Shown here: one piece after another, positions 1 through 64,000 of the stretch
Layout: the number at the start of each line of letters is the position of its first letter
How positions within the stretch are numbered: the first letter of the stretch is position 1
DNA from: Gemmatimonadota bacterium
Lineage (GTDB): Bacteria; Gemmatimonadota; Gemmatimonadetes; Gemmatimonadales; Gemmatimonadaceae
Reading direction: 5' to 3'
DNA length: 64,000 nucleotides
Assembly: GCA_003134685.1 (NCBI GenBank)
Contig: PLCA01000013.1
Location: 106,373-170,372 of the forward strand
Made by a program: the position numbers and the translations under genes
The notes under the pieces: model-generated
Database searches by the model: none
What the model saw: the letters and a program-made list of their open reading frames with translations, nothing else
What the model was told of the DNA's origin: nothing

Positions 1-8
1 CCCGTCCA

Positions 9-1307
9 ATGGTTGGCCTCTTATTATCCGTCAAAGTTCCGGGAGCACGAGTGATCGGTCATTTCCTGAAGGCATCGTCAACAATCGCAAAGAGATCCGG
101 CGCTCGCGCCTTCATCCTCGGCGCCGCCCTGGTTTTTTCGGCGGCTAGCGCCAACCGCGCGCTCGCGCAGGTGCCGGCATCGGCCGATACCGTGCAGCCT
201 GTCCGGACGGATACCACCAACAAACTCGCCATCAGCTCCGACACCACGAGGGAAGTGAAGCACGTGGTGAAAAAGGGCGACACGCTCTGGGATCTGGCGC
301 AGTTCTACCTGAAGAACCCGTTCCGCTGGCCGGAGATCTTTCGCCGCAACACCGACGTCGTCAAGGATCCGCACTGGATCTATCCCGGCGAAGTCATCCG
401 CATCTGGGGAAGCGAAGTGAAGACCGCGGCACTCGCGAAGGCTGACAGCGCCGGCGAAGTCGTGTCTCACATCGTAACGCGCCCCGCTCCGCCTTCGCCA
501 ACTCCAACCACGACGCAGGAAACCGGCGTACGCTCGGGTCTTACGACCTTCGCCTCACCGATGAGCCGCGCCGCGGCCGCGCTCCAGGCGGATGTGGTTG
601 GCCGCTCGCGTAACGGCGGAGTGCGCAGAGGCGAAGTCGAGGCCGCGCCTTACGCGGACCGCTCGGGGGGACCCAAGGACGCGGGCAGACTCATCTCCAG
701 CGTCGATCGCCCCGGCATCAAGACCAGCATCATTCAAGTCAGATATCAGATCAACGATAACCTCTTCATCGATCTTCCGAAGGGCCTTGTTCCCCGTCTC
801 GGCGACCTCTACATGTCGTACATCCTGGGCCCCGACCTTGGCGAAAATGGCCAGGTGGTTGTTCCCACCGGCATCCTTCGCATCGAAGACATTCCACAGG
901 GGCAGCGACCGATCGTGCGCATCATCAAGCAGTACGGAGAGATCATGCTCGAGCAGCAGCTCGTGGCGGCGCCCGATCTTCCTTTCCCGACGGGTGCCTT
1001 GTCGCCAGTCGCTGCCGGAATCAGAGGAACGGTTCTCTACATTCACAACGAGCCGGTGCTGCCCACGATCGGCTACTACGTGCTCATTTCGCCGAATTCC
1101 AGGACCGGTATCCAGGTGGGTGATGAAGTAAGTTTCATCGACAATACCACCGGGCCCGAACAGCTGAATCATGCTCCTCCCGTGATCGCCGGTGTCGCTC
1201 AGGTCGTGCGGGTAACACCCTTCGCGACGACAACGATCATCATCAGGCAGGCTCAGCCGACGATTCGTGACGGAATGCCAGTGCGCCTGACCGGCAAAAT
1301 GCCCTGA
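9..1307 (+). CDS. LysM domain-containing secreted protein
   Basis: N-terminal signal-like segment, then VKKGDTLWDLAQFYLKNPFRWPEIFRRN...IYPGEVIRI, a LysM-type module. Confidence 0.8.
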   Translation: MVGLLLSVKVPGARVIGHFLKASSTIAKRSGARAFILGAALVFSAASANRALAQVPASADTVQPVRTDTTNKLAISSDTTREVKHVVKKGDTLWDLAQFYLKNPFRWPEIFRRNTDVVKDPHWIYPGEVIRIWGSEVKTAALAKADSAGEVVSHIVTRPAPPSPTPTTTQETGVRSGLTTFASPMSRAAAALQADVVGRSRNGGVRRGEVEAAPYADRSGGPKDAGRLISSVDRPGIKTSIIQVRYQINDNLFIDLPKGLVPRLGDLYMSYILGPDLGENGQVVVPTGILRIEDIPQGQRPIVRIIKQYGEIMLEQQLVAAPDLPFPTGALSPVAAGIRGTVLYIHNEPVLPTIGYYVLISPNSRTGIQVGDEVSFIDNTTGPEQLNHAPPVIAGVAQVVRVTPFATTTIIIRQAQPTIRDGMPVRLTGKMP

Positions 1308-1388
1308 GAAAGCGTCGTGCCCCGCCGGCGCGTTTAGCTCTGCGGTAATGCGCTAAAAGCGGGGCGGGGAATTAAATTAGGCGATCAG

Positions 1389-2195
1389 ATGATACCGATC
1401 GCCCACTTCGTTGCCGTCACGTTTTACCTCGCCGCGGCCGCCGTCGCGGCGCTGCCCTTTGCGCGTCGCGTGAAGGCGCCGGTTGTGGGCGTGGTCGTCA
1501 TGCTCCTGCTCGGAATTGGAGCCCACGCCACTGCGCTCGCGGGCCTCACGCGGCAGGCCGGGGCAGCATCGCTCACCGGACTTGGACCGGGGCTATCGTT
1601 CGCCGGTCTCGTCCTTGTCATCTCGCTCGTCGTCGTTGAGAGTGTCGCGCGCGAGGTCAGCCTCACGCTCGTGGCGGCACCTGTCGCCGCTCTCATCACC
1701 GTGGCCGGCAACCTTGCGGGGATGCATCCCTTTCTCGAGCCACAGGGCGTGCGCGCCGTCTGGCTCACTATGCACATAGTGCTGAGCTTCATCGGAATCG
1801 CCGCGTATGCGACCGCAGCCGCGGCGGGAACCATGTACCTGGTCGCGCGACGGGAGCTCAAATCGGCGCGATTCGGGGCAATCTTCAGGTTTTTCCCGCC
1901 GCTCGACACGCTCGATCGGGTAAATCACCTCGCCTCCATTGCAGGATTTCTCGGGCTCACGCTCGGCCTCGCGCTCGCCGCGGGGTATTCGTTCGAGTAT
2001 CGCGCGCTCGTTCTGCCGCAGATCATCTGGGGCATGGGCGCCTGGGTGGGTGTGAGCGCGCTGGTTCTCGGACGAGTGCTGCGCGGATGGCAGGCGCGGC
2101 GCGCCGCGCTGATGTCAGCCGTGACGTTTGCTAGCGTCGTCGCGCTCTACGTCGTGTTCAGGATGGCGTCGCTCAATCGGGGGCAGTTCCTGTGA
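1389..2195 (+). CDS. Cytochrome c assembly protein (CcsA/HemX-like), multi-TM
   Basis: Hydrophobic multi-TM ORF directly upstream of siroheme/hemA genes, the usual hemX/ccsA context. Confidence 0.75.
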   Translation: MIPIAHFVAVTFYLAAAAVAALPFARRVKAPVVGVVVMLLLGIGAHATALAGLTRQAGAASLTGLGPGLSFAGLVLVISLVVVESVAREVSLTLVAAPVAALITVAGNLAGMHPFLEPQGVRAVWLTMHIVLSFIGIAAYATAAAAGTMYLVARRELKSARFGAIFRFFPPLDTLDRVNHLASIAGFLGLTLGLALAAGYSFEYRALVLPQIIWGMGAWVGVSALVLGRVLRGWQARRAALMSAVTFASVVALYVVFRMASLNRGQFL

Positions 2196-2797
2196 GCGAT
2201 TTCCCGATCGCCCTGCACGGTGAGCGCATCACCGCGGTCGTCGTTGGCGGCGGATCAGTTGGGACGCGCAAGGCGCTCGCGCTGGCGGACGCCGGCGCCC
2301 AGGTCCGAGTCGTCTCGCCCCTCGTGACGGCCGAGCTTGATGAAGCGGAACGGCTGCGACGGATCACGATCGCCCGCGAGGCGTATCGCAGCGATCATCT
2401 CGAGCGCGCGACGCTCGTCATCGCCGCCACCGACTCGCGCGAAGTGAACGCGCAGGTCGCGCTCGACGCCAACTCGCGCGGGAAGCTCGTCAACATCACG
2501 GACTATCCCGACGAGGGAAACTTTCACACGATGGCAATGCATCGTTCCGGGGACGTCACCATCGCGGTTACGGCGGGCGGCGTTCCGGGAGCCGCGGCAA
2601 GAATACGCGACGCCATCGCCGAGCGGTTCGACGGCCGCTACGAGCGCGCGGTCTCAGCTCTTCGCGGACTCCGTTCGCGCCTCATCGCCGGCGGAGACGA
2701 CCGCTGGCGCGCCGCCGCTCCCAAGCTGATCGGCGACGACTTCTGCAGCTCGGTCGAAGACGGATCGCTCACCGAGAAGGTGGATTCGTGGCGTTGA
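2192..2797 (+). CDS. Precorrin-2 dehydrogenase / siroheme synthase N-terminal type
   Basis: GGGSVGTRKALALADAGAQVRVVSP; TDSREVNAQVALDA; between hemX-like gene and hemA. Confidence 0.85.
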   Translation: MSDFPIALHGERITAVVVGGGSVGTRKALALADAGAQVRVVSPLVTAELDEAERLRRITIAREAYRSDHLERATLVIAATDSREVNAQVALDANSRGKLVNITDYPDEGNFHTMAMHRSGDVTIAVTAGGVPGAAARIRDAIAERFDGRYERAVSALRGLRSRLIAGGDDRWRAAAPKLIGDDFCSSVEDGSLTEKVDSWR

Positions 2798-4080
2798 TCG
2801 TCGCCGGAGTGAGTCACACGACGGCGCCCATTGAGGTGCGCGAGAAGTTGACGTTCAGGCCGCAAGACGCCGTTCGCGAGCTGGCGCTCCTTCGCGCGAA
2901 CGGCCTGATCCGCGAAGGCGTCGTTCTGTCGACCTGCAACCGCACCGAGATCTACGCGGTCGAAGAATCCAATGACACTCTCCCGGATATTTCGTCGCTT
3001 CTCTCGAACCGGCTCGGCGACGACGTCGCGGGATTCATGTACGTGCACCGCGATCGCGAAGCGACAGCCCACCTGTTCGGCGTCGCCGCCGGGCTCGACT
3101 CGATGATACTGGGCGAAGCGCAGATCCAGGGACAGGTGAAGGCGGCCTGGGAGCAATGCCGCGCCGAATCGGGCCCGATCCTCAACCGCATGTTCCAGAG
3201 CTCGCTCCTGGCGGCGTCCCGCGCGAGAGTGGAGACCGGCATTGGCCGAGGCGCCGCATCTGTGAGCTCGGCCGCTGTCCAGCTCGCGAAGAAAATCTTC
3301 GGTGGGCTCGGTGGCAGGCGGGCAATGATACTCGGCGCTGGCGACGTCGCGGAGCTCGCGCTCGAGTGTCTGCTGAAGGAAGGAGTGAGCGTCGCAATCG
3401 TGGCGAATCGCACCCACGAGCGCGCGCAGAACCTGGCCGAGCGCCACGGGGCGACGGCGATGCACTATGAAGAGTGTTGGGAATCGCTGCACGACGTCGA
3501 CGTGCTGATTTGCTCTACTGCTTCGCCATCGCCGGTAGTCACGGTGGGCCGCATTCGCGCTTCGATTGCCGCCCGCGGCGACCGGCCCCTCTGCATTCTC
3601 GACATCGCGTTGCCGCGCGATGTTGAGGCAAGTGTCGGAGATATCGGAAACGTCTTCCTGTACGATCTGGACGATTTGCGCGCAGCCGCCGCGGCCAATC
3701 TCGAGCAGCGCGGGGAGGATGTGCCCGCCGCCCGCGAGATCATCGCGGAAGAGGTCCAGAAATACTGGGACTGGGTCGCTGGCCTGGCGGCGGTACCGGT
3801 CGTGCGGGAGTTTCGGGAGGAGATGGACAGATTGCGGAGTACGGAGCTTGCTGCGGCACTAAAGCGCTTGGGGCCGCTTTCGCCCGAACAGGCGGAAGCA
3901 ATCGAACATTTCTCGAGATCACTGATGAACAAGTTCCTGCATGAGCCGAGCGTGCGACTGAAGGCGGCGGCCGCCAATGGGCGGGGCCTCGGAGTTGTCG
4001 ACGCGGCGCGCTACCTGTTCGCGCTGGAGAACAAGCCTGGCACCGATCCGCAAAAAGGAGATTCTACCGACATTGCCTAA
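2788..4080 (+). CDS. hemA: Glutamyl-tRNA reductase
   Basis: GVSHTTAPIEVREKL, STCNRTEIYAV, GEAQIQGQVK. Confidence 0.95.
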   Translation: MALIVAGVSHTTAPIEVREKLTFRPQDAVRELALLRANGLIREGVVLSTCNRTEIYAVEESNDTLPDISSLLSNRLGDDVAGFMYVHRDREATAHLFGVAAGLDSMILGEAQIQGQVKAAWEQCRAESGPILNRMFQSSLLAASRARVETGIGRGAASVSSAAVQLAKKIFGGLGGRRAMILGAGDVAELALECLLKEGVSVAIVANRTHERAQNLAERHGATAMHYEECWESLHDVDVLICSTASPSPVVTVGRIRASIAARGDRPLCILDIALPRDVEASVGDIGNVFLYDLDDLRAAAAANLEQRGEDVPAAREIIAEEVQKYWDWVAGLAAVPVVREFREEMDRLRSTELAAALKRLGPLSPEQAEAIEHFSRSLMNKFLHEPSVRLKAAAANGRGLGVVDAARYLFALENKPGTDPQKGDSTDIA

Positions 4081-5035
4081 AATCCTCGTAACGGGCGGAG
4101 CCGGGTTCATCGGCTCACACGTCGCCGACCTCTTTCTCGCCAGGGGATTCGACGTGTCCGTCGTCGACGATCTGTCTAGCGGAAAACGGGAAAATCTTCC
4201 GAGCAAGGCGCGCTTTCATGAGATCGGCGTGAACTCAAAAGAATTCGCGCAGCTGGTTCGCGACGAACGGTTCGACGTCGTAGCTCACCTCGCGGGCCAG
4301 ATCGATGTTCGAAAGAGCGTGGCCGATCCCGTCGTCGACGCGACGATCAACATTCTCGGCACACTCAATCTCATGGAAGCGGTGAGGCAGAGCGGTGCGA
4401 AAACCCGAATCGTCTTTACGTCCACGGGCGGAGTGCTGTACGGTGATTTCAACAAGCCACCCAACGTCGAGACGTACCCGAAGGATCCGGAGTCGCCGTA
4501 CGCGATAGCCAAGCTGAGCATCGAGTATTACCTCGCCTACTACGGACGCGTTCACCAACAGGACGCGGTCGCCGTGCGCTTCGGGAACGTTTACGGTCCA
4601 CGCCAGGACCCACATGGAGAAGCCGGCGTGGTAGCCATTTTCAGCGGGCGGATTCTCGGCAATCGCCCGCTTACGATTTTTGGGGACGGACTTCAGACGC
4701 GCGACTATGTCTACGTTGGCGACGTCGCTCGCGCGGTCTGGCTGGCGGCAACGAAGCCGCTGCCAGAGAAGGGACGGCTCGACGCCCGCGCGTTCAACAT
4801 CGGAAGTGGTGAGGGCACGAGCGTTCTCCAGATCGCCAAGTTGCTGCAGGCAACGGCCCGGACTGTGGTGCCGCTTGAATTCGCTCCTCGCCGTCCAGGG
4901 GAGCAACAGGAATCTTTCGTCGATCCCGGCAAGGCACGGGAAATCCTGGGCTGGGTTCCAGAGGTTGGTCTCGCTGACGGTCTGGCGAAGAGCTTCGGAT
5001 GGTTTGCTCGCGAGAATAGCGGAGCCGCCACTTGA
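4073..5035 (+). CDS. NAD-dependent epimerase/dehydratase (UDP-glucose 4-epimerase-like)
   Basis: LPKILVTGGAGFIGSHVADLF, SPYAIAKLSIEYYL; TTG start at 4073 preceded by AAAGGAG; the track's 3977 start is probably too early. Confidence 0.85.
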   Translation: MPKILVTGGAGFIGSHVADLFLARGFDVSVVDDLSSGKRENLPSKARFHEIGVNSKEFAQLVRDERFDVVAHLAGQIDVRKSVADPVVDATINILGTLNLMEAVRQSGAKTRIVFTSTGGVLYGDFNKPPNVETYPKDPESPYAIAKLSIEYYLAYYGRVHQQDAVAVRFGNVYGPRQDPHGEAGVVAIFSGRILGNRPLTIFGDGLQTRDYVYVGDVARAVWLAATKPLPEKGRLDARAFNIGSGEGTSVLQIAKLLQATARTVVPLEFAPRRPGEQQESFVDPGKAREILGWVPEVGLADGLAKSFGWFARENSGAAT

Positions 5036-5748
5036 ATAGTCTCCTGATGTTCCAGGCCGCTCAGAGGATACCGAGCTCACCGATGGAGCTGGTGACAAGC
5101 TCGACCGGCGCGACGAAAATCGTGCTCGCGATCCTCGTCGTGCTGTCCCTCCTCAGCTGGGGGATCATCTTCGGCAAATGGTACGAGCTGAAGAAGGCTC
5201 TGAGAATCACGCGGTCCTTTGCGGATGAGTTTGCTGGCGTTCCCACGGTCGATCGCGCGTCCCAACTTGCGCGCAGCATTGGCGGACCGCCGGCGACGAT
5301 CATGGAGCGCGCGATGCGCTTCATCGCCGAGACGACGCCAGCGCTCTCGGGAACGACGGAGCGATCGGCGCGATTCAGCAGCGCGCAGGTGGAAGCCCTC
5401 CAGCTGGTCCTCGACGCCGAGACGACATCGGAGCGTGACCGACTCGGCAAATGGGTCACGGCGCTGGCGACAATCGGATCTGTCAGTCCGCTCATCGGAC
5501 TCCTCGGAACGGTGCTCGGCGTCATCGACGCTTTTGTTGGAATCGCATCCAAGGGTTCCGGAAACATCGGGGCCGTTGCTCCAGGTGTGGCCGAGGCGTT
5601 GATCGCGACCGCGGCGGCGCTCAGCGTCGCGATTCCGGCGGTGTTCGCCTACAACATCTTCGCTGCGCGCCTCAACAAGATCGAAGGGCAAGTCGAGAGC
5701 ATCGGATCGGAGCTGATCGCTCTGATGGTCAGAGAGGGCATGATCTGA
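5032..5748 (+). CDS. tolQ: TolQ/ExbB/MotA-family proton channel
   Basis: LGTVLGVIDAFVGIA...VAPGVAEALIATAAALSVAIPAVFAYN. Confidence 0.9.
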   Translation: MNSLLMFQAAQRIPSSPMELVTSSTGATKIVLAILVVLSLLSWGIIFGKWYELKKALRITRSFADEFAGVPTVDRASQLARSIGGPPATIMERAMRFIAETTPALSGTTERSARFSSAQVEALQLVLDAETTSERDRLGKWVTALATIGSVSPLIGLLGTVLGVIDAFVGIASKGSGNIGAVAPGVAEALIATAAALSVAIPAVFAYNIFAARLNKIEGQVESIGSELIALMVREGMI

Positions 5749-6164
5749 TGGCGCGCCGCAGACGCGGTCGCGACAGGCTCGTGCTCAACGCCGAGATCAA
5801 CGTGGTGAGCCTGATCGACGTGATGATGCTGCTGATGATCATCTTCATGATCACCGCGCCGATGATGCAGGGCGGAGTGGACATCACGCTGCCAAAGGCG
5901 CAGGCGCGGCCCCTCGAGTCGAAGAGCGGGCTCACCGTGACCGTCGATCGCAGCGGCGCCATTTTCGTCGATGACGCGCGTCTCACGCTCAGCCAGTTCT
6001 CGTCGAGCTTCAAGGCGTTGGCGCAGCGGCGAGGCTCGGGCGGCGTCTACCTGCGGGCGGACGATCGAGTGCCGTACGGCTCGGTCGTACAGGTGCTCGC
6101 GATCATGCGAGCGAGCGGCGTCGGAGACATTGGATTGGTGGCTGAGCCACCAGAGGCGAAGTGA
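5748..6164 (+). CDS. tolR: TolR/ExbD biopolymer transport protein
   Basis: MARRRRGRDRLVLNAEINVVSLIDVMMLLMIIFMITAPMMQGGVDITLPKA; ATG at 5748 overlaps the tolQ stop; the track's 5451 start is an upstream extension. Confidence 0.9.
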   Translation: MARRRRGRDRLVLNAEINVVSLIDVMMLLMIIFMITAPMMQGGVDITLPKAQARPLESKSGLTVTVDRSGAIFVDDARLTLSQFSSSFKALAQRRGSGGVYLRADDRVPYGSVVQVLAIMRASGVGDIGLVAEPPEAK

Positions 6165-6913
6165 TGCCTGGCCGAGAGGGTGGGTCGCGACTCGTCGCAC
6201 CTTTCACGCTCTCGGCGATACTTCACGCGGCTGTTGCGACGCTCCTCTTCAACACGATGAAGGAGCGCAAGCAGGTGGCGTTGCCGCCGATGTATCGCGT
6301 GGAAATCGTGGCTGCTCCGCCGGGCGAGAGAGCGATCGGCGAGGTGAAGACCGCGCAACCCAAGACGGCAGCATCTGTTACGCAGCCGACTGCCACGCAG
6401 TCAGCCGTCAAGGAAATGCCACTGCCGACGGCGAAGCCCGCGCCCAGGACACCGGCGCGAGCAACGCCGACGCAGGGGAAAGTTGCGCAATCACAAAAAG
6501 TGGCTCCTCCGACTGAAGCCAAAGTCACGCCACAACCAAAGACAGCGGCTCCAAAGGCGGGGGGCGGACCGACCGGCGGCAAGGGAACCGACGTGGCTAC
6601 GGTGCGTAGCGACGGGATCGAGTTCCCATTTCCAGGGTACCTCACCAACATCGTTCGCCAGATTGCTCTCAACTTCAAACCACGGAATCCCGCTGCGCGT
6701 CTCAAGGCGGAAGTTCGGTTTCTGATCCATCGCGATGGCTCCGTATCAGACATCACATTCATCAGAAAATCCGGCAATTTCTCCTTCGACCTCGAAGCAC
6801 AGGGTGCGGTGGAGGCGGCTTCGAGCGTGCGTGGCTTCGGCCCGTTGCCCGATGGATTTCCCGACGACGTCCTCCCCGTTGTATTCAGCTTCGATCCCGA
6901 GTTTCTGAAATGA
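6161..6913 (+). CDS. TonB/TolA C-terminal domain energy transducer
   Basis: N-terminal TM, Pro/Ala/Lys-rich spacer, C-terminal RLKAEVRFLIHRDGSVSDITFIRKSGNFSFD; position after tolQR. Confidence 0.8.
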   Translation: MMPGREGGSRLVAPFTLSAILHAAVATLLFNTMKERKQVALPPMYRVEIVAAPPGERAIGEVKTAQPKTAASVTQPTATQSAVKEMPLPTAKPAPRTPARATPTQGKVAQSQKVAPPTEAKVTPQPKTAAPKAGGGPTGGKGTDVATVRSDGIEFPFPGYLTNIVRQIALNFKPRNPAARLKAEVRFLIHRDGSVSDITFIRKSGNFSFDLEAQGAVEAASSVRGFGPLPDGFPDDVLPVVFSFDPEFLK

Positions 6914-8235
6914 AGCTGAGAGCGTGGTGCCTTTCCATCGCCGTGATCGCCGCCACGTTCGCGGCGGCAACGGTCGCGCGCGCACAGGACACGACTGCCG
7001 CTCCCGGTGTGCGGCTCGGACTCAGCTACACGGCGGGCAGCAAGCCGGGCGTGATCGTCCTCCCGGTCCAGGACGACTACGACGATTCGCTGCGGATCAT
7101 CGTGCAGCGCGATCTTGACTACAGCGACCGCACCACCGTGATCGCGCTCGATGATGCGACGCTCAGTGGCCTGCTGCCGGCCGCGGGTGAGAAGATCAAC
7201 TTTGCGCTCGTGGCGAAGTTCGGAGCCGCTCTGCTCATTCGCATGACGCCGACGACACAGGGACTGCACGTGGCCGCCTATGATGTCGCCAGAGGGCAGC
7301 TTCTTCAGTCGGAGCACTTTCTCTTCGATCGGCGCGACCGCGACTGGCGGTTCGCACTGCACGGGGTGTCCGATCAGATAGAGCAGTGGACCTTCGGGAA
7401 GCGCGGCATCGCACAATCGCGCATCGCGTACGTAAACGATGGCGAGCTGCGAATCGTCGACAGCGATGGCGCCGAGACGCGCTCGATTACGACTGGTCGG
7501 GGGGCGCTGTCACCGGCGTGGTCCCCGGACGGACGGTCCGTCGTCTTCACCGTTCTTGGCAACGCCGGGACACAGGTGCAGGAGCTCGATGTCCGCACCG
7601 GACGCACACGAAGGGTGAGTCAGATTCGCGTTGGGCTCAACATTACACCGATTTATCAGCCCGGCGGAAACGCGATTCTTTACTCGCAGGGGAGCGGCAA
7701 CGGAACCGATCTCGTTCTGGCGGGTCTTGATTCAGGCTTGCCAAAGAAAGTCACGATCGGGAGGGGGACGGACAACACGTCGCCGTCCTACAGTCCCGAT
7801 GGCCACCAGATCGCGTTCGTCTCCGGGAAGTCGGGCGCGCCCCAGGTGTATATTATGGATGCGGACGGGTCTAACGTGCAGCTGCTTACGCCGTACACGG
7901 TTGGAGTGCGCAGCTATCGAGCGAGCCCGGACTGGTCGCCAGACGGACGCGCGATCGCGTACGAGCAGCAGAATGGGAACTTTCAGGTCTTCATGATCGA
8001 TTTGCGGGATCGCGTTCCGAAGCAGCTCACGAGCGAGGGCGAGAACGAGGATCCGTCCTGGGCACCGGACGGGCGGCACATCGTATTCACTTCGTCGCGG
8101 GGCGGCGACAAGCAGCTGTGGATTCTCGACACCGAGTCTGGCCGCGCCCGGCAGCTCACCCACAGCAGGGGAGCGAGATTGGCGGCATGGTCGCCGATTC
8201 TCGCCAATCCGGAAGTAGGGACATACTCACAATGA
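6910..8235 (+). CDS. tolB: Tol-Pal system protein TolB
   Basis: Repeated WD40-like SPDGxxIAFxS blades (LSPAWSPDGRSVVF, PSYSPDGHQIAFVS, PSWAPDGRHIVFTSSRGG). Confidence 0.9.
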   Translation: MKLRAWCLSIAVIAATFAAATVARAQDTTAAPGVRLGLSYTAGSKPGVIVLPVQDDYDDSLRIIVQRDLDYSDRTTVIALDDATLSGLLPAAGEKINFALVAKFGAALLIRMTPTTQGLHVAAYDVARGQLLQSEHFLFDRRDRDWRFALHGVSDQIEQWTFGKRGIAQSRIAYVNDGELRIVDSDGAETRSITTGRGALSPAWSPDGRSVVFTVLGNAGTQVQELDVRTGRTRRVSQIRVGLNITPIYQPGGNAILYSQGSGNGTDLVLAGLDSGLPKKVTIGRGTDNTSPSYSPDGHQIAFVSGKSGAPQVYIMDADGSNVQLLTPYTVGVRSYRASPDWSPDGRAIAYEQQNGNFQVFMIDLRDRVPKQLTSEGENEDPSWAPDGRHIVFTSSRGGDKQLWILDTESGRARQLTHSRGARLAAWSPILANPEVGTYSQ

Positions 8236-9017
8236 CGAAAACAACTCCATTGTTTTTTGCCGCCATCGCCCTGGTTTCGAGCGGCTGCTTCTTCGCGACG
8301 AAGTCGGATTTCGATAAGCTCCAGGCGGACATCGTCGGAACGCGCGCTGGCTCGAACGCCGCCGATTCTGTGCAGCGCGCCTATCTGATCGACGTGACTC
8401 GCTCGGTTCGGGCACTCAACGACTCGATCAGTGCCTTCAGCAAGAAACTCAATACGATGCGCACTGCCACGGAGTCGGATCTCACGGCGATGAAGGAAGA
8501 CATCTCGCAGCTCCAGGACATGAGCGGGCAGAGCGAGCGGCAGCTCCGTGACATGCGCGCGGCCGTCGAAGAGAAGAGTCAGGCGGGGGCTGCTTCGGGT
8601 GGCGACAGCACGAGTTTGGGTGTCGGCGCGGCGGTGACTGGTCCCGGTCCCGGCCAGCTGCTCCAGGCCGGCCGCGACCAGCTTCTCAAGGGTGGCAACG
8701 TCTCGGCGCGCGCGGCGTTCAGCGAGCTGATCGCAAAGTATCCGAAGTCCGACCTCGTTCCCGAAGCGATGTTCTACACGGCGCAGGCCTACGCTGCCGA
8801 GCGAAACGCCGATGCCGCTGACGCGGAATACGCCTCGCTGATCACGAAGTACCCAAGCTCCCCACGCGTGCCGACGGCCATGTACAAGCGCGCGTTGCAG
8901 ATGCAGGCATCGAAGAAGACCGCCGAAGCCAAGCGTCTATTCCAGGAAATCATCAAGCGCTTTCCGCGCTCTGACGAGGCCGCCCTCGCCGACGAGCGTC
9001 TACAGTCGATTAAGTAG
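8232..9017 (+). CDS. CpoB/YbgF-like lipoprotein with C-terminal TPRs
   Basis: Lipobox-like LVSSGC; coiled coil then TPRs; ATG at 8232 overlaps the tolB stop (ATGA). Confidence 0.8.
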   Translation: MTKTTPLFFAAIALVSSGCFFATKSDFDKLQADIVGTRAGSNAADSVQRAYLIDVTRSVRALNDSISAFSKKLNTMRTATESDLTAMKEDISQLQDMSGQSERQLRDMRAAVEEKSQAGAASGGDSTSLGVGAAVTGPGPGQLLQAGRDQLLKGGNVSARAAFSELIAKYPKSDLVPEAMFYTAQAYAAERNADAADAEYASLITKYPSSPRVPTAMYKRALQMQASKKTAEAKRLFQEIIKRFPRSDEAALADERLQSIK

Positions 9018-9031
9018 CACGGAGTCGTAGC

Positions 9032-9832
9032 ATGAGCGAAGCTCCGGGCAACGAAATGCCGTTCCTGGACCATCTGGAGGAGCTGCGCAGGCGGCTCTTC
9101 TGGATCGGTGGCGCGATTATCCTCGGCGTCGTGATTGGCTTCGCGCTGCTCTCCAGGCTGGACATTATCCGCTTGCTGGAGCGCCCGATTCTGCCGCTGC
9201 TGCACGGGCAGAAGCTCATTTACACGCATCCGGGCACCTCCTTTCACATCCTGCTCAACGCCTCCCTCGCGCTGGGGCTCATTCTCGCTTCGCCGGTGAT
9301 CGTCGGGCAGATCTGGGGCTTCCTGGCGCCCGCGCTGTACGCGCATGAGAAGCGGGTCGTAATCCCCGTGCTCGTCGCGATGGTCGCTCTCTTTCTCGCC
9401 GGCGTGTCGCTCAGCTACTTCGTCGTGCTGCCGCTGACGCTCCAGTTCCTCATGAGCATCGAGTCGACCGCGTTGACGCCGCTGATATCGGCAACGGAGT
9501 ACTTCGACTTCGCGATCAGCATGTGCGTCGCGTTTGGCGTCGTGTTCGAGGTTCCGATCGCGATTCTCGCCCTCACCGCGCTCGGCTTGGTCACTCCGCA
9601 GTTCCTGTCGAAGTACAGAAGGCACGCGGTCGTGGTGTGCCTGACGGCGGCGGCGTTCATCACGCCGGGCGCGGATCCGTATTCCTTGTTCGCGCTCGCG
9701 ATACCGCTCTACGTGCTCTATGAGGTGAGCGTATTCGTCGCGCAGTTTGCGTATCGCAAGCGCAGGAAGCGGCGGGCCAAGCGCGAGGCCGAGGACGCGG
9801 CCGAGTCAGAGAGCGCGGGGGCTCCGGCGTGA
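9032..9832 (+). CDS. tatC: Sec-independent protein translocase TatC
   Basis: MPFLDHLEELRRRLFW; FEVPIAILALTALGLVTPQFLSKYRRHAVVVCLTAAAFITPGADPYS. Confidence 0.95.
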   Translation: MSEAPGNEMPFLDHLEELRRRLFWIGGAIILGVVIGFALLSRLDIIRLLERPILPLLHGQKLIYTHPGTSFHILLNASLALGLILASPVIVGQIWGFLAPALYAHEKRVVIPVLVAMVALFLAGVSLSYFVVLPLTLQFLMSIESTALTPLISATEYFDFAISMCVAFGVVFEVPIAILALTALGLVTPQFLSKYRRHAVVVCLTAAAFITPGADPYSLFALAIPLYVLYEVSVFVAQFAYRKRRKRRAKREAEDAAESESAGAPA

Positions 9833-12774
9833 TGCGCTACATGCCTCTCGTTGTGTGCGCAGCGCTTACTCTGTCCGCGCCAATGAGTCTTTCGGCCCAA
9901 GTCCGGGTGGTCACTCCGTCGCGGCGCGACACAGTTCGGGCGCGCCCGGACACGTCTCGCCACGACAGCACCGGTATCGATTCCACCAAGCCGAAGGATC
10001 TGCTCAAGTGGAACGAGCCCGATTCTGTCATGCGAGTCCTGATGGCCCGTCCCGGCTACAGCGCGACCCGGTATCAGGGTGACATAGCGGTGTTCAATGC
10101 GCAGACCCATGCACTCCAGCTCGTGGGGAAGAAGGCGGGCGTCAATCGCGACCAGACCATACTCGTGGGCGACAGCATCATCTACAACGATTCGACCAAG
10201 ATCATAGTGGCGCGGGGCGATACCGTGATACTCCGCGATCCCCAGCAGCAGGCCGCCGACGTCATCGCGCGCGGTCGCATGGTGTACAACGTCGAGCATC
10301 ACCGCGGTGTGGTCGAGAACATCTCGACCGCAATCGAAGAGACGGGCCAGCATTGGCTCGTCGGTGGAAAGAACGCCGCCTTCGTGAGCGACACCACGCG
10401 CGGACGCGAGACCGCGTTCTACGTCCGGAACGGCACGATTACCAGCTGCGACGACTCGATTCCCGATTACCATTTTCGGTCGAACGAGATCAAGATGATC
10501 ACGAAGAACATCATGGTTGCCCGGCCGGCGATCCTGTACATCGGCGACGTGCCGATCATGTGGCTTCCGTTCATTTTCCAGGACATTCGCTCGGGCCGCC
10601 GCAGCGGTGTCATCACGCCGCGCTTCGGAGTGAGCGAGCTGTTCCGCAACAGCCCCACGTACCGGCGCCACGTCGAGAACCTCGGCTACTACTTCGCGAT
10701 CAGCGACTACATGGACGCGCAGGTCGCGCTCGATTGGCGCAGCGGAGCGCGACCGACCGTGGGCGATCCGGGTTGGGTCCAGCTGAATGGAGAGATGCAG
10801 TATCGCTGGCTCGACAGGTTCGTGAGCGGCCGGCTTGGGGTGTCGCAACACGACCAGGGCGACGGCTCGAAGAACACGAGCGTGAGCTGGAGCCATTCGC
10901 AGGCTTTTTCCCAAAGCACTCACTTTACCACGAACATCAACTACGTCAGCAACACGTTCGTTCAGAGGACCTCGGCGTTCAATCCGGCGGCGGTCCTCGC
11001 CAGCATTAACTCGAGTGCGAACTACGACACCAAGATAGGTCCCGCCTCACTGAGCCTGGGCGGCACACGAACGCAGCACCCGGGACGAACCGAGGTCGAG
11101 CAGAGCTTTCCGAACTTCAGCATCACGGTTCCAACACTGTCGCCGGTCTCGTGGTTCGACTGGTCGCCCGGCTTCAGCGTGTCGACGAACCAGATCCTCA
11201 ACAGCGACCAGGGTGCCGAGTTTCCCTACCGGTACTTCACGAACCAGACGGGACTGCCGGACAGCGTTCGTCGAGTACTCAACTCGCGCAATACCGGCTC
11301 GAGCTTCAACACACCCATCAGAATCGGCGGCTTCACTTGGAGCAATTCATTCACCCTCGCCGATCAGGAGAATGATGCTCCCGCGTCGGTCAAAGTGACG
11401 GATGTAAACGACTCGTCGAAGGTAACGCCCACGATATTCGCCAAGACGTTCTCGACCCAAATCGATTGGCAGACCGGCATCAACCTCCCCGCCTTCCTCC
11501 AGAGCTCCCTGAAAGTGTCACCGTCGGTGTCATTCGGGAACGTCGACGGACACAGCTATTGGCGGCGCACACAATTGGACGGCGGGAAGCTTGTTCACCA
11601 GACGAAGCGGCCCACCATCGGTCTCAGCGCGTCACCCACGCTCTTCGCGCTCTTTCCCGGTTTTGGCCCGGTGTTGCGGTTTCGTCATTCCATCACGCCC
11701 ATCATCAGCTATGGCTACTCGCCGGCCGCAAACATCAGCGACGAGTACCTCCATTCGCTGAACACGAGCCGGCAGGGGTATCTGGGCGCGCTGGCGCAGA
11801 ACAGAGTGAGCCTGGGACTGTCCCACGTGCTGGAAGCGAAGCTCAAGTCCAGCGATACGAGCAGCACGGCGGAGCCGAGGAAGATAAAAATCCTGTCCAT
11901 GAATTTCTCCTCTCTGGCGTACGATTTCGAGCGAGCGCGCCAGACCCATCGCTCCGGGTTCGCCACCGACGCCATAAGCTCCGATTTCTCGACCGATCTC
12001 ATCCCCAGCTTTCACGGAGGGGTCCACTACTCGCTCTACCAGGGAGACATCCTGAGCGACACTGCGCGGTTCAAGCCGTTCCGCGAGAGCATCGACGCGG
12101 GCTTCACCATCAACTCGCAGTCGGGAATCTTCGGGGCCATTAGCAGAGTGTTTGGCCGGGCAGTCCCGCAGCAGAACCCGCAGATCGAGCGCGTGGAAAA
12201 GAGTCCGGACGACGCGCAGGCGAGCGCGGTGGCATCGACGCCGGTCGCGGGCATTTCAGCGAGAAACCGTCAGTACAACATTCCGGAGACGCAGGGCTGG
12301 TCGGCGACCCTTCAGTACAGCTCGAGCCGCCAGCGTCCTCCGACGGGCAACGCGACAATAGTCGACAACAATCCGGCGGTCAAATGCGCCCCGGCTATAT
12401 CGAACCCGATCATATACCAGCAGTGCATTGAGGCCGAATCCGCGAACCCCAACGGCGGTGTACCGCTGCCGGCCGCCACGGCCGGTGGCGCTTTCTTTCG
12501 GACGCCCGCGCGAGACAACCTGAATTCGAACATGAGCTTCCACCTGACGCCGAATTGGGCCGGATCCTGGAGCACGAACTATGACTTCCAGGCGCATAAG
12601 TTCGGAAGCCACGTTGTCACTCTTCAGCGGGCGCTGCACGACTGGAAGGCGATCTTTGCCTTCACGCAAGCTCCCAACGGGAACTTCGCTTTCAACTTCT
12701 TCATTGCCCTCACCGCCGAGCCCGATCTAAAATTCAACTATGACAAGCAGACGTACCGCCCGATAGCCCCCTGA
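9829..12774 (+). CDS. lptD: LPS-assembly protein LptD (OstA-like N-terminus, large beta-barrel)
   Basis: Signal peptide; OstA-like stretch (GDSIIYNDSTKIIVARGD); PIMWLPFIFQDIRSGRRSGVITPRFG. Confidence 0.8.
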   Translation: MMRYMPLVVCAALTLSAPMSLSAQVRVVTPSRRDTVRARPDTSRHDSTGIDSTKPKDLLKWNEPDSVMRVLMARPGYSATRYQGDIAVFNAQTHALQLVGKKAGVNRDQTILVGDSIIYNDSTKIIVARGDTVILRDPQQQAADVIARGRMVYNVEHHRGVVENISTAIEETGQHWLVGGKNAAFVSDTTRGRETAFYVRNGTITSCDDSIPDYHFRSNEIKMITKNIMVARPAILYIGDVPIMWLPFIFQDIRSGRRSGVITPRFGVSELFRNSPTYRRHVENLGYYFAISDYMDAQVALDWRSGARPTVGDPGWVQLNGEMQYRWLDRFVSGRLGVSQHDQGDGSKNTSVSWSHSQAFSQSTHFTTNINYVSNTFVQRTSAFNPAAVLASINSSANYDTKIGPASLSLGGTRTQHPGRTEVEQSFPNFSITVPTLSPVSWFDWSPGFSVSTNQILNSDQGAEFPYRYFTNQTGLPDSVRRVLNSRNTGSSFNTPIRIGGFTWSNSFTLADQENDAPASVKVTDVNDSSKVTPTIFAKTFSTQIDWQTGINLPAFLQSSLKVSPSVSFGNVDGHSYWRRTQLDGGKLVHQTKRPTIGLSASPTLFALFPGFGPVLRFRHSITPIISYGYSPAANISDEYLHSLNTSRQGYLGALAQNRVSLGLSHVLEAKLKSSDTSSTAEPRKIKILSMNFSSLAYDFERARQTHRSGFATDAISSDFSTDLIPSFHGGVHYSLYQGDILSDTARFKPFRESIDAGFTINSQSGIFGAISRVFGRAVPQQNPQIERVEKSPDDAQASAVASTPVAGISARNRQYNIPETQGWSATLQYSSSRQRPPTGNATIVDNNPAVKCAPAISNPIIYQQCIEAESANPNGGVPLPAATAGGAFFRTPARDNLNSNMSFHLTPNWAGSWSTNYDFQAHKFGSHVVTLQRALHDWKAIFAFTQAPNGNFAFNFFIALTAEPDLKFNYDKQTYRPIAP

Positions 12775-12776
12775 AG

Positions 12777-13859
12777 TTGACCCAACGGCTCAACATCACG
12801 AATGGAGACAGCGCCGCCGCCACCCTGAGCGAGGCCGGCGTCGAAGGCAAGATCATACCCTGGCGCGACGTGCTCCACGAGGGACCCGTTGATTCGTCGC
12901 TCTCGCTCGAGGCGCTGAGCAAGGAGCGCGCGCGGTTCATCTCGGAGCAGGGGTGGGATGATTTCGCGCACGTGAGCGGAAGCTTCACGGAGCGCGATCG
13001 AGTGATCCGGCATCTGGATTACTTCGACGAGGTGGTGCTCTGGTTCGAGGATGACCTATACGACCAGCTGCAGCTCATACAGCTCCTCGACTTTCTCGCG
13101 CGCGGCGCCGCTCGTGGGAAGACGCTCTCGGTGATCGTGGTGGATGGGTACATCCCACCGCTCTCGGCCACCCAGCTGAAGCATCTGGACAAAACGCGTC
13201 CACGCGTGACGCAAGAACAGCTCGAGCTGGCGAAGCGGGCGTGGAAGGCGTTCGGGTCGGCCGACCCGACTTCGATCTCGAAGCTCCTCGACGAGAGCAC
13301 ATCTGCTCTTCCGTACCTTGCCCCCGCTCTGAGACGGCATCTCGAGGAGTTTCCATCTTCGGTCAACGGACTGTCCCGCTCCGAGCATGAGGCGCTCACC
13401 GCGATCGGTGCCGGGCACTCGACCCCCGTCGCCGCATTCCTCGAGGTTGCCACAAAACAGGAGAGCATCTTCCTCGGAGACATCGTCTTCTATTCGTACC
13501 TGGAGAGACTGAGCGGCAAGAAGGACGCGCTCGTCACCTGGAAGGATGGAACGCCGGTGATCGCTCCGACGTCGGAGAGAGCGCGCGAGTTCGTGGAGGG
13601 CGAGCTGATGCTGACGTCGCTCGGGCGCGAAGTGCTCGCGGGAAACAAGGATTGGCACAGCATCCACAACAGAACTCGATGGCTGGGCGGAGTGGAGATC
13701 ATTCCGGGCGAAGAAGGGTGGCGCTGGGATCCTGCCCAGCGACTCATGCGTCGGGGTGTCGCGGCAAGCTCACGGAAGCGTGGTGCCGCGAAAAAGACAA
13801 AGAGCGGTGCCCCGAAGAAGCGTATCCCCGCCAGGCGCGCTCCTCGAAAAAAGAAATGA
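12777..13859 (+). CDS. DUF1835 domain-containing protein
   Basis: LNITNGDSAAATLSEAGVEGKIIPWRDVLHEGPV; LWFEDDLYDQLQLIQLLDFL. Confidence 0.75.
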   Translation: MTQRLNITNGDSAAATLSEAGVEGKIIPWRDVLHEGPVDSSLSLEALSKERARFISEQGWDDFAHVSGSFTERDRVIRHLDYFDEVVLWFEDDLYDQLQLIQLLDFLARGAARGKTLSVIVVDGYIPPLSATQLKHLDKTRPRVTQEQLELAKRAWKAFGSADPTSISKLLDESTSALPYLAPALRRHLEEFPSSVNGLSRSEHEALTAIGAGHSTPVAAFLEVATKQESIFLGDIVFYSYLERLSGKKDALVTWKDGTPVIAPTSERAREFVEGELMLTSLGREVLAGNKDWHSIHNRTRWLGGVEIIPGEEGWRWDPAQRLMRRGVAASSRKRGAAKKTKSGAPKKRIPARRAPRKKK

Positions 13860-15372
13860 CAGAGAAACTTCTCATCAACGGTGACACGCTCACCGTCGAT
13901 GAAGCCTACGCAGTGGCAGCCGAGCGGCTGCGCGTCAGCTTGGCGCCGAAAGCCCGCGAGCGAATGCTCCGCACCCGCGCCGTCGTGGACGACATCGTGC
14001 GCAGCAACGCCGTCGTCTACGGAGTCACCACGGGTTTCGGAAAGCTCTCAGAGGTCGCGATTCCGCCCGACAAGCTGGCCCAGCTGCAGGTGAACGTCGT
14101 GCGCAGCCACGCCGCGGGAGTCGGAGACCGCCTGCCGGAGCGCGAGGTGAGAGCGATGATGCTCCTCCGCGCCAACGTGATCGCAAAGGGCTACTCGGGC
14201 GCGCGTCCGGAACTCGTCGATCTCATTCTCGAGATGCTGAACGGCGATGTCTATCCGCCGATTCCCGAGCAGGGGAGCGTTGGCGCGAGCGGTGATCTCG
14301 CGCCGCTGGCTCACCTCGCGCTCTCTCTCATCGGCGAGGGCACGCTGATCAAGGGCGATCGCGAAGACTCGGCGGCGAAGCTTCTGCGTGAGATTGGCGC
14401 GAAGCCGGTGGTTCTCGCGCCGAAGGAAGGGATCACGCTCATCAATGGAACTCAAGCTCATACGGCCGTGGCGCTCATCGCGCTCGTCCACGCCCGCGCT
14501 CTCTGGCGCACCGCCCACGTGGCAGGCGCAATGTCGCTCGAGGCTCTGCTCGGCACCCCGGTCGCCTTCGACGAAAGAATTCACGATGCCCGCGGCCAGA
14601 AAGGGCAATCTCGTTCTGCGGCGCTGCTTCGCGACCTGCTCGCGGACAGCGAGCTGCGTGAGTCGCACCGGCACGGCGATCCACGCGTGCAGGATCCCTA
14701 CGCGCTCCGATGCATGCCGCAGGTGCACGGACCGGTGCTCGACGCGCTCGACTTCATTGACGAGGCGGTGTCGAGAGAGCTCAACGCGGCGACCGATAAT
14801 CCGCTCGTCTTCGAGAATGGCGAGACGCTGAGCGGCGGAAACTTTCACGGACTTACAGTCGCGATGGCGCTCGACTTCCTCGCGATCGTGCTGACCCACA
14901 TGGCGACGATGGCGGAGCGGCGTATAGACAGACTGGTCCATCCCGATCTCAACCAGGGTTTGCCGGCGTTTCTTTCGCCGGACCCGGGCGTCAATTCCGG
15001 CTTCATGATGGCACAAGTCACAGCCGCCGCACTCGCGAGTGAGTGCAAGGTGCTCTCGCATCCCGCGAGCGTGGACACGATCCCCACGGACGGCAGCAAG
15101 GAAGACGTCGTCCCAATGGCAATGGGCGCCGCGTGGAAGGCGCGGCGCGTTCTTCGCAATCTGGAGAACATTCTGGCGATCGAGCTGATGTGCGGAGCGC
15201 AGGCAATCGACTTCAGGGCGCCGCTGCGTCCCGGCCAAGGCGTGCGCACTGCGCACCAGCGTGTGCGCGCGATCGTGCCGAGGCTCGAGGGCGACCGCGT
15301 GCTGAGCGGCGACATCTCGGCACTCCGTAACGCTGTCTCGGAGATGCGCTTCGCCGACATTGGCACCGTGAC

Positions 15373-15376
<4 letters not shown>
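13856..15376 (+). CDS. hutH: Histidine ammonia-lyase
   Basis: MIO-forming [24 protein letters not shown] at 13856 overlaps the previous stop. Confidence 0.95.
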
Positions 15377-17076
<1,700 letters not shown>

Positions 17077-17077
17077 C

Positions 17078-18079
17078 ATGCTCACCAGTGAGTTCAAGCC
17101 GTGGCACGTACCGATCTTCCTGGCCAAGTACGCATACCTCACCGCCACGCGGCGTCCGGTCCTCGTTTCTTTCGAGGTCACGAAGCGCTGCAACGCCCGC
17201 TGCGACTTCTGCGACTACTGGAAGACTGATCCGTCAGCCAAGGCTGCCGAGATAAACTCTTTCGCTGCGGCCGCCAGGTTCTTCAACCCGATGGTCATCA
17301 CATTCACCGGCGGCGAGCCGACGCTGAGAGGCGACCTCGAAGACTTGGTGGCAGGGGTGAACGGCGCGGTGAGGCTCAAATACATGACGCTTCTTACGCA
17401 TGGCGGAATGCTCTCGCCGGAGCGTTCCCGCTCCCTCTGGAAGGCTGGCATCAATCAATTCAACATCTCGCTCGACTTTCTCGATGAGCGGCACGACCGC
17501 GCGCGCGGTATTCCCGGCCTCACCAGCAAGATCATGCGGACAATTCCAAGAATGCGCGAGATCGGGATCACCGGCATCCGATTCAACACCGTGATCAAGC
17601 GCGACAATCTGGATCAACTGATGCCGATCGTCCAGCGTGCGCGCGAGCTGGGCTGCGGTGTCAACTTCAGCTGCTACACCGACTCCAAGAACGGCAACAC
17701 CGAGGGCCTCATCGAGCGCGCCCAGACGCGCGAGCTGGAAGAAACGGTGCGGGAGCTGCTCGCATTCAAGCGGCAGACGCGCGGGGTCATCACCAACTCG
17801 GACTACTACCTGGAGCAAATTCCCCGCTACGTGCGGGGCGAGATCATCGAGCCTTGCCGCTCCGGAATGCGGACCATTCACATCGATCCCCTCGGGCGCG
17901 TCAAGCGTTGCCCCGATTTCCCGACCGACTTCCATTGGACGGAATTTCGTAAGTACGAACCGATCGACTGCAACGCATGCTTCTACGCGTGTCGCGGCGA
18001 GGCGCAGGCTCCGCTCCGCTTTTCTCGCGTGCTGGATGTGATGGCGTCGCCGGCGCCACTGGTTGGGCAACATGCTTGA
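17078..18079 (+). CDS. Radical SAM protein
   Basis: CNARCDFCDYW cluster motif, TFTGGEPTLRGDLEDLV, C-terminal Cys-rich segment CxxDF...CNACFYACRGE. Confidence 0.85.
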   Translation: MLTSEFKPWHVPIFLAKYAYLTATRRPVLVSFEVTKRCNARCDFCDYWKTDPSAKAAEINSFAAAARFFNPMVITFTGGEPTLRGDLEDLVAGVNGAVRLKYMTLLTHGGMLSPERSRSLWKAGINQFNISLDFLDERHDRARGIPGLTSKIMRTIPRMREIGITGIRFNTVIKRDNLDQLMPIVQRARELGCGVNFSCYTDSKNGNTEGLIERAQTRELEETVRELLAFKRQTRGVITNSDYYLEQIPRYVRGEIIEPCRSGMRTIHIDPLGRVKRCPDFPTDFHWTEFRKYEPIDCNACFYACRGEAQAPLRFSRVLDVMASPAPLVGQHA

Positions 18080-18250
18080 TGGAGGCGACGATCCGAGCAC
18101 AACCAACAAAGGTCGCTGTGGCCCTCATGGCACAGGCAAATACAATTCGTTTTTCTCTCACGCCTGTGAGGTCGGTCCCGTTGCAGTTAGCGCGCGGCGA
18201 AACGGCGAGAAGCGGGCAGCGGGCGGCAGCGTAGTTATCAGTTACACTCA

Positions 18251-19561
18251 ATGCTGAACGATCTCCTCTTTGTGAACGCCGCGCAGATCGTCACCTGCAC
18301 CGGCCCGGCCCGAGCACGAAAAGGAAAGGAGATGCGCGACGCCGGTATCCTGACGAACACCGCGGTCGCCGTCAGCAGCGGACGCATCGCGATGATCGGT
18401 GCGGCGTGCGATCTCCTGCGCGCCTATCCGGACGCCGAAGTAGTCGATTGCCACGGAGGTGTGCTCACTCCGGGCCTGGTCGATTCGCATACCCACGCCG
18501 TATTCGGCAAGCCGAGGTTCGAGGAGCACGAGCTGCGCGCGGAAGGCTTCGACTACATGGAGATCGCAAAGCGTGGGGGCGGAATCCACGCTTCGGTTCG
18601 CGACTTTCGCGAGCGCAGCGAGGAGGACCTTTTCAAGCTCGCGCTGACGCGCCTGAAGGAGTTGGCCTCTTACGGAACCACCACCCTCGAGATCAAGAGC
18701 GGCTACGGCCTCTCCGTTGAAGACGAGCTGAAGGCGCTCCGTGTGATCGGACGACTTGCCGAGCGCCAGCCGATGCGCATCGTGCCGACGTGGCTCGGCG
18801 CGCACGAAATCCCCCATGAATACCGGACCAGCGAAGCGCGGCGCGGCGAGTTCATCGATCTCCTGATCAAGACCCTTCTGCCCAAGGTCGTCGCGCAGGG
18901 CATTGCGCGCTTTGCCGACGTCTTCTGCGAGCCGGGGGTGTTCACGATCGACGAGGCGCGTCGAATTCTCGAAGCGTCGCGCCAGGCCGGACTCGGCATC
19001 AAGATCCACGCTGATGAGCTCAAGCCATGCGGCGGAGCAGAGCTGGCCGCTTCACTCCAGGCGGTATCGGCCGACCATCTCGCCGCAATCTCCGAGAGCG
19101 GAATCGCGGCGCTCGCCAGCTCGAACACGGTGGCGACGCTCCTGCCCGGCACAATGCTCTTCCTTGGCAAGGCCAAGCAGGCGCCGGCCCGCGCACTGAT
19201 CGATGCCGGTGCGGCGGTCGCTCTCGCCAGCGACTTCAACCCCGGCACCTCCCCAACGGTTAACTTTCCATTGATGCTAACGCTCGGTGTAAGTCAGCTA
19301 CGCATGAGCCTCGCGGAAGTCCTCATCGCCGCGACGGCAAATGGGGCGGCTGCGGTGGGAATTGCGGGAGAGGTCGGGCAGATTGCGCCGGGCTTTGCCG
19401 CCGATCTCGCGCTCTTCGCAATCACCGACGCGCGGGAGTTGCCATACTGGTACGGCGCACGTCTTTGTGTGGGGTCGTGGAAGGCTGGCGCGCCTTGTCA
19501 CCCCTATGAAAGCGGAAGTAACTTGAACGTTCGTCCCCCGGAGGCCGTGCCTACCGGGTAA
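18251..19561 (+). CDS. hutI: Imidazolonepropionase
   Basis: GLVDSHTHAVFGKPRFEEHELRAEGFDYMEIAKRGGGI; ALASDFNPGTSPTVNFPLM. Confidence 0.95.
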   Translation: MLNDLLFVNAAQIVTCTGPARARKGKEMRDAGILTNTAVAVSSGRIAMIGAACDLLRAYPDAEVVDCHGGVLTPGLVDSHTHAVFGKPRFEEHELRAEGFDYMEIAKRGGGIHASVRDFRERSEEDLFKLALTRLKELASYGTTTLEIKSGYGLSVEDELKALRVIGRLAERQPMRIVPTWLGAHEIPHEYRTSEARRGEFIDLLIKTLLPKVVAQGIARFADVFCEPGVFTIDEARRILEASRQAGLGIKIHADELKPCGGAELAASLQAVSADHLAAISESGIAALASSNTVATLLPGTMLFLGKAKQAPARALIDAGAAVALASDFNPGTSPTVNFPLMLTLGVSQLRMSLAEVLIAATANGAAAVGIAGEVGQIAPGFAADLALFAITDARELPYWYGARLCVGSWKAGAPCHPYESGSNLNVRPPEAVPTG

Positions 19562-19584
19562 GTCCTTTTTGCCCGGCGCCCTTA

Positions 19585-21819
19585 ATGTCCAACGTCGACA
19601 AGCTGAAAAAAAAGGCTGCCGAATTCGAGCAGAAGAAGCAATACGACAAGGCGCTCGAAGTCTACCTTCAGATGATCGAGCAGACCGAGGGCAACGACGA
19701 CCGCGACGTAACCGTCTACAACCGCGTTGGCGACCTCAACCTGCGTCTGAACAAGACCGATCAGGCCGTCAACTATTACGAGCAGGCGGTGGACCTCTAT
19801 ACCGAGGGCGGCTACCTCAACAACGCCATCGCGCTTTGCAACAAGATTCTCCGCCACGCCCCGGCGCGCCATCAGATCTACTACAAGCTCGGTAAGATCT
19901 CGGCCAAGAAGGGCTTCAACAGCGACGCCAAGAAGAATTTCCTGGAGTACGCCGATCGGATGCACCGCGCCGGTCGCGAGAACGATGCCTTCAAGGCGCT
20001 CCAGGAATTCGCAGATCTTTGCCCCGGTCAGGACGACATCCGGCTGATGCTCGCCGACCAACTCGCCAAGGCAGGGAAGACCCCCGAGGCGATCGAGCAG
20101 CTGCAGATACTCCACGAATCACTCGACGCCGAGGGACGAGCGGCCGAGGCCGAAGCGACCGTCCAGCGAATTCACACCCTGGATCCAAGCGTCGAGCCCC
20201 GCCGGTCAAAGACGCCGGTCAAGAGAGAGGAGGGCGGCCTCGTCTTCCTCGACGTTGGTGGGTCGCCGACATCGCCGCGGCCGAAGATCAAGGGATTTGA
20301 GGGAACGGCGCTCGCGCCACACGCTCCGGCGCGGCCGCGCACGCCGCAGCACGTGAAGCCGTCTCCGGAGTTCGAGCAGCTTCCGGACATCGAGGAGCTG
20401 CCTGATCTCGAGCCACTCGCTGACCTCGAGCCGAGTCTCGAGTTCGAATCGGAGCAGATTGCTGGCCTCCAAACGGGTTCTTCGGTCAGCGGGTTCGAGA
20501 CGGACTCTTCTGTCAGCGATGTCGAGCCCGCGTTCGATTTGTCGCTACCCGAGCTGGATGTCTCCCCGCTCGACGGGCTGGAATCGCTGGCGGATCCCTC
20601 GTCGTTCGTGATAGATCCCGAAGCACCCCCGCCGGCGTCGTCCGCAGTCGAGGGACTGGTTCCGGCGGAGTCCGGCTTGATTCCCGACGAGCCCGGACTG
20701 GGCGAGCCTCTCCTGGACGAAGATCCTCTGGCCGGACTCCATGTCCTCGAGGACGATCGGTTCTTCGTCCACGACCCGGCGCCGGAAAGCGCTCCGCCGT
20801 CCCACGCGAGCACGTCGACAGAGCCCGCCGAGGCCGAAGCGCAGGAATACGAGACACTCGAGCTCGACGCCGACGAGGACCAGGACGAACACCGGGAAGC
20901 CGAGGTCCACGAGGAGAAGCCCGCTCCCGCGCCAGCCGCCAGAACGGCGCACAGGACTCCGGCGAGAAAGGAGGTGCCGGCCGCGAAGCACCACGAGGCG
21001 GAGGACGAAGAAGAGGAACAAGAGGATGAGCGCTCCGCGCCAAAGTCGAGCAAACCGAAGCTCGTCGAGCCGCTCCGGATGACGCGACCGAAACTGAAGA
21101 AGCCCAAGACCCCCCACCGCGAGGAGCCGTCGTCGCAGCAGCGTCCTCCGGTAAATCCTTTCATGCGCCAGGCTGCGAAGTCCAAAACGTCTTCGCCCAA
21201 GCCGGCGCCACGCCAGTCCACTCCGCCGACTGAAATTCCGCGCGCGGCGACTCCGAAAGAGAACTCGCCGCAGCGCACGGACGACAACTTCGTCAACCTC
21301 GCGGACTGGCTCCGGGAAGAGCACGGCCCGCGCTCGACACGCATGGTCGCGCAAGAGGACGAGAATCGCGGAGAGGGTGAGCAGGCCGACTTCACCGACA
21401 TGCTCGAGAAGTTCAAGGCCGGCGTCGCCGCCAACGTCGACGACGAAGATTTCGACAGCCACTACGATCTGGGCGTCGCCTACAAGGAGATGGGCCTCAT
21501 CGACGAAGCGGTCGCCGAGTTCCAGAAGGCGCTACGAGGCGCGACGCAGCGAATCCGCGCCTACGAGGCGCTCGGACAGTGTTTCATCGAGCGCAACGAG
21601 CATGACGTCGCCATCACCGTGCTCGGACGCGCGTTGCGCGAGCCGGGAATGGAGGATGAGGATCTGATCGGAGTGCTCTACCTCCTCGGCTTCGCGTCCG
21701 AGGGGAGCAAGAAGGCGCGCGATGCGGCCGCGTACTACCAGCGGGTGTTTGCGATCGACATCGACTTCCGCGATGTGAGCAAGCGCCTCAAGCAGATGAC
21801 CAAGGCCGCCACGAAGTGA
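19585..21819 (+). CDS. TPR protein with long acidic/Pro-rich central region
   Basis: N- and C-terminal TPR-like helices around a low-complexity region (EAEDEEEEQEDERS). Confidence 0.75.
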   Translation: MSNVDKLKKKAAEFEQKKQYDKALEVYLQMIEQTEGNDDRDVTVYNRVGDLNLRLNKTDQAVNYYEQAVDLYTEGGYLNNAIALCNKILRHAPARHQIYYKLGKISAKKGFNSDAKKNFLEYADRMHRAGRENDAFKALQEFADLCPGQDDIRLMLADQLAKAGKTPEAIEQLQILHESLDAEGRAAEAEATVQRIHTLDPSVEPRRSKTPVKREEGGLVFLDVGGSPTSPRPKIKGFEGTALAPHAPARPRTPQHVKPSPEFEQLPDIEELPDLEPLADLEPSLEFESEQIAGLQTGSSVSGFETDSSVSDVEPAFDLSLPELDVSPLDGLESLADPSSFVIDPEAPPPASSAVEGLVPAESGLIPDEPGLGEPLLDEDPLAGLHVLEDDRFFVHDPAPESAPPSHASTSTEPAEAEAQEYETLELDADEDQDEHREAEVHEEKPAPAPAARTAHRTPARKEVPAAKHHEAEDEEEEQEDERSAPKSSKPKLVEPLRMTRPKLKKPKTPHREEPSSQQRPPVNPFMRQAAKSKTSSPKPAPRQSTPPTEIPRAATPKENSPQRTDDNFVNLADWLREEHGPRSTRMVAQEDENRGEGEQADFTDMLEKFKAGVAANVDDEDFDSHYDLGVAYKEMGLIDEAVAEFQKALRGATQRIRAYEALGQCFIERNEHDVAITVLGRALREPGMEDEDLIGVLYLLGFASEGSKKARDAAAYYQRVFAIDIDFRDVSKRLKQMTKAATK

Positions 21820-21848
21820 GATCGGCCGCACCCCAGGACCGCCTCAGG

Positions 21849-22841
21849 ATGAAAGTGACGCCGCCCCGTGGAGTCACGCTCCAGGCGATTCAGCTCCCGG
21901 TCCGCGACAAGCTCGACGACGTGTCGCAAGCGATGGCGCGCATCGTCGCCAGCGATTTGCCGCTCGTCGGCCAGGTGAGCGCGCACCTGCTCGCGATGCG
22001 CGGCAAGCTGTTCCGCCCGACTCTTCTCCTGCTCTCGAGCGAGGTCGCCGAAGAACCGGAAGAACAGGCCGTCACTCTCGCCGCGGCCCTGGAGCTGATT
22101 CACCTCGCAACGCTCGTCCACGACGACGCCGTCGATCACTCGGCCCTGCGTCGCGGCATGCCGACCGTCAACGCGCTTTTCAGCCACCAGATCTCCGTGA
22201 TCATGGGAGACTTCCTCTACTCCACCGCGCTCACGCACCTCGTGGGACTGGGCGATCTCGAGGCGCTCCAGGCGTTGACCCGGGCGTCAACCGAGATGAC
22301 GCTCGGCGAGATGCGGCAGCTCGCGGTCACCGATCCGCTGCGCTTTACCGAGCGCGAATACTACGATCTCATTCGCTCGAAAACCGCCTCGCTTATGCGA
22401 ACCGCCTGCGAGCTGGGAGCGTTTTCAGGGGCGCGACGCTACGGCGACGCGCTCGGGGACTTCGGAGAGAATCTCGGAATGGCGTTCCAGATCGCCGATG
22501 ACCTGCTCGACTACCGCGAAGAGGAGGAAACCACCGGCAAGCCGTCGGGTCTCGATCTGCGCGAGCACAAGGTGACGCTCCCACTGATCCACGCGCTCCG
22601 CGAGATGTCTCGCGCGTCGCGCCAGGAAGTCGAGCGACTGTTCGAAAGCGAGACCGCGAGCGACCAGGACATCGCATCCGTCGCTAAGATCGTCGACGAG
22701 AACGGCGGGTTCGAATACGCGCGCCAGCGCGGCGAGGAGTACGCCGAAAAGGCTCATGAGGCGCTCGCGGATTTGCCGGATACGGTAGCGCGCCGGTCGC
22801 TCACAGCGTCAATTTCCTACGTCATGGAGAGACACTCATAA
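21849..22841 (+). CDS. Polyprenyl diphosphate synthase
   Basis: LVHDDAVDHS first Asp-rich motif; MAFQIADDLLDY second motif; GLDLREHKVTLPLIHAL. Confidence 0.9.
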   Translation: MKVTPPRGVTLQAIQLPVRDKLDDVSQAMARIVASDLPLVGQVSAHLLAMRGKLFRPTLLLLSSEVAEEPEEQAVTLAAALELIHLATLVHDDAVDHSALRRGMPTVNALFSHQISVIMGDFLYSTALTHLVGLGDLEALQALTRASTEMTLGEMRQLAVTDPLRFTEREYYDLIRSKTASLMRTACELGAFSGARRYGDALGDFGENLGMAFQIADDLLDYREEEETTGKPSGLDLREHKVTLPLIHALREMSRASRQEVERLFESETASDQDIASVAKIVDENGGFEYARQRGEEYAEKAHEALADLPDTVARRSLTASISYVMERHS

Positions 22842-23125
22842 TGCCACCACCACGGAGCCGTAGTGGGCGAAGCGCCCTCTTTCACGCGCTCGTTCTGTCG
22901 GCCGGGTTCATCACCGGTGGTCTGCTCACCCAGGTGGGACGCAGGTTCCTGCCGCCGGGCGCGGCGAAGGAGTTTTTCACCACCGGCGTGACGCCTGCCA
23001 TCGGGCCGCTGCCTGTGGATTTGGTTATACTCAAGTTTGCCATCGGCCCAATCGCGCTCGATGTGTCACTTTTGAGCCTGTTGGGTGTACTCGTGGCGTA
23101 CCTCATAGCGCGTTCGCTTTTCTAG
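22841..23125 (+). CDS. Small membrane protein, DUF4321-like
   Basis: 94 aa, two hydrophobic segments; LKFAIGPIALDVSLLSLLGVLVAYLI resembles DUF4321. Confidence 0.55.
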   Translation: MPPPRSRSGRSALFHALVLSAGFITGGLLTQVGRRFLPPGAAKEFFTTGVTPAIGPLPVDLVILKFAIGPIALDVSLLSLLGVLVAYLIARSLF

Positions 23126-23134
23126 GAGTCTTCT

Positions 23135-23410
23135 ATGTTTGGCAATCTGGGGTTCCCCGAGCTGTTGATAATCATGGTTGTGATCCTGCTTCTGTTTGGA
23201 GCGAAGCGGATCCCCGAGATCGCGGGCTCGATGGGAAAGGGAATCAGGGAATTCAAGAAGAACATCAACGAGGCGACGCGCGAAGTCACCTCGGAGACGA
23301 AGCCACCGCTGGAGTCGGACACCCAGTCGAGGCTGACGTCGGCGGAGCTCGAGCGGCGCCGCGCTGTCGACGAGGAAGTGGAGCGCCCTGCCCCTAAGAG
23401 GCTGCTCTAG
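23135..23410 (+). CDS. tatA: Twin-arginine translocase TatA/E
   Basis: MFGNLGFPELLIIMVVILLLFGAKRIPEIAGSMGKGIREFKK. Confidence 0.95.
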   Translation: MFGNLGFPELLIIMVVILLLFGAKRIPEIAGSMGKGIREFKKNINEATREVTSETKPPLESDTQSRLTSAELERRRAVDEEVERPAPKRLL

Positions 23411-23426
23411 GTACTGAACGACAAAA

Positions 23427-23474
23427 GAACGGGCGGGAGGCGTCAGTAGCATAGATGCCAGTTTGTCAGTTCAC
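23427..23474 (+). repeat. Left arm of 48 bp terminal inverted repeat around the four-helix-bundle ORF
   Basis: gaacgggcgggaggcgtcagtagcatagatgccagtttgtcagttcac; matches revcomp of 23953-24000 with 2 mismatches. Confidence 0.95.
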
Positions 23475-23566
23475 TACGCCCTGACTTTCCTCTGCGCGCG
23501 ACAAACTGACTGCAACGCGCGTTAAAGGATGTTGGGGAGGCCGGGGCGCGGTGCCTGTTTTGACGC

Positions 23567-23956
23567 GTGAGCGACTTCAAGAAGTTGAAGGTTTGGCGGA
23601 AAGGACACGCACTGGCGCTGAACGTTCATCGTGTCGCAACGCGAATCCGAGGCTCTGACAAGGTCTCGCTGCGCAATCAGATGCTGCGCGCGGCGATGTC
23701 CATCCCTACCAACATTGTAGAGGGAACGGGCCAAAAAAGCGGGATGGAATTTGCCCGATTCATCAGCATTTCCCTCAATTCAACATCCGAGCTCGAATAC
23801 CATCTGATCCTCGCGCGGGACTTCGGGGCTATCACGATCAGCGACTTCGAATCCCTCTCATCGCAGGCAATCGAAGTCCGAAAGATGCTTTACGGATTGC
23901 GAAACAGAGTCCTGGTTTTACCCCGAACGCCACGCAAACAAGTCCCGGCGTCGTGA
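23567..23956 (+). CDS. Four helix bundle protein (S23 / 23S rRNA intervening-sequence family)
   Basis: FKKLKVWRKGHALALNVHR...LRNQMLRAAMSIPTNIVEGTGQKSGMEFARFISISLNSTSELEYHLILARDFG. Confidence 0.85.
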   Translation: MSDFKKLKVWRKGHALALNVHRVATRIRGSDKVSLRNQMLRAAMSIPTNIVEGTGQKSGMEFARFISISLNSTSELEYHLILARDFGAITISDFESLSSQAIEVRKMLYGLRNRVLVLPRTPRKQVPAS

Positions 23957-24000
23957 ACTAACAAACTGGCATCTACGCTACTGACGCCTCCCGCCCGTTC
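23953..24000 (-). repeat. Right arm of 48 bp terminal inverted repeat
   Basis: gtgaactaacaaactggcatctacgctactgacgcctcccgcccgttc. Confidence 0.95.
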
Positions 24001-24060
24001 AGTTGCCGTTCAGTTCCCGCCCGTTCAGTTGCCTTACGTGTGATCTCAGATGATGATCGC

Positions 24061-24100
24061 GAGCTATTGAGTCGTGCGTCGTGAGCTATTGAGTCGTGCG
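24061..24100. repeat. Tandem duplication (period 22) of the 3' end of ppiD including its stop
   Basis: gagctattgagtcgtgcg at 24061-24078 and 24083-24100. Confidence 0.9.
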
Positions 24101-25921
24101 GCGCGACGAAGCCTCAACCTGCTTCCGCTTATCATCGACCTTGGCTACCGCTCTCAGGTTGGTAAGAAACTCCCGAACCCTCTGCTGCCTTAGCTGCTGC
24201 AGCGTCTGCGCGCGCAACGATTCCTTCTGAGCCTCGAACGCCGCGCGGCTCGACGGGATGCGATTGTCGACGCGCTCAACCACAACCTCTCCGATGGAAC
24301 GAATCGGCTCGCTGACGGTGTGAAGAGGCAGAGTGAACGCCGCGCCAACTGCCTCCGGAGCCTGCGCCAGCTCGGGCACGCCGGTAACGCGAGTGAAAGG
24401 CTTGGTGCTGACTACCTGCAGGTTCATGAGCTTCGCCGCCTGCTCCATTGAGCTCGCCGCCGCGACCCTCGCGTAGTTCATCGCCTGCGGAACCAGGGCG
24501 TCGATTTTCTTCTGCCTCAATAGATAATTGCGAATGTCCTGCTTCGCTTGGTCGAGCGAGAGAGCTCCACCGGGCGTGAGCGAATCGAGGCGCGCGAGGT
24601 AGTAACCATTCTCCGCGTCGAACAGCTCGCTGGTCTCGCCTGGCTTCGCACCCTGGAACGCCCACGGGCCGACGCTCGGGATGTACTGTCCATTCACGGT
24701 CATGGTGTTGCCTTCGACCACGGTGCTCCTGATTACCGGTATCTGGAGCGCGCGCGCCGCCTCATCGAACTTCGCGGGCTGGTCGGTGGACGCCGCGATG
24801 CGCGCCAGAGAATCCGCGCGGCGGTCCGTCTTCGATGCGGCGGAGTCGCTCTGCTCGATGTGAAGGAGGATGTGGCTCACGGTCAGCGTATCTCCCTTCC
24901 GCGCATCGACCTTGATCAGGTGATACCCGAACTGCGTCAGCACCGGCTGCGAGATCTCCCCCGGCTTGAGCGCGTACGCGGCCGTCTCGAAAGGCGCGAC
25001 GAATCTTCCTTTCGCGCCCTTGCCGAGCGAGCCGCCATTAGCGGCCGACGCCGAGTCGGCTGATTCCGCGCGCGCGACATCCGCGAACTTCTCACCGCCG
25101 AGAATTCTCGCTCTCAGCGCAAGCGCGTGCGCGCGAACCGCGGCGGAATCTGCTGCGCTCACCGCCCGGGGCACGATGATGACGGAGACTTTCGCCGTGC
25201 CGGGGCGGTCGAACATCTTCTTGTGGGTGTCGTAGTACGCGCGCACTTCGTCGTCACTCACGCGAACGGCGGAGTCGGGGATGCGCTCGGGTTCGAACGC
25301 CACGAACGAGACCTGCGCGGTGTCGTGCGTGTCCTGGAAGCGGCGCCACAGCTGCTCGCTCGAGACGTACACGTCGGTCGCGACCTGGTCGAAGAGCTTT
25401 TCCTTCGGGATCTCCGCGCGGTAGTACTGCTCGAGCTGGACGAGGAGCCCATTCTGCTTTGCCAACGGGCTGGCCAGGAAGCGCTGGTACTTGGCGGGAT
25501 CGAACTGTCCGTCGGTCTGCAGGTCGGGAGCCTGCATGAGCTGAGGCGGCGGGCTATACCGTGCCGCCTGGAGAATTTCGTCGTCTGATACTGTGATGCC
25601 GCGGCGGCTGTACTCCTGGCGGAGGAGGGCGTCGCTCACGAGCTGGTCGAACGCCTGGTCCATCAATCTCTGTCTCTGGTCGAGGGAGATGGGTTGCGTG
25701 CTGCGCTGAGTCTCGTCCTGCTCGAGATTCTGCGTTGCCTGGTACCAGGTGGAGGCGAGGATATCCTCTCGATTGACGGTCGCAACGGCGGTGGTATTGG
25801 TCACCGGCGCGCGGCCGAGCAGTCCCGAGGTCTGCGCCAGGAGAAAACCGCCGACGAACAGCACGACGATTATGATCCAGATGTATTTTGCGGAGGCCCG
25901 CATTTGCTGCAACAAGGGCAC
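24086..25921 (-). CDS. Peptidylprolyl isomerase PpiD/SurA-like, membrane anchored
   Basis: N-terminal TM; parvulin domain (VSVIIVPRAVS...FADVARAESADSASAANGGSLGKGAKGRFVAPFETAAYALKPGEISQPVLTQFGYHLIKVD). Confidence 0.9.
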   Translation of the reverse strand: MPLLQQMRASAKYIWIIIVVLFVGGFLLAQTSGLLGRAPVTNTTAVATVNREDILASTWYQATQNLEQDETQRSTQPISLDQRQRLMDQAFDQLVSDALLRQEYSRRGITVSDDEILQAARYSPPPQLMQAPDLQTDGQFDPAKYQRFLASPLAKQNGLLVQLEQYYRAEIPKEKLFDQVATDVYVSSEQLWRRFQDTHDTAQVSFVAFEPERIPDSAVRVSDDEVRAYYDTHKKMFDRPGTAKVSVIIVPRAVSAADSAAVRAHALALRARILGGEKFADVARAESADSASAANGGSLGKGAKGRFVAPFETAAYALKPGEISQPVLTQFGYHLIKVDARKGDTLTVSHILLHIEQSDSAASKTDRRADSLARIAASTDQPAKFDEAARALQIPVIRSTVVEGNTMTVNGQYIPSVGPWAFQGAKPGETSELFDAENGYYLARLDSLTPGGALSLDQAKQDIRNYLLRQKKIDALVPQAMNYARVAAASSMEQAAKLMNLQVVSTKPFTRVTGVPELAQAPEAVGAAFTLPLHTVSEPIRSIGEVVVERVDNRIPSSRAAFEAQKESLRAQTLQQLRQQRVREFLTNLRAVAKVDDKRKQVEASSRRTTQ

Positions 25922-26107
25922 TACTCCTTACACGAATTGGGGTGGCCCCGGTCGCCGGGGCGAGATGGCGTATAGCCTTGTAAACTATGAGTTTGGGGGA
26001 CCGAGATGCAAGTCGCGCGAACGCGGAGATTGCTGCATCTTTCAGTTGGTACTTAAGCGTGAAACCGGAGTTCCGGGAAGTTGTTGAGGATTGAACCGAG
26101 GTAAGCG

Positions 26108-27793
26108 ATGGATTACGACCGGTTGCGGGAGTTGCAGGAAAAATTCGAGGAGAACCCCCGTCGGTACTTCGCTCCGCTCGCGAACGAGTACCGCAAAGGC
26201 GGGCAGCCCAAGCGCGCGATAGAGATCTGCCGGTCGCAGCTCTCACAGATGCCCGGCCACATGAGCGGGCAGATTGTGTACGGCCAGTCGCTCTACGAGA
26301 CCGGCGAGTTCGAGGAGGCGCGGCTGGTGTTCGAGCGCGCGCTCACATTGGATCCCGAGAATCTCATCGCGCTGAGATCGCTTGGCGACATGTCGCTTCA
26401 GAGCGGTAATACCGTTGAGGCGCGCAAGTGGTACATGAGGCTGCTCGACGCCGATCCGAAAGACGCGCCGGTGATCGCGCTCGTGTCCGAGATCGATGCC
26501 TCGACCGATGCCAGGCCGGTTCCCACTCCGCAGGGGATTCCAGGCGTCGACATCGATGGCGGCGACCAGGCGATCCCGTTCATTGCCGACGCAGAGGGCG
26601 CGCCGGTTGCCGCCGAGAGCGCGACGCCCGAGCCGTCTTCGCCGCCCGCTCCGCTCATGCCGTCTGAAACCGCTGCAACTGCTGCCGTCGAACCCGCCCC
26701 GCCGTCACATAGGGTCGAGTCGGAAAAGGCCGCCGAGCGGACTTCGGCTCCCGAGCCAGTCGCTGCTTCCGAGCCGACGCCGCGCCCAGCGCATGTTTCC
26801 GAGGAAACCCCAGTCGCGGGCCTCGAGCGCCACTATCCTATCGATCCGACTGAAGCGGGTCTGCCCGACGAGGGGATGGGTGCGGAAGGCTTGCGTGGAG
26901 GCAGGAAGGACGATCTGATGGGTGCCGAGGGACTCCTCGGCACTGAGCCGGAATCGCCCCCCGAGCCGGTCGGGGCCGAGGGCCTCAGCGGCAAGGCTCC
27001 CCCGCAGGCGCTCGCGGGCACGACCAGCAAGAGATCTGACGACGAAGACGCGCTCGACACATGGACGCCGCCACCCGAAGTGGCGGCCCCAGAGCGCATT
27101 GAATCACCGCCAGAGCGCAGTGAGTCTCCGAAAGAAGAGCGGATGTTCTCCGGTCCGGGACCGGAGCCATTCGTCAATGAGACGATGGCGCAGCTCTATC
27201 TGCAGCAAGGCTACAGGCAGCTCGCGCTGAGAGTCTACTACCAGCTCGCCGAATCCCGCCCCGACGACCAGACGCTCAAGGCCCGCATCAAAGAGATCGA
27301 GACCGCGGACCACGCAGCGCATCCGGATTCGCCGGTGCCGCCACAAGCCGCGGCGCGCCGCGAGTCAATCGAAACGCCGCGGCGCGAAGAGCCGCGCGCA
27401 GCCCCCGAGAACATCGCCGCGCGACAGCCGTCCATCCGGGAATTTTTTGCGACGCTGGGGCGGCGACGCCCGCCGCGTTCCGCTGGGAGTCCCGGCGGAA
27501 GCTCGCGCCCGGGCAACAGCATGCCGGCCGAAACCGTTGCGCCTATGGGAAGCTCCGCTCCCACCGCTTCGCTCGACGCGGTGTTCGCCGGAGCGACCGT
27601 GAGCGCGTCGGACAGCCGCGCGGCCTCACGCCTCGCCGGCGCCTTCAGCGGCACTGCGGGCGCCTCGAGAGCCACGCCGCTGACGCCACCAGTGCCGACG
27701 CCGCGCCTGAATGCCCGGATGCCACAGACACAGGAATCGGAAGAAGACGTCGCGAAATTCCGCGCCTGGCTCGACGGGCTCACAGGCGAGTGA
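26108..27793 (+). CDS. TPR-containing protein with low-complexity linker
   Basis: N-terminal TPRs (GQSLYETGEFEEARLVFERALTLDPENLIAL); linker with three GAEGL(R/L/S)G units; second TPR-like segment (MAQLYLQQGYRQLALRVYYQLAESRPDD). Confidence 0.75.
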   Translation: MDYDRLRELQEKFEENPRRYFAPLANEYRKGGQPKRAIEICRSQLSQMPGHMSGQIVYGQSLYETGEFEEARLVFERALTLDPENLIALRSLGDMSLQSGNTVEARKWYMRLLDADPKDAPVIALVSEIDASTDARPVPTPQGIPGVDIDGGDQAIPFIADAEGAPVAAESATPEPSSPPAPLMPSETAATAAVEPAPPSHRVESEKAAERTSAPEPVAASEPTPRPAHVSEETPVAGLERHYPIDPTEAGLPDEGMGAEGLRGGRKDDLMGAEGLLGTEPESPPEPVGAEGLSGKAPPQALAGTTSKRSDDEDALDTWTPPPEVAAPERIESPPERSESPKEERMFSGPGPEPFVNETMAQLYLQQGYRQLALRVYYQLAESRPDDQTLKARIKEIETADHAAHPDSPVPPQAAARRESIETPRREEPRAAPENIAARQPSIREFFATLGRRRPPRSAGSPGGSSRPGNSMPAETVAPMGSSAPTASLDAVFAGATVSASDSRAASRLAGAFSGTAGASRATPLTPPVPTPRLNARMPQTQESEEDVAKFRAWLDGLTGE

Positions 27794-28236
27794 GAATCGC
27801 CGTCATCAATGGCCCCAACCTCAATCTGCTTGGCACGCGTGAGCCGGCTCTCTACGGGACTGAAACTCTCGCCGACATCGAGTCCCGCCTCTTGAAGGTC
27901 GCGAAGGAGCTCGGAGTCGACCTCACATTCTCGCAGCACAACGGGGAAGGGGAGATCGTCGACGCGGTTCACGCCTTGCGCGGCCGCGCCGACGGCGCGC
28001 TCGTGAACGCGGGAGCGTATAGCCACACCAGCCTCGCCATTCGCGACGCGCTCGCGGGAGTGAAGGTTCCTTTCGTGGAAGTTCATCTCACCAACATTTA
28101 CGCGCGCGAGCCCGAGCGCCGTCGCTCCGCGCTGGCCGATGTGGCGGTTGCCGTCATCTGTGGCTTCGGCGGGTACGGTTACGAGCTGGCACTTCGTGGA
28201 TTGGTGAAACAGCTTCCGGTTCCAGCCAATGGCTGA
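27790..28236 (+). CDS. aroQ: Type II 3-dehydroquinate dehydratase
   Basis: IAVINGPNLNLLGTREPALYG; FSQHNGEGEIVDAVH; NAGAYSHTSLAIRDAL; EVHLTNIYAREP. Confidence 0.95.
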   Translation: MRIAVINGPNLNLLGTREPALYGTETLADIESRLLKVAKELGVDLTFSQHNGEGEIVDAVHALRGRADGALVNAGAYSHTSLAIRDALAGVKVPFVEVHLTNIYAREPERRRSALADVAVAVICGFGGYGYELALRGLVKQLPVPANG

Positions 28237-29317
28237 TCGCCGGCCCGCCCGCGCGGGCGCGCTTCGCGATGCGATCACCACCGCGCACATCGATGCACTC
28301 GTCATCACGAGCCTTCCCAACGTGCGCTATCTCACCGGGTTCTCCGGCTCGAGCGCGCTCCTACTCGTGACCCAGCGGGATCTCCACCTCATCACCGATT
28401 TCCGCTACGACACTCAGGTGCGGGACGAAGTCGGCGATCTCGCGAAGGTCCGCATCGAAGCGCAGAGCTTGTGGACGGGACTTTGGAATTTGGCAGCAGG
28501 CCTGACTGGCATTGAGGTAGTTGGATTCGAGTCCGCGCACCTGCTGCATCGCGACTTTCAGCGTTTGCTCGCCGAGGGCACGCGCTGGCAATGGCGGCCC
28601 CAGATCAATCTGGTCGAGGCGCTGCGCGAGTCGAAGGATGCCGACGAAGTCGCGCTCATCAGGCACGCCGGAGAGATCGCGATCCGCGCGCTGACGAAGA
28701 CCATCAAGGAAATTCGGCCGGGATTGACAGAGCTGAACGTCGCTGGAATCCTCGAGCATTCGCTCCGCGATGAGGGGAGCGAAGAATTTCCCTTCTCGGC
28801 GATCGTCGCATCGGGTCCGCGGGCTGCGCTTCCGCATGCGCGCGCATCTTCACGCGTAATCGAGCGCGGTGATCTGCTCCTTCTGGATTTCGGCGCTCAG
28901 TACAAGGGCTACTGCTCCGACATCACGCGCACGATGGTGATCGGCCCCGCCTCGGGCGAGCAGCGCGAAATCTACGAGATCGTGAAGCACGCCAATGCCG
29001 TCGCTTCGAAATCTGTGCGAGCGGGAATGAAGGGACAGGATGCCGATGGTCTGGCTCGTCGCTACATTGAGGAGCGGGGCTACGGCGACGCTTTCGGACA
29101 CAGCCTCGGTCACGGGCTGGGACTCGAAGTGCACGAAGCGCCCCGGTTGGCGAAGACCGTCGAGACCCTGCTGGGAAAGGGCGCGGTGGTGACGATCGAG
29201 CCGGGAATCTACCGTCCCGGCTGGGGAGGAGTCCGCATCGAGGACGACGTTCATCTCGCCGCGAGCGGCCCGGAAATACTCACCGATTTCACCCGAGAGC
29301 TCCTCGAAGTAGCATGA
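28229..29317 (+). CDS. M24 family Xaa-Pro aminopeptidase
   Basis: LLLDFGAQYKGYCSDITRTMVIG; FGHSLGHGLGLEVHEAPRL; VTIEPGIYRPGWGGVRIEDDV. Confidence 0.95.
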   Translation: MADRRPARAGALRDAITTAHIDALVITSLPNVRYLTGFSGSSALLLVTQRDLHLITDFRYDTQVRDEVGDLAKVRIEAQSLWTGLWNLAAGLTGIEVVGFESAHLLHRDFQRLLAEGTRWQWRPQINLVEALRESKDADEVALIRHAGEIAIRALTKTIKEIRPGLTELNVAGILEHSLRDEGSEEFPFSAIVASGPRAALPHARASSRVIERGDLLLLDFGAQYKGYCSDITRTMVIGPASGEQREIYEIVKHANAVASKSVRAGMKGQDADGLARRYIEERGYGDAFGHSLGHGLGLEVHEAPRLAKTVETLLGKGAVVTIEPGIYRPGWGGVRIEDDVHLAASGPEILTDFTRELLEVA

Positions 29318-29351
29318 TCCGCGCTCAAGTGCCGACCCCATCATACGCCAA

Positions 29352-29846
29352 ATGACGATGATCGACCTCCGCTATGTGAAGAAGCTGGTGGAAATGCTCG
29401 ACGAGTCGAGTGTGGATTCGATCGAGATTTCGTCCGAGAAGGGGATGAAGATCAGGATCTCGAAGACGCCGCAGCAGCGTGGCGCGGTGCAGATGACGGC
29501 GCCGATGGCGATGCCGGCGCTGCTGCCGGCCGCTGTTCCCGTGGCGGCGGGCGCGAATTCCGGCACCGTCGAAGTGCCCAGGCTCGAGGCCGCGAAGTCG
29601 AAGTATCTGGAAGTGAAGTCGCCGATGGTCGGCACGTACTACAGCGCTCCCGAGCCGGGATCGAAGCCGTACCTCACGGTCGGTGACAGGATCAGCAAGG
29701 GTCAGATAGTTTGCATCATCGAAGCAATGAAAATCATGAACGAGATCGAGTCCGAGTTCGACGGAGTGGTGAAGGAGATTCTCGCGCAGAACGCGCATCC
29801 CGTCGAATATGGCCAGGTCCTCCTCCGCGTAGATCCCAATGGCTGA
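29352..29846 (+). CDS. accB: Acetyl-CoA carboxylase biotin carboxyl carrier protein
   Basis: C-terminal biotinyl motif CIIEAMKIMNEIESEFDG. Confidence 0.95.
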   Translation: MTMIDLRYVKKLVEMLDESSVDSIEISSEKGMKIRISKTPQQRGAVQMTAPMAMPALLPAAVPVAAGANSGTVEVPRLEAAKSKYLEVKSPMVGTYYSAPEPGSKPYLTVGDRISKGQIVCIIEAMKIMNEIESEFDGVVKEILAQNAHPVEYGQVLLRVDPNG

Positions 29847-31026
29847 AAAAATGGTTCCGCAGGCTCCAAAAATGACTCCGGCGGCTCCAAAGTCGGCCGC
29901 AGCAGGGCCGAGCTTCGACTACAAAGGCGTGCTCCAGCACATGATCCAGTCGAACGCATCGGATCTTCACCTGAAAGTCGGACGGCCTCCGACGCTCCGC
30001 ATCGATGGCCACATGATTTCCATGGAGCTGCCGGCGCTCAAGCAGGAAGACCTGCGCAGCCTCGCCGAGCAGATCATGGCGCCCAAGAACATCAAGGAGT
30101 TCTCCGAGCAGAAGGAGTCGGACTTCGCCCTCGCGGTGCCGGGCATCGGACGCTTCCGTGTCAACGCGTACCAGCAGCGCGGGACGATCGCCTACGCGCT
30201 CAGAACCGTGCCTTTCCAGGCCAAGACCATCGCGGAGCTCAACCTCCCCGAGGTGTGCGAGCGAATTTCGCTGATGCCACGCGGCTTGATTCTCGTCACG
30301 GGAATCACGGGGTCGGGAAAATCGACCGCCCTGGCGTCGATGCTTCACTACATCAACCAGAACCGGCACGCGAACATCATCACGATCGAAGATCCGATCG
30401 AATTTCTCCATCGAGATATCAAAAGCAGCATCAACCAGCGCGAAGTTGGAACCGACACCAATAGCTTCGCCCAGGCGCTGCGTCGCGTGCTGAGGCAGGA
30501 TCCCGACATTCTGCTCGTGGGCGAGATCCGCGACCTCGACACCTTGGACACGGCGCTCAAGGCGGCCGAGACGGGTCACCTCGTTTTCTCGACGCTGCAC
30601 ACGACCGATGCGACGCAGACCATCAACCGCGTCCTGTCGTTCTACCCGCCGCACCAGCAGACCGAAGTGCGCTACATGCTGTCGACGGCGCTGCGCGCGA
30701 TCATCTCGCTGCGTCTCGTTCGTCGCGCCGACAAGAAGGGGAGAGTGCCGGCGGCGGAGATCCTGGTCAACACCGAGGCAGTGCGCGACCAGATTCGCGA
30801 CCTGTCCAAGGCGCTCAACATTCCGGACCTGATCAAGGAGGGTGGTGTCGCCTACGGGATGCAGACCTTCGATCAGTCGCTCATGAACTGGTACCACAAG
30901 GGCGTGATCGCGTACGACGATGCGCTTTTCGCGTCGACCAATCCGGCGGAATTCGCGTTGCGCGCTCAGGGCATAAACGCTTCAAGTGATACCTCCTGGG
31001 ACACCGTTAAACAGGAAGTTACATAG
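29839..31026 (+). CDS. pilT: Twitching motility ATPase PilT
   Basis: GLILVTGITGSGKSTALASMLHYIN; LRQDPDILLVGEIRDLDTLDTALKAAETGHLVFSTLHTTDA. Confidence 0.95.
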   Translation: MAEKMVPQAPKMTPAAPKSAAAGPSFDYKGVLQHMIQSNASDLHLKVGRPPTLRIDGHMISMELPALKQEDLRSLAEQIMAPKNIKEFSEQKESDFALAVPGIGRFRVNAYQQRGTIAYALRTVPFQAKTIAELNLPEVCERISLMPRGLILVTGITGSGKSTALASMLHYINQNRHANIITIEDPIEFLHRDIKSSINQREVGTDTNSFAQALRRVLRQDPDILLVGEIRDLDTLDTALKAAETGHLVFSTLHTTDATQTINRVLSFYPPHQQTEVRYMLSTALRAIISLRLVRRADKKGRVPAAEILVNTEAVRDQIRDLSKALNIPDLIKEGGVAYGMQTFDQSLMNWYHKGVIAYDDALFASTNPAEFALRAQGINASSDTSWDTVKQEVT

Positions 31027-31068
31027 GGAAAGAGTGTCTCGGTCCGCGGGTCGTTCGTTTTCTTCAAC

Positions 31069-31288
31069 AGAACGGGATCCGAGATCTGAGAAGCGTAGAT
31101 CTCAGTTGTTGGTCACTACGCGGAGACGTAACCGGTGCGGCTCGGGGTACAAGCAATGGCAAATTTGCAGGTGATCCATTGAGCAGGGTCGGAGCGTGGT
31201 GACTTAGTTCTGTCATCTGTGCCCTCTGAGATCTCGGATCCCGTTCTCTTCAGCAGTTGAGATCTCGAATCCCATTCTTTTCAGTAGT
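31069..31288. repeat. Intergenic repeat element: 19 bp perfect inverted repeat (31069-31087 / 31229-31247) plus 31 bp tandem repeat (31227-31257 / 31258-31288, 4 mismatches)
   Basis: agaacgggatccgagatct ... agatctcggatcccgttct; tgagatctcgRatcccRttctYttcagYagt twice. Confidence 0.9.
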
Positions 31289-31320
31289 CAGTTTCCGGAA
31301 ACAACGCTTAATGAGCATCA

Positions 31321-32685
31321 GTGTTTAAGAAAGTTCTTATTGCCAATCGCGGAGAAATCGCGCTAAGGGTGATCCGCGCTTGCCGCGAGCTGAGCATCCA
31401 AACGGTAGCCGTCTACTCCGAAGCGGATCGCGAATCGCTCCACGTTCGCTTCGCCGACGACGACGTCTGCATCGGGCCCGCCCCCGCGCGCGAATCCTAT
31501 CTCAACATCCCGCGCATCATCGCCGCCGCCGAGATCGCTGGCGCCGACGCCATCCATCCCGGCTACGGTTTCCTCGCCGAGAACGCGGAATTCGCGGAGA
31601 CGTGCATCGCGTCCAACATCACGTTTATCGGCCCGACGCCGCATCAGATCCGCGTCATGGGCGACAAGGCCGCCGCCCGCAAGACGATGCAGGAAGTCGG
31701 AGTGCCGATCATTCCGGGCTCGCCCGGACCGGTTGAAGACTCGGACGACGCCCTCAAGTTCGCGCGCGAGATCGGCTTCCCGGTAATCATCAAGGCGGCC
31801 GCCGGCGGCGGCGGAAAGGGAATGCGCGTCGCCACCGACCCGGAAGATTTCGCGCGATCGTTCCAGTTGGCGCGGTCCGAAGCGCTCTCCGCGTTCGGCA
31901 ACGGTGAAGTCTACATCGAGAAGTATCTCTCGCGCCCGCGACACATCGAGTTCCAGATCATGGGCGACCGCCACGGCAACATCATCCATCTCGGTGAGCG
32001 CGATTGCTCCGTGCAGCGCCGCCACCAGAAGCTGATCGAAGAGGCGCCGAGCGTTGCGCTCACCGACTCCCTGCGCCAGAAGATGGGTGACGCCGCGGTC
32101 AAGGGCGCGAAGGCGATTGACTACGTCGGCGCCGGGACCATCGAGATGCTGCTCAACGAGGACAAGTCGTTCTACTTCATGGAAATGAACACCCGCATTC
32201 AGGTCGAGCACCCAGTGACGGAAGTGCTGACCGGCGTGGATCTGGTGAAGGAGCAGATTCGCGTGGCGAGCGGCGACAAGCTCTCCGTGAAACCACCGAT
32301 CGAACGCCGCGGCCACGTCATCGAGTGCCGCGTCAACGCGGAAGATCCGGCGCGAAACTTTCAACCGTCACCGGGCCGGATCGATGTGTTCCATCCACCC
32401 GGTGGCCCCGGGGTTCGCCTCGACACCCACGTCTACTCGGGCTACACGGTTCCGCCGTTCTACGATTCGCTCATCGCCAAACTCATTTGCCAGGGGCGCG
32501 ACCGGCCGGAAGCGCTCCGGCGCATGCAGGTCGCGCTCGAGAGCTTCATCATCGAGGGCATCATCACCACTATCCCGTTTCTCGCGCGCGTCATGGCCAA
32601 CAAGCATTTCCAGGAGGGCGCCGTGGATACCAAGTTCCTCGAGCGCGAAAGCCAATTGATGAAGGAGCCACTCAGTGCGGCTTGA
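31321..32685 (+). CDS. accC: Acetyl-CoA carboxylase biotin carboxylase subunit
   Basis: [63 protein letters not shown] start. Confidence 0.95.
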
Positions 32686-33421
32686 TGTTTTCTTTACGCC
32701 CAATCAGGTAAAGCCGGTCGAGACCGCCGGGCGCCTCGTCGTGATCGTCGACGTCCTCCGGGCTTCCACCACCGTTGCCACCGCGCTCGGCAACGGCGCC
32801 AAGACGGTGATACCCGTCGAAGGCGCCGATGAGGTGATCAACCGCTCGAAGGAATTTACCCGGTCCCAGATCCTGCTCGCGGGCGAGCAGAAGATGTACC
32901 CAATAGCCGGTTTCGATATCGGGAACTCTCCGCAGGCGTTCACACCGACCGTGGTAGAGGGCAAAACGATCCTCATAACCACAACCAACGGCACCAAGAC
33001 GCTATTGGGGGTACAGAACGCCCGTGACATAGTTATAGCTTCATACGTCAACTTCACGGCAGTGCTGGCCATGATGAAGGTGGCGGCCAGCTCTAACACG
33101 GACATCGCGATCATCTGCGCGGGAGAAGAGGGCAGCTTCACGCTCGAAGACGCCGCCTGCGCGGGTCGCTACGTCCGGGCGATTCCAAAACGCTCAGACT
33201 CGATTCAGACCAACGACGCAGCGGCTGCCTCGGTGGTGATCGAAAAAAAATATGGCGACAACATCGCGAAAGTCTTCAAAGAATCGTCCCACGGACAAGC
33301 GCTCGCCTCGGCAGGATTTGGTGACGACCTCGCCGCCGCCGCGGAAGTGGACTCCTATCCTGTGGTCCCGATCTACCAGGACCGGCAAATCACGAAGCTC
33401 GGGCCGGAACGGGCACGATAG
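32675..33421 (+). CDS. 2-phosphosulfolactate phosphatase family protein (ComB-like)
   Basis: [55 protein letters not shown]. Confidence 0.85.
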
Positions 33422-35795
33422 ACCGTCGGAGTCCGCGCTCGCGCGCGAGATCCGCGGCATCGTCCTCCTCCTATTCGGGATCTTCCTCGCCGGCGCACTC
33501 GCCGCCGAGGGCTACACTCAGCTCCACGGCAACGGCAACGTAAAGGGAAACTTCGGCTGGATCGGAGCCCTGCTTGCGAGCCCGATCGCTCTTTTCCTTG
33601 GCTGGCCCGCCGCCGCGCTCCTTCCGGTTGCTCCCGCCGCGCACGCGCTGCGACTCTTCGGGCGTCTTGGGGAGCGCAAAGATAGATCGTGGATGGTTTT
33701 CCTCCTCGGAATGGTCTTCCTGCTGCCGATCGTTTTCGGACTGGCCCAGGGAGGGGTGCGTGAGGCGACCGCGCTGGCCGGAATCTGGGGCGCCTTTGCC
33801 GCGTTCTACGTGCTGCAGTTCGCGGGGGCCGCGGGCGCCTGGATCCTCATGGCGATCAGCCTCAGCGTGCTCATGGCCGCAACGCTGTCCTGGAATCCGA
33901 TCCGCGTCGTCGTCGCCAAGCGGGTGACGACGCTCGATGATTTCGTGGCGCCCACGCCCGCCGAGCGGGCCGGGCTCGATCCCAAGAAGGAGATCGTGGT
34001 ACCCGGGCCGGAAATGTCGGCCTCAGTTGTCTCAACGTCGCTGCTCCAGCCCGAGCCGGAGGAAATGCCGCAGGTCGATCACTCGCTCATGAACAATGCG
34101 ATCGCCGAGCAGCCGCTAATCCCGATCGAGAAGAAACGCGAGCGCAAGTCGAAATCCTCTGTGGCGGCCCAGGCCGCCCTCCACGCCGAAAAGATTGGCG
34201 CCGCAATCGACGCCTTCGAAGGCGATACACTCTCCTTCACCGACGAAGATCTTCCGTCACCGGAGCTCCTGACGCCGCCCCCACCGCGCAACGCCGACCT
34301 TGGGAAGCGCGAGCTGGATGCGATGGGCATCAAGCTGATGGATGCGCTGCGAACATTTCGCGTCGAGGGCGATTTGGTGGGACGCACGACCGGGCCCGTC
34401 GTGACGCAGTTCGAGGTTGCGCCGGCCTCGGGAGTGAAGGTCCGTCAGATCGCGAATCTCTCCAACGATCTCGCGCTGGCGATGCGCGCGCAGAGCATCC
34501 GCATCGTCGCTCCGATTCCGGGGCGGGGCGCCGTCGGCGTCGAAGTCCCAAATCCGACCGCCGAGATGGTGGCGTTCCGTGAGCTGATCGAGTCGCGCGA
34601 ATTCCAGACCATTCGCGCGGCGCTGCCGATCGCGCTGGGAAAGGATCTCGAGGGCAGGCCGGTCATTGCCGATCTGGCGAAAATGCCGCACCTGCTGATC
34701 GCCGGAGCCACGGGATCGGGAAAATCGGTGTGCATCAACACGCTGATCACGAGCCTGGTTTATCGCCACACGCCGACGACGCTGCGCTTCCTGATGATCG
34801 ATCCGAAGATGGTCGAGCTCTCGGTTTACAATGTTTTGCCGCACCTGCGGCACAAGGTCGTCACCGACAATCGTGACGCCGCCGCAGTGCTCAAATGGGC
34901 GGTGCTCGAGATGCAGGATCGCTACGAGCTGCTCGCCGCGAATGGCGCGCGCAACATCCAGGATTTCAACCGCAAGGTCCACGAAGGGCAGAAGCTCAAG
35001 AACGCGAAGAGAAACGAAGTGGCGTTCGAGGATCTCGAGTACAAGGGAGGAATCGTTCCCTACGTCGTCGTCATCATCGACGAGCTCGCCGATCTCATGA
35101 TGACGGTGCAGGCCGAGATCGAGACGCCGCTGGCGATGCTGGCGCAGAAGGCGCGCGCGATCGGAATCCATCTCATTCTGGCCACGCAGCGCCCGAGCGT
35201 GAACGTCATCACGGGATTGATCAAGGCGAACTTTCCGAGCCGCATTGGATTCCGCGTGGCGTCGCAGGTCGACAGCCGCACCATCCTCGACGGCATCGGC
35301 GCCGAATCGCTACTCGGCAATGGCGACATGCTGTTCATTCCGCCGCAGAAGTCCGAGCCGTCGCGGCTTCAGGGCGCATACATCTCGAGCGAGGACACCG
35401 AGCGGCTGATGGGCTGGTACGAGCTGCGTCGCGAGGAGCGGAAGGCGGCGTTCGAAGCGCAGGGACTCTTTGTCGACCAGACTCCGAGCGAGGACGACAT
35501 CATCGAGAAGATTCGTCGCAGGGAAGCCGAGGAGGCGAGCGGCAGCGACTCCGACAATCTCGACGACGCGGATCGCGACAAGTTATTCCGCGAGGCCGCC
35601 GAGGTGGTGATCCAGAATCAGCACGGCAGCACGTCGCTTCTCCAGCGCAGGCTCAAGGTCGGATACGGCCGCGCCGCTCGCATCATCGACCAGCTCCATG
35701 CTGCTGGCATCCTTGGGCCGCCCGACGGCTCCAAACCGCGAGACGTTCTTGCTGGCCTGGACGACCTCGACCGCATTGCGGGGCCCAGAGGCTAA
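33252..35795 (+). CDS. ftsK: DNA translocase FtsK/SpoIIIE
   Basis: HLLIAGATGSGKSVCINTLI; VVIIDELADLMM; ATQRPSVNVITGLIKANFPSRI; C-terminal gamma-like domain. Start uncertain (see findings). Confidence 0.95.
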   Translation: MATTSRKSSKNRPTDKRSPRQDLVTTSPPPRKWTPILWSRSTRTGKSRSSGRNGHDRPSESALAREIRGIVLLLFGIFLAGALAAEGYTQLHGNGNVKGNFGWIGALLASPIALFLGWPAAALLPVAPAAHALRLFGRLGERKDRSWMVFLLGMVFLLPIVFGLAQGGVREATALAGIWGAFAAFYVLQFAGAAGAWILMAISLSVLMAATLSWNPIRVVVAKRVTTLDDFVAPTPAERAGLDPKKEIVVPGPEMSASVVSTSLLQPEPEEMPQVDHSLMNNAIAEQPLIPIEKKRERKSKSSVAAQAALHAEKIGAAIDAFEGDTLSFTDEDLPSPELLTPPPPRNADLGKRELDAMGIKLMDALRTFRVEGDLVGRTTGPVVTQFEVAPASGVKVRQIANLSNDLALAMRAQSIRIVAPIPGRGAVGVEVPNPTAEMVAFRELIESREFQTIRAALPIALGKDLEGRPVIADLAKMPHLLIAGATGSGKSVCINTLITSLVYRHTPTTLRFLMIDPKMVELSVYNVLPHLRHKVVTDNRDAAAVLKWAVLEMQDRYELLAANGARNIQDFNRKVHEGQKLKNAKRNEVAFEDLEYKGGIVPYVVVIIDELADLMMTVQAEIETPLAMLAQKARAIGIHLILATQRPSVNVITGLIKANFPSRIGFRVASQVDSRTILDGIGAESLLGNGDMLFIPPQKSEPSRLQGAYISSEDTERLMGWYELRREERKAAFEAQGLFVDQTPSEDDIIEKIRRREAEEASGSDSDNLDDADRDKLFREAAEVVIQNQHGSTSLLQRRLKVGYGRAARIIDQLHAAGILGPPDGSKPRDVLAGLDDLDRIAGPRG

Positions 35796-35807
35796 GGACC
35801 GGTATCG

Positions 35808-35826
35808 GCGGGCTTCGCCCGCCAGA
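35808..35826 (+). terminator. GC-rich hairpin downstream of ftsK (no clear U-tract)
   Basis: ggcgggcttcgcccgcc. Confidence 0.4.
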
Positions 35827-35919
35827 ATTCTCCGAGAATAAGGGACAGCGGCCGGTGGTTCTCAATCCGAGCTTGCGGATGAGCCACTATGAGTCAATAA
35901 TGGGTCCGCCCCGGGCGGC

Positions 35920-37488
35920 ATGGGCGATGGCCATTCCTTGGAGGCGCGAATCGCGGGAGGACCATTGCGGGAAAATGTTCTTGATTCTCGAGCGGCACTC
36001 GCGTCGGAAATTGCCGACGCGGTTCGCGGTCAGCTACATGCGAAGCACGCCGCTGAGAACCTCAGCATCGCGATCGAGAAAAATCTGGCCGAGGAGGCGC
36101 GTCGCGCCGAGCTGAGGCTCGCTTATTTGCGAGTGGCAGCCGCGGGCGCATTCTCGGTGTTCGTGGTTGGCCGGCTCTTGCTCGCCAAGGTGACTACGAT
36201 ATCAGCGCCCACGATCGGTAGTCTGGCTGCGTCTTTGGTCTGGATGACATTTGCTGCGGCCGTTCTCGTACTGCTGCGGCGTGACTGGTACAAATCCTGG
36301 TTGCGTAGAGCCTTCCCGATTGCCGACGCAACGCTCCTTGTCGCCGGACTGGGACTGAGCCGCATCGGCGTCGATCCATTCTCCGCGCCACCTGGTCTGG
36401 CTACCACGTTCGCGGGTCTTTGCGTCGTGCTCGCGTTCACGGGCGCGTTCCGTCTCACTCGCTCCGCCGTCGAGCTCACTACCGGGCTCGCGGCCCTGTC
36501 GCTCATCGTCGCGGCGGCGTTCGGCTGGGTGCCGGTGCTGGCGGGCGCCGGATCGCTCGTCGCAGTGCTGTTGTCCGGCGTGCTGGCGCTCGGCGTCACC
36601 GACATGGTTCGTCGAGTTGTGATGAACGAAGTCGGGCGCGTCACGCTCGATCGCCTCTATGACGATGCGCAGAAAATCATCGACGCTCGCGAGGAAATTC
36701 TCGGGATCGTTGCCCACGATTTGCGCAATCCGCTCAACACGATCGCGATGGCGACGTCGCTCCTCATCGAGGAACCGGGGCCGGAGACGGCGCGGATCAG
36801 TCAGCTGAAGATCATCAAGCGATCCGGCGAGCGCATGAATCACTTGATCCGCGATCTGCTCAGCGTCACGACCATCGAGGCCGGCCGGCTGTCGATTGTG
36901 CCGCGAAAGGTGACGGTGCATGACCTCTTTCGCGAGGCGGCGGAGATGCTCGAGCCGATTGCCCGCGAAAAGTCGATCACGTTCGCCGTCATGGCGGCGG
37001 ACGATCTTCCGGCGGTGCGCGCCGACCCCGCTCGCGTGCTTCAGGTTCTTTCCAACCTCGTTGGAAACGCGATCAAGTTCACGCCCGCTGGTGGCACGAT
37101 CACGCTGTCCGCCGCTCGAACCAATGGCCCGGTGCAGTGCTCGGTGACCGACACGGGACCGGGAATACCGGCGGCTCAGATTCCGCGGTTGTTTGGAAAA
37201 TTCTGGCAGGCAAAGCGTGGCGATGGCCGCGGAGTGGGACTTGGTCTCGCGATCGCGCGCGGCATTGTCGAGGCGCACGGCGGGACCATCGACGTCCGGA
37301 GCGAGGTAGGGCACGGTAGCATCTTTTCGTTCGCGCTCCCGGTGTGGGGTGAGGAAGCTCCGCGTGGAGGGATGACGCACCGCATGACTTCGCAGAGCAC
37401 GACATCCCACCCTGCGTCATCGTCCCCGGTCTCATCGTCCGGTATTCGGGCGCTTCTGCACCACGAGAATACCGAGGCAGGCGGCTGA
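35920..37488 (+). CDS. Sensor histidine kinase, multi-TM N-terminus
   Basis: GIVAHDLRNPLNTIAMATSLL; LSNLVGNAIKFTPAGG; VTDTGPGIPAAQIPRLFGKFWQAKRGDGRGVGLGLAIARGIVEAHGG. Confidence 0.9.
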   Translation: MGDGHSLEARIAGGPLRENVLDSRAALASEIADAVRGQLHAKHAAENLSIAIEKNLAEEARRAELRLAYLRVAAAGAFSVFVVGRLLLAKVTTISAPTIGSLAASLVWMTFAAAVLVLLRRDWYKSWLRRAFPIADATLLVAGLGLSRIGVDPFSAPPGLATTFAGLCVVLAFTGAFRLTRSAVELTTGLAALSLIVAAAFGWVPVLAGAGSLVAVLLSGVLALGVTDMVRRVVMNEVGRVTLDRLYDDAQKIIDAREEILGIVAHDLRNPLNTIAMATSLLIEEPGPETARISQLKIIKRSGERMNHLIRDLLSVTTIEAGRLSIVPRKVTVHDLFREAAEMLEPIAREKSITFAVMAADDLPAVRADPARVLQVLSNLVGNAIKFTPAGGTITLSAARTNGPVQCSVTDTGPGIPAAQIPRLFGKFWQAKRGDGRGVGLGLAIARGIVEAHGGTIDVRSEVGHGSIFSFALPVWGEEAPRGGMTHRMTSQSTTSHPASSSPVSSSGIRALLHHENTEAGG

Positions 37489-37550
37489 CGGTCGCTGAGT
37501 CCGGCACTCGAGCGCGACTACCCCACGAGAATACCGAAGCAGGGGGCTAA
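37462..37550 (+). repeat. Direct duplication of the histidine-kinase C-terminus (HENTEAGG-stop) at 37462-37488 and 37524-37550
   Basis: cacgagaataccgaggcaggcggctga / cacgagaataccgaagcagggggctaa. Confidence 0.9.
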
Positions 37551-37733
37551 AAGCTTCACAGCCTGATCGCTCGGAGCCTATCCGGTGGCGTTCGAGGAAT
37601 CCGCCGAAATGGTCTTGCTCGCCGTGGCGAACCAGTTCGAAACCCGCCGACTCCGAGTCATGCGGAAACCAGTACGCGAGTATGAAAGCTCCGAGCGAAT
37701 CAGCTTTGTTAGCTGACGGCCCCCTGCTTCGGT
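37533..37733. repeat. Inverted-repeat element, ~45 bp arms (37533-37577 / 37688-37733), ~110 bp interior
   Basis: accgaagcagggggc and ctgatcgctcggagc on the left; their reverse complements (one with a 1-nt insertion) on the right. Confidence 0.8.
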
Positions 37734-37973
37734 CCTCAAGATAGCCAGTGCGCGGTCGAGTCCTTCCCCTGAGAAGTCCTGCGTCGGCGACGCATCGAAT
37801 TGCTGGCGCGAATGCAACAGGTTCACGAGCTCTGGCGCGGGCGGCTTCTGCCAAGTGATTGACTTACAACAACTTGCACTTCCGACCCCCTCGGCCCGGG
37901 GAATGCCAAGGGGGTAGGCAGCGGCGGATGCCCGCTCAACAAGAAGCCACGCTTCGGCGCGGTAGCCAATGCC

Positions 37974-38011
37974 AAAAAAGGTGGGTCCCCCTCTCAAGGC
38001 CCACCTTTTTT
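37974..38011. terminator. Rho-independent terminator, probably bidirectional
   Basis: aaaaaaggtggg-tccccctctcaagg-cccacctttttt, 12 bp perfect stem. Confidence 0.9.
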
Positions 38012-38036
38012 CTGCCCGTCAGCCAGGTATTGCGTG

Positions 38037-38080
38037 TGTCCAGATCTGGACATAGATTGAGTTGTGTCCATTTCTGGAGT
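38037..38080. promoter_or_regulatory. Two palindromic operator-like sites upstream of the Xre/RES module
   Basis: Perfect 16 bp palindrome tgtccagatctggaca (38037-38052) and degenerate tgtccatttctggagt (38065-38080), offset 28 bp. Confidence 0.7.
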
Positions 38081-38085
38081 CAACC

Positions 38086-38511
38086 GTGCCGGCTAGCGCC
38101 CTGCGAAAGCCACCCAGGGCCTCTCCCGTCAGTGAGAGCGCACAGGCGGGCGCGGGCCTGCGCACCTTTGCGCGCATCGCCGGTCGGTGGAAGCTGCCGG
38201 CCACCGATGCCATGGCGCTCCTGGGTGTGGAATCCCGCTCGACCTACTACGAGCTGCTGAAGCGCGCCCGCGGGAGCAGAGAGCTCAAGGGGTTGAGCAA
38301 GGATCAGCTCGACCGGCTTTCGTATGTTCTGGGAATCTACGAAGCCATCAGGGTTCTCTTTCCGCACAGTGAGGAGACGCGCGACGGCTGGGTGTCGCGC
38401 GCCAACAGCGCGCCGATGTTTGGCGGCCGTTCTCCGCTCGAGACGATGCGCTCGAGCATGATCGGGCTCTATCAGACATTGGCGCACCTCGCCGCCGCGC
38501 GAGGCGGGTGA
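38086..38511 (+). CDS. Antitoxin, Xre-like HTH / MbcA-ParS-Xre toxin-binding domain
   Basis: LSKDQLDRLSYVLGIYEAIRVLFPHSEETRDGWVSRANSAPMFGGRSPLETM is typical of this family; GTG at 38086 preceded by GGAG; followed by a RES gene. Confidence 0.8.
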   Translation: MPASALRKPPRASPVSESAQAGAGLRTFARIAGRWKLPATDAMALLGVESRSTYYELLKRARGSRELKGLSKDQLDRLSYVLGIYEAIRVLFPHSEETRDGWVSRANSAPMFGGRSPLETMRSSMIGLYQTLAHLAAARGG

Positions 38512-38587
38512 TCGTCTGGCATCGTCCTCCGAAAAAGGGCCCCAGGTCGAGCCGAAGCGACTGGCGTGGAAGAGAACTGTAAAGCTC

Positions 38588-39238
38588 GTGGCGACCGTTT
38601 TCCCGCCGATCGATTTGTTCGAGGACGTCGCGGATGCGAAGGATCTCGATGCGCTCCTGGCGCTTCGCGCGCGGACGGATCCGCTGGTGAGCGACAGGAT
38701 CGGCCCCGCCCTCCAGATTCCGCCTGAGGAGCGCGTCTACGGTCCCGGCGCCGGCTACGTCATGGCGCCGTTCGCCTATCCGTCTCCGGATGGCACGCGC
38801 TTCGGACCACCGGCGCTTCGCGCTCTATCGTTCGGCGTATACTATGCGGCGAGAGATGAAGCGACGGCGATCGCCGAGGTGAAGCATCATCGCATCGCGT
38901 TTCTGGAAGCGACGCGCGCGGCCGCGCAGGACTTCGATTTCGAGGTGCTCAACGCTCCGGTCCGCGGCGCGCACTTCTACGACCTGAGAGACCGGCACCG
39001 CGAATTCAAAGCCGTCTACTCTCCCACCGACTACTCCAGCTCGCAGAAACTCGGCGCCGCGCTCCGCGAGAAAGGCGCGGATGGAATCGCCTACGACAGC
39101 GTCCGCCGCGAAGGAGGGGAGTGCGTGGCGGTCTTCCGACCGAGATGCGTTGGGCCAGCGCGACCCGTGAAGAATCTCATCTTCAGGTGGGATGGCGAGG
39201 CTATCACCGCCGTGCTCGAAACGCAGCGGTTGGCGTAA
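38588..39238 (+). CDS. RES domain toxin (NAD+ phosphorylase family)
   Basis: RFGPPALRALSFGVYYAARDEATAIAEVKHHR; AALREKGADGIAYDSVRREGGECVAVFRPR. Confidence 0.85.
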   Translation: MATVFPPIDLFEDVADAKDLDALLALRARTDPLVSDRIGPALQIPPEERVYGPGAGYVMAPFAYPSPDGTRFGPPALRALSFGVYYAARDEATAIAEVKHHRIAFLEATRAAAQDFDFEVLNAPVRGAHFYDLRDRHREFKAVYSPTDYSSSQKLGAALREKGADGIAYDSVRREGGECVAVFRPRCVGPARPVKNLIFRWDGEAITAVLETQRLA

Positions 39239-39251
39239 GGGCCGCCCGAAG

Positions 39252-39632
39252 TCAGGGCACAGACGGTGGCGAAAGGCTGAAGTCGATCGTTTGCAGCGAT
39301 CCCTTGCATTCGACCTGCTGGCCCGTCCCGGCGAAGCCCGGGCCCGACGCGCCGAGCGCGATCCCGAACCCATTTCCCAGACAGGGGCTGTTGACGGATT
39401 GGGCAAGCGAATAGTGCCCCTGCGCATCGGTAGTCGTGCGGGCCAGGTCCTGGTCGCTGTTGCACCCAAAAATGGGGCACGGCGGATAGAGTTGAATCAG
39501 CGCTCCCGCAACCGGTTGCCCGGTGGCCTGCGCGGTGACAGTCCCAGCGAGATGAAGCGTAACCTTGTCAGGGCCGGTAATGCCGCAGCCGGCCGCCGAA
39601 AAGATCAGCAACGATAGAATGCTTCGCCTCAT
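39252..39632 (-). CDS. Small lipoprotein with carboxypeptidase regulatory-like/Ig-like fold
   Basis: Lipobox-like IFSAAGC; HLAGTVTAQATGQPVAGALIQLY...TTTDAQGHYSL. Confidence 0.65.
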   Translation of the reverse strand: MRRSILSLLIFSAAGCGITGPDKVTLHLAGTVTAQATGQPVAGALIQLYPPCPIFGCNSDQDLARTTTDAQGHYSLAQSVNSPCLGNGFGIALGASGPGFAGTGQQVECKGSLQTIDFSLSPPSVP

Positions 39633-39819
39633 GAATACCTCCAGTCATCGTGGGCGCACCAACCGAAACGCGAGCACAGGTTGCCGCTTTGCGTCGGTTG
39701 GTTCTATACGTCGGTTTACGTATGAGCAGTCGGCTGTCGCAACGGGAGCGGGCGAGGTAATCGTTCCGTACGCAAGCGAATGATGCCGAGTGGGGACTGC
39801 TTGCCTTTACCATCCGCGC

Positions 39820-40212
39820 ATGTCAGCAGCACGGCAGGCACTCGGACTGAAGGGCGAGCGAGTCGCGGAGCGATGGCTCACGGTTCACGGTTGGGAGATA
39901 GCGGAGCGGCGATTCAAGAATGGCCACCGCGACATCGACCTCGTCGCGACACGCGAAGCTCGAGATGGGGTGGAGCGAACGGTCGCGTTCGTCGAAGTGA
40001 AGACTCGCGCGAATGATTCTTTCGGCGGTCCCGTAGCGGCCGTGAGCTGGCGGAAACAGCGCGAGCTCAGCCGCTCCGCCAAGGTCTGGATGTCGCGCTT
40101 TCAGCGTCCGGGTGACACTTTTCGTTTCGATGTCATCGGCGTAATTCTCGGCGCCCAAAACGTCCGCGTCCAACACATAGAGAACGCCTTTCTTCTACCA
40201 ACGAAAGCTTGA
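39820..40212 (+). CDS. YraN family (UPF0102) predicted endonuclease
   Basis: GLKGERVAERWLTVHGWEIAERRFKNGHRDIDLVA...VAFVEVKTRANDSFG. Confidence 0.85.
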   Translation: MSAARQALGLKGERVAERWLTVHGWEIAERRFKNGHRDIDLVATREARDGVERTVAFVEVKTRANDSFGGPVAAVSWRKQRELSRSAKVWMSRFQRPGDTFRFDVIGVILGAQNVRVQHIENAFLLPTKA

Positions 40213-40235
40213 TGCGCAGGGAACCTCAACCGAGA

Positions 40236-40389
40236 AAACTTGCGCTAATCGGCGAAGCTTCTTCTTCCAACGAGAGTGTGAAGCGCGCCTGGCCGAGGGT
40301 TTGTCGATGTGCTCGGAAGGGCGGCTGGGCAACGGTTTGAATCTGATTGGACTCTTCTCCGATAAAGCTTGCGCTGATGGGCGCAGCTT
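40236..40389. repeat. Two 25 bp imperfect direct repeats, each hairpin-capable, upstream of recA
   Basis: aaacttgcgctaatcggcgaagctt (40236-40260) and aagcttgcgctgatgggcgcagctt (40365-40389), 4 mismatches. Confidence 0.8.
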
Positions 40390-40405
40390 CGTAGTTTGTT
40401 CGGTG

Positions 40406-40424
40406 GCCCTATTTGGGCTTTTTT
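40406..40424 (+). terminator. Short hairpin plus T-tract upstream of recA
   Basis: gccctatttgggctttttt. Confidence 0.5.
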
Positions 40425-40460
40425 ACCTGCCTTTTTTTGGCCTAAACGTCTAACGACAGG

Positions 40461-41513
40461 GTGAGCGAGATGGCTGTTTCGACGGTTCAGGAAGACAAGA
40501 AGAAGGCCTTGGGCCTGGCGATCGCGCAGATCGAAAAGAACCACGGCAAGGGCGCGATCATGAAGATGGGTTCGACCGATTCGCGCGTCCGTGTCGATGC
40601 GATCTCCACGGGCGCCATCAACCTCGACGCCGCCATCGGTGTCGGTGGAATCCCGCGTGGCCGCGTGACCGAGATCTACGGTCCTGAGTCGAGCGGCAAG
40701 ACCACGCTCTGCCTCCACGTCGTCGCCAACGCGCAGAAGGCGGGCGGAACCGCCGCCTACATCGACGCCGAGCATGCGCTCGATACCGACTACGCGATCA
40801 AGCTCGGCGTCGACGTCGAGAACCTCCTCGTCTCGCAGCCGGACACCGGTGAGCAGGCGATGGAGATCTGCGAGATCCTCGTCCGCTCGGGCGCCGTCGA
40901 TGTCGTCGTGATCGACTCGGTCGCGGCACTCGTGCCGAAGGCCGAGATCGAGGGCGACATGGGTGACTCGCACATGGGTCTCCAGGCGCGCCTCATGAGC
41001 CAGGCGCTGCGCAAGCTCACCGGCGCGATCGCCCGCTCCAGGACCTCCGTCATCTTCATCAACCAGCTCCGCGAGAAGATCGGCGTGATGTTCGGCAACC
41101 CCGAGACGACGACCGGGGGCCGGGCGCTCAAGTTCTATGCGTCGGTGCGCCTCGACATCCGCCGCATCGCGCCCGTGAAGGAGAAGGAAGAGGTGATCGG
41201 GTCGCACGTCCGCGTGAAGGTCGTGAAGAACAAGGTCGCGCCGCCGTTCAAGCAGGCCGAGTTCGACATTATGTACTCGGAGGGCATCAGCCACGCGTCG
41301 CTCGTGCTCGACATCGCGGCCGAGTCGGGAATCATCGACAAGTCCGGCGCGTGGTACAGCTACGGCGCGCAACGAATTGGTCAGGGTCGTGAGAATGCGA
41401 AGATGTACCTCAAGGACAATCCCGCGCTGCTCGCCGAAGTCGAGGAGAAGGTGAAGACCGTCCTCGGCATCAAGCCTCCGGTCGACGAGGTCGAGGTCGA
41501 GCTGGCGGATTGA
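40461..41513 (+). CDS. recA: Recombinase RecA
   Basis: [81 protein letters not shown]. Confidence 0.98.
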
Positions 41514-41977
41514 CGCGCCCCCGGCCGACGGCGTACAACTACGCGCTGAGCCTGCTGGCGGCGCATCCTTACGCCTCGATCGGGCTGCGCCGAAAACTGA
41601 TTCAGAAGGAATACCCGGCGGCGGACACGGATGACGTGATCCGCCGCCTTCTCGATAATGGGCTTCTGAACGACGCGAAATTCGCCGAGCAGTACGCGCG
41701 CTCGAAGATGCTGAGCACGGGCGCGTCCAAGCGGCGGCTCACGCAGGATCTCTATCGCAAGGGGATCAAGGGCGAAGTCGCGACAACCGCCATCGCCGCT
41801 GTGGTCGAGCAGGACGAGATCGATCCCGCCGCGCTCATGGAGCGGGTGGCGCGGAAAAGGCTCGCGCAGCTCGGCGATCTCGAGCCCGTTGTTCTCCGCC
41901 GCCGGCTCTTCGCTTTCCTTGCGCGCCGCGGGTACGATCTGGACGAGATCAAATCCGTCGTCTCGCGGTTAGCCTAG
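41510..41977 (+). CDS. recX: Regulatory protein RecX
   Basis: Immediately after rec[41 protein letters not shown]. Confidence 0.85.
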
Positions 41978-41997
41978 AGCTGCATCTTTGTCGGTGC

Positions 41998-42452
41998 GTC
42001 GGAGGGGATCCTCTTCGGCTCCAGGCTCTCGCTCGTGGCGGCACCAACCTTTGGTGCGGGTGCCTGTTGTGTCGCGCTTTGTGGAGTCGTACCGATCTCT
42101 CTGTCGCTCGTGGGTTGTCGCCTACGAGGACCCCCTCCGACTCCCCTTCGAGTGCATCGCTCGGTTAAGCACTCGACCTCGCGCCTCCTTCAGTCAGAGA
42201 TCGTTGCGCGGGAGCGCGCCGAGCGAAGCTCGGCGGGTCCGTGAGAGAGTCAGCGGGCGCGCGGATCGCCCCTGAACGCGCGCGCTGTTGCGACACTGTG
42301 CAGGGAGGTGAGGGTGTGCTCGGAGGGAGCGGCCGGAGCCAGCGCCGCTGCCAGGCGGCGCGGTTCAGCGAGCCGCAAGGCGAAGCTGAAGGCGAGAGCT
42401 CCCGCAGAGGACACCCTCACCGACCACATACAGAGATGCCAGTCGAAACGCG
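41998..42452 (+). repeat. Direct repeat copy 1 (~455 bp) flanking the Uma2 gene
   Basis: Collinear with 43184-43632 at high identity; contains hairpin block A (41998-42141) and block B (42307-~42425). Confidence 0.95.
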
Positions 42453-42456
42453 GGCT

Positions 42457-43029
42457 CTAGGCTAACTCGCCGTGCGCGCGGGCGAACAACTCCGCGAGAT
42501 CGATTGTGAGCGGGGGATGCTCGGTCTGCGGTTGCCACTCGATAATCTCCGACAGCGTTTCTGCTCGCGTATCGGCGGGACGCCACCGGTCGATCACCCG
42601 CGCGTCAGAGTCGACGATCCAATATTCGCCCACCTGGAATCGCTGATACAGCAGGCGCTTTCGGTGCCGATCCGCGCGCGCGGTTGACGGAGACAGGATC
42701 TCGACCGCGAGCAGCAGAGATTTGATGTCTTTCCAGGATGTTGACTTCTGAACAAGATCGTGCGGGACGACGAAGATATCGGGCTCGACCACGTTTCGCG
42801 GATCGACTATCACGTCCCCCGGCGCAAAGAAGCCGTAGCCCACTGGGTACCGGGCCAGGTAGTTGGCTATCAGTCGGCCCAGCTCCCACTGCACGCGCTG
42901 GTGCCCGAACGCGGGCGGCGGAGTCACGAACAATTCGCCGTCGATGATCTCGTAGCGGTTCCCGTCTTCGGGAAGCGACTCGAGCATATCGTAGGTCCAT
43001 TCCTTCGTCGTCGCGGCGGCCATTCCCAT
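42457..43029 (-). CDS. Uma2 family endonuclease (DUF820-like)
   Basis: YEIIDGELFVTPPPAFGHQRVQWELGRLIANYL; VEPDIFVVPHDLV; LLAVEILSPSTARADRHRKRLLYQRFQVGEYWIVDSDARVIDRWRP. Confidence 0.9.
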   Translation of the reverse strand: MGMAAATTKEWTYDMLESLPEDGNRYEIIDGELFVTPPPAFGHQRVQWELGRLIANYLARYPVGYGFFAPGDVIVDPRNVVEPDIFVVPHDLVQKSTSWKDIKSLLLAVEILSPSTARADRHRKRLLYQRFQVGEYWIVDSDARVIDRWRPADTRAETLSEIIEWQPQTEHPPLTIDLAELFARAHGELA

Positions 43030-43183
43030 ACTCTAAACTCCTCGGCGAAAGGCGAGCAAGAGCGCATTTCGGCACCATAGCTTTCCACGGGCGTGCGAGC
43101 GTCACCGTCACGCTCCCGCAGGCAGCGAACTCGCGCACGCCGTCGTCTCGCGTCTGAGCTAGCCGGCCCCTCGTTTCCGGTAC

Positions 43184-43632
43184 GTCGGAGGGGGTCCTCT
43201 TCGGCTCCAGGCTCTCGCTCGTGGCGGCACCGACCTGTCGTGCGTGGCCGTGTTGTATTGCGCTTTGCGGGGGCGTACCGATCTCTCTGTCGCTCGTGGG
43301 TTGTCGCCTACGAGGACCCCCTCCGCCTTCCCATGGGATACTCGGCGTTGCCATGCGTTCGCCGCCGCGCCTCGCTCGTCTGAGATCGTCGCGCGGCAGC
43401 GCGCCGAGCGAAGCTCGGCCTATCCGTGAGAGAGACACGGGCGCGAATGGCCTTCGACGCGCGCGCTGTTGCGACACTGTGCAGGGAGGTGAGGGTGTCC
43501 TCGGAGGGAGCGGCCGCAGCCAGCGCCGCCGCCAGGCGGCGCGGTTCAGCGAGCCGCAAGGCGACGCTGAAGGCGAGAGCTCCCGCAGAGGATACCCTCG
43601 CCGACCACATACAGAGATGCAAGCCGGAGCGC
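43184..43632 (+). repeat. Direct repeat copy 2 (~449 bp)
   Basis: See copy 1; includes cctcttcggctccaggctctcgctcgtggcggcacc and gcgacactgtgcagggaggtgagggtgt. Confidence 0.95.
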
Positions 43633-43660
43633 GACAAAAGGAGCGCGTATATTTACGAGC

Positions 43661-46444
43661 ATGACGGCCGCCGAAATCCGCAAGAAATTCACCGAGTACT
43701 TTGAACGCAACGGGCATGTCGTCCATGCGAGTTCGCCAGTAGTGCCGGGCGACGATCCGACGCTCATGTTCACGAACGCGGGGATGGTGCAGTTCAAGAA
43801 GGTGTTCCTGGGCCAGGAACAGCCGCCCGGTGGCTCGCGTCGCGCCACGACCGTGCAGAAGTGCGTGCGGGCCGGCGGGAAGCACAACGACCTCGAGCAG
43901 GTAGGCCACACCGCGCGGCATCACACGTTTTTCGAGATGCTCGGGAATTTTTCCTTCGGCGACTACTTCAAGAAGGATGCAATCCGCTTCGCCTGGGAGT
44001 TCGTGACGAAAGAGCTGAAGCTCGATCCGAAGCACATCCGCGTCACTGTTTACGAGGAGGATGACGAGGCGCGCGCTCTCTGGCGCGAGATCGCTGGACT
44101 TTCGGACTCCCGCATTTACGGACTCGGCGCGCACGACAACTTCTGGCAGATGGCGGACACCGGTCCCTGCGGTCCATGCACCGAGATCTTCGTCGACTTG
44201 GCTCACGTCGCAAAGGATTTTGCGTTTCCAGCGGGCGCCAAGGGCGAGTGGACCGAGATCAAGCGGAAGGAATTCTCAAAGGATGCGTTCGTCGAGGGAG
44301 CAGAGGCGGGCAGGTTCCTCGAGTTCTGGAACCTCGTCTTCATGCAGTTCGATCGGCAGCCCGATGGAACGCTGGTGCCACTCCCCAAGCCGTCGGTTGA
44401 TACCGGGGCCGGCCTCGAGCGCATCGCCGCGATCATGCAGGGGGAATCGAACAATTTCCACGCCGATCTTTTTCAGTCGCTCATCAAGGCGGTCGAGAAG
44501 GCGATCAAGCAGAAGTACGATCGTGGGGAAGGCGGCGCATCATTCCGCGTCATAGCGGATCATAGCCGCGCGGTGGCATTTCTCCTCGGCGACGGAGTGT
44601 TTCCTTCGAACGAGGGGCGGGGCTACGTCCTGCGCAGAATCCTCCGTCGTGGTGTGCGCCACGCGTGGCTGCTCGGTCGCCGGCAGCCGACGCTGGTGGA
44701 AGTCGTGCGCGTTGTCATCGACCAGATGGGCGATGTCTATCCCGAGCTGCGCAATCGCTCGCAACACATCATTGACACCACACGCGCGGAAGAGGAGCGC
44801 TTCCTCTCGACGATCGAAGGCGGGATGCGCCGCTTCGACGAGCTCGCACCGACGAAAACCACGCAGGGATCGACCGCAATCCACGGGACGATCGCCGGCG
44901 AAGATGCATTCAAGCTTTATGACACCTTCGGATTCCCAATCGACCTCACCGAGTTGATGGCCCGCGAGCGCGGGTACTCGGTAGACATCGCGGGATTCGA
45001 AGCGGCGCTACAGGGACAGCGAACGCAATCCCAGGAAGAGCGACGCTCAAAGAAAGTCGGTGTGGAAGCCGATGCGTTGGGTGCGAGCTGGATCGTCGGG
45101 ACGAGCGCATCGCAGTCGACCGCGGAGGGTGGGTCGACCGCGGCGCGGAGCGCGGGTCAGGGAACCATCAGCGATATGTTGTCGGGCGAGACTCGGTTCA
45201 CCGGCTACGATTCCCTCGACGTCACGACCGAAGTCGTCGCCAAACACGATCTGCCCGATGGACGCGCCGCCGTAATACTTCGTGAGACGCCGTTCTATGT
45301 CGAGTCCGGCGGACAGATCTCCGACCGCGGCGAGATCAAGGGCGATGGCTGGAGCGTTGACGTCGACGAAGTCCGCAAAGTCGATGGACGCATCACCGCA
45401 CTCGGAAAAACCACCGGCAAGGTGCAACTCGGAAAGGCGAGAGCGACGGTGCCGCGCGATCGTCGTCGCGACACCGAGCGCAATCACACCGCCACCCACC
45501 TCCTCCACGCCGCCCTCAGGCAAGTCCTCGGCGAGCACGTTCAGCAGCACGGCTCACTCGTCGCGCCGGATAGACTGCGATTTGATTTCTCGCACCACGG
45601 CCCGCTGAGTCAGCAGCAGCTGGCTGATGTCGAGAGCATCGTCAATCGTGGAATTCTCGACGGCGTTCAGCTCACGTTCGAGGAGAAACCCAAGGCCGAA
45701 GCGTTTGCAAGCGGCGCGATGCACCTCTTCAACGAGAAGTACGGCGATGTCGTGCGAGTCGTCAGTATCCCCGGGCTGAGCATCGAGCTTTGTGGTGGCA
45801 CGCACGTCCGCAACACGGCTGAAATCGCCCTCTTCAAGATTGTGAGCGAGACAGGCAGCTCGGCGGGAGTCCGGCGCATCGAAGCGGTGACGGGCCGCGC
45901 CGCGCTCAATCTCTTCCGCGAGCACGAGCGCGAGCTGAAGGAAATCGAATCGCTGGTGCGCGCGCCCGCTGGCCAGGTGGTGAAGCGCGTGCATGCTCTG
46001 GTCGAGGATCGTCGTGCACTCGAGAAGCGGCTCGACGAAGCGATCCGGACCGGTGGCGGTGGCAGCGCGATCAAATCGCTCGTCGAACAGGGCTCGGTCG
46101 TCAATGGCGTGAGAGTCGTGGCGGCGAATGTGACCGCGGCGGACCTGCCCGCGCTTCAGGCGATGGGTGACGCGCTGCGTGAGCAGATGGAATCGGGCGT
46201 TGGGGTTCTCGCGGCATCGTTCGACAACGGCAAGAATACAATGCTCGCAGTGGTGAGCGATGATCTGCGCGACCGTGGGGTCCGCGCCGACATCATTCTT
46301 CGCGAGCTGGCCGCGTCCGCGGGCGGGAAGGGAGGCGGTAAGCCGCACATGGCGCAGGCGGGAATTCCCGACGCGGCGCGCATGGCGACGGCGGTCGCGG
46401 ACGCGCCGGAGATGATCCGGAAGCACCTCGCCGCGACCGCGTGA
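43661..46444 (+). CDS. alaS: Alanyl-tRNA synthetase
   Basis: IRKKFTEYFERNGHVVHASSPVVPGDDPTLMFTNAGMVQFKKVFLG; GGTH motif region LSIELCGGTHVRNT. Confidence 0.97.
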   Translation: MTAAEIRKKFTEYFERNGHVVHASSPVVPGDDPTLMFTNAGMVQFKKVFLGQEQPPGGSRRATTVQKCVRAGGKHNDLEQVGHTARHHTFFEMLGNFSFGDYFKKDAIRFAWEFVTKELKLDPKHIRVTVYEEDDEARALWREIAGLSDSRIYGLGAHDNFWQMADTGPCGPCTEIFVDLAHVAKDFAFPAGAKGEWTEIKRKEFSKDAFVEGAEAGRFLEFWNLVFMQFDRQPDGTLVPLPKPSVDTGAGLERIAAIMQGESNNFHADLFQSLIKAVEKAIKQKYDRGEGGASFRVIADHSRAVAFLLGDGVFPSNEGRGYVLRRILRRGVRHAWLLGRRQPTLVEVVRVVIDQMGDVYPELRNRSQHIIDTTRAEEERFLSTIEGGMRRFDELAPTKTTQGSTAIHGTIAGEDAFKLYDTFGFPIDLTELMARERGYSVDIAGFEAALQGQRTQSQEERRSKKVGVEADALGASWIVGTSASQSTAEGGSTAARSAGQGTISDMLSGETRFTGYDSLDVTTEVVAKHDLPDGRAAVILRETPFYVESGGQISDRGEIKGDGWSVDVDEVRKVDGRITALGKTTGKVQLGKARATVPRDRRRDTERNHTATHLLHAALRQVLGEHVQQHGSLVAPDRLRFDFSHHGPLSQQQLADVESIVNRGILDGVQLTFEEKPKAEAFASGAMHLFNEKYGDVVRVVSIPGLSIELCGGTHVRNTAEIALFKIVSETGSSAGVRRIEAVTGRAALNLFREHERELKEIESLVRAPAGQVVKRVHALVEDRRALEKRLDEAIRTGGGGSAIKSLVEQGSVVNGVRVVAANVTAADLPALQAMGDALREQMESGVGVLAASFDNGKNTMLAVVSDDLRDRGVRADIILRELAASAGGKGGGKPHMAQAGIPDAARMATAVADAPEMIRKHLAATA

Positions 46445-46725
46445 GCCAGAGCAATCCGTCTCCGCCGAAAGAGCTCGAGGCAGCGATGCGGGGCGCGCTC
46501 GATGACAATCAGTCTCCAACCGCTAGCGAAGTGCTGGACGCGGTGGAGCGGATGCTCGACAATGTTCTGCGGACGGACTGCGAGACGCGGGCGTCGGCGC
46601 TCGATCTCCTCACTGTCGACGCGCTTATGACTCGGGCGATGGAGATCGCTTGCCGGGATTCCAGGCTTCTCGGGGAATTTCCGGAGCAGGCGATGCTTCG
46701 AGTCGCGTCTCACGCGAGGGGATGA
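46441..46725 (+). CDS. Hypothetical protein
   Basis: 94 aa ORF overlapping the alaS stop (GTGA). Confidence 0.5.
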   Translation: MSQSNPSPPKELEAAMRGALDDNQSPTASEVLDAVERMLDNVLRTDCETRASALDLLTVDALMTRAMEIACRDSRLLGEFPEQAMLRVASHARG

Positions 46726-46757
46726 GGGTGCGGAGAACTGCAACTGCAACTGCAACG

Positions 46758-46818
46758 GAACGGGCGGGAGGCGTCAGTAGCATAGTTGTTAGCTGTCAGT
46801 TCACTACGCCCCGACTTT
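46758..46818 (+). repeat. Solo copy of the left-arm repeat seen at 23427
   Basis: gaacgggcgggaggcgtcagtagcatag...tgtcagttcactacgccccgacttt versus 23427-23488. Confidence 0.9.
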
Positions 46819-46865
46819 ACTCGGTGGCGTGCAGGCAAGAGCGCGCGGCCCCTTAGTCACGTCTC

Positions 46866-47831
46866 ATGATAGTCATCCTCTTTACGGGCGGAACGATCGC
46901 GATGCGCAACGATCCCGGCGGCAGCGGCTCTCAGCCCGGCTTGACGCCCGCCGAGATCCTCCAGGCGACGAGGGGGATCCGCGCGATCACGGCGGTCGAG
47001 ACCGAGGAGTGGGGACAGTTCCCCGGCCCGCACATGACGGTGGAGAGGATGTGGGCGCTGAGGAATCGCATCGTCGAGCATCTGGCGCGGCCCGAGGTGA
47101 CGGGAGTCGTGATCACGCACGGCACCGACACGCTGGAAGAGTCGGCGTACCTCGTGGCGCGATCGACCGCCAGCGAGAAGCCGATCGTTTTCACCGGCGC
47201 GATGCGGACGGTGAGCGACCTCGGGTGGGACGGGCCCGCGAATCTTTTCGAGGCGGTCCGGGTGGCGGCGAGCCCCGAAACGAGGGGGTACGGGGTGATG
47301 GTGGTGATCGGCGGACAGATTTTCGCCGCGCTCGATACGACGAAGACCAACACGCACCTGCTCGACGCGTTCGAAAGTCCCGGGCTCGGTCCGCTCGGAG
47401 TTCTGGACGATGGCGAGCTGATCCTCCGGCGCGAGATGCCACCGTCGCCCCCCGTCATAACACCTAACTCTTTGGCGACTCCCATCGACATCATTTTTGC
47501 CGCCGCTGGATCGGATGCTCGCCTGCTCGACGCATCGCGGGAGCAGGCGCGCGGGCTCGTGCTCGCGGCGATGGGGCGGGGGAATGTCCCGCCCGCCATG
47601 GTCCCCGGAATTCAGCGCTGGGTGGCGGATGGAAAACCGGTCGTGCTCACGTCGCGCACGCAGGGCGGCAGAGTGGGACACACTTACGGATATCCGGGCG
47701 GCGGTCGGCGGCTTGAGGAAATGGGCGCCATTTTCGGAGGCTCCCGCCGAGCACAGCAGGCGCGCATCGACCTCATGCTTGCCCTGGGGGCGGGCATGAA
47801 TGACGCGGAGATCCGAAACATGTTTGATTGA
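46866..47831 (+). CDS. L-asparaginase
   Basis: MIVILFTGGTIAMRNDPGG; GVVITHGTDTLEESAYLV. Confidence 0.9.
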   Translation: MIVILFTGGTIAMRNDPGGSGSQPGLTPAEILQATRGIRAITAVETEEWGQFPGPHMTVERMWALRNRIVEHLARPEVTGVVITHGTDTLEESAYLVARSTASEKPIVFTGAMRTVSDLGWDGPANLFEAVRVAASPETRGYGVMVVIGGQIFAALDTTKTNTHLLDAFESPGLGPLGVLDDGELILRREMPPSPPVITPNSLATPIDIIFAAAGSDARLLDASREQARGLVLAAMGRGNVPPAMVPGIQRWVADGKPVVLTSRTQGGRVGHTYGYPGGGRRLEEMGAIFGGSRRAQQARIDLMLALGAGMNDAEIRNMFD

Positions 47832-47838
47832 TAGGTAG

Positions 47839-49197
47839 ATGAGCCCGAAATCCGTCCAACCGGCCAACATCAAGTCCCTCGATCCACCCGAGACCGTCCG
47901 GAGTATCGCCAAGCGACTCGAGGACGCCGGCTTCGAAACCTGGTGCGTCGGCGGCGCCGTCCGTGACGCCCTACTCGGCCACCCCCATCTCGACTGGGAC
48001 CTCGCCACCGCGGCCAAGCCGCCCGAGGTGCGGAAGCTCTTCAAGCGCACTGTCCCCGTCGGGGTCGAGTTCGGAACGATCGGAGTCCTCGATCACGACA
48101 ACGTGATGCACGAGGTGACGACGTTCCGGAAAGATGTTCAGACCGACGGGCGTCACGCGGTCGTCGAGTTCGGCGCGTCGCTCGACGACGATCTCGCGCG
48201 CCGCGATTACACCATCAACGCGATCGCCTATTCGCCCAGCAAGGACGAGCTGCGGGATCCTTACGACGGACGCAAGGATCTGGCGGGGAGGCTCATTCGC
48301 GCCGTCGGAGATCCACGGGACCGGATGCGCGAGGATCGCCTGCGCGCGCTGCGCGCGATCCGGTTCGCGGCTCGATTCAGCTTCGACATCGAGCGTGATA
48401 CCTGGGACGCGATCGTGGAGAGCGCCCCCGAGCTGTCGAGTCTTTCCGCGGAGCGCGTGAAGCAGGAGATCGAGAAGACGATGGACCAGGTGCGCCTGCC
48501 CAGCAAAGCATTCGCGATGTGGCGCGACACCGGGGCGTTTGGAACGCTGATTCCCGCGCTCGCCCACGTCACCAACGGCCAGCTCCTGCCCCTCGATCAT
48601 TTGCGCCGTCCCCTTCTGCCCGGCCGGCCGGCACGGCGATCCACCCGCATCGCCGGGCTATTCGCATCCATGTCGGCGGCGACAGTCAGGAAAACGCTCA
48701 AGGACCTTCGCTTTTCCAATAGCGAGGGTGAATGGATTGCACTGCTGGTCGAGCGCTGGCAGCAGCTCGGCCCGTCCATGACCGCGGCCCTGCTGAAGGC
48801 CGAGGAGGTTGGCGCGGCTGATCCCTGGAGCATGGACCAGTATCCTCCGAGCGCGGTGATCCGGACGTGGGCCGCCAGCGCCGGGCGCACGCGTCTTGCC
48901 CCACTACTCCGCCTGGCCGACGCATTCTGGTGGGCCGCTCGGCAGGCCGGGGAGCCGGCGCCGTACAAGCAGACGGTGGCTTCGGTGTACAAGCGCGCGA
49001 TGAGGATCGCCTACAAGGATGCGATAGCGATCTCTGATCTGGCGATTGATGGGACCGATCTGGAAAAGCTCGGAATCAGCGGGCCCGCTATCGGGGCGAC
49101 TTTACGAAGGCTTCTCGATGCGGTTATTAATGATCCACGGAAGAATACCAACGAGCAGCTCGTGGATCTCGCAAGAAGATTGGATGGTAACCCCTAA
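47839..49197 (+). CDS. CCA tRNA nucleotidyltransferase
   Basis: WCVGGAVRDALLGHPHLDWDLATAA; RRDYTINAIAYSP; RDRMREDRLRALRAIRFAARFSFDI. Confidence 0.93.
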   Translation: MSPKSVQPANIKSLDPPETVRSIAKRLEDAGFETWCVGGAVRDALLGHPHLDWDLATAAKPPEVRKLFKRTVPVGVEFGTIGVLDHDNVMHEVTTFRKDVQTDGRHAVVEFGASLDDDLARRDYTINAIAYSPSKDELRDPYDGRKDLAGRLIRAVGDPRDRMREDRLRALRAIRFAARFSFDIERDTWDAIVESAPELSSLSAERVKQEIEKTMDQVRLPSKAFAMWRDTGAFGTLIPALAHVTNGQLLPLDHLRRPLLPGRPARRSTRIAGLFASMSAATVRKTLKDLRFSNSEGEWIALLVERWQQLGPSMTAALLKAEEVGAADPWSMDQYPPSAVIRTWAASAGRTRLAPLLRLADAFWWAARQAGEPAPYKQTVASVYKRAMRIAYKDAIAISDLAIDGTDLEKLGISGPAIGATLRRLLDAVINDPRKNTNEQLVDLARRLDGNP

Positions 49198-49208
49198 TCA
49201 GCGACACG

Positions 49209-49736
49209 ATGCTATTTAGAAGCGCCACCCCCGATTCGACCGTCTGGAAGCGATTCAGGTCAGGACAGGACGGCTTCACGTTCACGCGCACGGGCGACAT
49301 CTACGAGGCGAAAGTAGTCGCGAACGCCGAGCGGGTGGTGGATTTGTTCTACACGCTGAGCGAGCTGATGGCGCCGGCGGTTGACGTCTACATCTACGAC
49401 GCCAGATCGCAAAGCTCCTGGTCGGGGCAGACGATTGCGCTACCCGACGTTCGCGACGCGGTCGCGCGTCTCAAGGTTCCGCTCTCGACCTACGGCGGGG
49501 TGGAAATCACGCTGTTCACGCCCGACGACCAGCTCACCCTGAATCCCCAGATAGAACTCTTTATTTATTCGCGCTCAGATCGGTGGATGTACCTCCTCAA
49601 CAGCATGAACCTCGAGGAGCGCGCGTCGCTGGAGGAGCGGATGTGGGGAATTCAGTCGTGGGAGCGCGCGCCGGCGCCGGCGCTGAGCGACGCGGTGGCC
49701 GCGGCAGCGGAGCGACTCTCGATCAAGAGTGGGTGA
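49209..49736 (+). CDS. Hypothetical protein
   Basis: Isolated 175 aa ORF, no family recognised. Confidence 0.55.
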   Translation: MLFRSATPDSTVWKRFRSGQDGFTFTRTGDIYEAKVVANAERVVDLFYTLSELMAPAVDVYIYDARSQSSWSGQTIALPDVRDAVARLKVPLSTYGGVEITLFTPDDQLTLNPQIELFIYSRSDRWMYLLNSMNLEERASLEERMWGIQSWERAPAPALSDAVAAAAERLSIKSG

Positions 49737-50238
49737 AAGCGATCGGACGCGCCCGCAATCCTTCCCGGAAAGTGTTCGCGGCGAGTGCCGGCGCCGCGTT
49801 CACCAATCTTTTTCGCACCACATCCACTCGCAGATTCAGTCCATCCAGCGACCGCACCCCGAGCAGCACGAAATCATTCTCCTCGGCAAACACCACGTCA
49901 TCAGCGGTCGCAGTGCCGCCCGCGTGCACGATCGCGTAACCAATATCGCGTTCACGACGCCTCCCATCCGCCACAACGAATCCCTGACGTCGCTCCGGAC
50001 GAATTCCGAGGGATTCCAGCACGGGTCGCGGAATCCAGGTAAACGCGCTGCGCGTGTCGACAAGGGTATCGGCGAGCTCCTGGATCTGACCGCGCTGCGA
50101 TACACTCTCGATCCCGATAGTCGTTCTGAAGACTCCCACGTCCGCCATTCTACTCCCCGAGGGCCGGTGTCCCCTTATCATTGTTCTGCCGCCGCAATCT
50201 TCGCAATGCCCGGAATGATCTTTCACCGATTTGACCAT
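49723..50238 (-). CDS. Retropepsin-like aspartic protease family protein
   Basis: ELADTLVDTRSAFTWIPRPVLESLGI; ERDIGYAIVHAGGTATADDVVFAEENDFVLLGVRSLDGLNLRVD. Confidence 0.65.
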   Translation of the reverse strand: MVKSVKDHSGHCEDCGGRTMIRGHRPSGSRMADVGVFRTTIGIESVSQRGQIQELADTLVDTRSAFTWIPRPVLESLGIRPERRQGFVVADGRRRERDIGYAIVHAGGTATADDVVFAEENDFVLLGVRSLDGLNLRVDVVRKRLVNAAPALAANTFREGLRARPIAFTHS

Positions 50239-50960
50239 TGATGAACGGAACTGCTCTCCTTTATACCGCCGTCGCCGCGAGCGCCAACGTCATCGGCGCG
50301 ATCGCGGTCGTCTCGCGATCCCGCTGGAGCGTTCGCGCCCTCGACAACATGGTCGCGCTCTCGGCCGGGTTCATGGTGTCGGTGGCGCTGCTCGATCTCG
50401 TTCCCGACGCCATCAAGATTCACGGAGAATCCGCGGCGCTCCTGATCCTTGTCGGATATCTGCTGGTTCACCTCACGCAGCACACACTGGCGCCGCACTT
50501 CCATTTCGGCGAGGAAGTCCATGAGGTCACAAAGCTCGCGAGCTTCTCGGCGCTCGCCGGCCTGATTCTGCACACGTTCGTGGATGGCGTGGCGATCGCC
50601 AGCGGATTCGGCGTGAGTCACGCGCTGGGGCTGTTGGTATTCGTCGCGATCCTGCTGCACAAGTTGCCCGAAGGACTCGCGATCTCGAGCCTGTTCCTGG
50701 CGTCGGGCGAGAGCAAGGGGGCCGCGCTCGCGGCCAGCGGTGCGCTCGCAGCATCGAGCCTGGTCGGCGCACTGCTCACGCAGCAGCTCCCCTTGCTCGA
50801 GCAGTACGGACTGCCGCTAGCGGCCGGCGTGACGCTGTACGTTGGCGCGTCGAATCTGGTTCCGGAGTTTCAGGGCAAGAAGGGATGGAGTCTTCCGCTT
50901 AGTTTTTTCCTGGGGTGCGCGCTGTACTACGTCGCTCGACGGCTCGTTGGGGCGGGGTGA
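50238..50960 (+). CDS. ZIP family metal transporter
   Basis: ALSAGFMVSVALLDLVPDA; LILHTFVDGVAIASGF; LLHKLPEGLAISSLFL. Confidence 0.9.
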   Translation: MMNGTALLYTAVAASANVIGAIAVVSRSRWSVRALDNMVALSAGFMVSVALLDLVPDAIKIHGESAALLILVGYLLVHLTQHTLAPHFHFGEEVHEVTKLASFSALAGLILHTFVDGVAIASGFGVSHALGLLVFVAILLHKLPEGLAISSLFLASGESKGAALAASGALAASSLVGALLTQQLPLLEQYGLPLAAGVTLYVGASNLVPEFQGKKGWSLPLSFFLGCALYYVARRLVGAG

Positions 50961-50987
50961 GGGTGCGTCGACAGGCACCCTGCAAAG

Positions 50988-51060
50988 CCGAAGCAGGGAG
51001 CTGAAGGCTTGGCAGCTTTCTGGCCGGGAGCTACCCTCAATGAAGTCCGGGTGCTTCGGA
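50988..51060. repeat. Short element sharing a 23 bp segment with 37534-37556
   Basis: ccgaagcagggagctgaaggctt versus ccgaagcagggggctaaaagctt (3 transitions); inverted tgcttcgg at 51052-51059. Confidence 0.65.
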
Positions 51061-51242
51061 TTCTACGTCCAGGCGCCAACCAGCAGATATCTTCGGTGCG
51101 CTCATGAAGGCCGCGGATGCGGACCGGCCCTGGATCGGACATGCTGAAATCTAGTGCACAACTCTTGGTGGTACCAACCTGTTGAGATGGCCCATGAGAG
51201 GACACCTTAACACCTTGCCGAACGACTTGCGCAAAACGGTTA

Positions 51243-51287
51243 CCTGATCGATCTTCCATTCGTCATACGATACAACCATCGATCAGG
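51243..51287. promoter_or_regulatory. Inverted repeat operator-like site upstream of the AbrB/PIN module
   Basis: cctgatcgat (51243-51252) and atcgatcagg (51278-51287), perfect 10 bp arms, 7 bp before the antitoxin ATG. Confidence 0.7.
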
Positions 51288-51293
51288 CCACCG

Positions 51294-51500
51294 ATGAACG
51301 TCATTACCATCTCCCCAAAATTTCAGGTCGTCATTCCCCGCGACATCCGGGACCGTCTCGAGCTCGAGCCGGGCCAGAAGGTGCAGGCGCTGGTCTTCGG
51401 CAACCGCATCGAATTCATCCCCCTTAGGCCGGCGCGGGAGATGCGCGGCTTTCTGCGCGGACTGGACACGACCGTCCACCGAGAGCGCGACCGTCTGTAA
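51294..51500 (+). CDS. AbrB/MazE/SpoVT-type antitoxin
   Basis: MNVITISPKFQVVIPRDIRDRLELEPGQKVQALVFGNRIEFIPL. Confidence 0.9.
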   Translation: MNVITISPKFQVVIPRDIRDRLELEPGQKVQALVFGNRIEFIPLRPAREMRGFLRGLDTTVHRERDRL

Positions 51501-51506
51501 CCCGCG

Positions 51507-51908
51507 ATGACTCGGCGCACTCGCCGGAACGTCGTTGATTCCTCGGCGTGGCTTGCCTACCTCGCCGACGAGACGGGCGCTACGCACTTCAGTGCGGCGA
51601 TCGAAGACGTCGAGAATCTCGTGGTGCCTTCCGTGTGCATCCTCGAAGTCTTCAAGGTGGTGTCCCGCCAGCGCGGAGACGGGGATGCCCTCCAAGCCGC
51701 CGCACTGATGCAGCAGGGCCTTGTGATCGACCTCGACGCGATGCTAGCTATGGCCGCCGCCAAAGCCGGGACCGACCACAAGCTCCCGCTGGCAGATAGC
51801 ATCGTCTATGCAACCGGCCTTACAGTCGACGGAGTGGTGTGGACCCAGGACGAGGACTTCGACGGGTTGCCGGACGTGAAGTTCTTTGCCAAGTCCAAGC
51901 GCGCTTAG
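51507..51908 (+). CDS. PIN domain toxin (VapC-like)
   Basis: NVVDSSAWLAYLAD; CILEVFKVV; LPLADSIVYATG; WTQDEDFDGL. Confidence 0.9.
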   Translation: MTRRTRRNVVDSSAWLAYLADETGATHFSAAIEDVENLVVPSVCILEVFKVVSRQRGDGDALQAAALMQQGLVIDLDAMLAMAAAKAGTDHKLPLADSIVYATGLTVDGVVWTQDEDFDGLPDVKFFAKSKRA

Positions 51909-52091
51909 GCGCACCGACTGCGGCACCACTATTTCGGCAAAATGAGATTCGGGATAGAGGTAGTCTTCTCCCGATTCGTCCACCACCCTCAACTGCCGAT
52001 GCTTGGCCGCAGCGGGGTCACGAAGAACTTCGTAGACCTTGCGCGGTTCCAGCGAAACCTCGTAGCCTGTATTCAAGATACAGATCACCAT
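51744..52091 (-). CDS. Small conserved-type protein whose C-terminal extension is antisense to the PIN toxin
   Basis: MVICILNTGYEVSLEPRKVYEVLRDPAAAKHRQLRVVDESGEDYLYPESHFAEIVVPQ reads as a genuine protein; ORF then runs antisense into 51507-51908. Confidence 0.55.
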   Translation of the reverse strand: MVICILNTGYEVSLEPRKVYEVLRDPAAAKHRQLRVVDESGEDYLYPESHFAEIVVPQSVRLSALGLGKELHVRQPVEVLVLGPHHSVDCKAGCIDDAICQRELVVGPGFGGGHS

Positions 52092-52301
52092 TGTGGAGGC
52101 TCGCGAAGGAGACTTTTTCACGCGATGAGCATTAGTCGACGTAGCGTTTGATTTTGAACTCATATCTGCCGATTCCGGTGGCTTCGTACCAATGTAATCG
52201 AGGCTATCTAGCGCGGGTCCGAACCGCTGAGCCTGGCTATACATTGCGGGTTACATCAAAGTGCCGCCGATCCCACGAAGACCCTTAGAGCTAGCGAACT
52301 G

Positions 52302-53714
52302 ATGCCCAAAAATTACCGCCGGCCTCGAGGCACCCCCGCCGCCGGCGAGCAGGGGCTGTGGAGCGCGCGTGAAACCGCACTGCCCCTCGCCGCCCGGATG
52401 CGCCCCCGCACCCTCGATGAGTTCGTCGGACAGGAGCACCTGCTCGCACCGGGCAAAGCGCTACGCGATGCGATCGAGAAGGGAAGCGTCAGCTCGATGG
52501 TGTTCTGGGGCCCGCCTGGCTCCGGCAAAACGACTCTCGGCCGATTGATCGCCCAGTACACCGATCGCGATTTCGTCCCGTTCTCGGCCGTCACCGAAGG
52601 GATTCCACGTGTGCGCGAAGTCGTGACCGAAGCGGAGCAACGGCTCCAGATGGGACGGCAGACGATTCTTTTCGTCGACGAGATCCACCGCTTCAACAAG
52701 GCACAACAAGACGCATTCCTGCCGCACGTCGAAGCGGGAACGATCACACTCGTCGGCGCCACCACGGAGAATCCGTCGTTCGAGCTGAACAACGCGCTGC
52801 TCTCGCGGATGCGTGTGTTCGTGCTGAATCCGCTCACGCAGGGCGACCTCGGCGCTGTCGTTGATCGCGCGCTGCTCGACGAGGAGCGCGGGCTCGGCGC
52901 GCTTCATCTCAAAGTGGATGACGACGCGCGCGAGATCATCACCCGCGAGGCCGACGGCGATGCGCGCCGGGCACTCACCGTTCTCGAAGCGGCGGCTGAA
53001 CATGTGGGCGATGGTGGCCGCATCACCGTGACAGTCGCGCGCGACGCGATGCAGAAGCGCTTCGCCCACCACGACAAATCGGGCGAAGTCCACTTCAACA
53101 TGCTCTCGGCCTACCACAAGTCGCTGCGCGGGAGCGATCCGCAGGGCGCGCTCTACTGGATGGCGCGCATGATCGAGGGCGGTGAGGATCCGATGACGAT
53201 CTTCCGCCGCTCGATCGCGATGGCGGCGGAAGACATCGGTCTCGCCGATCCTCAGGCGCTGCAACTGGCGGTGGCGGCCCGCGACGCGTTTCATATGCTC
53301 GGGCCCCCAGAGGGTTATTTGCCGCTGGCCGAGATGGTGATCTATCTCGCGACGGCGCCCAAGTCGAACGCGTCGTACCGCGCGCTCAGCGCCGCGCTCG
53401 AGGCCGCCCGCGAGAGCCCGGCGGCGCAGGTTCCAATGCACATTCGCAACGCGCCTACCCAGTTAATGAAGGATCTGGGCTACCACGAGGGGTACCAGTA
53501 CGCCCATTCGGTGCCAGAGGCATACATCCCGCAAGAGTACCTGCCCGAGGAGTTGCGCGGCAGCGTCTTCTACGAGCCTGGACCCTATGGATTCGAGAAG
53601 GAAGTGGCTAAGCGCCTCGCCTGGTGGGCTGACCTGAAGGCAAAAGTGTCCACGCCGCCGTCACCACAGGGTGACAAGAGTGGCAGTGGGCCTAAAAAGG
53701 AGCAAGAAAAATGA
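52302..53714 (+). CDS. rarA: Replication-associated recombination protein A (RarA/MgsA AAA ATPase)
   Basis: MRPRTLDEFVGQEHLLAPGKALRDAIE; FWGPPGSGKTTLGRLIAQ; ATTENPSFELNNALLSR. Confidence 0.93.
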   Translation: MPKNYRRPRGTPAAGEQGLWSARETALPLAARMRPRTLDEFVGQEHLLAPGKALRDAIEKGSVSSMVFWGPPGSGKTTLGRLIAQYTDRDFVPFSAVTEGIPRVREVVTEAEQRLQMGRQTILFVDEIHRFNKAQQDAFLPHVEAGTITLVGATTENPSFELNNALLSRMRVFVLNPLTQGDLGAVVDRALLDEERGLGALHLKVDDDAREIITREADGDARRALTVLEAAAEHVGDGGRITVTVARDAMQKRFAHHDKSGEVHFNMLSAYHKSLRGSDPQGALYWMARMIEGGEDPMTIFRRSIAMAAEDIGLADPQALQLAVAARDAFHMLGPPEGYLPLAEMVIYLATAPKSNASYRALSAALEAARESPAAQVPMHIRNAPTQLMKDLGYHEGYQYAHSVPEAYIPQEYLPEELRGSVFYEPGPYGFEKEVAKRLAWWADLKAKVSTPPSPQGDKSGSGPKKEQEK

Positions 53715-54217
53715 GCAATATCTTTGGGCGAATGAGTGGCAGGACGAAGTTCGCGGTGGTGGCACTGGCGGTATTCGCGATCGCAGGATGCGCTTCCCTC
53801 GGACTCGGCGGCGGATTCCAACAGCCCGTCGTCAGCTTCAAGGATTTGCGCGTGCGAGGACTCGGCCTCACCGGCGGATCACTCGACGCGTATCTCAACG
53901 TCTACAATCCGAACGGATACAAGCTTGACGCAACGCGCCTCACCTACACGGTGGCGGTCGAGAACAATCAGCTCGGCACGGGAGTGCTCGACTCGCGCTT
54001 CACAGTTCAGAACCACGATTCGACGGCTGTCCGCATCCCGATCGACTTCACCTACCTTGGAATCGGCAGCGCGGCGCGGCAGATGATGAATAGCGGCTCC
54101 GTTCCGTACACGGTTACAGGTGACGTGACGGTGTCTACACCCGTGGGCAATTTCACGGTACCTTACAGCGGTACCGGTCGCTTCTCCGCATTCGGTGGGG
54201 CGCAGAACTCGAGGTAG
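53711..54217 (+). CDS. LEA14-type (LEA type 2) lipoprotein
   Basis: Lipobox-like FAIAGC; VYNPNGYKLDATRLTYTVAVENNQLGTGVLDS. Confidence 0.75.
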   Translation: MSNIFGRMSGRTKFAVVALAVFAIAGCASLGLGGGFQQPVVSFKDLRVRGLGLTGGSLDAYLNVYNPNGYKLDATRLTYTVAVENNQLGTGVLDSRFTVQNHDSTAVRIPIDFTYLGIGSAARQMMNSGSVPYTVTGDVTVSTPVGNFTVPYSGTGRFSAFGGAQNSR

Positions 54218-54220
54218 GAA

Positions 54221-55231
54221 ATCCAAACGACAAGCACTTCGCCGGGGCCGTCCGCGGACGCAGCGCGGACGGCTCTCATCGTTGGAGTATCAGGGCAGGA
54301 TGGCGCCTATCTGTCGAAGTTCCTGCTCGACCGCGGGTACGCGGTGCACGGTACGTCGCGCGACGCTCAGCTCGCAAGCTTCTCCAATCTGGCTCGCCTG
54401 GGCATCCGCGAGCAGGTGAAGCCGTGGTCGATGTCCACCACGGATTTCCGAAGCGTGCTCCAGGTGCTCCTCCGCGTGCGCCCCGCCGAGGTCTACAATC
54501 TGTCCGGGCAGAGCTCAGTCGGACTGTCGTTCGATCAACCCGTTGAGACCCTCGAAAGTGTCGCAACGGGTACTCTCAACCTGCTCGAGGCGATTCGCTT
54601 CAGCGGGCTGCCGGTGCGCTTCTACAGCGCGGGCTCGGGCGAGGTGTTCGGTGACACCGACGGCGTGCCGGCGACGGAAGAAATGCGGTTCGCGCCACGG
54701 AGTCCTTACGCGGTGGCGAAGGCAGCCGCGTACTGGCAGGTCACGAACTATCGTGAGGCCTACCAACTGCACGCCTGCACCGGGATCCTTTTCAATCACG
54801 AGTCTCCGCTTAGGCCCGAGCGCTACGTGACACGCAAGATTGTCGCGGCGGCGTGCCGGATCGCCGACGGAAATCGGGAGACCCTTGTCCTCGGCAACAT
54901 GGACGTGGCGAGAGACTGGGGCTGGGCCCCCGAATACGTCGAGGCGATGTGGCTGATGTTGCAGCAGGATATCGCTGACGATTACGTCGTGGCGACTGGA
55001 GACACGCACACGCTCGCCGAGTTCGTAGAAGCTGCGTTCTCGTGCGTCGGCCTGGACTGGCACGATCACGTAAGGACGGATCCGTCGCTGTTTCGCCCCG
55101 CGGACATCCGGCGAGGCGCGGCCAATCCACATAAGGCGAACAGCAAGCTCGGCTGGCACGCGAAAAAAAGACTGAATGACATCGTCGCGGCGATGGTAAA
55201 CGCGGAGGTTCGAAGCGGCGATCGGGGATGA
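54221..55231 (+). CDS. GDP-mannose 4,6-dehydratase-like
   Basis: ALIVGVSGQDGAYLSKFLLDRGYAVHGTSRDA; PAEVYNLSGQSSVGLSFDQP; FNHESPLRPERYVTRKI. Start is the earliest in-frame codon region after the upstream stop; no ATG/GTG/TTG before 54344. Confidence 0.8.
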   Translation: MQTTSTSPGPSADAARTALIVGVSGQDGAYLSKFLLDRGYAVHGTSRDAQLASFSNLARLGIREQVKPWSMSTTDFRSVLQVLLRVRPAEVYNLSGQSSVGLSFDQPVETLESVATGTLNLLEAIRFSGLPVRFYSAGSGEVFGDTDGVPATEEMRFAPRSPYAVAKAAAYWQVTNYREAYQLHACTGILFNHESPLRPERYVTRKIVAAACRIADGNRETLVLGNMDVARDWGWAPEYVEAMWLMLQQDIADDYVVATGDTHTLAEFVEAAFSCVGLDWHDHVRTDPSLFRPADIRRGAANPHKANSKLGWHAKKRLNDIVAAMVNAEVRSGDRG

Positions 55232-55308
55232 GCTTAGGCCACCAAGGTGGTTAACTTGCTGGCAGGCACTGGCAAAGGACGAATCAGATCTCAAAAGAAA
55301 TTATCGAG

Positions 55309-56601
55309 CTGAAGGCCCCGGTCGAGAGAGCGATTCTCGTCGGGGCGCCGCGCAAAGGGTCGAACGCAAAGCATCAGATGGGCGAGCATCTCGAGGAGCT
55401 TGAGAGGCTCGTCGACACCGCCGGCGGCCTTGTAGTCGGAGAAGTGACGCAGCACATCGACAAGCCCAACCCGGCGACGTATCTGGGGAAGGGAAAGGTC
55501 GAGGAGCTGCGCCTCGCCATCATAGACACGAATGCAAGCCTCGTCGTGTTTGATGATGAGCTGTCTCCGTCCCAGGGCAAGAACATCGAGGACGCGACCG
55601 GCCAGCGCGTGATTGACCGCGCCGAGCTGATTCTGGATATCTTCGCGACGCGCGCGCGATCGAGCGAGGCGAAGATGCAGGTGGAGCTGGCGCAGCTTCA
55701 GTACATGCTGCCGCGGCTCATGCGCATGTGGGCCCACTTGGAGAAATTCCGCGGCGGTATCGGAGTGCGGGGCCCCGGAGAAACTCAGCTCGAGACCGAC
55801 AGGCGACTGATCAACCAGCGCATCAAGCTGCTCAAGAACAAGCTCGACGACGTTCAGACGTCACGCGTGGTTCAGCGCTCGGGCCGGCGCGAAGCGTTTC
55901 GTGCGTCGCTCGTCGGCTACACCAACGCCGGGAAGTCGTCGATTTTGCGCACGATCGGGAATGCGCCCGAGGTCTTTGTCGAAGACAGACTATTCGCGAC
56001 GCTGGATCCTTTGACGCGCGAAATAGACCTCGGCGAGAACACGAAGGTCCTGCTGACAGATACCGTCGGATTCATTCGCAAGCTGCCGCACAATCTGGTT
56101 GCGAGCTTCCGCGCGACGCTCGAGGAAGTGAACGAGGCGGATTTACTGCTGCACGTGATTGACGCGAGTCATCCGGTGTGGGAGGAGCAGCGGGACGTGG
56201 TAGAGGAAGTGCTGGCGGAGCTGGGGGCGGAGAAGAAGCCGATGCTCTATGTATTCTCGAAGATCGATGCTTTACCGCCCGAGGAGCTTGCGGCGATGAA
56301 GGAAAGAATCGAGAACCTGGTGCCCAGTTCAGTGTTCGTGAGCTCGGTGACGGAGGGCGGGCTGGATCCTTTGCGCCAGGCGTTGCTGGTGGCGATGAGG
56401 GAAGGAACCCAGATCGCGGAGATCCGGCTGCCGGCGGAAGACGGCAAGCTGCTGGCGGATATCTATCGCAATGGCAGCGTGCTCAGTCAGCGCACCGACG
56501 ACGGACAGATCGTTCTGCGGGCGAGACTCGACGAGCAATTGGCGGGTCGCATCAAGAAGCTTGGTGCGAGCGTCGCTTACCCTCGGGAAACTAATCGATA
56601 G
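55309..56601 (+). CDS. hflX: GTPase HflX
   Basis: VDTAGGLVVGEVTQHIDKPNPATYLGKGKVEEL; RGPGETQLETDRRLI; VGYTNAGKSSILRTIG; TDTVGFIRKLPHNLVASFRATLEEV. Start uncertain (first ATG 55378 looks internal). Confidence 0.9.
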   Translation: MKAPVERAILVGAPRKGSNAKHQMGEHLEELERLVDTAGGLVVGEVTQHIDKPNPATYLGKGKVEELRLAIIDTNASLVVFDDELSPSQGKNIEDATGQRVIDRAELILDIFATRARSSEAKMQVELAQLQYMLPRLMRMWAHLEKFRGGIGVRGPGETQLETDRRLINQRIKLLKNKLDDVQTSRVVQRSGRREAFRASLVGYTNAGKSSILRTIGNAPEVFVEDRLFATLDPLTREIDLGENTKVLLTDTVGFIRKLPHNLVASFRATLEEVNEADLLLHVIDASHPVWEEQRDVVEEVLAELGAEKKPMLYVFSKIDALPPEELAAMKERIENLVPSSVFVSSVTEGGLDPLRQALLVAMREGTQIAEIRLPAEDGKLLADIYRNGSVLSQRTDDGQIVLRARLDEQLAGRIKKLGASVAYPRETNR

Positions 56602-56637
56602 AAAGGGCAGGCCAAATTCTGCTTTCGTTCGCGTCTC

Positions 56638-58365
56638 TCATCGTCTCTGAAACTCGGGCGCTCCCAGTGTGAGACCGATCAGATCTTTCAGTCGCCTCGG
56701 TGCATTTGTATCCGCCGCGCTCGAAGCGGGCATCGCGCCCGCCAACGGATTTACACCCGAGAGCAGAATCGACCGAGTCTCTGGCGAAACTTCTCCACCA
56801 AGGAGCTCTCCAATGACTCCGTCGACCTGTTCAGGGAACGGCGCCGTTCGGAGCAGGGCTGCGGGTGGCCACCGATCGATCGTGACGCCCGGCAACCCAC
56901 CATTCGCGGCGATCGTCCCGAAATTGATGCGATTCAGAATCGCTCCCGAATTGATCCACTCTTGCGCATCATCGGGCCAACCGTCAGGAGTAAGTCGGCC
57001 AAACACTGGCTGGCCGAGACGGGAGGGAAGCTGCGCGGTCCGCGGCGTGGTATCCGGCAATTGATCCATCGCTCTCATAGTACTCACTACCAGCTCGAAC
57101 GGTGTTTTGACCTTCGCTCTGTATGCCGCGCGGGAGTAAAACTCCGGACTGGTTACAATGGTGGCCAGGACCTGCCGAATATCGCCGTCGGTCCTTGTGA
57201 AGGAGGCGGCGACCCGGTCCACAAGTGACGTCGGCACTGAATCGCTAACCAGATATCGAACGAGCTTCCGTGCGATGAACCGGGCTGTCGCGGGATGCCG
57301 CGCAACTATGTCCAACACCTCTTCCCCGTCTTCGATCCCTCGGCCTCCCGGCAGCTCGTGTCCGAGAACGAGTTTGGGGCTGGCGTCGTGCATTGCCGGA
57401 CGAAAAACGAACCCGCCGCCGGCGCCCGGATCGTCAACGGTCCAGCCGGTGAGGGCGCGCGCGACATTGATCACGTCCTGCTGTGTGTAGCCGCCATCGA
57501 CGCCGAGCGTGTGTAGCTCGAGCAGCTCACGCCCGTAATTCTCGTTTAAACCCTGACGCCGCTTGAGCACGCCCGCGCGGATCCGCATCGAGTCCAGTGC
57601 CGTCTTCGCTTTCGTCAGGTTCGTCAGCTCGCCGAGATTGTCATGGACGCTGTCGGCCTGGCTCTGCCAGTTGTCGAGGTAGTAGAGCATCTCGGGACTT
57701 CTGGCGACGGCGCCGAGCAGATCGCGGAATTTCCCGAGGGCGCGGGGGCGAATGATATCGCGATCGTACTCGAGCAGGGAAAATCTCGTCGGCATCTTTC
57801 CGTAGAAGACCGAGAAATGATTCTCCCAGAAGTCCGTCATGATCTCGAGGAGCTGCCGCTCGCTGAATATCGCCCGCGTTATCTTCGCGGTGATGATCTG
57901 CTGCGCGACGCGATTGCCACGATCGCTGAGCGACTTCATCCGGGCGCTGTCTTCGGGCGAGAGGATGAGGGGTGCGTTAGGTGCGAGCCCACGCTGACGC
58001 CGGAGTTCGCGGATGAAGATGCCCTGCGACGGAAAGGAGTCGGCCAGCTCCCTGACCGTCATATGCTGCGTGCTGAAGGTCGACAGGAGCGAATCGCAAA
58101 AGAAGTCATTGGTTTTCTCCGGCTCGAGCTGGCCAAGGAGCCAGCGGTCGAGGCCGTCCGGGCCGATGCGTGAGATCTCGTCGGGCCTCGCGCCAAAGGT
58201 GAGCCGGGCCAACGCCTGTTTTACCTGCTGATCGGCCGTGAGATCGCGCGCGGCGTTCGATTGCGGAAGAGTGATCCCATACTTCGCGGCAACGGTCTGT
58301 TGCGCGCAGCCGGTGACGAGCAACGCTCCGAGACCAACGTGGAGGAATCTGTTCGGATTGGACAC
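56638..58365 (-). CDS. DUF1800 domain-containing protein
   Basis: ALARLTFGARPDEISRIGPDGLDRWLLGQL; ENYGRELLELHTLGVDGGYTQQDVINVARALTGWTVDDP. Confidence 0.9.
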   Translation of the reverse strand: MSNPNRFLHVGLGALLVTGCAQQTVAAKYGITLPQSNAARDLTADQQVKQALARLTFGARPDEISRIGPDGLDRWLLGQLEPEKTNDFFCDSLLSTFSTQHMTVRELADSFPSQGIFIRELRRQRGLAPNAPLILSPEDSARMKSLSDRGNRVAQQIITAKITRAIFSERQLLEIMTDFWENHFSVFYGKMPTRFSLLEYDRDIIRPRALGKFRDLLGAVARSPEMLYYLDNWQSQADSVHDNLGELTNLTKAKTALDSMRIRAGVLKRRQGLNENYGRELLELHTLGVDGGYTQQDVINVARALTGWTVDDPGAGGGFVFRPAMHDASPKLVLGHELPGGRGIEDGEEVLDIVARHPATARFIARKLVRYLVSDSVPTSLVDRVAASFTRTDGDIRQVLATIVTSPEFYSRAAYRAKVKTPFELVVSTMRAMDQLPDTTPRTAQLPSRLGQPVFGRLTPDGWPDDAQEWINSGAILNRINFGTIAANGGLPGVTIDRWPPAALLRTAPFPEQVDGVIGELLGGEVSPETRSILLSGVNPLAGAMPASSAADTNAPRRLKDLIGLTLGAPEFQRR

Positions 58366-58376
58366 GGGGGACCTGG

Positions 58377-59357
58377 TCAGAAGGGGGAAGCCAGGCGCAT
58401 CGTCTCCTCGAGCCAGTCGAGCGTGGCTCCGATGGTCTCTCGGGCTCCACGAAACGCCACGCCCAGCTCGCGCTGGGCCTTCGCGCTGTCAACGAACCAA
58501 TACCGGGTGGCATAAGGCACGACGTGCGGATTATACGGAAGCGGAAGACGGAGACCGACCGCAAGACGTGTTGCAAAGCGCGCGAGACCGTTCGGTATCT
58601 CTACGACTGCAGCGCGGCGCCCGATGAGTTCGAGCACGAGTTCGGCGAGCCGCCGAATCGTGAGGTTCTCGCCCCCGAGTATGTACCGTTCGCCCGGGCG
58701 TCCGCGCTCCATTGCTGCAACGATTCCGGCGGCCACGTCGTCGACATGTACCACGCACGTGCCCCCCTGACATACGAGCACGGGGGTGGATGTTGCAAAG
58801 TCGATCAGATTGCCCGCAGTGACGAGCGCGGTGTCTCCTGGGCCGTAGACTTCCGCAGGGTTGACGATGATGACTGGAGCACCCCGCTCGTAGGCCTGGC
58901 GCGCGATGATTTCTGCGCGGTGCTTAGCAAAGGCGTAGTGCAGTTTCATGTCAGGCATCGAGAAGGCGGCCCGCTCGTCGAACACAATCGGCTGATTCGA
59001 CGCGGCAATCGCCGCCGTGCTGGACACTACGACGACGCGATGGTCGCGAAGCTTGGCTGCGACGTCAAGAACGTTGCGAGCGCCGCCTTCGAGCACTTGG
59101 CTCAGGAGCGATGGCTCATCCTGCTCCCAGCCGCCGGGCGCGGCGAGGTGAACCGTGCAATCGCACCTACTCATCGCTTCGCGCAATGACGCAACATCGC
59201 GAACGTCGCCACTAGCGCGCGTAAAAGGTAGCATTGCGATGCGATCCAACCGGCTGGTCTCGCGCAACAAACACACGATGTCGTACCCCGAGGCCACCAG
59301 CTGTCGCGCAACCACTGATCCGATGAACCCGTTGCCGCCCGTAAGAAACACTTTCAT
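58377..59357 (-). CDS. NAD-dependent epimerase/dehydratase (dihydroflavonol reductase-like)
   Basis: MKVFLTGGNGFIGSVVARQLVASGYDI; VYGPGDTALVTAGNLIDFA. Confidence 0.88.
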   Translation of the reverse strand: MKVFLTGGNGFIGSVVARQLVASGYDIVCLLRETSRLDRIAMLPFTRASGDVRDVASLREAMSRCDCTVHLAAPGGWEQDEPSLLSQVLEGGARNVLDVAAKLRDHRVVVVSSTAAIAASNQPIVFDERAAFSMPDMKLHYAFAKHRAEIIARQAYERGAPVIIVNPAEVYGPGDTALVTAGNLIDFATSTPVLVCQGGTCVVHVDDVAAGIVAAMERGRPGERYILGGENLTIRRLAELVLELIGRRAAVVEIPNGLARFATRLAVGLRLPLPYNPHVVPYATRYWFVDSAKAQRELGVAFRGARETIGATLDWLEETMRLASPF

Positions 59358-59408
59358 GCGAACGTATCATGCGTCGTCGAAGGGGCGGCGCCTGCCTCAA
59401 CGGCCGAC

Positions 59409-59933
59409 TCATGACCGGACAATGCGTTTCCTCGCAATGCGCTTCCTTCGTTCGTACAGGAGGATGACGGGAAGGTAGAAGGAGATGTCGGCAGCGAATT
59501 TCCCCGCTATCAGCCCAAGTCGCGGCCCGATCAGTCGCATGCCGACTCCCATGGCAAATGGCCGAATCACAAAGGTATCTAGGAATGCGGAGGGCCCGAA
59601 CTCGGCGAGCAGACCCACCGTGATCTTACCGGCGTCGCGGACGCCGAGCAATCGACCAGCCGCACGCGCTCCACGTGCCGCAGCCAAGTAGTCCCGCAAG
59701 ATGATGACGGAGGAGTAGCCGAAGCTCTCACCCAAAGCGCCGCCGTAAGCAGCCGCGATCCCGTTCCCAGTGACCCGACGAACGGTGACCGACGCGAGCA
59801 GTGCGCAGCTGACGCCAGCGCACTCGGCGAGCCCATAGCGGTGCAGCCAATCGGAGAGTTTCGCGCGCAGGGTTTCTCCCTGATGCTCCGTGGAGGCTGC
59901 AACCCCCCCGGCATTCCTTGTGTGGACACGCAT
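59409..59933 (-). CDS. Hypothetical membrane protein
   Basis: Several hydrophobic segments; internal ATG at 59933 abuts the upstream DUF2147 gene. Confidence 0.55.
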   Translation of the reverse strand: MRVHTRNAGGVAASTEHQGETLRAKLSDWLHRYGLAECAGVSCALLASVTVRRVTGNGIAAAYGGALGESFGYSSVIILRDYLAAARGARAAGRLLGVRDAGKITVGLLAEFGPSAFLDTFVIRPFAMGVGMRLIGPRLGLIAGKFAADISFYLPVILLYERRKRIARKRIVRS

Positions 59934-60418
59934 TACTCGACGCGTGTCCACGTTTGCGACCTGCCGAGAAACGAGAAGCCGACGAATCCTCTCACGATCA
60001 GCTTCTTGCCATCGTCGATGAGCCTCATCTTCGCTTTGTAGATCCTTCCATTGTCCGGGTCTAGGATTGCGCCCCCATTCCACTCGTTGCCGTCGGGACG
60101 CATGCCCCACAGAATCTGCATGCCGAGTATCGGTTGACCTTTTCTGCTACCCGTGCACTGCCTGCAGAACCGGTCCGCTGAGTCGACGGAGACGAGGAGC
60201 TCTCTGACCGTGCCGACCAGATAGCCCCCGCTTTTGCTGATCTCGATGATTGCGGTCGGCTTTCCGTCAACGTCGCTGACGGTACGCCAGAAACCAATGG
60301 GACCAGCCTGCGCCCTCAACGGTGTCGCAAGTATTGCGACGAGAAAAATAAGCACAACAGATCGGAACAATTGCGGGTAGCCTCGCGCTCGGTGCCTAGA
60401 CGGTGAATGAAGCTTCAT
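59933..60418 (-). CDS. DUF2147 domain-containing exported protein
   Basis: GFWRTVSDVDGKPTAIIEISKSGGYLVGTVREL; GMQILWGMRPDGNEWNGGAILDPDNGRIYKAKMRL. Confidence 0.85.
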   Translation of the reverse strand: MKLHSPSRHRARGYPQLFRSVVLIFLVAILATPLRAQAGPIGFWRTVSDVDGKPTAIIEISKSGGYLVGTVRELLVSVDSADRFCRQCTGSRKGQPILGMQILWGMRPDGNEWNGGAILDPDNGRIYKAKMRLIDDGKKLIVRGFVGFSFLGRSQTWTRVE

Positions 60419-60678
60419 ACTCGCGCGCTATGTCAACATCAATATCGAGGCCTAGTTCAGGTTGTCATCCCTGAGAGCACTCCACGGCCGCTCCCCAGAC
60501 CGATAGGAAATCGACAGTTTGGGTGATATGAAATCAGCATGTCGGAAATTGACGAATTGAGGTACGGTATGGTGAGCCAAAAGGAGGTAGTCGCGCGAAA
60601 AGGTCATCGTGCGATTCTGGCGCACGGGGCTAAAGCGTCATTTACGACCCGCTAATCGGGTCCTGCAAAGGAGACAAC

Positions 60679-61227
60679 GTGAGAAAACTCGGAATTCCAG
60701 CAGCGGCAATGATGGCATGCGCGGCGTTCGCGCCCGCGAGGATCGCGAACGCGCAAGTCGCGACGATTCTCAAGCCGATTCAGGTCGGCGTCGCGGCGGG
60801 GGCGGCCATCCCGGTCAGCGACCTTGGCAATAGTTTCAGTACCGGTTTCAACGTCACCGGGACGATTGGGATAAATGTGCCGCTGTTACCAATCGGATTC
60901 AGGATCGACGCGGCGTACAATCAGTTCAGCTCGAAGGGCACCTCGAACGTGAGCGCGAAGATCGCCGGCGTGTCCGGAAACGTCGTATTCGGTATTCCGG
61001 GCGCGGTGATCATCTCGCCGTATCTCATTGGAGGCGTCGGCTACTATCGCGTGTCCAGTAGCCTGACGGGGAGCGCGGCGTCGAACAACGTCGGCTTCAA
61101 CGCGGGTGCGGGTGTCAAGATTCCGCTCCTGGTGTTCTCGACATTCATCGAGGCACGCTACAACCGGGTTTCCGAGAGCGGCGGATCAGCGAGCTTCATT
61201 CCGGTTACCGTCGGGGTGATGTTCTAG
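60679..61227 (+). CDS. Outer membrane beta-barrel protein
   Basis: Signal peptide; alternating beta-barrel pattern; terminal aromatic (VGVMF). Confidence 0.75.
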   Translation: MRKLGIPAAAMMACAAFAPARIANAQVATILKPIQVGVAAGAAIPVSDLGNSFSTGFNVTGTIGINVPLLPIGFRIDAAYNQFSSKGTSNVSAKIAGVSGNVVFGIPGAVIISPYLIGGVGYYRVSSSLTGSAASNNVGFNAGAGVKIPLLVFSTFIEARYNRVSESGGSASFIPVTVGVMF

Positions 61228-61242
61228 ATCTGCAACTGAAGA

Positions 61243-62082
61243 CTACCTGGTCGACTTTTTCCGGGTCGACTTTGTTCGCGACACAGCGCTTGTGAGCGAG
61301 AGTGGAAAGGTTTTCCGCACTCTGGATACCATGCTCCGCGAGAGTTCTCCAATCCGTAATGACGATCCCGGCGCCGGCGTGTCGCAGCGCGTCCCCCACG
61401 GGTCGAGGATGAGTGAGCCGCCGCTGTATTCCAGCCCGTCGCCAACGCCGATCCGGTTGACTGCCACGACATAGCACTGATTCTCGATCGCACGTGCCTC
61501 GGTGAGAACTTCCCAGTGCCGCTGCCGGGCGGACGGCCAGTTTGCGATGATGACGCAGGCATCGACCTCGGCGGCCACTTCACGAAATAGCTCGGGAAAC
61601 CGGAGGTCGAAGCACACGAAAAGACCTACCGAGAATCCGCCCAGCTTGATCACACAGGGCCTCGTGCCGGCAGAATAGACCGTCGTCTCCTTTGCGTACC
61701 CAAAGAGCCGTTGCTTGTCGTAGGTCGCGACGAGCGACCCATCCGGCGCGAACGCGAGCGCTGAATTGAGATACTGTCCTTTCCGCCGCATGGAGAGTCC
61801 GGCGACTAACCAGAGATGATGTTCGGCGGCCAGTGCTGAAAGAGCGCGAGACGAGGGACCGTCCGGCGGCTCGGCAAATTTGTCCGCTTCCATGGTGAAC
61901 CCGCTCGCGCACATCTCGGGGAGAACGAGAAGGTCGGCACCGGCGGCGCGGGCCTGCTGCGCAACTACACGCGCCCTCGCGAGCGATTGTACGGGGTCAT
62001 GCCAACCGATGTCGTATTCGCCAAGCGCGACGATGAGTTGGTCGGCGGAGCTGAGATCTTTCGATTTCGTTCGCAAGTGCAT
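61243..62082 (-). CDS. Carbon-nitrogen hydrolase (nitrilase family)
   Basis: DLLVLPEMCASGF; LFVCFDLRFPELFREVA; ATG at 62082 preferred over the track start. Confidence 0.88.
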   Translation of the reverse strand: MHLRTKSKDLSSADQLIVALGEYDIGWHDPVQSLARARVVAQQARAAGADLLVLPEMCASGFTMEADKFAEPPDGPSSRALSALAAEHHLWLVAGLSMRRKGQYLNSALAFAPDGSLVATYDKQRLFGYAKETTVYSAGTRPCVIKLGGFSVGLFVCFDLRFPELFREVAAEVDACVIIANWPSARQRHWEVLTEARAIENQCYVVAVNRIGVGDGLEYSGGSLILDPWGTRCDTPAPGSSLRIGELSRSMVSRVRKTFPLSLTSAVSRTKSTRKKSTR

Positions 62083-62097
62083 TGAGATTAAGATATG

Positions 62098-62130
62098 AAA
62101 AAAACCCCGCGACATACTCGCGGGGTTTTT
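62098..62130. terminator. Rho-independent terminator
   Basis: aaaaaaaccccgcga-catac-tcgcggggttttt. Confidence 0.92.
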
Positions 62131-62163
62131 CGGATCTGAGGCGCCAACCGCGACCGGGCTACG

Positions 62164-62919
62164 CTACTTTACGCCCGCCGCTGCTGCCAGTTTGCCACCC
62201 GCCACAGTTGTCAGTCCGCCACCGGCCGCTGCCGTCATTCTAGCGAGAACGGCATGCAACGCGACGAACTCCGGGGGCGGGTGAGCGAGGAACGAGGCCG
62301 ACGCCGATTGGACGAAGGTATTGTAGTCGGCGATCGCGGTCGGGAGCCAATCGGGATTATACGCGAGGCCCGACAGGCTTCTCATGAGCGGCGGAAGTGT
62401 GGATTCCGCGCTGGGACCAGCTACAGCGAGCGGCTCCGAAAGCCGAGCGAAGTTGGCCTCGAGGCGCTCCTCGACCGCGGCTGCCGTCCTCCCCTCTGGG
62501 GTGTCGAGCTGCGATGCCAAGCTGGTCGTTGCGCCGCTCCTGGTGAGGACTGCGTAAACCTTCACCTGGGCGGAGACGGGGATGGACGCTCCGCTGGAGC
62601 TGGTGAGGGTGCCACTGGCAAGAGCGGTGACAACCTCGGCAGTCGTCGCTGTCAGCAGGGAAGAGTTTCCGTGATTCTCCCCCTTGCCCCCCTTGTCCCC
62701 TTTGTTCCCCTTGTCCCCCTTGTCCCCCTTGTCCCCCTTGTCAGACCCATTGTCGTCCGGACCACCCTTGTCAGACCCATTGTCGTCCGGACCGCCTTTG
62801 TCCGATTGTCCGTGACCTCCCTTGCCGCCCCCTTTATCGATGCCGTTTTTCTGGGCGAGGACCGGCGATACGACCCACAGCATGAGGGCGTAAAGGAGGA
62901 GAGCGATTTTGATTTTCAT
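62164..62919 (-). CDS. Secreted protein with collagen-like Gly-rich repeats
   Basis: Signal peptide then DKGGPDDNGSDKGGPDDNGSDKGDKGDKGDKGNKGDKGGKGENHG. Confidence 0.75.
   Translation of the reverse strand: MKIKIALLLYALMLWVVSPVLAQKNGIDKGGGKGGHGQSDKGGPDDNGSDKGGPDDNGSDKGDKGDKGDKGNKGDKGGKGENHGNSSLLTATTAEVVTALASGTLTSSSGASIPVSAQVKVYAVLTRSGATTSLASQLDTPEGRTAAAVEERLEANFARLSEPLAVAGPSAESTLPPLMRSLSGLAYNPDWLPTAIADYNTFVQSASASFLAHPPPEFVALHAVLARMTAAAGGGLTTVAGGKLAAAAGVK
62686..62800. repeat. Coding tandem repeats: 9 bp (GACAAGGGG-type) and 27 bp units
   Basis: cccttgtcc reiterated; cccttgtcagacccattgtcgtccggacc twice. Confidence 0.9.
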
Positions 62920-63758
62920 TGTGCTGTCCGGTTAGGGAAGACCATGTTGCGGACCTGAGCGAATCTGAATCCGAGGCCGACACCGAGAATGAACCGTGGG
63001 CCATCGCCCGCGGAGTGGGTCAGGTCGGCAAAGCCAGGCAGTATGAAGAGGGGCAGTCGTGCGAATGGAACGATGGACGCGGCGAGCGCGAGGTTCTGAC
63101 CGGCCCAGTCCGCGATGAGCGATACTGGCTCGGCGACACGGACGCCGACGCTTCCGAACACGTTCACACGATGAATGTCGTTGTCGATGTTGTATTCAGT
63201 CCGGAACCGGCCTCCGCCGAGACCTGCGGAAACGGTAACGCGCTTGTAGGCCGAGCTGACCACGCCGAAGATGCTGGTCCCGCCGTCGAGCCCTTTGGTT
63301 CTGATCGCGTCCTCCCATCCCGCGGCGACCGCAAAGTTGCCGGGCAGATTGCGATGCAACTTGAAGCTGAAGCTGCTGTGATTGCCGAAGCCTGAGCGGA
63401 CCGTGGAGAAAGAAGTGATATCACCTTCAAATCCGATATTGTCATCGGAATTGCCAAGACCGAAGCCGGCAAACACGGCACCATCGGGCAGGTTTTTCGT
63501 ATAGCGGACTCGCCCCTCAAAACCCGCTCCGAGAAATCCGTCGCCCCAATCCGCGCCATACGCGGTGGGTGATTGCGCGCTGGTTCCCGGTGCTTCGCGA
63601 GAACGAGAAGCGGCTGCCGCTTCTCTGACTACTGTTGGGGGCACCGGAAGCAGATAGCTGTTCCTCAAGCTATCCACGTTCTGCGCGCCAAGACTACCCG
63701 CTGCGACGAGAAGCGCGATAAGAAGTACTGACGATTTTGTACGATCTGAAACTGCCAT
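62916..63758 (-). CDS. Predicted outer membrane / exported protein
   Basis: Signal-like N-terminus MAVSDRTKSSVLLIALLVAAGSLGA; barrel-like alternation. Confidence 0.6.
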   Translation of the reverse strand: MAVSDRTKSSVLLIALLVAAGSLGAQNVDSLRNSYLLPVPPTVVREAAAASRSREAPGTSAQSPTAYGADWGDGFLGAGFEGRVRYTKNLPDGAVFAGFGLGNSDDNIGFEGDITSFSTVRSGFGNHSSFSFKLHRNLPGNFAVAAGWEDAIRTKGLDGGTSIFGVVSSAYKRVTVSAGLGGGRFRTEYNIDNDIHRVNVFGSVGVRVAEPVSLIADWAGQNLALAASIVPFARLPLFILPGFADLTHSAGDGPRFILGVGLGFRFAQVRNMVFPNRTAQ

Positions 63759-63806
63759 GCGTTCCTCCCGGGTAAGTCGTCTGGCTTGGCCGACGATCAA
63801 GCGAAG

Positions 63807-64000
63807 CTAAACAGCACCGTTCATACTGAGCACCGTTGGCACGGTCTTCATCAGTATCGTGAAATCCTTGAGCAGCGACCAATCGGTGAGGTATTCAGTC
63901 TCGAGTGCGACTATCTCATCGAAGCTCGTGATGCGACTTCGCCCCGAGACTTGCCAGGGTCCTGTGATCCCCGGCTTCATGTCGAAGCGCGTGTAGTTGT
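63807..64000 (-). CDS. Bacterial sugar transferase, C-terminal fragment running off the window
   Basis: Reverse-strand translation NYTRFDMKPGITGPWQVSGRSRITSFDEIVALETEYLTDWSLLKDFTILMKTVPTVLSMNGAV-stop; missing from the ORF track. Confidence 0.88.
   Translation of the reverse strand, partial: NYTRFDMKPGITGPWQVSGRSRITSFDEIVALETEYLTDWSLLKDFTILMKTVPTVLSMNGAV

Follow-up and report, generated by a model that had tools for sequence, protein, structure and literature searches.

Among the closest described counterparts of the element analysed here are the intervening sequences (IVSs) of 23S rRNA, whose stems are cut by RNase III. In the IVS of Coxiella burnetii, tandem heptamers with the unit GACAGAT stand just upstream of the S23p gene in a copy number that varies between strains, and a protein of the IVP/S23 family from Xanthomonas campestris, XCC0516, has the form of a homopentameric toroid built from four-helix bundles (PMC4990558). 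Inverted heptameric repeats have been described in Xanthomonas (GGGAATC) and Nostoc, with 70-75 convergent pairs in each Xanthomonas genome (PMC4692102), and the TAACTGA heptads of Beggiatoaceae were reported as direct repeats with one indirect set (PMC4679880). S23/IVP proteins are mentioned zero times in PMC4692102, and S23 goes unmentioned in PMC4679880. A search limited to open-licence PubMed Central found no link between IVP genes and heptad arrays in general.

The element studied here lies in a 64,000-nucleotide window of a Gemmatimonadota genome, in the gap (31027-31320) between pilT, which encodes a PilT-like ATPase and ends at 31026, and accC, which encodes biotin carboxylase and starts at 31321. 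An earlier note on this DNA had described a 19-bp perfect inverted repeat, a 31-bp tandem repeat and a local hairpin at this place, and all three are present. At 31069-31087 stands AGAACGGGATCCGAGATCT, whose exact reverse complement occupies 31229-31247, and over 26 nt (31066-31091/31225-31250) the match still reaches 92%. The tandem repeat, 31227-31257 and 31258-31288, is a duplication at the right terminus (31227-31288) whose two copies are 87% identical, and the left arm holds GAGATCT (31081-31087), a 9-nt loop and AGATCTC (31097-31103). A 187-nt stretch folds into one long hairpin, with an RNA energy of -91.3 kcal/mol and a z score of -6.75 against shuffles (z -5.41 when the same 187 nt are folded as DNA), and a BLAST search of its own genome returned 121 matches, the best non-self match at E 3e-25. 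The z score of -6.75 and the dozens of partial and complete relatives in the genome place the element far from chance. With its terminal inverted repeat, its long hairpin, its genomic relatives and the same insertion in three congeneric genomes, the approximately 180 bp at 31069-31247 are almost certainly a non-coding copy of a dispersed family, here called B.

Copies of B and of a second family, A, were surveyed across the 3.63-Mb, 98% complete genome. Family A (GAACGGGCGGGAGGCGTCAG...) gave 51 arm matches and family B (GAACGGGATCCGAGATCT...) more than 100 BLAST matches. Among the fetched loci, 20 A and 17 B copies are complete and gene-less, each about 180 bp long; both families thus consist, as MITEs do, of short gene-less repeats with terminal inverted repeats and many copies. 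The earlier note had compared the pilT-accC element with copies at 23427 and 46758. The kinship is borne out, since the arms align without large gaps over about 60 nt, but the three are not equivalent: the sequence at 46758-46830 (plus strand), upstream of an asparaginase gene, is a half copy of family A with a single arm, the sequence read there containing no right arm, and what lies at 23427 is one arm, the left, of a complete element. Alignment of 74 arms indicates that families A and B are homologous. Across these arms the positions of CAG/TAG/CAG/TAG are conserved and the letters between them vary, and the feature conserved between the two families is a series of YAG triplets spaced by 7-8 nt. 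Three to four YAG triplets at 7-8-nt steps occur in 56 of the 74 arms, compared with 8 of 1480 shuffled arms, and the arms show periodicity at lags of 7, 15 and 22 in B and of 8, 15 and 22 in A. Both families hold degenerate heptads only, with one 8-nt step. On the evidence of the arm alignment and the YAG chain count, the left arm of the pilT-accC element, with YAG triplets at 7-8-nt spacing, runs from 31069 to 31130 on the plus strand; the right arm, 31186-31247 on the minus strand, has a length of about 62 nt taken from the arm alignment.

The 23427 arm belongs to a complete, gene-bearing family A element of 574 bp (23427-24000, plus strand), with inverted arms at 23410-23487 and 23939-24016 and an orthologue in a congeneric genome, G005. 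Its gene, at 23567-23956 on the plus strand, encodes an IVP (S23, four-helix bundle) protein that matches PF05635 (E 1.1e-30, 106.4 bits against a curated cut-off of 33.8) and TIGR02436 (E 4.7e-29, 100.8 bits against a cut-off of 24). The genome has seven IVP (PF05635) loci, one of them frame-shifted, and all seven have inverted flanks, which fall into four arm families: A (in the window) together with A', B, C (three loci) and D. The frame-shifted gene belongs to family C (L067/L068, C5:601 kb). Gene-bearing copies with arms of the A/B type are A at 23427-24000, A' at C12:645 kb and B at C12:570 kb, and the B arms match the last of these over 103 nt at 82%. Families C and D have gene-less inverted pairs too; in the window, D is present as a non-coding element at 37530-37733 (arms 37530-37577 and 37680-37733) and as a half copy at 50988-51032 on the plus strand, neither of which figures in the earlier note. 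The pilT-accC element therefore very probably derives from elements that carry an IVP gene. Here, as in the IVS of Coxiella burnetii (PMC4990558), inverted repeats that pair into a long stem enclose an IVP/S23p gene; unlike the 23S rRNA IVSs, the present elements lie between protein genes, occur in many copies and mostly have no gene.

The main fold of these elements is the stem of about 60 nt in which arm pairs with arm. This stem is 97% paired, and in B it has 5 double-change cells against 1.0 expected (P 0.001), a count that copies of uncertain orientation may inflate; in A the corresponding figures are 8 against 5.1 (P 0.145). Two arms taken from the same copy resemble each other slightly less than arms taken from different copies (0.784 versus 0.802 and 0.719 versus 0.744 among A and B copies), and the long stem is therefore not clearly kept by compensation. 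The difference within copies is small and looks as if perfect palindromes had been lost.

The association of IVP genes with inverted flanks extends far beyond this genome. We compared IVP loci from the genus (26), from the order (26) and from many phyla (80 loci), including Acidobacteria, Chloroflexi, Nitrospira, Planctomycetes, Cyanobacteria and Methylomirabilota; the phylum-wide sample leans to one IVP subfamily because it was collected with a closer, less diverse IVP alignment. Controls were 20 shuffles of each locus and far positions of the same loci. A null built from mispaired loci was dropped as inflated, the loci having the motif in common, and so was a 99th-percentile array threshold, because the controls contained N runs and real arrays that distorted it. 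The inverted-flank score exceeded every one of the 20 shuffles at 26/26 loci of the genus, 24/26 of the order and 58/72 of the phylum-wide sample, compared with 2/26, 1/26 and 4/64 control positions, and flanks in direct orientation gave no comparable score. Arrays of period 7 were found at 20/26 upstream and 20/26 downstream flanks in the order and at 58/72 upstream and 44/72 downstream flanks phylum-wide (controls 0-2 in each case), with periods other than 7 near zero. In the window's own genus just 7 of the 52 flanks reach the threshold for an array, and the arms of A-D are accordingly best called degenerate.

These arrays have a strict polarity. The consensus (AGCNNTC)n lies on the sense strand upstream of the IVP gene and on the opposite strand downstream of it, TYAG outnumbers its complement 52:7 upstream and is outnumbered 2:44 downstream, and the profile of IVP flanks scores better in the sense orientation in 127 of 141 arrays, which have a median length of 33 nt, or 4-5 units. 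The same arrangement, an IVP gene between facing heptad arrays, occurs on plasmids of Anabaena sp. 90, Calothrix brevissima, Pseudanabaena galeata and Gemmatirosa; the flanks of the Stanieria plasmid gene have weak arrays, and the Trichormus plasmid gene does not lie between facing arrays. On the Anabaena sp. 90 (L250) and Pseudanabaena galeata (L255) plasmids, the four-helix bundle gene that the arrays enclose stands between cas6 and cas4. The pattern (YCAGCNN)3 was far above its reversed control in 11 of 12 genomes of other phyla, genomes that were picked because one IVP locus in each had such arrays. In one genome, G193, the reversed control is as frequent (64+69) as the heptad pattern and perhaps represents another heptad family. 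Among the places listed for G193 and G199, inspection by eye counted 21 plus-then-minus array pairs within 600 bases and zero minus-then-plus pairs; some of these convergent pairs enclose an IVP gene and most have none. IVP genes are thus coupled in general with inverted, strand-specific heptad arrays across many phyla.

The published heptads fit this motif to differing degrees. The Coxiella heptamer unit fits the IVP-flank profile on the opposite strand only. The abundant intergenic heptads of Beggiatoaceae (PMC4679880) resemble the arrays described here in that the reverse complement of TAACTGA fits the profile (top 3.8% of heptamers). Xanthomonas and Nostoc likewise have heptad arrays (PMC4692102), and the structure of one IVP protein from X. 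campestris is known (XCC0516, PDB 2gsc); the Xanthomonas and Nostoc units score unremarkably, with 18.6% of random heptamers scoring as high as the Xanthomonas unit and more than 50% as high as the Nostoc unit, and the proposition that all published heptads are the IVP-flank motif was therefore rejected.

Comparison of congeneric genomes shows that both sites in the window vary in what they hold. G014, G002 and G016 have a B copy in the pilT-accC gap, and the number of its terminal units differs among them. In the same gap, G017 has an IVP element with different arms, G009 a heptad-like inverted element, G010 half of a C element and G004 no element. The 23427 site is occupied in G005 by an orthologous IVP element and in G016 by a tandem array; G014 has just the left arm there, G011 an inverted element that is unrelated, and G013 heptads. 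In G016 (L240), AACTGAACGGCGGG, which comprises two heptads, is repeated at this site, and the contig breaks there. Several copies (flanks of L003, L015, L037 and L062) stand directly after a T run or a terminator-like hairpin. Direct repeats in the flanks occur at the level of shuffled pairing, so that target-site duplication is absent and no insertion event is defined to the base.

The earlier note had taken the local hairpin at 31081-31103 (plus strand) and its counterpart at 23427 as covariation of a conserved hairpin, and a conserved structured RNA with a compensated stem, for example a cis-regulatory element, would account for the self-complementary boxes in both families and for the fold of the B arms alone (z -2.07). 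The covariation does not survive closer analysis. Among the 40 A arms, the fraction of the six stem pairs that form is 0.812, compared with 0.803 +- 0.006 after column shuffling (P 0.11), and double-change cells number 3 where 1.8 are expected; in the 34 B arms the paired fraction equals that of the shuffles and there are zero double changes. Just 13 of the 40 A arms and 15 of the 34 B arms have every stem pair intact (1 of 15 in one B arm type). When the arms are aligned by homology, paired columns satisfy i+j=47 in the A stem and i+j=45 in the B stem, and the two stems are therefore not the same base pairs; the 36 double-change cells obtained when A and B are pooled reflect one event between the families and not repeated compensation. 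In nine additional families or copies (A', C, D and others from the genus), the arms have hairpin energies at the level of shuffled sequence (z -1.23 to +1.03), and an Rfam search of 22800-47300 gave no match. We therefore regard a structured hairpin as very improbable; the B "hairpin" arises because a palindromic unit, AGATCT, is directly repeated inside a degenerate heptad array.

The question of what moves the elements admits several answers. Like REPINs and their RAYT (PMC3116915), the elements pair short palindromic units in inverted orientation, are non-autonomous and intergenic and exist in many copies; unlike them, they have other units and another associated gene, the GTAG-tagged foot was not observed, and the Y1 transposase (PF01797) has no match in this 98% complete genome, although control genomes do match, which makes movement by RAYT scarcely credible. 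The inverted ends, the short gene-less copies and their dispersed intergenic positions would also suit ordinary MITEs, on whose ends a DNA transposase acts in trans and in which the IVP gene is cargo. We consider this unlikely, because target-site duplication is absent, the ends are not exact and grow by tandem units, and the link with a single protein family is maintained across phyla. Alternatively, the arrays could have come first, with replication slippage and template switching making heptads and inverted repeats between which IVP genes settle or are tolerated. The variable number of terminal units between orthologues and the many arrays that have no IVP gene speak for such an origin, but under random settling neither the strict strand polarity relative to the gene nor its placement between two facing arrays would be expected, and we hold it to be quite unlikely. 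A distant profile kinship links one IVP protein (L128) with Avd of the diversity-generating retroelements (NCBIfam Avd model, E 1.5e-5, below the model's cut-off); unlike in those elements, a reverse transcriptase (RVT_1, PF00078) has no match in the genome, and a retro-type element served by an RVT_1 enzyme of this genome was rejected on that ground.

We favor, as the probable explanation, a model in which 31069-31288 is a MITE-like, non-coding copy of a class of small interspersed elements made of IVP gene and heptads, a class that may spread through recognition of the arrays by IVP. In its complete form the element would begin with a heptad array, in which about 4-5 degenerate units of 7 nt have a YAG core, and continue with an IVP gene (PF05635) and then the same array inverted. 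The IVP protein may bind the array on single-stranded RNA or DNA and form with it a recognition end of protein and nucleic acid, perhaps with one unit per subunit, a stoichiometry that we infer from the pentameric ring of XCC0516 together with the strand-specific array, about five units long, at each end. The TRAP protein on GAG repeats offers a comparison in principle for a ring that reads one unit per subunit. Both ends of the element would then present the same strand to the IVP ring, and recognition would let the element and its gene-less derivatives spread. The arms can also pair into one long hairpin, as in the RNase III-cut intervening sequences of 23S rRNA. Judged from sequence, binding of the arrays by IVP is plausible if somewhat short of probable, and a need for IVP in the spread is a more tentative suggestion. 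More doubtful still is the broadest form of the model, in which IVP and heptad arrays constitute a separate class of mobile elements with no recognised transposase or reverse transcriptase, the IVP ring reads YAG heptads on single-stranded RNA or DNA, and many intergenic heptad arrays are gene-less copies of the class.

IVP/S23 proteins have been known for more than 30 years without an assigned function, and intergenic heptad arrays have been the subject of separate reports from several phyla without an agreed origin. The association described here ties this unexplained protein family to these unexplained repeats. Because the two occur together in many phyla, in a fixed order and with a fixed strand polarity, we hypothesize that the arrays serve the protein as its binding site, which, if true, would account for a large set of intergenic repeats in bacteria.

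Follow-up and report, generated by a model that had tools for sequence, protein, structure and literature searches.

Inverted hairpin doublets around a Uma2 gene between recX and alaS belong to a dispersed Gemmatimonadetes repeat family with exchanged heads

Introduction

Intergenic palindromes of bacteria are usually short and conform to a single consensus per family. Closest to the elements described here are the REPINs, doublets of inverted REP sequences that form hairpins, also occur as singlets and display compensatory changes (PMC3116915). REPs have a GT(A/G)G head (PMC2817692), and a bias toward convergent and tandem gene pairs has been reported for them (PMC3733652). Gemmatimonadetes go unmentioned in the text of two REP surveys (PMC3733652, PMC12306157), and our literature search found no described Gemmatimonadetes repeat or RNA of the present kind.

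The window, by which we mean the whole stretch of 64,000 nucleotides that was analysed, comes from a 3.6 Mb Gemmatimonadetes genome (G000). Between recX and alaS it carries two copies of a structured repeat on either side of a Uma2 gene. Below we compare this locus, and the family to which the repeats belong, with REPINs and with other known systems.

Results

Two copies of a hairpin doublet flank Uma2

An earlier note, made from the letters of the window, had placed two collinear and highly similar copies on either side of a minus-strand Uma2 gene, each holding four occurrences of one motif that switch orientation from one to the next. Both observations held, and the coordinates were right: the copies lie at about 41996-42452 and 43182-43633 with a spacing of 1181-1186 bp, they are 86% identical across the unit (398/461 aligned columns), and the motif GAGGGNGTCCTC is present four times in each, orientation alternating, with 0-1 mismatches [Table 1]. 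The heads of the hairpins (90% identity on the left, 96% on the right) are more conserved between the two copies than the spacer that separates them (76%). The protein encoded between the copies matches the Uma2 family PF05685 (E 3.6e-28).

Table 1. Coordinates of features of the recX-alaS region in the window
Feature	Position	Strand	Remarks
recX	41510..41977	+	Upstream neighbour
GTTAGCCTAGAGC	41968..41980	+	At recX 3' end; exact inverse GCTCTAGGCTAAC at Uma2 3' end, 42454-42466
Copy 1, left hairpin module	41996..42143	-	Stem arms 41996-42013 and 42126-42143; head type Ia, 42014-42125; folding strand minus
Copy 1, spacer	42144..42302		Poorly conserved; small perfect hairpin GCCGAGCGAAGCTCGGC at 42218-42234
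Copy 1, right hairpin module	42303..42425	+	Stem arms GGTGAGGGTGTGCTC and GAGGACACCCTCACC either side of head type II, 42322-42406; folding strand plus
Copy 1, outer flank	42426..42452		ACATACAGAGATGC...; many further elements have it at their outer end too
Uma2 gene (PF05685)	42457..43029	-	Between copies 1 and 2; outside the repeat family
Copy 2, left hairpin module	43182..43329	-	Stem arms 43182-43199 and 43312-43329; head type Ia, 43200-43311
Copy 2, spacer	43330..43483		Small hairpin GCCGAGCGAAGCTCGGC again, at 43403-43419
Copy 2, right hairpin module	43484..43606	+	Head type II, 43503-43587
Copy 2, outer flank	43607..43633		ACATACAGAGATGC...; stops ~29 bp ahead of alaS start
alaS	43661..46444	+	Downstream neighbour

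The unit belongs to a dispersed family

Searched against its own genome, the unit matched 39 stretches at E <= 7.5e-4, far above chance, which, when the loci were read individually, resolved into at least 19 doublets and two single modules (C5:408.6k and C5:703.1k); there are about 40 modules per genome. The search that the earlier note had called for returned a dispersed family, found in relatives as well. The public relatives recovered by an exact-pattern search, palsa_1244 and Chersky.30_11 among them, are metagenome-derived genomes of Gemmatimonadetes. With a covariance model built on type II modules, matches came from 10 of 19 members of the genus, and 61 genomes from other genera gave none. 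On a recA tree the carriers form one side of a branch with weak support (41/38). Two further genomes, G004 and G001, are placed near the carriers (92/94), and one divergent module was later read in each. Short matches to the type II core in G019 and G034 are apparently coincidences in coding-like sequence, with no surrounding stem.

No Rfam family matches the element even at E = 1, and an origin as a known Rfam RNA was rejected on this absence of covariance-model matches; a plasmid or phage origin was likewise rejected, since the plasmids, phages and viral contigs searched contained no match to the element. The family is non-coding and lineage-specific, and was found only in one group of soil bacteria.

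In G000 the elements occupy 11 convergent, eight tandem (one of them ftsA-ftsZ) and two divergent gene pairs, as called with a simple codon-based gene caller that leaves a few neighbours weakly supported.

One stem, many heads

Each doublet is built, in order, of an outer flank, a left module folding on the minus strand, a spacer, a right module folding on the plus strand and a second outer flank, and this polarity is kept in all 46 doublets with both heads annotated, including one that lies at a contig end of palindromic sequence. A module, about 125-160 nt long with its stem, consists of a 14-18 bp stem topped by a near-invariant TCCTC/GAGGA, followed by a 3x3 internal loop (on the outward strand typically GNA facing GAA). 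Beyond the loop comes a branched head, 80-130 nt in length, whose core foot reads GTAG, GCAG, GGAG or TGAG inside the longer stem. In the divergent modules of G004 and G001 the TCCTC/GAGGA pairing is altered on both arms (TTCCC/GGGAA, GTCTT/AAGAC). At least eight head types, several of them unrelated, are found on one and the same stem (Ia, Ib and Ic; II; III; IV, in G011; V; VI; VII). Head II is a three-way junction with two GNNA-type loops; head VII carries apical perfect palindromes whose sequences are unrelated between species. A reading of the stems as intrinsic terminators was rejected, since no T-run follows them in the sequences read.

A mini-hairpin, GGGTGCCCGC-N-GCGGGCAG, was also seen inside heads of several types (L014:3271-3371, L049, L069, L080, L086), a palindrome nested in palindromes.

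Covariation and strand asymmetry

The earlier note had proposed a covariation check across copies, and this gave strong support for type II and, for type I, support for the stem and for the beginning of the head. Pairing is kept in 97% of cells for the type II module, where 16 of 44 pairs display two-sided compensatory change; shuffles gave 6.8, and sliding the structure gave no more than 4. Stem position 6 is TA, GC, AT or CG depending on the copy. The flanking sequences on the two sides of the stem pair as well, and each matches its own partner better than it matches the partners in other elements (-23.5 vs -19.8, sd 0.66).

The two strands are not equivalent. Read on the outward strand, modules from either strand of the loci contain 38 G.U against 9 A.C pairs (binomial P 2e-5, a value that ignores shared ancestry; 21 vs 8 when unique stems are counted). 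This excess points to folding of the outward strand as a single strand, RNA or single-stranded DNA, rather than as a cruciform. It bears directly on a third-ranked explanation, which we regard as improbable, namely that the elements are duplex-DNA or cruciform sites, for instance for gyrase or a nucleoid protein, a role that has been proposed for BIMEs. Being palindromes that form symmetric, mostly intergenic doublets in all gene orientations, they would suit such a role; however, a cruciform exposes both strands, so that G.T and A.C should be equally frequent, and heads unrelated in sequence nevertheless have a common fold. For the folded outward strand we infer RNA as more likely than DNA, GNNA-type loops and G.T pairs being compatible with single-stranded DNA as well. 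Of the structured-RNA role that the earlier note had thought conceivable, the structured nucleic acid is thus borne out by strong covariation and a family-wide architecture, and the RNA itself is probable at most.

Sites are shared between species while heads differ

Every G014 locus tested, together with the majority of loci in the remaining carriers, aligns to a gene gap that is also occupied in G000; the relatives' loci were located through element matches, and the comparison accordingly covers occupied sites. The heads at these sites follow a different course. Between G000 and G014 (flanks ~94% identical) 19 heads are the same and 4 of 23 differ, against G002 (~88%) four are the same and 6 of 10 differ, and against G016 (~82%) a single head is the same and 7 of 8 differ (counts that include the single module at C5:703k). 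In the alignments of the ftsA-ftsZ locus (L012/L054) and of L014/L053 the change is limited to the interval TCCTC..GAGGA, stem and flanks being continuous, as is the spacer in L014/L053. Read from these alignments, sites are inherited vertically while the heads on them are replaced; the genomes of the relatives are metagenome assemblies in fragments, palindromes misassemble easily in them, and some head deletions or swaps may be artefacts.

Metagenome contigs often end in or beside the hairpins (L055, L043, L056, L059 and other relatives), and this repeat class is therefore probably under-reported in assemblies.

The stability of the sites weighs on the explanation that ranks second, and that we consider rather unlikely: a decayed foldback or MITE family of an extinct transposase, devoid of function, whose ends are nested palindromes, whose arms are kept complementary by quasi-palindrome template switching and whose heads change by illegitimate recombination. 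Template switching at palindromes can indeed produce compensatory arm changes, and the elements are non-coding, bear terminal inverted repeats, are limited to one clade, lack a linked transposase and occur as doublets plus occasional single modules, with small hairpins inserted in several heads. Yet they stay at the same sites despite ~20% flank divergence, and no fresh insertion site was found among the carriers at the loci checked, which are occupied in all scorable carriers and empty only in non-carriers. The empty sites are too diverged for a target duplication to be read; inverted ends are present on the elements. The persistence of asymmetric internal loops and GNNA-type loops, and the excess of G.U over A.C on one strand only, also argue against this explanation.

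Uma2 is a passenger at one site

Among the family loci examined, the repeat-Uma2-repeat arrangement is unique to the recX-alaS site. There G000 has two doublets and Uma2, G011 and G017 have one doublet without Uma2, and in G003, G012, G015 and G018 the genes nearly abut (gap of 35-98 bp); the comparison leaves out G002, in which the contig is broken within the element, and G014, which has no assembled alaS match. The inspection of loci lacking Uma2 suggested in the earlier note thus yielded single doublets as well as near-abutting genes. In G013 the gap (L085) is filled by 1.4 kb of unrelated sequence, which includes a lipoprotein-like gene and an intrinsic terminator of the ordinary sort.

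The earlier note had also entertained a homing or cassette role, in which Uma2 would be a mobile element framed by its own repeats. The position of the gene exactly between two copies, and the naming of its family as putative restriction endonucleases, are suggestive of such a role, but the idea is largely refuted and now seems very improbable. Elements occur at about 20 other sites, and all other element loci are without Uma2; G011 and G017 hold a single doublet and no Uma2 at the very same site, and a close Uma2 homologue was found in no other carrier, the best (53% identity) being in an element-free species. No linkage of Uma2 to the repeats was seen at further sites or in the other carriers. 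Uma2 is a recent, lineage-specific passenger between the two copies, and the second copy and Uma2 may have arisen by local duplication and gene gain in the G000 lineage.

Copy 1 is enclosed by a 13-bp perfect inverted repeat, one half of it at the 3' end of recX and the other at that of Uma2, which is consistent with a palindrome-linked rearrangement at the arrival of Uma2. Both genes end in ..LA-stop because their 3' ends share this repeat. Upstream of copy 2 lies a possible fossil of the recX tail, the 13-bp CCGTCGTCTCGCG in register; 38 of 1000 random pairs gave an equally good local alignment, the match is not significant, and a tandem duplication of recX tail and element is therefore only suggested.

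Discussion

The nearest known kind is the REPIN/BIME, because the doublet arrangement, the singlets, the compensatory changes and the gene context are alike: here too, two inverted palindromic units and a spacer form a largely extragenic element. The foot GTAG/GCAG/GGAG is possibly comparable with the GT(A/G)G of REPs (PMC2817692), but lies inside a longer stem. The elements depart from that kind in transposase, in the size of the unit and in the lack of one consensus. The modules, of about 150-200 nt in this comparison, are far longer than the 20-40 bp REP unit, and a REP family has one consensus whereas the present elements set several unrelated branched heads on one stem; unlike REPINs, they occupy sites common to species, with no movement seen. 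As the earlier note had reported for the locus, no transposase accompanies the repeats: the REP-associated RAYT (PF01797) has no match in the G000 genome, and among the other carriers G016 alone has a weak match, with no element motif nearby. Mobilisation by a RAYT was rejected on these grounds.

MITEs and TIRtrons, the TIR repeats of tyrosine transposases (PMC3733652), are similarly non-coding and have inverted repeats, some with self-complementary tracts, but for the present elements no cognate transposase was found, the sites checked are stable across the species that could be scored and the internal hairpin heads are exchanged. With structured RNAs of the Rfam type they share covarying stems, GNNA-type loops, internal loops and a three-way junction, and differ in their inverted pairing and in that the whole head is the variable part. 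G000 also contains a separate repeat of ~200 bp (L013:1790-2000; C5:~719290-719500) with long terminal inverted repeats AACTGCAAATGAACGA...TCGTTCAGTTGCAGTT, which has many copies of 72-85% identity in G014 and other genus members and looks like an ordinary MITE. Possibly related to it is a palindromic repeat at L013:7245-7455 (C5:~724745-724955) with AACTGCAACT-like ends and repeated GATCTCGGATC.

The most likely reading, and on balance a probable one, is that of a functional inverted hairpin doublet selected for its structure, an oversized relative in kind of the REPIN/BIME, whose heads are exchanged by recombination. Recombination among the dispersed copies, or gene conversion, would replace the heads by way of the shared stem and TCCTC/GAGGA, and the doublet may serve at the ends of genes as a two-sided structural element, in RNA end protection, processing or protein binding. 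A further-reaching version, which we put forward tentatively as a possibility, would see fixed chromosomal stems as receptacles for structurally distinct heads swapped at TCCTC/GAGGA, so that every species would have, at conserved gene ends, a repertoire of structured RNA (or single-stranded DNA) of its own, with structure and outward pairing under selection.

Conserved sites and polarity combined with replaced heads amount to a natural experiment that separates stem, head and position. The question whether REP-like repeats are functional or selfish becomes directly testable in such a system, and REP-like biology would extend to Gemmatimonadetes.
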